Source: a virus
IMG/VR virus record: IMGVR_UViG_3300043313_002136
Coordinates: 1 to 24,930 of that record
Direction: 5' to 3' (one strand)
Length of the DNA: 24,930 bases
Position numbers and translations under genes: made by a program. Positions 1 to 24,930 of the stretch are shown here, in pieces. Position 1 is the stretch's first letter, and every line of letters begins with the position of its first letter. The notes below the pieces were generated by a model. That model was not told where the DNA came from. It ran no database searches and was given only the letters and a program-made list of their open reading frames with translations.

Positions 1-520
1 CACGGTCAACGCGACCAACGCGCTCTACAACGCCTCGGCTGCGTCAGTCTGGGCCGCCTACAAGATCGCTGCCGGCGGAGAGACGACTGCAACCTGGACC
101 CCAGCTGCCGGTGGGACGATCAACGGCGTCACCATCTGGGAGCTCTCAGGGGCAGCGAACCCGTTCGCGCTCGACTTCACGCCACCCGTCCACACCGACA
201 ACATCACCGCCGCTGTGAGTGGCAATCTTGCGGTCACGACCACCGTGCCCGGCAGCGTCGTTCTGATCGGTCTCGGACGAAACTCCTCCTTCGGCACGGT
301 GGGAGCCTGGACGGGCACCAACGTTGCGACTAACGCTTTCAGTGGCACCGCTCGCTGCTTCGGCGGCTCGTTCATCACGGGTGCCACGGTCAGTTCTACG
401 TTTACCGCTAACTGGGCCACGTCGGGTATCGCCGGGATGCTCGGAATCGCCTTCAAGCCACCCGCTGCGGCTGCTGGGAAGCCTCCCTCCATCATCTCCT
501 CATTCATGGGTCGCTGGTAG
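1..520 (+). CDS. partial beta-rich phage surface/structural protein (C-terminal part)
   Basis: An open frame runs from base 2 to the TAG at 518-520 with no in-frame stop, so the start lies upstream of the window. The visible 172 residues are rich in Gly, Ala, Thr and Val with alternating hydrophobic residues, typical of a beta-sandwich. The pattern WAAYKIAAGGETTATW resembles a repeated beta domain that I associate with surface or head-decoration proteins of environmental and actinobacterial phages; this comes from memory, not a search. The tail is Pro/Ala-rich and ends in MGRW. The next gene starts on the very next base, so the two are probably translationally coupled and the products may work together on the capsid or neck. 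I do not recognise an exact family. Confidence 0.7.
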   Translation, partial: TVNATNALYNASAASVWAAYKIAAGGETTATWTPAAGGTINGVTIWELSGAANPFALDFTPPVHTDNITAAVSGNLAVTTTVPGSVVLIGLGRNSSFGTVGAWTGTNVATNAFSGTARCFGGSFITGATVSSTFTANWATSGIAGMLGIAFKPPAAAAGKPPSIISSFMGRW

Positions 521-2290
521 ATGAATCTCAAGCAGCACCGGCCTCCTGCTCGTCGCGGCAAGCGATGGGATGCGCCGCCCACTGCGGCTGCTCCTACCGC
601 TCCCAAGTTCGTGTCGCCCGAGACCAGAAGATCTTTGCGGGCGCAAGCCCTGATACGCAAGAGGGGCAGCATCCTGCGAGTTCCAATTGTGGGCGCTGCT
701 CCAACCGTTACTGCGTTTGCTCCGAGCACCGTTCATCCTTCTGTTCGGACAAGAGCTCTGCCGCGTAAGAGGGGTCGGCGCTGGGACTACTTGTCTCCAG
801 ATGCAGGCTTCACGATCCTCAGCCAAACTAGGTGTCCCGGCAGCATGGATTCTCTTGGCGACGGAGATGTAGCCTGGATCGACATGGTGAACGTCGCCGC
901 GAGTGACGATCAGTGGGCTACAACAGCATCGAACTTGAACCTTCTATCCTCGGACACGCTTAGCGTTTGGGATTATGGGTTCTCGATTCCAACCGGCGCA
1001 ACGATTCTTGGTGTCCTTCTTTCTCTTGAATGCCATAACGAGAATCTCGGACACTTGCAAGACATCGGCGTTTTCCTTCAGCTTGGGGGCGCGATTGGAG
1101 ATGACAAATCATACGATGCCGGGCATGAATGGCAAGACCATCCGCCGGATGCCATCCGGCTTTACGGTGCTGCGAATGATCTATGGGGTCACGCGTGGAC
1201 CCCTCTAGAGATCAACGACTCAGGGTTCGGTTGTTCAATTCGGATCACAGACGTTGGTGGTATCGAATCTTCTGATCCGAGGGTCGATGCGATGTGCATG
1301 ACGGTTACATACTCGGTAGGCGGTGTAGTGCCGCAAATCGGTCCAACGCTACAGAGACGATCTCGAGTCAAGTTCCAGAAACAACCGCGAGGCAGACGGT
1401 TCGATGCAGCCCCAGCCCAGGCTGCTATCGCTCCTGCTCCGACTCCTCTGCAGAGGATTGCACAACGAGCACGATCTTTTACTCTCCTTCGAAGAGGTAG
1501 GCTCTTTGCTGCTGTCCCAGCGCAGGATCCGGTCGAGCAGCGTATCAGTAGACGACCTGTACGCGCTACTGCGCCACGCAGAGGAAGGCTGTGGTCTGTG
1601 ATTCCGACGGGAGCAGATCTCTTCTATGGTCTCTGGAAGACGCAGGCCCAGAGGTCGAAGAGCAAGGCTGTACTGCTGACGCGCCGAGGCAAGACCGCAT
1701 TCGTGGCTGGTCAGGACAACGAGCCTCTTCCGCGTAAGCGTTCTCCTGTGCGCACACTACTTGCGCGAAGGGGTAAGAGAAGTGACGCCGTCCCGACGCA
1801 GGTCGTCCCAGTTGTTCCAGGCGTTGCTCTTCCTCAGAACATTACGAGTCGGCGCAAATTCTACATGATCCGCCGGGGTAAGCGTTGGGACGCTCCGTTC
1901 GTTGGCGCTGTGCTCAACGCTTTCATCTGGTATCCGAAGCAGCTGCCCCGACGGCTGCGTGTCATGTCGCTCTTGCAGCGTAGAGGGAAGACCTTCTTTG
2001 CCCCCATCGCGCAGGCGGCTCCGATCACACAAACGCATCTCAGGACAAAGTTCTCTCTGCGCAGGAGAGCAAAGACCCAAGCGCCGATCTCGACGCAGGA
2101 CAGACCAGTTCTTCGGTCCACCAGCAACCGAGTCAGGTCTGCCTCGACGCGTCGGGGTCGGCGCTGGGACGTGCTCAAGGGAGCGGTTGTGTCTGTCGCT
2201 TCTACCTGGGTCGCTCCCATCCGACGCTCTCGGCGAAGCATGGCAATTCTGAACAGAGCGCGTCGTTACGGACGCTGGACAGTTGTTCGG
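521..2290 (+). repeat. degenerate tandem repeats encoding the RRGKRWDA unit
   Basis: The repeats are visible at protein level and partly in DNA. One exact 17-base match lies at 771-787 and 2154-2170 (ggggtcggcgctgggac), and similar but diverged copies lie near 555-575 and 1874-1895. The units are otherwise well diverged, so the array is old or under diversifying change rather than a recent duplication. Confidence 0.75.
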
Positions 2291-2407
2291 ACGCAGCTGC
2301 ACTTCGACAAGATCAAGACAGGTCGGGTAGAGCACAGCGGTCCAGGCACAACCTGGCAGGCAGAAGAATCAGACACCGAGCAGCCCAAGGACGGTGACAT
2401 TCTGTGA
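521..2407 (+). CDS. Arg-rich tandem-repeat phage protein with an inserted globular domain
   Basis: This 628-residue protein starts at the ATG directly after the upstream TAG. About 13 degenerate copies of a basic motif, best form RRGKRWDA followed by a short P-x-QAAP-like linker, begin near residues 11, 47, 84, 291, 324, 353, 388, 417, 451, 487, 514, 544 and 581. They are spaced about 27-37 residues apart. Repeats 3 and 4 are separated by a non-repetitive domain (about residues 97-268) rich in Trp, Gly and Asp. It has a YGFSIPTGATILGV stretch and a DLWGHAW stretch, resembling a beta-sandwich seen in many phage and environmental proteins. The C-terminus turns acidic. No catalytic motif is visible. 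A structural or nucleic-acid/capsid-contacting role is an inference from the positive charge and the position just before the neck genes. Confidence 0.85.
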   Translation: MNLKQHRPPARRGKRWDAPPTAAAPTAPKFVSPETRRSLRAQALIRKRGSILRVPIVGAAPTVTAFAPSTVHPSVRTRALPRKRGRRWDYLSPDAGFTILSQTRCPGSMDSLGDGDVAWIDMVNVAASDDQWATTASNLNLLSSDTLSVWDYGFSIPTGATILGVLLSLECHNENLGHLQDIGVFLQLGGAIGDDKSYDAGHEWQDHPPDAIRLYGAANDLWGHAWTPLEINDSGFGCSIRITDVGGIESSDPRVDAMCMTVTYSVGGVVPQIGPTLQRRSRVKFQKQPRGRRFDAAPAQAAIAPAPTPLQRIAQRARSFTLLRRGRLFAAVPAQDPVEQRISRRPVRATAPRRGRLWSVIPTGADLFYGLWKTQAQRSKSKAVLLTRRGKTAFVAGQDNEPLPRKRSPVRTLLARRGKRSDAVPTQVVPVVPGVALPQNITSRRKFYMIRRGKRWDAPFVGAVLNAFIWYPKQLPRRLRVMSLLQRRGKTFFAPIAQAAPITQTHLRTKFSLRRRAKTQAPISTQDRPVLRSTSNRVRSASTRRGRRWDVLKGAVVSVASTWVAPIRRSRRSMAILNRARRYGRWTVVRTQLHFDKIKTGRVEHSGPGTTWQAEESDTEQPKDGDIL

Positions 2408-3153
2408 GCGTGGTTGTCTCCTTCAAGTCATTCACTCCCATCCCTCGTTACGACGGAATTCCATGGGATCACGTTACCGTTCAGGAGTCAACGGCTCCTA
2501 TCGGTCCCTGGGTGCTGATCGACACGATTGCGCTCGTACACGACGCGGATCCGAAGAACCCTGCGCCACGCTCGTTCACCACGGACAATGCCACTCTGGA
2601 AGAGGGCTGGTATCTCATCACTTTCTTCGATGCCAGCGGCAACGACGCGCTGCCGGTCGAGCCTATTCACAACCTTCCTGAGAACTCTCTTCCTTACACG
2701 CCTACGGTCGAGGACGTCGCGCACCTAATCATGTCGCGCACGAAGGATAACCTCGGCAATGAGGTCGGTACGTTCAACGCCAACACTCGTCCGACCTTCC
2801 AGCAAGCTTCCGAGATCATTCAGCAGGCGGTCTCTGACGTCACGACCATCATCGACGACGATATTCCAGAGGCGTCCTTCGATGACGCAGAGCAGGCCAT
2901 CGCTCTGAGGGCAGCGATGCTGATCGAGCGTTCCTACTTCGCAGAGCAGGTCAACAGTAACCGATCACCGTATCCGCTGCTGCGCGCTGACTACGAGGTG
3001 CTGATGGGCAATGGAGAGACGCAAGGAACGCTGCAACGTGCCGTCGAGCGGGAGTCTCAGGAGTTGATCACAGGGGAAGTGGGCGGAACCAACCGCCCTT
3101 CCTACAGTTTCCCTGACCCTGATCTTCGCTATGGCCTTGGGAGGCAACTGTAG
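2404..3153 (+). CDS. head-tail connector (neck adaptor) with N-terminal beta domain
   Basis: This 249-residue protein starts at a GTG overlapping the upstream TGA (GTGA). Residues 1-95 form a beta-type module (VTVQESTAPIGPW ... WYLITFFDASGND), like a fibronectin-type or Ig-like domain. Residues 98-225 are mostly helical (TVEDVAHLIMSRT ... ASEIIQQAVSDVTTII ... AIALRAAMLIERSYF), the pattern of gp6/gp15-like adaptors that seat on the portal. It is followed by tail completion and terminator-like genes, which fits the usual order adaptor - completion - terminator - sheath. An N-terminal Ig-like module on an adaptor is somewhat unusual. The family call rests on pattern and synteny. Confidence 0.65.
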   Translation: MSVVVSFKSFTPIPRYDGIPWDHVTVQESTAPIGPWVLIDTIALVHDADPKNPAPRSFTTDNATLEEGWYLITFFDASGNDALPVEPIHNLPENSLPYTPTVEDVAHLIMSRTKDNLGNEVGTFNANTRPTFQQASEIIQQAVSDVTTIIDDDIPEASFDDAEQAIALRAAMLIERSYFAEQVNSNRSPYPLLRADYEVLMGNGETQGTLQRAVERESQELITGEVGGTNRPSYSFPDPDLRYGLGRQL

Positions 3154-3614
3154 TGGCCCCTCTCCTCGGAGGATTCTTCATCGAGATCGTTGGCGAGAAG
3201 GCGATGGCCCACCGGCTGCGCAAGATGGGAACGGCTGTCGTTCGCGCTCGTCCAGCGATGCGCTTGGTTGCTGCCGAGCTCCTCAACATCGAGGGAGCTA
3301 TCTTCCGAGGGCAAGGACGTCGTGGTGGCGGTTCCTGGAAACAAGATTCAGAAGAATGGCTGTCGCGCAAGATGCGACAGGGCCTCGATCCGCGCATCAA
3401 TATTGCGACACGAGCACTCATGACCTCTATGTCTGAGCCGGAAGCGCCACACCAGATCCTGCACATCGGAGACAATCGCGTACTGCTCGGTTCTGATCTT
3501 CCGTACGCACAGGCAGCTGACCACGAACGACCTTACAGCGACCTGCTGGAATCAGACAAGCTCAAGCTTCGCAATATCGTAGAGGGCTACATCCTCGAGA
3601 GGTTCTATCGGTGA
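3153..3614 (+). CDS. tail completion / virion morphogenesis protein (gpS-like)
   Basis: This 153-residue protein starts at a GTG sharing one base with the upstream TAG (TAGTG). Near residues 50-85, FRGQGRRGGGSW, a spaced W..RKMRQGLDPRI and a following ALMTSM resemble the G-S-W / K...G..P.L / T..L..S signature of P2 gpS and related virion morphogenesis proteins. After it comes LGSDLPYAQAADHERPY, matching the G(S/T)..PYA..H.....RP ending of that family. Such proteins complete the tail end or the neck. It sits between the adaptor and the terminator-like protein and is coupled to the next gene by a GTGA overlap. Confidence 0.65.
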   Translation: MAPLLGGFFIEIVGEKAMAHRLRKMGTAVVRARPAMRLVAAELLNIEGAIFRGQGRRGGGSWKQDSEEWLSRKMRQGLDPRINIATRALMTSMSEPEAPHQILHIGDNRVLLGSDLPYAQAADHERPYSDLLESDKLKLRNIVEGYILERFYR

Positions 3615-4219
3615 GCATCTTCGGACCGATTGTAGATGGTGACCTGGTTGAGACGTGGGTCACAAATACGCTTAAACTCTGGTGGCGTACATATGCTCGT
3701 GAGTTTGAGATTCAGCGCGGTCTGACGCAGGATGCTTTGCCCGATCCACGTTCCTGGATCGTTGTAGAGGAAGTCGAGCGCGAAGGCGTAGACCAACTAC
3801 CTGCGGTCGTCATTGTTAGCCCTGGGCTGAATGGCGACGAGCCTTTGCAGCATAACGACGGAAACATGATGGCTACCTGGTCTGTTGGCCTTGGCGTCTT
3901 CGTCTCGGCAGCCACTAGGCCAGCTACCAAGAAGCTTGTTCGTCAGTACGTTGGTATTCTCAGGACGATTCTGCTTCAGAAGCAGTCCCTCGGGAACAAG
4001 GCCAACGCAGTCATCTGGCGCGACGAGAGTTACGACGACAACTTCAACTTCACGGACGAGTTGACCATCAGCGCTGGTCAGGCCATCTTTGACGTTGCAG
4101 TTGACGCAGTGGCGAACCGCTTCTCGGGTCCGGTCGGACTACCCAACGAAGACACGCAACCCGGAAGCGAATGGCACACGGCTGAAACCGTGGAAGTCGA
4201 TGTAGAGAAGGAGGGATGA
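3611..4219 (+). CDS. tail terminator-like / neck protein
   Basis: This 202-residue protein starts at a GTG that overlaps the previous TGA. An amphipathic helix (VETWVTNTLKLWWRTYAREFE) is followed by a mixed alpha/beta core with LPAVVIVSPGLNG, TWSVGLGVFVSA, ATKKLVRQYVGILRTILLQ and ISAGQAIFDVAVDAVANR. This is the layout of small tail-terminator or neck proteins that sit just before the sheath gene. The C-terminal 30 residues are acidic and probably flexible. The assignment relies on synteny and fold impression; no exact family is recognised. Confidence 0.5.
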   Translation: MSIFGPIVDGDLVETWVTNTLKLWWRTYAREFEIQRGLTQDALPDPRSWIVVEEVEREGVDQLPAVVIVSPGLNGDEPLQHNDGNMMATWSVGLGVFVSAATRPATKKLVRQYVGILRTILLQKQSLGNKANAVIWRDESYDDNFNFTDELTISAGQAIFDVAVDAVANRFSGPVGLPNEDTQPGSEWHTAETVEVDVEKEG

Positions 4220-4533
4220 TGGGGAAGGAGAAAAGCCGCTACCGTTACGTCGGGACGTATGCGGACACCCTTGGCAACGGACAGCCCGTGGAGCCAGGAC
4301 AGTTCGTAGATTTCACCGAAGAGGATCTCGAGGATTCTCACAACGCGTGGCTGCTCGAAGAGGGTCGGTTGCTCTCGATCGAAGAGGCCAACAACCCCAA
4401 GGCAACAGAAGCCGCTGAGCAACTTGCCCAGAAGGAGGGCATCGACCTTGCAACCGTGTCTGCGTCCGGAGCAGACGGAAGCATCACGGTCGATGACGTG
4501 AAGCGGACCATGGCGGAAAGAGAGGAGGAGTAG
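4216..4533 (+). CDS. small acidic protein with E3-binding/PSBD-like C-terminal helix pair
   Basis: This 105-residue protein has an ATG at 4216 overlapping the upstream TGA (ATGA), with a strong GAAGGAGGG ribosome-binding site; ATG 4219 is also possible. Residues 1-55 form a small beta module (YRYVGTYADTLGNGQPVEPGQFVDF). Residues 65-100 (AAEQLAQKEGIDLATV, then DGSITVDDVKRTM) match the helix-loop-helix pattern of the peripheral subunit-binding domain (PSBD, of 2-oxoacid dehydrogenase E2 subunits), which binds E3. In phages such domains are probably protein-protein adaptors. It lies between the neck genes and the sheath, so a role in neck or tail assembly is inferred. Confidence 0.6.
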   Translation: MMGKEKSRYRYVGTYADTLGNGQPVEPGQFVDFTEEDLEDSHNAWLLEEGRLLSIEEANNPKATEAAEQLAQKEGIDLATVSASGADGSITVDDVKRTMAEREEE

Positions 4534-5973
4534 ATGCCACTACCCGGAACCACTGTCAGTCTGCTCGATGTTCCTCCGCCGATCAGCGCACCAACGGATA
4601 CGACCGTCTGGTTCGTTGCCGGACTCACCGACCAGGGACCGCTGTTCCCGGTCAAGGTTCGGAGCATGGCGGAGTTTACGGCCAGGTACGGTCCGAGGGT
4701 CACATACTCGGTCCTGTATGACGCTCTGGACGTCTTCTTCCGGGAAGGCGGCAGCAGCGCATATGTAAGCAGGGTGGTAGGCCCGGCTCCGACGTTCGGG
4801 TCAAAGACCCTGCTGGACGGCGTTGCGGCTGTCTCGCTCACCGTTACCGCCATTGGTCCTGGCGCCTACTCGACCGGTATCAAGGTAGGGGTCGTTGCAG
4901 GTCAGGCAGGCGGATCGTACCAGATCCAGGTCACCGACCTCACCAACGTCGTTCTGGACCAGTCAGGTGATCTGCTCACACAGAACGATGCGGTGAACTG
5001 GGGGCTGCAGAGCAACTACGTGCGCATCGCGCTGGGCGCATCGCTGCTCAACCCGGTCGTCGTCGCTCCGGCTGCTTTGTCAGCTGGAACAGACGACAGG
5101 GCCAACGTCACCGAGACACAGTGGCTGAACGCTATCAATGCATTCACCATCGTTCTCGGGCCTGGCCAGGTCAGCATGCCCGGTCGCTCTACGGACGCGG
5201 CTCACGTCAATCTGCTCGCGCATGCACAGGCGAACAGACGGGTGGCCTTGCTTGATCTGGCCGACACAGCTGTCGTAGCAACGCTTACGACGGCCGTGAC
5301 CAACGCTCGCATTGGCAATCAGCGGTACGGAGCAACCTTCGCTCCGTGGCTTCTGGCCCCAGGCGTCTTTCCGTCGACCATTCGGACGATTCCGCCGTCT
5401 GCACTGGTTGCCGGGTTGATCGCTAGGAATGAGGACGAGCTTGGCCCGGATGCTCCGGCTGCCGGAGACAGGGGTATCGCTCGTTACATCAACGGTCTGT
5501 CGCAGGCGGTCTTCACTGACGCGCAGAGGCAGGTACTGAACGACGGCGGCGTGAACGTCATTCTCAATCGCTTCGGCAACATGGAAGTGTACGGATGGCG
5601 ATCTCTCGTCAATGCCCTGATTGATCCGAACTGGCTTGACTTCGGCAATTCTCGGCTGTACATGGCGATCGCTGCTGATGCCGACGAGCTTGCCGAGCAG
5701 TTCGTGTTCGGAGTGATCGACGGGCAGGGCAAGTTGCAGTCAGAGTTCGGAGGTGCTCTGGCAGCAATGCTGATGCGGTACTACACGCAGGGTGCGTTGT
5801 TCGGTGCTACGCCTGATGATGCCTTCTACGTAGACGTAGGGCCGCAGGTGAACACGCCAGCAACGATCCAGGCGAACGAGCTACACGCGCTGCTCAATAT
5901 CAGGATGTCCCCGATGGCGGAGGTCGTTGTGATCCAGATCGTGAAGACCCCCGTAACTCAGGCGGTGAGCTGA
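4534..5973 (+). CDS. contractile tail sheath protein
   Basis: This 479-residue protein starts right after the upstream TAG; GAGGAGG lies just before the ATG. The N-terminus (PGTTVSLLDVPPPISAPTDT, WFVAGLTDQGP, then VRSMAEFTARYGPR) and a following FFREGGSSAYVSRVVG are the classic sheath opening. A variable central domain follows (about residues 90-260). The C-terminus carries VNVILNRFGNMEVYGWRSL, a quaternary handshake region and LHALLNIRMSPMAEVVVI, typical of the conserved C-terminal sheath domain. It polymerises around the tube and contracts to drive it through the host envelope. The tube gene follows after one base. This is the clearest marker that the virion is a myovirus. Confidence 0.95.
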   Translation: MPLPGTTVSLLDVPPPISAPTDTTVWFVAGLTDQGPLFPVKVRSMAEFTARYGPRVTYSVLYDALDVFFREGGSSAYVSRVVGPAPTFGSKTLLDGVAAVSLTVTAIGPGAYSTGIKVGVVAGQAGGSYQIQVTDLTNVVLDQSGDLLTQNDAVNWGLQSNYVRIALGASLLNPVVVAPAALSAGTDDRANVTETQWLNAINAFTIVLGPGQVSMPGRSTDAAHVNLLAHAQANRRVALLDLADTAVVATLTTAVTNARIGNQRYGATFAPWLLAPGVFPSTIRTIPPSALVAGLIARNEDELGPDAPAAGDRGIARYINGLSQAVFTDAQRQVLNDGGVNVILNRFGNMEVYGWRSLVNALIDPNWLDFGNSRLYMAIAADADELAEQFVFGVIDGQGKLQSEFGGALAAMLMRYYTQGALFGATPDDAFYVDVGPQVNTPATIQANELHALLNIRMSPMAEVVVIQIVKTPVTQAVS

Positions 5974-5974
5974 G

Positions 5975-6418
5975 ATGCCAGGACCTACCAGACAAGACAC
6001 CTGGCGCATCACCGTTCAGGTCATGCATCCCGTCACCGGTCGGTACTTCAACGCTGGGGTCTGGGACAAGCTGAGCGGTGGCGCCATCGACTCGGACGAC
6101 AGCAAATACTACCCAGGAGGAATGGTGGATCCCGTCTCCTTGGGTGGTCGCAAAACGGTGGACAACGTCACGCTTTCCAGGCTGTTTCTGCTGGAACGTG
6201 ATCAGGGGATCCTCCAGACGCTCATCGTGGGCGCTGGCAAGTCGCGCGTCGTGATCAGCAAGCAGGCCATGGACATCGAGGGCAACGTGTTCGGCAAGCC
6301 CTTGACGTACAACGGTCGGCTCAAGAGGATCACGCCGCCTGAGGTGGACTCGGAGGCGTCGGCAGCTGCCATGGTCGAGATGGAAGTGACCGTGGACGGC
6401 TTCCCGGTCGTCGCCTAG
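5975..6418 (+). CDS. tail tube protein
   Basis: This 147-residue protein begins one base after the sheath stop codon. Its size and layout fit a T4 gp19-like or P2 FII-like tube subunit. The opening TWRITVQVMHPVTGRYFNAGVWDKLSGG is followed by a YPGGMVDPVSLGGRKTVDN loop, helix-containing LSRLFLLERDQGILQTL, and strands ending in AAAMVEMEVTVDGF. Subunits form the hexameric inner tube through which DNA passes. Position between sheath and chaperone is the standard arrangement. Confidence 0.88.
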   Translation: MPGPTRQDTWRITVQVMHPVTGRYFNAGVWDKLSGGAIDSDDSKYYPGGMVDPVSLGGRKTVDNVTLSRLFLLERDQGILQTLIVGAGKSRVVISKQAMDIEGNVFGKPLTYNGRLKRITPPEVDSEASAAAMVEMEVTVDGFPVVA

Positions 6419-6437
6419 TCCGCAAGAAGGAGGGAGC

Positions 6438-7004
6438 ATGGAGCACGAACACACGGGCGAGGAGGCTCTGGCAGCGCAGACTGCATCTCTGGCTGAGAAC
6501 GATGAGGTGCAGAACACGCCCCAGAGCCTCCTGGACGTTCTCGCTCAACGTAAGAAGGAGCAGCAGGAGGCAACCGAGGTCTACATCACGATCCCGGGAT
6601 ACGACAAGCCTCCGATCATCCTGGCTGCCCAGTACCGCTTACTAGAGGGCAAGGAGATCGACGAGATCGGCAGAAGGGTTACGTCGCAGACGAAGGATCG
6701 TTGGCAACGGCAAGTCTTTGCTGCGGTCGACACCTTTATCGCGGCGTGCACCGGCTTCTATTACCAGGAGGAGGGAGATTCCGCTGATACGTGGAAGCCG
6801 CTCACGTTGAACCAGGTGCTGATCCCTGGCTACACGAACGAGCTTGCGCAGGCCTTGCGGTTCGAGGCAACGACGGCTCGTGAGGTTGCCTTCGGGCTTT
6901 TCGGGGGCAATGACGTCGCGATCATGCAACACAATGTTCGCCTGAGCATCTGGATGGGCGACACGACCCGCGACGTCAACCAGGAACTCCTGGGGGAAGT
7001 GTAA
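6438..7004 (+). CDS. tail assembly chaperone, G form
   Basis: This 188-residue protein has an AAGGAGGGA ribosome-binding site about 5 bases before the ATG. The first 45 residues are acidic and flexible, followed by YITIPGYDKPPIILAAQYRLLEG, an alpha-helical core and a second helix region near TAREVAFGLFGGNDVAIMQH. Size, position just before the tape measure gene, and a -1 overlap with a downstream small frame identify it as a tail assembly chaperone (lambda gpG type). These proteins coat the tape measure during tube polymerisation and are not in the virion. Its stop (7002-7004) lies just after a slippery sequence, giving a second, longer product. Confidence 0.85.
   Translation: MEHEHTGEEALAAQTASLAENDEVQNTPQSLLDVLAQRKKEQQEATEVYITIPGYDKPPIILAAQYRLLEGKEIDEIGRRVTSQTKDRWQRQVFAAVDTFIAACTGFYYQEEGDSADTWKPLTLNQVLIPGYTNELAQALRFEATTAREVAFGLFGGNDVAIMQHNVRLSIWMGDTTRDVNQELLGEV
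6992..6998 (+). promoter_or_regulatory. programmed -1 ribosomal frameshift site (G GGG GAA)
   Basis: In the chaperone frame the codons read CTG GGG GAA GTG TAA. Slipping back one base gives GGG GGA AGT GTA and then an open frame straight into 7019-7204 with no stop. The P-site codon re-pairs perfectly (GGG to GGG) and the A-site codon partly (GAA to GGA). The site lies four bases before the zero-frame TAA, typical for tail chaperone frameshifting. I did not find a clear downstream pseudoknot by eye. Confidence 0.75.
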
Positions 7005-7204
7005 GGCACGACGAGATCATGGCTGCCGCTGAAGTTGCTATTTTCGGCATGGACCCTCTTGAGTTCTTGCGCACCACGGACGGCCTCACGAGGGGAGTCA
7101 TGCAGAAGATCGCATTCGAGGCAAGGGAGCTTCAGCGGCAGTTTGATCTCGAGCGTGCCAACCAGATAGCCGAAGCCGTCGGCAAGAAGTTGTTCGGGAA
7201 GTAG
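6992..7204 (+). CDS. tail assembly chaperone T domain, made by -1 frameshift
   Basis: The frame is open from the slippery site and runs through SVRHDEI into a 61-codon segment (MAAAEVAIFGMDPLEFLRTT ...) ending at TAG 7202-7204. The fused G-T product would be about 255 residues (187 + 7 + 61). The ATG at 7019 has no good ribosome-binding site nearby (only AAGG about 13 bases away), which favours expression as a fusion. In the lambda system the T part binds the tape measure and helps recruit tube subunits. The segment is helical and basic (FEARELQRQFDLERANQIAEAVGKKLFGK), as is usual for T domains. Independent translation from 7019 cannot be fully excluded. Confidence 0.8.
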   Translation, partial: GGSVRHDEIMAAAEVAIFGMDPLEFLRTTDGLTRGVMQKIAFEARELQRQFDLERANQIAEAVGKKLFGK

Positions 7205-7215
7205 GCCAGGAGCCT

Positions 7216-9159
7216 ATGAACGAGATCAGGATTCTCACATACCTGGCAGGTGTTCGCAGGTTCCTGGCCAACGTCCAGGCGGAGGCAGCAGCGCTTGCTG
7301 AGCTAGGCCTCGCAACCAGGGCTGTCGGTTACGAAATGGCCACCACGACAAAGAGGTCGTGGCTCATGAATCAGAGTCTGTTCACCGCTCGTCGTCTTGC
7401 ATACGGCGTCACACTAGGTCTCATAGGCGCAGGCGTAGCTGCGCTCAAGCTGGGCAATGACTACAACAGGGCTATGCAGGAGGCTCGCGTCGCCCTTCGC
7501 CCGTTCTTCGCAGACAACCAGCAACTGGAGAGCACGCTCAACAGGTTGTACAACATCGCGGCTATCACGCCGTTCCAGGTCAAGGACATGACGCTCGCAT
7601 TCCGTGCGTTGTACCCATCTCTCCATGGGATCGGTATCACGGCGGATGAGACGGTCAACACGCTCTCTGCCGTCATCGACGCTCTGTCCGTAGCAGGTCG
7701 GGTCACACCGTCTGCCCTCAACCGAGTCTCCGTTGCGCTGCAGCATATCGCTTTCCAGGGCAGGCTGACAGGTATGTCTGTCTTGCAGCTAGCGCGCGAC
7801 GGTATCCCGATCTATGCGATCCTGCGCAAGGAGCTCGGTCTCACAGGCGAACAGATGCATGCGATCGGCAAGCTGAACATTCCAGCCAGTACTGCGCTGA
7901 AGGCGATCCGTGACTACATCAACACGACGCCTGGGTACTCAGGAGCAGCGGCACGGCTGGCGCAGAACTCTGTACAGGGCCTCTGGTCAACGTTCAAGGA
8001 TTACGTTGCGAAGGCATCCGGCCTTGCACAGAAGACGTTGTTCGCGAGCACCAAGAGCACGCTCAAAACGGTAGATGCGTGGTTCGTGGACATCTTTCAC
8101 AACTACGACCGTACGCACAGCATGATCAAGGCGATCGATGCCTCTGTCTCCCCGAAGACGCACGCCTTCGCGATCATCGTCAACCAACTGCGCAGCGGTT
8201 TCCATGATCTGTGGACCATCTTCAAAGCGTTCATCGGTACCATCATGCACAGCAGAGCTCTGTGGGGGTCGATCATCATTGCGCTAGGGATCTTGCGCGG
8301 GATCATTTACATTGTTGCGCACACGACATTTCTGTGGACAACGTATCTCAAGATCCTGATTCCCTATCTGATCCTCTCTCGCTTCTGGACGCTAGGAGTA
8401 GCGACCGCAGAATTTCTGTACTGGACCACTGTTCGTCTGTCCATTCTATGGCAGTTCCGGTATGCCAAGATGATGCGCGTCCTAAACGCTCTGAAGAAGG
8501 CGTACATCCTTCTCACCGTCGGAGAAATTGCAGCTGAGGATGGACGGTTCGTGAAATTCAGTCGTCTCGACAAGATGCTGCTCAAGCTGAGGGGTGCCTG
8601 GATCGCGATGGGATTCGCTGAGCTCTTCGCGATGGGTCCGATCGGATGGATCGTCGCAGCGCTAGTTGTCTTGGTAGGCGTCCTAGTCATCCTCTATTTC
8701 CGGTGGAACAGATTCCACGACGCCGTCAATAGACTCGCGAAGTTTCTCTATGCCCATCAGTACATCCTGTCTTTCGTACCGATCTTCGGACCCATGCTCG
8801 TCGCGCTTATCACGGCCATCAAATACTGGCGAACTTTTACCGGGTGGATCCAGAGGGCAGCACACTGGCTCGGCAAGATCCACACGCCGCACATCGGTCT
8901 GCCCAAATTGGGCTTCCACCTTCCGTATGGACTAGCCAGCGGCGGAACTACAACGACAGCAGGATCAGTCATGGTGGGGGAACGAGGTCCAGAGATCCTG
9001 TCTTTGCCGCGTGGAGCGCAGGTCACACCGCTGTCTCCGGTCTTCAGCAGAAAAGATATACAGGAGGGCCGGACGACAGTCATCAAGCTAGTGGTTGATG
9101 GTCGTACGCTGTCCGAGATCGTTGCCCGTCACCAGACCGATGTGAACGCGAGGGGCTAG
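7216..9159 (+). CDS. tape measure protein
   Basis: This 647-residue protein is the longest tail-core gene after the chaperones. Residues 80-260 match the conserved tape-measure domain (YNRAMQEARVAL, ITPFQVKDMTLAFRALY, GMSVLQLARDGIPIYAILRK, YINTTPGYSGAAARLAQNS). Hydrophobic stretches at about 351-369, 377-395, 474-495 and 517-535 are candidate membrane segments. Near the end, ASGGT followed by VGERGPEILSLPRGAQVTP (about 574-604) is a signature found at the C-terminus of many tape measures. The protein sets tail length and is ejected with the DNA. Using the common rule of about 0.15 nm per residue, the tail would be near 97 nm; this is an estimate. Confidence 0.92.
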   Translation: MNEIRILTYLAGVRRFLANVQAEAAALAELGLATRAVGYEMATTTKRSWLMNQSLFTARRLAYGVTLGLIGAGVAALKLGNDYNRAMQEARVALRPFFADNQQLESTLNRLYNIAAITPFQVKDMTLAFRALYPSLHGIGITADETVNTLSAVIDALSVAGRVTPSALNRVSVALQHIAFQGRLTGMSVLQLARDGIPIYAILRKELGLTGEQMHAIGKLNIPASTALKAIRDYINTTPGYSGAAARLAQNSVQGLWSTFKDYVAKASGLAQKTLFASTKSTLKTVDAWFVDIFHNYDRTHSMIKAIDASVSPKTHAFAIIVNQLRSGFHDLWTIFKAFIGTIMHSRALWGSIIIALGILRGIIYIVAHTTFLWTTYLKILIPYLILSRFWTLGVATAEFLYWTTVRLSILWQFRYAKMMRVLNALKKAYILLTVGEIAAEDGRFVKFSRLDKMLLKLRGAWIAMGFAELFAMGPIGWIVAALVVLVGVLVILYFRWNRFHDAVNRLAKFLYAHQYILSFVPIFGPMLVALITAIKYWRTFTGWIQRAAHWLGKIHTPHIGLPKLGFHLPYGLASGGTTTTAGSVMVGERGPEILSLPRGAQVTPLSPVFSRKDIQEGRTTVIKLVVDGRTLSEIVARHQTDVNARG

Positions 9160-9821
9160 TGCCGACCCAAGAACGACACTTCGTGACGTTCGAGGCAGAC
9201 GGGATCGGTTCGCTGCGCATTCTCAAAGGAGAGGGAGCGCCGAAGTCATCATCCTATGACGCTGGGTGGAATGTTGTAAGCAGGCCGCATCGGGTCGGTT
9301 TGACCCAGTGGGCTGGTGCTGATCCGATCAGGATGTCTCTCCAAGTCATCTTTGAAGGCTGGACAGATGGCGAGGGGCAGGAGATCAGGATTAGTAAGTT
9401 GCGACGGATGGCCATGCCGCAAGGCACGGACGAGCCGCCGATCATCAGCGTATCTGGGCACGGCATCCCGAACCTTGGACCGAAGCGCTGGGTCATTGAG
9501 AGCTTGGAGGAAGGCGACAACGTTCTCTGGGACGACGAACCGGGTAGCGGCTCCATCGTCAGACTTCGCCAAGACTTCACTGTCAATCTCTTGCAGTACG
9601 TTGCCGAGGACAGGACTGCCTTCGCCAGCATCGAGGCAGCCAAGCCAGGTGGTGGTGCGTGGCCCAAGCATTACACCTGGAAGAAGGGTGACACGCTACA
9701 GAAGGTTGCGGCGAAGTTCTACCACAACTCCAAGCTGTGGAAGAAGATCGCGAATGCCAACAACATCCGTGATCCGAAGAACATCAAGCCTGGCAAGGTG
9801 TTGATCATTCCGAAGCCATGA
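9159..9821 (+). CDS. LysM-containing baseplate protein
   Basis: This 220-residue protein starts at a GTG sharing a base with the upstream TAG. Residues 1-155 form a beta-rich structural domain (GIGSLRILKGEG ... HRVGLTQWAGADPIRMSLQVIFEGW). Residues 172-217 form a LysM domain: YTWKKGDTLQKVAAKFYHNS, then LWKKIANANNIRDPKNIKPG and KVLIIP. LysM binds N-acetylglucosamine polymers; in phage baseplate proteins (for example gp53-like and eCIS counterparts) it helps join the hub to the tube. It lies between tape measure and hub and overlaps the hub gene by ATGA, which fits a hub-associated role. Confidence 0.85.
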   Translation: MPTQERHFVTFEADGIGSLRILKGEGAPKSSSYDAGWNVVSRPHRVGLTQWAGADPIRMSLQVIFEGWTDGEGQEIRISKLRRMAMPQGTDEPPIISVSGHGIPNLGPKRWVIESLEEGDNVLWDDEPGSGSIVRLRQDFTVNLLQYVAEDRTAFASIEAAKPGGGAWPKHYTWKKGDTLQKVAAKFYHNSKLWKKIANANNIRDPKNIKPGKVLIIPKP

Positions 9822-11962
9822 CCACTGCGACTCAACTCACGGCACGCCAGAAGCTCGATCTCTCCACGCTCAAGCTCACGCAGAAGGAGCTCATGGGCGA
9901 TGACATCGACATCAACCATATCAACCTTCAGATCAAAAACGTCTTCGGGGTAGACATTGCAGGGGCAATCACGGCCGGAAGCATCGAGCGCACTATCGAG
10001 GGTGCAAGCACACTCAACCTGGACGTCTTCGATCGTGACAGGAAGCTGCTGCGCTCAGGGAGGCTGGCTGCTCGGACTGACGTCAGAATTGATGGCCTAT
10101 GGTTCAGGCTCGCAGCTGTTAACAAGGAGAGCGACACGCTCTCTCTGACCTTTGAGGATCGCGAGATCGCTATCTTGCGAACCTACTTCAGCATCATCAA
10201 GGCCTCTGCAGCCACGGCGCGACAAAGAACGACCAGGGCCGAGTTCATTCTTCGGATGATTCGAGAAGTCAAGGAGTTTCGCATTCCGTGGGTCATTCCA
10301 GAGCTTGACGTAGTACAGCCAATCGAAGAGGACCAGCAGACCAAACAGCCGCTAGGCGGTAACGATCAGAATGCGATCAAACGCGGGAAGGGGATTCCGC
10401 ACGGAGCCGGGGAAGACTCTTTCCCAGACAAGGCACGACAGCACCAGTATTCCTCTCGGGTCATTCCAGGCCTAAGGGTCAAGGGTGAAAGGATGACGAA
10501 CTACCAGATCGATTGCACAAATGCTGTCCTGAACGCCGCTGCTTCTATGGGCTGCACCCGTCCGGAGCTTGTGATGACCGTGATGTGCGGCATCACAGAG
10601 AGCCGCTTGCAGAACCTGCGAGGAGGAGACAGAGACAGCGTCGGCTTCTTTCAGCAACGAGCCAGCCAGGGATGGCCTGCTAGCCGTAACCTTGCCCGAG
10701 ACACGAAAGCATTCATCACAGCGCTGAAGACTTACGAGGGTCGTCATCCTCACTTCGATTACAACGATCTGATTCAGGGTGTTCAGAACTCCGGTACTCC
10801 TAACGCTTACGGGCCGCACCGGAACGAGGCAGAGCGTATCGTCACTGCATACGGAGAGAGCGCTGACTTTGCCAATGACAATGCGATGCAGTCCTTCGGT
10901 GGTACGGCTGCGGACTACGAGTTCTATCGTGGTGTTCCGCCTGCACTGGGCCTACACAACTGGGGTCGTGAGAATAGTTGGACCTGTATACAGCGTCTGG
11001 CCTCTGAGGTCAACTTGCGAGCCTTCTTCGTCAGCGGCACGTTCTACTACATCAGCGAAATTGATCTGATGAAGAGCAAGCCTGCCGCAATCATCTCGGA
11101 GGACACTAAGGGAGTCGAGGACATCAGCGGCAACTATGACACGGGCAAGACAGGAAGCGATCTGCGCGTCACAGCGCGAATGGGTCGGTGGGCTGCTCCG
11201 CCTGGAAGCGTCATACAGATCAAGGAGATGGGTCCTTGGAACGGGCGCTGGCTAGTGGCCAACGTGCAGCGTAGTCTATTCGACAGTCTAGGAACCATTA
11301 CGTTGAAGAAGGCTCGTCCCACCTGGCCGGAGCCGATCGGAGATACAGCCGGACAGAAGCGAGCGCAACAGACTTCAAGCCCATACACGATGGCTCCCAC
11401 TCCTTCCATACCGGACTCGCCCGGCGGAGATGCAGCGCATGCGGCCAAGCTCCTGCTCGCTTATCACAACCAGGGCAAGTATCGCGACGATAACGGGCAG
11501 CAGATCGAGCAGTTGAAGAAGATCGCTGCTGGGCAGAAGCTCAAGAACCAGTGCGGCAATCATGTGAGCATGAACTCATTTGTGCTCAACGGTCTCATCC
11601 AGCTCATCGAGGCAGGCCTCTGGGTCGGAACGTTTGCTCTGTGCGAGGACCACAGCTGCAATGAGGGGCAGCATCCCAAGGGTCAGGCTGCTGATATCTC
11701 CTCGCTGGGCAGCCCATTGACAGGCTGGCATGCCTTGAACGCTTCAAGCCAGGTGGCCACTGGTCTGGCCAAGCAGGCAATGAAGATCCTTGGCCCTACC
11801 TCCTGGGACCTAATCTGCAACGGGATCGGCAGGTATGATAGCAGCGTGCAAGCGCTGCAGAGAGACAACGGACACGTCCGGGGCGGGATCTGGGAGACAG
11901 ATCACACCAATCACATCCACTATGGCGTGTCTCCGGGGCGCGCTCCCGAGGACAGATCTTGA
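9818..11962 (+). CDS. baseplate hub protein with two putative cell-wall hydrolase domains
   Basis: This 714-residue protein is coupled to the LysM gene by an ATGA overlap. Residues 35-155 resemble the first half of a gpD/gp27-type hub (NVFGVDIAGAITAGSIERTIEG ... LDVFDRDRKLL ... WFRLAAVNKESDTLSLTFEDREI). Residues about 225-347 form a lysozyme/transglycosylase-like insert, with candidate catalytic Glu261 in GITESRLQN and SVGFFQQRASQGW, a motif common in actinobacterial and actinophage muralytic proteins. Hub-like sequence resumes at about 385-500. Residues 575-704 look like a metal peptidase of the M15/D-Ala-D-Ala type: H619-P-K-G-Q-A-A-D626 and H699-I-H701. The protein would form the central hub and locally open peptidoglycan during injection. 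The hydrolase calls are pattern-based. Confidence 0.8.
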   Translation: MTTATQLTARQKLDLSTLKLTQKELMGDDIDINHINLQIKNVFGVDIAGAITAGSIERTIEGASTLNLDVFDRDRKLLRSGRLAARTDVRIDGLWFRLAAVNKESDTLSLTFEDREIAILRTYFSIIKASAATARQRTTRAEFILRMIREVKEFRIPWVIPELDVVQPIEEDQQTKQPLGGNDQNAIKRGKGIPHGAGEDSFPDKARQHQYSSRVIPGLRVKGERMTNYQIDCTNAVLNAAASMGCTRPELVMTVMCGITESRLQNLRGGDRDSVGFFQQRASQGWPASRNLARDTKAFITALKTYEGRHPHFDYNDLIQGVQNSGTPNAYGPHRNEAERIVTAYGESADFANDNAMQSFGGTAADYEFYRGVPPALGLHNWGRENSWTCIQRLASEVNLRAFFVSGTFYYISEIDLMKSKPAAIISEDTKGVEDISGNYDTGKTGSDLRVTARMGRWAAPPGSVIQIKEMGPWNGRWLVANVQRSLFDSLGTITLKKARPTWPEPIGDTAGQKRAQQTSSPYTMAPTPSIPDSPGGDAAHAAKLLLAYHNQGKYRDDNGQQIEQLKKIAAGQKLKNQCGNHVSMNSFVLNGLIQLIEAGLWVGTFALCEDHSCNEGQHPKGQAADISSLGSPLTGWHALNASSQVATGLAKQAMKILGPTSWDLICNGIGRYDSSVQALQRDNGHVRGGIWETDHTNHIHYGVSPGRAPEDRS

Positions 11963-13053
11963 CGGACCTCAAGGACACCCGGCCTAACCCGAACCGTCCC
12001 GAGTCTCTGGGATGGTACGGACGATTCGCCAAGGATGTACAGGACATCAGCGACCCTGCCTTCATCGTGTTGCCTGATCTGGACGAACGACACCTCTGGG
12101 GTCCGGCGCGCTGGCAAGCGCGAGACGCCGTGACCCTTCCCAACAAGGGTGACGAGTGCATGGCGTTGTTTGACAATCGTCGCCAGCTGTGGATCCCCTC
12201 CTGGTGGACCGGTTCTCCCCCTACTCCTCCAGAGATCAGCCTGGACGAGATCACGCCGGGAGCGAACGGGCAGTGGTTGCGCACGTTGGGCGGGGCAGCC
12301 GTCTGGGACACTGTAACGAGCATGCCGCCATCAGGTGCAGCAGGCGGGGTCCTCGGGGGCACCTACCCGAATCCTAGTTTTGCCGCAGACATGGCCACAC
12401 AGGTAGAGCTTGATGCCGAGGCAGCTGCGAGAATTGCAGCTGATGCCTTGAAAGCACCCTTGGCTAGTCCGGCACTTACGGGAGTACCCACGTCTACAAC
12501 TCCTGGAGCCGGAGACTCGTCTACGAAAATCGCCACTACGGCCTTTGTTAGATCCGAGCTCCCGTTCTTGAAGGTCGGGCAGCAGGTTGCTGCAGGAGGC
12601 GAGACTACTCTCACCGTCGGGTCGATTCCGGGGACCTATACAAACCTACTGTTCGTATTCAAGATGCGACAAACCGCTAGCGGTTCAGCATCAGTGGCTC
12701 TCAGGTTCAGCGGAGACTCTAGTGCCGCATACTACGACACAGAGTTCGACTTCTTTGGCGGATCAATAGCTGCCCACGCCGTGGGTTCGGGGGCGACAAG
12801 TGGTAGATTCGGTCGGTGTCCTGGCTCAGATGCTGGCGCAGGACAATTCGGCAGCGGGTACGTGTTCGTTCCGTCATACGCAGCTGGAGATGGCAAGAAC
12901 TGGATCGGCAAGACGAGCAGCTTTGAGACGGCTGGTATAGTTGGCGAGGAGGATGCCGGTTGCTGGTTCAACGGAGCAGCAGTCACATCCGTCTCCATCC
13001 TCGGTGTAACCTTCGCAGCAGGGTCACGCCTTGACGTGTATGTGATCTCATGA
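11959..13053 (+). CDS. baseplate spike (OB-fold) fused to fibre/receptor-binding domain
   Basis: This 364-residue protein starts at a TTG overlapping the hub TGA (TTGA), a rare start class. Residues 18-85 look like a gpV/gp5-type OB fold (WYGRFAKDVQDISDPAFIVLP ... VTLPNKGDECMALFDNRRQLWIP). Position between hub and W/gp25 is where P2-like phages place the spike. Residues 128-141 (GGVLGGTYPNPSFA) and 167-198 (LASPALTGVPTST ... STKIATTAFV) are motifs common in tail-fibre shafts. The C-terminal 165 residues are Gly/Ser-rich beta sequence, a probable surface-exposed module. A spike that also carries fibre modules is unusual; alternatively it is a baseplate-attached fibre with a beta N-terminal anchor. 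Confidence 0.65.
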   Translation: MTDLKDTRPNPNRPESLGWYGRFAKDVQDISDPAFIVLPDLDERHLWGPARWQARDAVTLPNKGDECMALFDNRRQLWIPSWWTGSPPTPPEISLDEITPGANGQWLRTLGGAAVWDTVTSMPPSGAAGGVLGGTYPNPSFAADMATQVELDAEAAARIAADALKAPLASPALTGVPTSTTPGAGDSSTKIATTAFVRSELPFLKVGQQVAAGGETTLTVGSIPGTYTNLLFVFKMRQTASGSASVALRFSGDSSAAYYDTEFDFFGGSIAAHAVGSGATSGRFGRCPGSDAGAGQFGSGYVFVPSYAAGDGKNWIGKTSSFETAGIVGEEDAGCWFNGAAVTSVSILGVTFAAGSRLDVYVIS

Positions 13054-13079
13054 TTCCAAAACAAGGATAGGCTACTGCA

Positions 13080-13409
13080 ATGACTGACATCCCTCACTTC
13101 GACCTTCCGCTGCACATCACGGGGTCATCCTTCACTGAGGTCGAGCAGGACACCCTTGACGACATCACGAACTGTGTGGTTGCTGCTCTTCTCACGCCGA
13201 TCGGTAGTCGCAAGGAGCTTCCTGACTTCGGTACAACTGACCTCACCTTTCAGGTGCAACCTGTTGACGTACAGACACTCATCAATCAGGTTGCCCTGCA
13301 CGAGCCGAGGGTCAGCCTGTTCATCGAGCAGCACCCTGACCGTATCCACGAACTCATCGCGGCAGTGAAGATCGCAGTCAGCGCGAGGGAGGAGGACGAA
13401 AGTGCCTAA
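13080..13409 (+). CDS. baseplate wedge protein, gpW/gp25-like
   Basis: This 109-residue protein has its ATG after a weak AGGATA ribosome-binding site. The sequence EVEQDTLDDITNCVVAALLTPIGSRKELPDFGTTDLTF is the family hallmark: helix, then L-x-T-P-G/I-x-R...P-x-(Y/F)G. It is followed by LHEPRVSLF. T4 gp25 and P2 gpW are lysozyme-related wedge proteins without catalytic activity that connect the baseplate to the first sheath ring. Placement just before J is standard. It overlaps the J gene by eight bases. Confidence 0.9.
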   Translation: MTDIPHFDLPLHITGSSFTEVEQDTLDDITNCVVAALLTPIGSRKELPDFGTTDLTFQVQPVDVQTLINQVALHEPRVSLFIEQHPDRIHELIAAVKIAVSAREEDESA

Positions 13410-15072
13410 GTACATCACCATCCCCCTCGAGACAGACCCAGAGGATCTTCTCGCAGAGGCAATATCAACTTTACAAGCCGCCTTCCCAGGTTGGCAGCCC
13501 TCCGATGGCAATCTGGACTACTGGATCCTGCAGGCGACGGCATCACAGGCTTCGGAGCTCAAGGATGTGGCTAGCGCTGTACCAGATACGATCTTTCGCT
13601 ACTTCGGAGACACGATCATGGGGATCCCTCCGGTCGACTCAGCGCCTGCGACTGCCACCACCACTTGGACGATGGTTGACAATGCTGGCTACACGATCAC
13701 AGCAGGAACACAGGTTGGGGTGCGCACGGCTGGAGATGATCTGGTCCCGTTCTACGTGCAGAACACAGTAGTGATCCCACCGGGCAGTCTTGCTACCACG
13801 GCTGGGCAAGTAACCATCGTCGCTGTCAACGACGGAGAGGCAGGGACTGCTCTAGGGTCCATCGGCGGACCCGTCGAGCTTATTGATCCCCTGGCTTTCG
13901 TCGCGTCAATCTCTATGGTAGCTCCTACTGCTGGCGGTGTTGACGCAGAGTCAGACAGCGACTACCTGGATCGCCTAACCGAAGAACTCACGCTGCTTGC
14001 TCCTCGACCGATTCTCCCCGCAGACTTCGCCATTCTTGCTCGGACGATCCCAGGCGTATTCAGGGCCACCGCTCTGGACGGGTACAACCCCTTCCACAAC
14101 TGGCTCACGCTAAACGCTGCTTCCATCGAGACCGACAACACAGGATGGGTCAATGATGCCAACGCTACCTTCCCGCGATCTGTCGTACAGGCGGCAGACG
14201 GTGTGGCGAGCCTCGCCATTACAGCAGCTTCTGCTGCGGACATGTCAGTACGATCTGCACAGGCTATCGCGGTTGTTGCTGGTGAGACGTGGACTGCGCT
14301 AGCGAGCCTCCGAGCAAGCACAACCGTACGCTCCTGTCGTGTATCAATCAGGTGGTACAGCGATGCCGGCGGAACAGCGCTGATCAGCACGAGTGACGGT
14401 ACGGCAGCCAACGACACTAACACAGGATTCACTGCCTACTCCGTCACCGCAGTTGCACCTGCCACAGCCGTCAGCGCGCGTGTCGTTATCAAAGTGATCG
14501 CCCCGGCAAACGCCGAGGTGCACTACGCAGACAAGATGTCCCTGCGGCGTGGCAGCACGACTGACTGGGTCGTGGGCGGGACGGCTGAGACGGGCAACGA
14601 GCGCATGATCACCATCGCTGCCGTAGACACGCTTGGTAATGCTGTGTCAGTCAGCATCAAGGCTCAGGTACAGGCTCTTTTGGACGGAAAGCGTGAAGTA
14701 ACATTCATCGTCTGGACGACAGACCCGAGCTATACAGCCATCGATGTCACCTACACTGCCAAGGCCTCAGCAGGCTTTGACACCGCAGACGTACTTGCAA
14801 GAGTAAATACGGCTCTGCGGCAGTATCTCAGTCCAATCAATTGGGGAGGCGACTTCTTTTCTACCGGTCAGGTGTCGCAAGAGACATGGCTGAATACGAC
14901 GACAGTGCGCTACTTGGAGCTTGCCCAAGTGATCAACAACGTGCAAGGAGTTGACTACATCATCTCTCTGACTCTGCGCAAGGGAGCAGATGCTCTCGCT
15001 GCCGCAGACGTGAACCTTCTCGGACCCATTCCGCTGCCGACGGCTGGTGTCATGACTGGGACCGTGACGTGA
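13402..15072 (+). CDS. baseplate J-like protein with inserted carbohydrate-binding-like domain
   Basis: This 556-residue protein starts at a GTG inside the end of the W gene, with a strong GGGAGGAGGA upstream. Residues 1-230 and 394-556 are baseplate J/gp6-like: LDYWILQATASQASELKDV, IPAG-like strands, GGVDAESDSDYLDRL at 176-192, and the C-terminal IDVTYTAKASAGFDTADV ... GVDYIISLTL. Between them, residues about 232-393 form a beta jelly-roll-like insert (SIETDNTGWVNDANATFPRS ... AVVAGETWTALASLRAS ... VSIRWYSDAGGTALIST ... AEVHYADKMSLRRGS) resembling CBM4/9-type carbohydrate-binding modules. J forms the wedge arms; the insert could bind host glycans. The insert identity is inferred from pattern. 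Confidence 0.85.
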   Translation: MPKYITIPLETDPEDLLAEAISTLQAAFPGWQPSDGNLDYWILQATASQASELKDVASAVPDTIFRYFGDTIMGIPPVDSAPATATTTWTMVDNAGYTITAGTQVGVRTAGDDLVPFYVQNTVVIPPGSLATTAGQVTIVAVNDGEAGTALGSIGGPVELIDPLAFVASISMVAPTAGGVDAESDSDYLDRLTEELTLLAPRPILPADFAILARTIPGVFRATALDGYNPFHNWLTLNAASIETDNTGWVNDANATFPRSVVQAADGVASLAITAASAADMSVRSAQAIAVVAGETWTALASLRASTTVRSCRVSIRWYSDAGGTALISTSDGTAANDTNTGFTAYSVTAVAPATAVSARVVIKVIAPANAEVHYADKMSLRRGSTTDWVVGGTAETGNERMITIAAVDTLGNAVSVSIKAQVQALLDGKREVTFIVWTTDPSYTAIDVTYTAKASAGFDTADVLARVNTALRQYLSPINWGGDFFSTGQVSQETWLNTTTVRYLELAQVINNVQGVDYIISLTLRKGADALAAADVNLLGPIPLPTAGVMTGTVT

Positions 15073-15698
15073 GTCCGGTAGTTCCCAGCCCTGGCCCGTT
15101 CGGGCAGGATCTGTATAACGAACTACAGGCTCTAGCTCGGGACGATGTTAATCAGTCGTGGGCGCTTCTTGCCCTGGTAACGGCGATAGGATCAGGGTTC
15201 GATCCGGTCGAATCTTGGGCACGTGATGGTGCACAAGGGCAGGCCGGGTGGTCTATCCTAGTTGACTTGGATCGCGCCCCGATAGAAGCTCTTCCCTGGC
15301 TGGGGCAGTTTGTGGGAGTCTCTATACCATCTAGCCTAGACGACGCTACTGCACGAGCGCGCATCTTCGGCAAGGCGGGATTCTCTCGAGGAACCCTCCC
15401 GGCAATTGCACAAGCAGCTCAAACGCATTTGACAGGGAGCAAGGACGTCCTCATTATCGAGAGATATCAGGGAGATGCTTACAAGCTCTATGTCGCTACA
15501 AGGACAGCGCAGACTCCGAGCACAACGAAGACGCTTGCCGACATCATTGCGGCCAAGCCTGCTGCTCTGGGGCTAGTCTACGAAACGATTACAGGACAGA
15601 CCTTCAACGAACTGCTAACTGACTCACCGCTCTTTTCTAACGTGTTCAGCAACTACCTGACGATGCAGGGTGTGCTGACCGGAGTGCATGGGACCTAG
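15069..15698 (+). CDS. tail protein I-like baseplate protein
   Basis: This 209-residue protein is coupled to J by a GTGA overlap. The sequence DPVESWARDG, then ILVDLDRAPIEALPWLGQFVGV and ARARIFGKAGFSRGTLPAIAQAAQTHL follows the P2 gpI pattern: position of the end of the wedge is checked by L.WLA and a R..I......R.GT...I. The C-terminal part (AAKPAALGLVYETITGQTFNELL) fits the same family. In P2-like baseplates, I joins J and anchors the fibre encoded next. A tail-fibre gene follows after eight bases, consistent with J-I-fibre order. Confidence 0.82.
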   Translation: MSPVVPSPGPFGQDLYNELQALARDDVNQSWALLALVTAIGSGFDPVESWARDGAQGQAGWSILVDLDRAPIEALPWLGQFVGVSIPSSLDDATARARIFGKAGFSRGTLPAIAQAAQTHLTGSKDVLIIERYQGDAYKLYVATRTAQTPSTTKTLADIIAAKPAALGLVYETITGQTFNELLTDSPLFSNVFSNYLTMQGVLTGVHGT

Positions 15699-15706
15699 GA
15701 GGCCAA

Positions 15707-16582
15707 ATGAGTGACGTATCAGCAAGATTCGGCATCACAGAGCCAAGTGCGGATCGTCACGACTCTGCGGACGTCCCGCTGTATGTACGGAATATTGTCG
15801 CTGCCCTGGAGTCGCAGGGTTTGCGTTGGGCTGGACAGGGAACCTTCGCTGCGATTCCTGCAGCTAGTAAGCAAGGGTCTGTCTACTACGCAACGGACCA
15901 AGGCAAGGCTTACTACGACACAGGATCTGCCTGGGTGGACATGAGTAGCCTAGCAGCGGGTGCTGTCGGCACGACACAGCTGGCCGATCACGCAGTCACG
16001 GAAATCAAGCTGGCTCTGCTCTCGGTCGGAACTCCTGAATTGATCGATGCTGCAGTCACTCTAGCGAAACTTGCGGCTTCTTCTGTAGACGCTACGAAGA
16101 TCGCCAACTCACTAAAGCCGTCAGCCGGGGCGGGAGGAGCAACAGAGGCACTACGCGCTCTGGGCACAGCCGCAGGGACAGCCGCCGCCGGGGTACATAG
16201 CTCTCAGCATCAGTATTCAGGAGCAGACCCCCTCCCCATTGAGGCATATCAATTCGTCACACTTCAGCCTGTAGCCGCTGGAGCTAGTTGGACTCCGACG
16301 CAGCTGAAGTTCTGGAAGGACGCTGCTGGCACCGTTCACCTTCACAGCAAGCCATTGACCTGGAACCGAGCAGCAGCAGATCTGGCCAACGGCAGCACCA
16401 TCGCGACTATGCCAGCTGGCTATAGGCCTGATGAGGTTATCAGAGTCCCATTTGTTTGGTTTGGGACGACCTTCGCCGGGTATGTGAACATCTTTGCAAA
16501 CGGTGACATCGTCACAGCAGATGGAAGCTGGAACACCAGTAGAACCATTTCGTTCCAGGCACACTGGCGCGGCGACGCCTAA
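15707..16582 (+). CDS. tail fibre protein
   Basis: This 291-residue protein has AGGAGGCC seven bases upstream of the ATG. Residues 1-45 may form the baseplate attachment part. GSVYYATDQGKAYYDTGSAWVD (about 57-78, in two segments) is a motif recurring in phage fibres. It is followed by a short pseudo-repeat shaft (TTQLADHAVTEIKLALLSV, then DAAVTLAKLAASSVDATKIA). Residues 180-291 form a beta-rich tip ending in ISFQAHWRGDA, probably the receptor-binding domain. It lies directly after the I gene, where P2 places gpH. Receptor specificity cannot be read from the sequence. Confidence 0.8.
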   Translation: MSDVSARFGITEPSADRHDSADVPLYVRNIVAALESQGLRWAGQGTFAAIPAASKQGSVYYATDQGKAYYDTGSAWVDMSSLAAGAVGTTQLADHAVTEIKLALLSVGTPELIDAAVTLAKLAASSVDATKIANSLKPSAGAGGATEALRALGTAAGTAAAGVHSSQHQYSGADPLPIEAYQFVTLQPVAAGASWTPTQLKFWKDAAGTVHLHSKPLTWNRAAADLANGSTIATMPAGYRPDEVIRVPFVWFGTTFAGYVNIFANGDIVTADGSWNTSRTISFQAHWRGDA

Positions 16583-16602
16583 CCTATAGGTGTGAGCTTG
16601 CG

Positions 16603-16797
16603 ATGGCAGACAACGGCAACAACCAGAATGGCTGGAGAGCCACGAAAGAGAAGATTCTGATGTCTGCCGGCCTGAGCATCATCGGAGTTGAACTGATTCA
16701 TGCAGAACTCTTTTCGGGAACGTTCCATCTTGAGTTTTTGCTGGCCGGTTTAGCTCTTTGCGGAGTCAGCATCGCCCAGTGGGGCGATAGAAAGTGA
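16603..16797 (+). CDS. small two-helix membrane protein, candidate holin
   Basis: This 64-residue protein starts at an ATG 20 bases after the fibre stop. The N-terminus is polar (MADNGNNQNGWRATKEK). Two hydrophobic stretches follow, about residues 18-36 (ILMSAGLSIIGVELIHAEL) and 43-60 (HLEFLLAGLALCGVSIAQW), and the end is charged (GDRK). Two membrane helices, short length and position after the fibre fit a class II-like holin, but there is no adjacent endolysin on this strand, so the holin role is inferred. Confidence 0.6.
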   Translation: MADNGNNQNGWRATKEKILMSAGLSIIGVELIHAELFSGTFHLEFLLAGLALCGVSIAQWGDRK

Positions 16798-16807
16798 AGG
16801 AGGCGAT

Positions 16808-16960
16808 ATGATCGCCGTGAGTTTTTGGAAGCCTGATATCACAGCGAACATGCATCAGTTCCGCAAGTGGGCGCACAGCAACGCACTCACGCTGACTTTC
16901 CTCTCAGCGATGTTCATCATTACTTGGATCGTAATCGTGGTGGCTAACTATGCCACATGA
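16808..16960 (+). CDS. 50-residue single-pass membrane protein
   Basis: This is a hand-found small frame with an excellent AAGGAGG ribosome-binding site at 16797-16803 and an ATG at 16808. Residues 1-28 are mixed and basic (FWKP ... FRKWAHSN). Residues about 29-47 form one hydrophobic helix (LTFLSAMFIITWIVIVVAN). The end is YAT. It follows the two-helix protein by ten bases and overlaps the next membrane protein gene by eleven bases, so it is part of a compact membrane-protein cassette. No family is recognised. Confidence 0.75.
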   Translation: MIAVSFWKPDITANMHQFRKWAHSNALTLTFLSAMFIITWIVIVVANYAT

Positions 16961-17330
16961 TGTAGAATTGGAGAGACGTGTGGAAGAGGCAAACGGTTTC
17001 GAGGTAAGGGTTGCTGAGGTCTTGCACCAGAAGCACAGGTGGCGCTGGAGGGCGCTGACTATCTGGATCATTCTCTTCACGTTAACAGTGATCGTGATGT
17101 ACAGGAGCAACCACCACTTAGTTGGAGAGAACCGGTCAAGGATTGCTGACATTCAAAAGTCCCGGATAGACTCGTGTCAGGCTAACTATGAAGGCATCAG
17201 GAAAGTTGCTATCAGCCTCTACCCGCCTGCGAAGATCCGTAGTGTCGCGCAAGCTGAGAGTCTGTCCAAGCTCAACCAGACAATCAAAGGCCTGAAGTCC
17301 AGATGTGCTAAGCAAACGAAGCTCAAATAG
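16950..17330 (+). CDS. single-pass membrane protein with helical outer domain, spanin-like layout
   Basis: This 126-residue protein starts at an ATG inside the previous gene (11-base overlap), suggesting coupled translation. Residues 1-33 are charged (ERRVEEANGFEVRVAEVLHQ). One membrane helix lies at about 35-51 (ALTIWIILFTLTVIVMY). About 75 residues of mostly helical, basic sequence follow, with two Cys residues (C76, C109) that could pair. The layout, N-terminal anchor then a helical domain outside the membrane, resembles i-spanins or Rz-like proteins. No signature supports that firmly, and in a Gram-positive host a classic spanin would not be expected. Family unknown. Confidence 0.65.
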   Translation: MPHDVELERRVEEANGFEVRVAEVLHQKHRWRWRALTIWIILFTLTVIVMYRSNHHLVGENRSRIADIQKSRIDSCQANYEGIRKVAISLYPPAKIRSVAQAESLSKLNQTIKGLKSRCAKQTKLK

Positions 17331-17339
17331 GGGTGCGAC

Positions 17340-17639
17340 GTGTCTGAAAGAGATCAGGCAGGATCAGCAGGAGAAGCAGGACAGCCGGGAGAAGGGCCGA
17401 ATGGACGAGAGGGCGGAAGAGGCGGCGCTGGTGGTCGTGGTGGCGCAGGAGACCCCGAGGGCAAAGGAGGCGCTGGTGGCGCCGGTGGACGAGGCGCCAC
17501 GGGGAGGCAGGGGCCACAGGGCAACCAGGGCAACCCCGGCGATCCGGGCCGAGAAGGTTTGCCTCCGGCCTGGAAGATGGCGCTGACCATCTGGATGGTC
17601 TGCATCACAGCTGCGTTGATCTATCTGATCATCAAGTGA
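17340..17639 (+). CDS. collagen-like protein with C-terminal membrane anchor
   Basis: This 99-residue protein begins at GTG 17340, nine bases after the previous stop. Residues about 8-72 consist of Gly-x-y or x-y-Gly triplets (GSA GEA GQP, then PNG REG GRG GAG ... RQG PQG NQG NPG DPG REG). There is one break at DPE near residue 38. Residues 76-98 are a membrane helix (AWKMALTIWMVCITAALIYLIIK) with three or fewer residues after it. Collagen-like triplets in phage proteins usually form trimeric rods, so a trimer standing off a membrane is plausible. Which side of the membrane the Gly-rich part faces cannot be decided. The last gene of the plus-strand block. Confidence 0.8.
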   Translation: MSERDQAGSAGEAGQPGEGPNGREGGRGGAGGRGGAGDPEGKGGAGGAGGRGATGRQGPQGNQGNPGDPGREGLPPAWKMALTIWMVCITAALIYLIIK

Positions 17640-17640
17640 A

Positions 17641-18096
17641 CTAGCGCAGGGCGTACTGTACCCAGCGCAGTTCATTCTGCAGGCGGACGACAGCCTTCTT
17701 GGCCCAAGACTGATCTCCTCCGGTCTTGACCTGCCAAGTGGCCACATACCGAATTCTGCTGTTCAGGTAGAGCTCTAGATCAGCCTGCCAGGTTGCCCAG
17801 TTCAACTGAGCAGCCTCACGAAGAACCTCATCTTTGTTGGCTGGAATCTTCGTCGTCCCGCCCCATGCCTTGACGCACTGACCCAGGGCGTGCGACACAC
17901 GGCGACAGCGCCTCTTGTCGGCAGCCAGTTCCTCTCCGCTTGCGTCAGCCCCGAGTCTGCGCGGAATCTCCTGAGCAGCAGCAACTATCGCAAGTGCCTT
18001 GGTGAGCCTGTTGCGCTCAAGATGGTCCATGTGTCGTGGCGTATCGTCCCGGCTGATGGTTAGTTCACCGTCGTAGTGCTCAGCTAGGAAGCTCAT
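17641..18096 (-). CDS. hypothetical protein, 151 residues
   Basis: The ATG at 18094-18096 has a strong AGGAGGGC ribosome-binding site. The protein is soluble and mostly helical, with N-terminal DHLERNRLTKALAIVAAAQEIPRRLG and a Trp-rich C-terminal half (LNWATWQADLELYLNSRIRYVATWQ ... LQNELRWVQYALR). It has two Cys residues and no recognisable catalytic motif. It is the last gene of the minus-strand block and converges on the collagen-like gene with one base between stop codons. I do not recognise the family. Confidence 0.75.
   Translation of the reverse strand: MSFLAEHYDGELTISRDDTPRHMDHLERNRLTKALAIVAAAQEIPRRLGADASGEELAADKRRCRRVSHALGQCVKAWGGTTKIPANKDEVLREAAQLNWATWQADLELYLNSRIRYVATWQVKTGGDQSWAKKAVVRLQNELRWVQYALR
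17644..17668. terminator. imperfect inverted repeat at the convergence of both gene blocks
   Basis: Arms gcgcaggg (17644-17651) and cccagcgc (17661-17668) pair with one mismatch around a nine-base loop. It lies just after the plus-strand stop (17637-17639) and within the last codons of the minus-strand gene. There is no T-run on either strand, so it is only a possible weak bidirectional terminator. Confidence 0.25.
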
Positions 18097-18239
18097 GCGC
18101 CCTCCTGTTCGTAGTGGCCTGTCAATGGCTTACGGGACGCTACCGCCCCGGTAGCGGTAAAGTGGCTAGGAGACATTGAGAGTGGCCCTCCAACAGCCGC
18201 TGCAGACGACCACCCGGTCCTGATCCTGGCTGTACCACG
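18097..18239. other. intergenic stretch with hairpins
   Basis: This is the largest gap in the window (143 bases). It holds a perfect eight-base hairpin (18138-18156) and a small one spanning the end of the zinc-ribbon gene (ccacg 18235-18239 with cgtgg 18244-18248). No supported start codon with a ribosome-binding site was seen, except the site for the 17641-18096 gene. A promoter for that last gene could lie here, but no clear -35/-10 pair was recognised. Confidence 0.4.
18138..18156. promoter_or_regulatory. perfect GC-rich hairpin upstream of the 151-residue gene
   Basis: Arms cgctaccg (18138-18145) and cggtagcg (18149-18156) are perfectly complementary with a three-base ccc loop. The hairpin lies about 40 bases upstream of the minus-strand start at 18096. 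No T-run follows on either strand. It could be an attenuator, an RNA processing signal or an operator. Confidence 0.4.
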
Positions 18240-18425
18240 CTACCGTGGCTCCTCAGCATGCTCGACGATGGACCAGCGCCGCTCTACCAGGAAGGCCTTG
18301 CCACATTCCTTACGTGGGCAGAGCACCTTGATATGAACCTCCTCAGTAGCTTCGACGAAAGGTTTGACCGTATGGAAGCAATGAGGACAACCAACGTGCT
18401 CAACAAGTCGTAGACCTTCTACCAT
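18240..18425 (-). CDS. 61-residue zinc-ribbon protein
   Basis: The ATG at 18423-18425 follows a GAGGAG ribosome-binding site. Four cysteines are placed as C13-P-H-C16 and C36-P-R-K-E-C41, a zinc-ribbon layout with a 19-residue strand-rich spacer. The rest is charged. Small zinc ribbons in phages often bind nucleic acid or host RNA polymerase, but nothing here shows the partner. It sits between an HTH/zinc-knuckle gene and a hypothetical gene, all reading the same way. Confidence 0.75.
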   Translation of the reverse strand: MVEGLRLVEHVGCPHCFHTVKPFVEATEEVHIKVLCPRKECGKAFLVERRWSIVEHAEEPR

Positions 18426-18436
18426 TCGTCTCCTCT

Positions 18437-18952
18437 CTAGTAACCGGTCAGACTAATGAGCCGGTCTTCCTCGTCACGCTGCCTCTTGCGCCAAGCTTCT
18501 TCTCCTCGCTTGCTCTGCTCCTGCCTAAGCTCGTCGCGATCTCGTAGCTGGCGGGCAGGAGAACGAGGTTTCTCTCCTCTAGCAAGTGCTCCTCGCTTGA
18601 TACTACTGCGCGCATAAGCCACATTGTTCTGTCGTAGCTCTCGAAGCAATAGCATCGCTTTGCGTGCCGTTCCTCGTTCTACGAACTTCTTACCGCTGTC
18701 TAGGTTAGTGATCTTGCGAATGGTCTGCCTACTGATGCCCATTCTTCGCGCTGCTTCTGATGTTCCTATACGGTTCACAATCTCGATGAAGACAAAGCGG
18801 ACTCTGGCGATGGGGACATAGCTCTGATCCCCATCGCCAAAAGTCCAGGCCTGGCTCTCCTTCGGTCTGCGTAGGCCGCAGTGCGGACAGGTCTCTCCGG
18901 GTAGAAGAACGATGGAGCCAGAAGTTGGAGCGGGGGTCGTTATGACCCCCAC
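18437..18952 (-). CDS. HTH DNA-binding protein with CxxC knuckle
   Basis: This 171-residue protein starts at a GTG overlapping the end of the upstream 68-residue gene by 13 bases. Residues 19-28 contain C22-P-H-C25, half of a zinc site. Residues 62-81 are a helix-turn-helix (GTSEAARRMGISRQTIRKIT) of the Hin/homeodomain-like kind. The C-terminal 60 residues are highly charged (RSPARQLRDRDELRQEQSKR ... RKRQRDEEDR), probably a long helix. A regulatory or HNH-associated DNA-binding role is plausible, but no HNH nuclease residues are visible. It is a candidate transcription regulator of the block. Confidence 0.75.
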   Translation of the reverse strand: MGVITTPAPTSGSIVLLPGETCPHCGLRRPKESQAWTFGDGDQSYVPIARVRFVFIEIVNRIGTSEAARRMGISRQTIRKITNLDSGKKFVERGTARKAMLLLRELRQNNVAYARSSIKRGALARGEKPRSPARQLRDRDELRQEQSKRGEEAWRKRQRDEEDRLISLTGY

Positions 18953-19146
18953 CCCATGTATGCGTTCGCACTAGTGACAATGTCGTCGAAGGCATCCTTC
19001 ATCTCCTGCTGCTCTGTTGCTTTGGTGACCATGATGGTCGTGCAGGTCCCAGGATTGTCCTCAAACAACGTCCGAACAGCCGTAGCCGCCGACTCGAGGT
19101 TGTCTGCCTCTCCGATGTTACCCAGGTTGTCGACGATGTTGAACAC
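18940..19146 (-). CDS. 68-residue acidic hypothetical protein
   Basis: The start is GTG 19146-19144, two bases after the stop of the HU-like gene. The protein is acidic with an alpha/beta pattern (FNIVDNLGNIGEADNLESAA, then GTCTTIMVTKATEQQEMKDAF). Its last residues, AYMGWGS, overlap the next gene's start. No family recognised. Tight packing suggests co-translation with the HU-like gene. Confidence 0.6.
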   Translation of the reverse strand: MFNIVDNLGNIGEADNLESAATAVRTLFEDNPGTCTTIMVTKATEQQEMKDAFDDIVTSANAYMGWGS

Positions 19147-19148
19147 GG

Positions 19149-19514
19149 CTACTTCTTGTGTTTGCGCTTGCCTCGGGACATGACCGTGCTGTCCTTCTTC
19201 AAGCGCTTGAGGTTGGGGGCGAGATCGGCCTTGAGGTCGATCTTCTCCTTGCGCGCTTTGGAGTCCTCCTCGGCGATCTCTTTGTTACCGCCGAAGCCGG
19301 TCTTCTCCTCTCCCTTCCTGTAGAGCTCACCCTTCTTGCGTGCAGCGGTGTAGCGGAACTTGAGAGCCGCTACTCCGGGCACGGACACGCTGTTGCCTGC
19401 GGAGATCTCTTCCGCTACAACATCTCCCAGCGCATCCAGGATTCGCTTGACTTGCTGACGACCGCCTGCCCCAGTGGCGGCGATCCGATCTGCTAGCTCA
19501 TTCTTGGTGAGCAC
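19149..19514 (-). CDS. HU-like DNA-binding protein with Lys-rich tail
   Basis: This 121-residue protein has a GTG start at 19512-19514 and a strong AAGGAGGG site. Residues 1-55 follow the HU/IHF opening: LTKNELADRIAATGAGGRQQ, then ILDALGDVVAEEISAGNSVSVPGVAALKF. RYTAARKKG corresponds to the start of the DNA-binding arm, and IDLKADLAPNLKRL to the closing strand and helix. Between them is an acidic/basic insertion (about residues 68-93), and the end is Lys/Arg-rich (SRGKRKHKK), like actinobacterial HupB tails. It probably compacts or bends phage DNA, or acts in replication. It lacks a clear RNPxT tip motif. Confidence 0.75.
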   Translation of the reverse strand: MLTKNELADRIAATGAGGRQQVKRILDALGDVVAEEISAGNSVSVPGVAALKFRYTAARKKGELYRKGEEKTGFGGNKEIAEEDSKARKEKIDLKADLAPNLKRLKKDSTVMSRGKRKHKK

Positions 19515-19686
19515 GTGCTCCCTCCTTCTGACCGTTCTGCTCCGCTAGGCCAGCTAGCGCCCTCGCCCGCAGCTTCTCGGACGTAGGACCCATGGTTGCT
19601 CTGAGAGGGTCCATCTTCATAGACTCCCTCAGATTGACCTCCATAGAAGCTTCCGGATCATGTACATAGGTGTAGCGCTCAAGCAT
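19498..19686 (-). CDS. 62-residue hypothetical protein
   Basis: ATG at 19684-19686 with AAGGAAG upstream. A charged soluble protein (MLERYTYVHDPEASMEV ... LRARALAGLAEQNGQKEG) ending in a 17-base overlap with the HU-like gene. That overlap and its own ribosome-binding site support it as a real gene, but no family is recognised. It may work with the HU-like protein, based only on adjacency. Confidence 0.6.
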   Translation of the reverse strand: MLERYTYVHDPEASMEVNLRESMKMDPLRATMGPTSEKLRARALAGLAEQNGQKEGARAHQE

Positions 19687-19695
19687 GATGCTTCC

Positions 19696-20256
19696 TTACG
19701 GGCAGAGACGTCCGTACTTTGTCTCCCACCCAGGGTCGAATTGCAGCCCGCACCTGTAGTAGCCGGGACTGTCGTACCAGTTGCCGCCGTTCTCGCAGTT
19801 GACGGTGTCTTGCCAGCTGCCCCCTCCGTCGAACGGATCGGGGCAGTTCGGCCAGGGATCTCCGGAGCTTGCAGCGCCGATGATGTTTGCGACCCTGATC
19901 TGACGTTGGACCCAGTAGTTGTATGTGCTGTACCAGAGACGATGCTCCGCATTGTTGATGTGCTGCGTGGCATACCTCTTCAGCCACGTCATGTCGCGAT
20001 GCAATACCGCTCTGTCTTGCTTGCTCCCTGCCCAGGGATGGGACTGTAGGAATCCCAGGGCTGCTCGTGCGTGATGCATGTTCTTCTTGCCACACGCGAG
20101 CTCCTGCTTGGCGGACTGCTTGCCTGAGCAGGTAGCTGCCATTCGCGCTTGTACTGGAGAAGTCAGCACCAGAATGGCTAGTGCTGCCAGGATGGGGATT
20201 ATGAAGTACCTCAGACCTTCCCTTTCCGATAAATGCGGTGGCCCTGGCGTGGTCAC
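19696..20256 (-). CDS. exported Rpf-like muralytic protein
   Basis: This 186-residue protein has its GTG start at 20254-20256 with only a weak ribosome-binding site; no better in-frame start is seen. Residues 17-33 form a hydrophobic signal or anchor (FIIPILAALAILVLTS), with possible cleavage after VQA at residue 37. A helical, basic middle follows. Residues 147-182 match the resuscitation-promoting-factor/lysozyme-like pattern: SWQDTVNCENGGNW with candidate catalytic Glu155, then YYRCGLQFDPGWETKYG. Rpf domains cleave peptidoglycan glycan strands in Actinobacteria. Here the domain ends soon after the GLQF motif, shorter than usual, with extra Cys (154, 169, 185). It may be an endolysin or a host-wall modifier. 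Confidence 0.7.
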   Translation of the reverse strand: MTTPGPPHLSEREGLRYFIIPILAALAILVLTSPVQARMAATCSGKQSAKQELACGKKNMHHARAALGFLQSHPWAGSKQDRAVLHRDMTWLKRYATQHINNAEHRLWYSTYNYWVQRQIRVANIIGAASSGDPWPNCPDPFDGGGSWQDTVNCENGGNWYDSPGYYRCGLQFDPGWETKYGRLCP

Positions 20257-20285
20257 AGGGCCACCCTACACATGCACTTGCTTGA

Positions 20286-20375
20286 CTACTCCTCGCCGTC
20301 GTCCCCCGGCTCTGGATCCGGCTCGGGAGCGGGTGGGTCTGCCGGAGGATCGGCAGGGGTCTCGAAGATCCGCAT
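20286..20375 (-). CDS. 29-residue Pro/acidic peptide
   Basis: This small frame was found by hand. A near-consensus AGGAGGT ribosome-binding site lies about six bases before the ATG at 20373-20375. The product, MRIFETPADPPADPPAPEPD followed by PEPGDDGEE, is Pro- and acid-rich and disordered. It starts 17 bases after the dnaE stop. The strong site argues that it is translated. Function unknown. Confidence 0.6.
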   Translation of the reverse strand: MRIFETPADPPADPPAPEPDPEPGDDGEE

Positions 20376-20391
20376 GTGTTACCTCCTCTCA

Positions 20392-23300
20392 TCACATCTC
20401 CGGGTCGATGATCCACATCTCGCTGATGGTGATCTGGCGAGTGGGCATCCACCCTGGTTTGACTCCCCGAACAAGGACGAGATCCTTGCCGGGCCTGATC
20501 TTCCAGATCAGGTCGCGCCACTTGGGATAGCGCCACCTATCGCAACGTAGCCCGATCTGATCTGATTCATCATCTCCGACCATGACACACCACTCGTTCA
20601 GGTGCGGGTCCTTGATCGGCTTGCCGTCAAGCGTCATCTTCTCCATGTCGATCTCAGCGCCCTTGGCCTGGTTGAACTCAAATAGGTCTCTAACGTTGCG
20701 CGTGTGGATGACGCCTAGCCATACCACCTCGATGTCGTCGCCGGTGCTGTACGGGAGATCGGCAGCGACGTGCGTAGGCCGAGGCACCGGCAGCTTCTCG
20801 TTGCTGATCTCCTCCTTGACGTGCGCGATGGCTTTGTCCATCCAGAAGGCCTCGAACGGATCCTCTTGCTTGACGAATGCCTGCATCGTCTCAAGCGTCT
20901 TCTCTCCGATCCCTTTGACCTTGAGCAGATCATCCCAGTCGGTCAAGCCATGCTCTTCACGGTAGGCAATGATGTTCCTGGCTGTTGCTTCGCCGACCTT
21001 GGGAATCTCGTCGAATCCTGCCTGAATCCCGTCATCGTCGCGCACCCACGTGATGCCTGATGTTTTCGGGTGCGGAGTTTTGACTGCCATCCTGCGACCG
21101 AACTTGTTCGTGTCTCGTAGGAGACGCTTGACCTTTTCTTCCATGCCTGTGATCTTCAGCATTTCCGTGAAGAAGAGCGAAGGCTCGTGCCGCTTGAACC
21201 ACATCGTGTGAAAGCCAAGCATGCTGTAGGCTACCGCGTGGCTAGCATTGAAGGCGTAGGAGCCTGCCGTGATGCAGAGGCCCCAGATGCGCCTGGCCGT
21301 CTCCTCGTCCATGTTGTGTAGCCGCTGTGCTCCTTCGAGGAAACGAGACCAGCGACGGTTGAACTCTTGCTCGCCAATCTTGCGGGAGATGATGCGCCGG
21401 ACCTCGGCTCTATGCGTCCAGTCAAAGTCACCGATCTCGCCCAGGATGCGGAGAATCTGCTCCTGGTACACGACCTGGTACTTGGTGTGCTGTGTAATGC
21501 TAGCGAGGGCAGGGTGGATGAGTTCCGGTTCTTTGCGGCCCATCTTGATGTCGATGTACTCGTTCGCGCTGCCGTTGTGCAACGGACCTGGTCGGGCAAG
21601 AGCGTTGACATCGGCAAGCTCCATGAAGTTGTCTGGTTGCAGCGCACCGTTGACGTAACGCATGGCCCTGCCTTCAAACTGGAAGATACCGTTGACGTCG
21701 TTGATCTTGAAACCGTGCAGCGTTTCCTGGTCATCCAGCGGTAGGTTGTACAGGTCGTCGAGTGACCAGCCCATCTCGAGCCGCATCTTGTTGATGGCGG
21801 TCATATTGCTGAGGCCGAGGTAGTCCAGCTTGAGCAGACCCTTCTCCTCGGCATCGTACTTGTCCATGCTGATGACTCTTACCGTCTCACCCTTGACCAC
21901 GCGTTCGTAGACAGCAGCTACTTCTTCAATAGACCCCGTAGATACCACAAGGCCAGCTGCATGCACTCCGAAGCCCTTGACGTTGCCCTCGAGATCCATG
22001 GCCACGGCGAGATCCGGATAACGCTCAAAGACGTCACCCGCAACATCAAACTGATCCACAGTATCTTCGATCGTAGCACTAGCGCGTAGGTCACCTGAGC
22101 TCCTCTCAATCAGAACATCCTTGACTTTGTCTACTTCGTACTTCGGGACGCCGTAAACTCTTGCAGCGTCATCCAACGAATTCTTGGCCTTGAATCTCGT
22201 GAAAGTTCCGACGTTAGAGACACAATCTCTCCCGTACTTACCGACAAGATAGTCACGGACTTCACCACGCCGCTCCGAATCAAAGTCCAGGTCAATATCG
22301 GGGAGATCCTCACGCGTGACGTCGATGAATCTCTCGAAGACCAGATCCGGATATAGCATGGGATTGACCTCAGTGATACGGAGGAGCCAACAAACCAGAC
22401 TCCCAGCAGCGCTCCCACGGGCAGGTCCGACTGCGACGTCATGATCCTTCGCCCAGCGAACAGAATCGCTAACAATGAGGAAGTAGTCAACAAAGTCCTT
22501 GTCTTCGATGATCCGCATCTCATGACGTAGCCTTTCCTTGTATCGCTCGCTCTCGCGCGCGGGTAGCTTATCGCATCCCCGGTAGCGCCACCCGTCCTTG
22601 ATCCAGTCACGCCATAGCTCCACACCGGTGCTGTACCCCTCCGGAAGACGATAGCGCACCATGGGAAGGGAAGGAAGCTCTACGGTGCAGCGCTGAGCAA
22701 TCTCTTCTGTGTTGAGAATAGAGCGCACCGCCTGCTGCCGAGTCAAGCCGGTGGCTATGAGCTTGCGCACCACCATGTTGTCGTTCCAGGGCGGACAGAG
22801 GTTCTCTGAGTATCCCCACTCACGCGACATGTCTTCCAGGCTACGCTTCTCTCCTGGACGAATGTTGTGTAAGACCTGCTGGATTTCCTTCTCTTCTGGC
22901 ACTGTGTAGTGGCAGTCAAAGGTCGTGACGAGTGGGATGCCGAGATCTTCAGCGATCAGAGCCAGTTGTGGGTTGGCGTCCCTGGTCGCTTCCAGCTGAG
23001 GGAAAGCCTGGACTTCGATGTAGTAAGCGTCACCAAGTGCTCGCTTATACTGCCGGGCAACGCGGTGCGCTCTTTGGTAACTCGCATCCTCGGGCGCGAT
23101 GTGCTTACCGCCCATGAGCGACGTGAACAGTTCGGACCCCTGACAGCCGCTGAGGACAACGAGACCTTTGCGATGCGCCTGAAGCATTCTGTGATCTGCG
23201 GTAGGTTCATAGTAAAAGCCCTCCGAGAATGTCTGGCTGACCAAGCTCAGGAGGTTACGATAGCCCTCCTGATTCTCGGCCAACACGGTTAAGTGATTCT

Positions 23301-23673
23301 TCCGCTGCGTTGCGTTCTCCCCTACCTCTCCGCAGTAGAGCTCTACCCCGAACAACGGCTTGATGCCGTGCTTCTTGGCGTGCTTCTCCAGCTGCACATG
23401 CGAGGAGATATTGCCATGCTCCGTGAGCGCGAGGGTGCCCATGCCGATCTCGGCAGCACGTCGCACATGTGCCTCGGGCACCGCGTAGCCGTCCAGGTAG
23501 CTGAACGTGCTGTGGTGGTGGAGGCTCGCGAATGTCATGTCCTTGCTGCGCTGAGGAGCACGACGGGTGCGCTGGGCTTTACGAACGAGCTTCGGCGTCT
23601 CGTGATCACAGTCCGTCTTGCGCGACGGAACGCGATACTGAAGCTCGTCTAGGCTCTGATCTCTACGCGGCAC
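20392..23673 (-). CDS. dnaE: DNA polymerase III alpha subunit (DnaE-type) with intact PHP site
   Basis: This 1093-residue protein is the phage replicative polymerase. The PHP domain covers residues 48-260. Its nine expected metal ligands are all present: H52, H54, D61, H86, E111, H127, C177, D253 and H255. The catalytic core has GPARGSAAGSLV (416-427), the Asp pair D461/D463 in DIDLDF, and D617 in KLDYLGL. Tandem HhH motifs lie near 888-930 (IPKVGEATARNII, VKGIGEKTLETM), and an OB-like C-terminus follows. The GTG at 23671-23673 directly follows the stop of the upstream peptide gene, with GGAG seven bases away. Met46 is where most family members begin, so residues 1-45 are an unusual basic extension or the start is later. 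Length is close to E. coli DnaE (1160). Confidence 0.95.
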   Translation of the reverse strand: MPRRDQSLDELQYRVPSRKTDCDHETPKLVRKAQRTRRAPQRSKDMTFASLHHHSTFSYLDGYAVPEAHVRRAAEIGMGTLALTEHGNISSHVQLEKHAKKHGIKPLFGVELYCGEVGENATQRKNHLTVLAENQEGYRNLLSLVSQTFSEGFYYEPTADHRMLQAHRKGLVVLSGCQGSELFTSLMGGKHIAPEDASYQRAHRVARQYKRALGDAYYIEVQAFPQLEATRDANPQLALIAEDLGIPLVTTFDCHYTVPEEKEIQQVLHNIRPGEKRSLEDMSREWGYSENLCPPWNDNMVVRKLIATGLTRQQAVRSILNTEEIAQRCTVELPSLPMVRYRLPEGYSTGVELWRDWIKDGWRYRGCDKLPARESERYKERLRHEMRIIEDKDFVDYFLIVSDSVRWAKDHDVAVGPARGSAAGSLVCWLLRITEVNPMLYPDLVFERFIDVTREDLPDIDLDFDSERRGEVRDYLVGKYGRDCVSNVGTFTRFKAKNSLDDAARVYGVPKYEVDKVKDVLIERSSGDLRASATIEDTVDQFDVAGDVFERYPDLAVAMDLEGNVKGFGVHAAGLVVSTGSIEEVAAVYERVVKGETVRVISMDKYDAEEKGLLKLDYLGLSNMTAINKMRLEMGWSLDDLYNLPLDDQETLHGFKINDVNGIFQFEGRAMRYVNGALQPDNFMELADVNALARPGPLHNGSANEYIDIKMGRKEPELIHPALASITQHTKYQVVYQEQILRILGEIGDFDWTHRAEVRRIISRKIGEQEFNRRWSRFLEGAQRLHNMDEETARRIWGLCITAGSYAFNASHAVAYSMLGFHTMWFKRHEPSLFFTEMLKITGMEEKVKRLLRDTNKFGRRMAVKTPHPKTSGITWVRDDDGIQAGFDEIPKVGEATARNIIAYREEHGLTDWDDLLKVKGIGEKTLETMQAFVKQEDPFEAFWMDKAIAHVKEEISNEKLPVPRPTHVAADLPYSTGDDIEVVWLGVIHTRNVRDLFEFNQAKGAEIDMEKMTLDGKPIKDPHLNEWCVMVGDDESDQIGLRCDRWRYPKWRDLIWKIRPGKDLVLVRGVKPGWMPTRQITISEMWIIDPEM

Positions 23674-23808
23674 TCACTTGCTCCAAGGTAGGAGTAGAGA
23701 AACAAACGCTATAGCCCAGGCTCCGAAGGCTGCATGCCACTTGCCGAGCGCAGCCATGGTGAAGCCTGCTGATGAGAAGCTAGAGCACCAGACGGCGCAG
23801 AGGATCAC
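23674..23808 (-). CDS. 44-residue membrane peptide
   Basis: Hand-found frame. Its GTG start (23806-23808) overlaps the upstream TGA as GTGA, and its TGA (23674-23676) is immediately followed by the dnaE GTG. Residues 1-18 (MILCAVWCSSFSSAGFTM) and 27-41 (AFGAWAIAFVSLLLPW) are hydrophobic, so one or two membrane helices are likely. The exact fit between two genes is strong support. Role unknown; it could tether replication proteins, but that is speculation. Confidence 0.6.
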   Translation of the reverse strand: MILCAVWCSSFSSAGFTMAALGKWHAAFGAWAIAFVSLLLPWSK

Positions 23809-24125
23809 AGGCCCGTCTCCGGTTCCTTGAGCACGACTGCGCTGTCGATGTGGACGCCGGTGAGTGACTGCAGAAGGACGTCCGCGTTATCGATGAGGAA
23901 GTGCTTGATGTTCCTGCTTGAGTAGTTGTATCCGAGGAACTCCTCGAAGGAGATCGGCAAGGGTATGTCCTGGCCGAGCTCTCTGGCCTTCTGGAATACA
24001 CGGCCTGCCTCCTCCTGGGAGTAGCAGACGATGTAGCAGAGCTCGCCTTGTGCGTTGAGCTCGATGCACCGCTCAATGAGGCGCGTCGTCCTGCTTGTCT
24101 TGCGTCCGCTGGCGATGATGTTCAT
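23805..24125 (-). CDS. degenerate P-loop-like protein
   Basis: 106 residues from ATG 24123-24125, chosen because it overlaps the thyX TGA as ATGA; an upstream ATG at 24179 would run deep into thyX. The N-terminus reads MNIIASGRKTSRTTRLIERC. It sits where a Walker A (GxxxxGK[ST]) would, but GK is replaced by R12-T13, so the lysine is lost. Later, FLIDNADVLL fits a Walker B-like strand. Between are CYIVCYSQEEAGRVF and PISFEEFLGY. This resembles short P-loop NTPase-like phage proteins that may have lost ATP binding. It lies between thyX and dnaE, so a nucleotide or replication link is plausible but unproven. Confidence 0.65.
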   Translation of the reverse strand: MNIIASGRKTSRTTRLIERCIELNAQGELCYIVCYSQEEAGRVFQKARELGQDIPLPISFEEFLGYNYSSRNIKHFLIDNADVLLQSLTGVHIDSAVVLKEPETGL

Positions 24126-24930
24126 TCCGGCCTCCGGTTGTGCTCTGTCGTGATACCGGCGAGCGGGTTGGCCGCCCACTCCATCGGGTCGATGGCGTCG
24201 TCACCGGCGATCTCCTTGCTGCCCCACACACTCGGTCGGCAGCCCATGTCGCTCAGGCGGATGACACGATCGCGAATGGTGCAGCCCCGGTCGAGCTCGC
24301 TCATGAAGACGCACTTGCCGACGTGATAGCACACCGGTGCAAATGTCTCAGCACGGGGCGTAGCGATGAGCTTGAACTGCCAGTTGCTTCCAGTTTTGTA
24401 GGAGATTCCGTCCTCCAGCACCTTGTTGACATCACCGTCATACTTGCTGATGGCGTCCATGATGCCGAAGAACACGTGGCGCCACTCGAACTGGGCCTGG
24501 GTGCAGAGACGGTTGCCTGCGTGCTCCATCAGGCCGCGGAAGTTGGTCTTGTAGATCAGCCTTGTCGTCGTCGCATGCGGAAGTAGTCCGCGAGCATCTT
24601 CCGCCGGGATACCAAGCGAGAGAAGCGCCTGGTACGCTTTCTCGATTCCTTTGATTGCTTGGTACCAGAAGGTCTCAGCATTCTCGTTGCCAACCACAGA
24701 TGGCGGAAGCGGTACTTCGTCGGCAAGGTTCTCCTTCACAGCGAACCGGAGGGACTCCTGAGCGTATACCGCCGTTCGCTGCCGCACAATCTGATGCGTG
24801 AATGCGCGGGTCACGCCCTCGATCATGAACTGGAAGTCGATGAACTCCCATGGAGCCTTGAGGTGAGTCTTGATGCTCTCCTCCCAAGCCCACTTGCGCT
24901 CGTCGTCGTCGATCTCGCTGAGGCTGTACA
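24122..24930 (-). CDS. thyX: flavin-dependent thymidylate synthase ThyX (partial, start outside window)
   Basis: The frame is open to the window edge; the visible part is 268 residues. Key pattern: WEFIDFQFMIEGVTRAFTHQ, then IVRQRTAVYAQESLRF, which is the ThyX motif RHRxxSxNxxSxRY with H, S, N and Y changed to Q, V, A and F. Later comes ARGLLPHATTTRLIYKTNFR with GLMEHAGNRLCTQAQFEWRHV, the second FAD/dUMP-binding part. A roughly 60-residue C-terminal extension has Cys/His (CYHVGKCVF, DRGCTIRDRV). ThyX makes dTMP from dUMP with FAD, NADPH and methylene-tetrahydrofolate, supplying thymidylate for phage DNA. Met at 24826 is internal, not the start. Confidence 0.93.
   Translation of the reverse strand, partial: YSLSEIDDDERKWAWEESIKTHLKAPWEFIDFQFMIEGVTRAFTHQIVRQRTAVYAQESLRFAVKENLADEVPLPPSVVGNENAETFWYQAIKGIEKAYQALLSLGIPAEDARGLLPHATTTRLIYKTNFRGLMEHAGNRLCTQAQFEWRHVFFGIMDAISKYDGDVNKVLEDGISYKTGSNWQFKLIATPRAETFAPVCYHVGKCVFMSELDRGCTIRDRVIRLSDMGCRPSVWGSKEIAGDDAIDPMEWAANPLAGITTEHNRRPE

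Follow-up and report, generated by a model that had tools for sequence, protein, structure and literature searches.

The gene considered here occupies positions 19696-20256, on the minus strand, of the window, by which we mean the whole stretch of viral DNA that was analysed (24,930 nucleotides; IMG/VR record IMGVR_UViG_3300043313_002136). It was delimited as an open reading frame (ORF) and from its relatives in seven phage contigs. Its reading frame is intact and, as called, encodes 186 amino acids, with a hydrophobic segment at the N-terminus and the motifs CENGGNW (containing Glu155) and GLQFDPGW near the end. A dnaE-type DNA polymerase III alpha gene (20392-23673, minus strand; identified with Pfam and PHROGs) lies directly upstream and an HU-like gene lies downstream, the gene under study being flanked by a small ORF on each side. 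The gene thyX is found upstream of dnaE, and the structural genes occupy the opposite strand. No holin gene adjoins the gene in the window. The original prediction had placed it in a replication block away from any holin, and this description holds, the arrangement being similar in related phages. Between dnaE and the gene, a mini-ORF of 29 amino acids rich in Pro, Asp and Glu (MRIFETPADPPADPPAPEPDPEPGDDGEE; 20286-20375, minus strand) displays a strong GAGGAGG ribosome-binding site.

The annotated GTG start at 20256 falls inside a hairpin formed by a perfect 10-bp inverted repeat (GGTGGCCCTG / CAGGGCCACC; 20237-20265), which may serve in regulation or act as a terminator lacking a T-run. Several relatives open with Met-Arg followed by a signal peptide, and the counterpart of this opening in the window is the CTG at 20214 (residue 15), which is preceded by AAGGGAAGG. 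Because the GTG lies in the hairpin and several relatives begin in this way, the CTG is favoured over the GTG and may be the true start, in which case the protein has 172 residues; only the first 14 residues are affected by this choice. A putative signal peptide (MRYFIIPILAALAILVLTSPVQA, residues 15-37; 20146-20214, minus strand) was read by eye and ends at the cleavage-like site VQA^R. Similar N-termini were recognized by eye in L003, L005, L008 and L010, and a typical signal pattern was seen in most members of the family; the AlphaFold2 (AF2) model of the whole window protein contains a helix at residues 11-30. The hydrophobic segment that had led to the protein being called secreted or anchored is thus present, its export remaining putative. 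The following region (residues 45-111; 19924-20124, minus strand) is a variable helical spacer according to the alignment and to the whole-protein AF2 model (block pLDDT 73-89). The stretch between signal and core differs in length and sequence among the members, and the spacer is almost missing from L009.

Order of the two halves of the Rpf domain

The C-terminal region resembles the resuscitation-promoting factor (Rpf) domain PF06737, represented by RpfB, RpfC and RpfE of M. tuberculosis (PDB 3eo5, 2n5z/4ow1 and 4cge). The shared features are a Glu following a Cys in helix 1, the WPxC partner cysteine, the GGNW and GLQF motifs, the hydrophobic pocket, a helix 4 with the motif QI..A and a secretion signal, which is putative in the window protein. 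Using this single protein as query against the PDB, phmmer detected RpfB with an E-value of 0.001, on the first half of the Rpf domain only. The Pfam profile PF06737 aligned residues 147-178 with positions 6-39 of its 77 positions, at 17.5 bits for a threshold of 27. The other members of the family also remained below this threshold (13.9-21.8 bits or no match), and with PHROGs and NCBIfam, too, the match is limited to the first half of the domain. The domain, which had been described as short with extra cysteines, looks short because linear profiles see one of its halves; the half that they miss precedes the motif and occupies residues 117-138. The core is a complete one in permuted form; the extra cysteines do exist, as a second pair specific to this form.

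The same protein type was detected by scans of viral contigs in seven further contigs (L002, L003, L005, L006, L008, L009 and L011). These are contigs of soil phages that come from at least four metagenomes besides that of the window. L011 is cut by the end of its contig, so that seven complete proteins are available, including that of the window. The halves are swapped in all eight members, and seven of the sequences extend to the C-terminal end. The core shared by the permuted members reads [QI..A..I...S..DPWPNCPDP]-linker-[SW.DTV.CENGGNW.DSPGYYRCGLQFDP.WE..YGRLCP-stop]. In the window, the Rpf C-terminal half (helix 4 and WPxC) comes first, at residues 117-138 (QRQIRVANIIGAASSGDPWPNC; 19843-19908). 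It is followed by the linker PDPFDGGGS (residues 139-147; 19816-19842), which connects the old C-terminus to the old N-terminus and differs in length between relatives, by the Rpf N-terminal half at residues 148-182 (WQDTVNCENGGNWYDSPGYYRCGLQFDPGWETKYG; 19711-19815), and by a new C-terminal tail RLCP (19699-19710) containing Cys185 and ending at the stop codon (all on the minus strand).

A profile of the permuted core was compared with 177,635 distinct PDB sequences, and Rpf proteins occupied the first eight places. The best match was RpfC, with an E-value of 3.7e-7 for the whole, and its two parts were swapped: profile positions 34-69 aligned with residues 7-43 of the chain and positions 5-27 with residues 55-77. 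The Rpf-like pattern around Glu155 that had originally been noticed is confirmed by these searches. With hhalign, a template of 43 non-redundant canonical viral Rpf domains gave in its native order two swapped matches (scores 37.4 and 30.1), residues 117-138 aligning with template positions 50-71 (E 1.6e-5) and residues 148-182 with positions 1-36 (E 4.1e-7), both E-values being those for a single template. When the template was duplicated or rotated, one unbroken alignment across the joint was obtained (scores 57.6 and 58.3). The canonical alignment was also rotated column by column, and the score summed over the seven complete permuted proteins peaked for a cut before helix 4 (130.6, versus 105.1 for the native order).

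A direct comparison is provided by L010 (IMGVR_UViG_3300003321_000059, 4762-5250, contig G007), which contains near-identical peptides in the other order, SSWQATVKCENGGNWNDSPGYFYLGLQFDPGTW... being first and ...SPEDQVINATWTAKNSSADPWPNCPDPYWG at the C-terminus. Like the permuted proteins, L010 has a signal peptide, a helical spacer and the peptides W.ATVKCENGGNWNDSPGY..GLQFDPG and DPWPNCPDPY; unlike them, it is in canonical order. It passes the PF06737 threshold (31.2 bits, profile positions 4-77 of 77), matches RpfC across the whole domain (E 8.5e-9) and gave its best score near zero rotation in the rotation test. With tblastn, the window protein aligned with G007 in two swapped segments, residues 134-177 with positions 4987-5124 and residues 123-144 with positions 5185-5250. 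In each of the seven complete permuted proteins, the upstream part aligned with the C-terminal half of L010, and none of 3000 shuffles did so as well. In a weaker test on single sequences, where a rotated profile was used and the upstream residues were shuffled, the window (4/2000 and 6/1000), L006 and L009 were significant, and L002, L003, L005 and L008 were not. From its sequence, L010 is the unpermuted form of this protein.

Two other explanations of the locus were considered. In the first, the locus would encode an Rpf half-domain that is truncated or decaying, devoid of its second half and inactive, as could be suspected from the partial matches of Pfam, PHROGs and NCBIfam. This explanation is very improbable, and it was dropped when the second half was found upstream: the same ending occurs in the seven contigs that reach the C-terminus, and the core, with its catalytic Glu, its cysteine pair and its pocket residues, is kept at a dN/dS of about 0.1. 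For three pairs, the values were about 0.07-0.14 at a nearly saturated dS; the upstream part varies far more than the core. In the second, two unrelated short motifs would have been brought together by chance, or the contig would be chimeric. Each half alone comprises only 22-36 residues; however, the arrangement recurs in contigs from at least four metagenomes other than that of the window, the reading frame is unbroken, and Rpf, matched through both halves, tops the profile search of the whole PDB, so that an artefact is scarcely credible. We conclude from these comparisons that the window domain is a complete Rpf-type domain that is circularly permuted, composed of helix 4 with the WPNC end, a linker and the CENGGNW...GLQF half. 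The domain is homologous to Rpf, yet not an ordinary PF06737 member, because it fails both the threshold and the linear order of this family.

Further members were sought by other means. A DNA pattern for the swapped order, independent of the family, recovered five members that were already known and, by chance, one match out of frame (L142), and the pattern search of the genome collection yielded only two spurious matches (L012 and L013). Among the sequenced phages and plasmids searched, only canonical Rpf or unrelated proteins were detected (E ~0.2 or worse), and the permuted form was not found in any sequenced isolate. A profile restricted to the helix-4 half (26 positions) was too short and missed the permuted proteins among 2216 ORFs. 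The peptide RESGGDP of L002 was considered as a second, SLT-type catalytic motif and rejected: its Glu is not conserved (Ala, Asp or Ser in relatives) and it lies within the helix-4 half.

Predicted fold and active site

In RpfC, the catalytic Glu16 belongs to helix 1 (Trp9-Glu16), helix 4 extends from Arg54 to Gln68, and the NMR structure shows that the Cys15-Cys76 disulfide ties the C-terminal region to helix 1 beside the catalytic site; replacement of the cysteines impairs activity, and the disulfide is needed for full activity (PMC4648573). An ordinary Rpf chain runs from helix 1 through the GLQF stretch to helix 4 and WPxC, whose disulfide returns to helix 1 by the active site. Relative to this chain, the permuted protein has its halves swapped: the break is in the loop that precedes helix 4, and a short linker connects the former ends, which the disulfide already keeps close to each other. 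In our view, this is about the mildest permutation site possible for the fold. The permuted form likely arose when the domain was duplicated in tandem and its outer halves were then lost; the unpermuted form is represented by L010.

The active site would be rebuilt largely unchanged. Glu155, present in the CExGGNW motif and invariant in all members (codon GAG, 19792-19794, minus strand), corresponds to RpfB Glu292 and, by the mapping taken via PMC4648573, to RpfC Glu16. According to hhalign and the PDB profile, Cys154 and Cys138 align with the RpfC pair Cys15-Cys76 and are predicted to be bonded. Of the eight RpfC pocket residues listed in PMC4648573 and mapped through the alignments, seven are retained or conservatively changed: Trp21, Leu33, Phe35, Ile58, Val60, Val64 and Trp73 correspond to Trp160, Leu171, Phe173, Ile120, Val122, Ile126 and Trp135, and Val12 is replaced by Thr151. 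The loop beside the active site is altered, SPGYYRCG being found in place of TGNGYYGG; it is one residue shorter than in Rpf and contains the new Cys169, and the C-terminal CP tail contains Cys185. Since both cysteines occur in every permuted member that extends to the C-terminus and neither occurs in L010, they probably form a pair that staples the new C-terminus. L009 (5788-6198), which has hardly any helical spacer, contains an 11-residue insertion in the loop just after the catalytic CEN motif.

An AF2 model of the permuted core has a pLDDT of 92.7 and a pTM of 0.83, obtained from an alignment in which the permuted relatives were combined with half-domain pieces of canonical Rpf, left unpaired and positioned by sequence. 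Because this alignment embeds the permutation assumption, the model supports the permuted fold, short of proof. When the whole protein was modelled from the eight relatives only, the core was poorly resolved (block pLDDT 46-78) and the model matched generic helical hairpins only. The comparison of a predicted structure with Rpf had been proposed with the original prediction. In this comparison, the 14 PDB matches of the core model found by Foldseek were all Rpf chains. In Foldseek and VIA alignments, mostly the second half of the model was aligned (about 40 residues at about 2 A, Z 2.4), with RpfB (region 283-330), RpfC and RpfE and nothing but Rpf. Such a half-domain alignment is expected, because both programs keep the chain order.

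A secreted muralytic activity of Rpf type is likely, because the catalytic Glu, the pocket and the cysteine pair are kept. Alternatively, the permuted domain could be non-cleaving and bind peptidoglycan or muropeptides as a decoy, an inhibitor or a block to superinfection at the cell surface. A small cleft domain with a signal would suit such a binder, as would the altered SPGYYRCG loop beside the active site and the 11-residue insertion of L009 at this place. The invariant Glu155 and the kept pocket would, however, be needless for binding alone, and we consider a pure binder improbable.

Genomic location and candidate roles

In the long contigs examined in full, the permuted gene lies among DNA-replication genes and away from lysis genes, and it is on the replication strand in all four contigs with divergent blocks. 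G003, which contains L005, is a relative of the window phage (DnaE 62.7% identity, sheath 48%), and there dnaE, the permuted gene and thyX follow each other on one strand. G002 and G005 have no detectable relative of the window DnaE; the permuted gene is on the strand of the polymerase A and uracil-glycosylase genes, opposite the late genes, together with a helicase gene in G002. Both blocks are on one strand in G006 (L009), and DNA methylase genes stand beside the permuted gene in L002 and L006. By analogy, an actinobacterial host is plausible, because the closest DnaE and sheath proteins among the matches listed belong to phages of Arthrobacter, Microbacterium, Gordonia and Brevibacterium.

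Several other features of these phages were noted. A 714-aa baseplate/hub-like protein of the window (9818-11962, plus strand) matches tape-measure and endolysin PHROGs at residues 226-347, contains the peptide HTNHIHYG near its end and is probably a virion-associated wall hydrolase, as judged from these matches. Collagen-like Gly-X-Y proteins occur in three phages with the permuted gene (window 17340-17639, plus strand; L003 383-1489; L006 6913-8769), and in L003 one such gene is located two genes before it. In L006, a short repeat (VMVGPGTPxR when translated) is found at 1824, 3119 and 3768, within or close to the beginning of three neighbouring ORFs that include the permuted Rpf gene; this repeat is probably a regulatory element rather than coding.

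Phage-encoded exported wall hydrolases are known in the form of signal-bearing or SAR endolysins, and the original prediction allowed that the protein, if made late, may be the endolysin. As a phage endolysin or accessory lysis enzyme, it would use its own export signal and work with late-made holins. This is compatible with the existence of signal-bearing endolysins, with the fact that no endolysin gene was identified in the 25-kb fragment represented by the window, with the small proteins having membrane-like segments at 16603-17639 (no PHROG match for the two tested) and with the canonical L010, which lies between tail and replication genes, just after the tail genes, so that the location is not uniform in the wider family. 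Unlike signal-bearing and SAR endolysins, the permuted protein has an Rpf-type permuted domain and is encoded with replication genes, immediately behind dnaE in both the window and G003; in these two contigs it is not in a lysis cassette with a holin. Moreover, separate endolysin-like genes are present in the late blocks of G005 (PHROG 17214, E 2.2e-10) and of G002, where an r1t-type holin gene adjoins a weak endolysin-like match. The permuted protein is therefore probably not the main lysin in G002 and G005, the two contigs to which this argument applies, the window being a fragment. The endolysin proposal is thus weakened, and we regard a lysis function as possible but rather unlikely.

We favour a secreted peptidoglycan-cleaving enzyme with a circularly permuted Rpf unit (lysozyme/transglycosylase-like), acting as a wall factor made before the lysis genes, and we estimate the probability of this reading at about 0.75; timing and role are its least certain parts. 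The enzyme would be exported by its N-terminal signal and would probably cut the glycan strands of the host wall. Being encoded with replication genes, it would probably be made before the lysis genes, and it would act on the host wall as a remodelling or growth factor, not as the main endolysin. This role is proposed because of the gene location alone. We rank wall remodelling or resuscitation by an early product first, accessory lysis second and a non-cleaving binder third.

Comparison with known proteins and significance

A close parallel among known phage proteins is PHROG 29757, a phage transglycosylase found for example in Rhodococcus phage Trina, which is, as here, a small secreted-looking protein with an Rpf domain; similar proteins exist in Weasels2, NiceHouse and Streptomyces phage BRock. 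In contrast to the permuted protein, it has the canonical order and a full PF06737 match (119.8 bits for Trina). In Rhodococcus phages, the genes for these canonical Rpf-domain proteins are next to or near thyX (Dorin, Trina, Weasels2 and NiceHouse; L014, L015, L023 and L024, respectively), and the position of an Rpf gene beside nucleotide-metabolism genes is therefore not unique to the window. The Rpf domain itself is known. For the permuted arrangement we found no earlier report: in the literature searched, which was largely open-access, nothing linked circular permutation with resuscitation-promoting factors, and we came across no natural permutant of the lysozyme fold.

Rpf is a small wall enzyme that has been studied intensively for its part in tuberculosis dormancy. 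A natural permutant in which the active site is kept while the chain ends are relocated reveals which links the fold can do without, and it can readily serve as a scaffold on which to probe what the disulfide and the ends contribute. As the linear profiles of Pfam, PHROGs and NCBIfam see only half of the domain, other permuted wall enzymes may lie unrecognized among the "hypothetical" proteins of phages. A broader and speculative proposal, which we consider unlikely as it stands, is that phages make this permuted enzyme of the lysozyme superfamily early and secrete it onto the walls of their own or neighbouring hosts, raising the number of productive hosts in soil. If true, an infected cell's enzyme would stimulate growth or wake dormant cells. 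The placement of the gene with dnaE and thyX, and that of canonical Rpf in a like position in Rhodococcus phages, make it directly testable whether phages manipulate slow or dormant hosts by means of Rpf-like factors.
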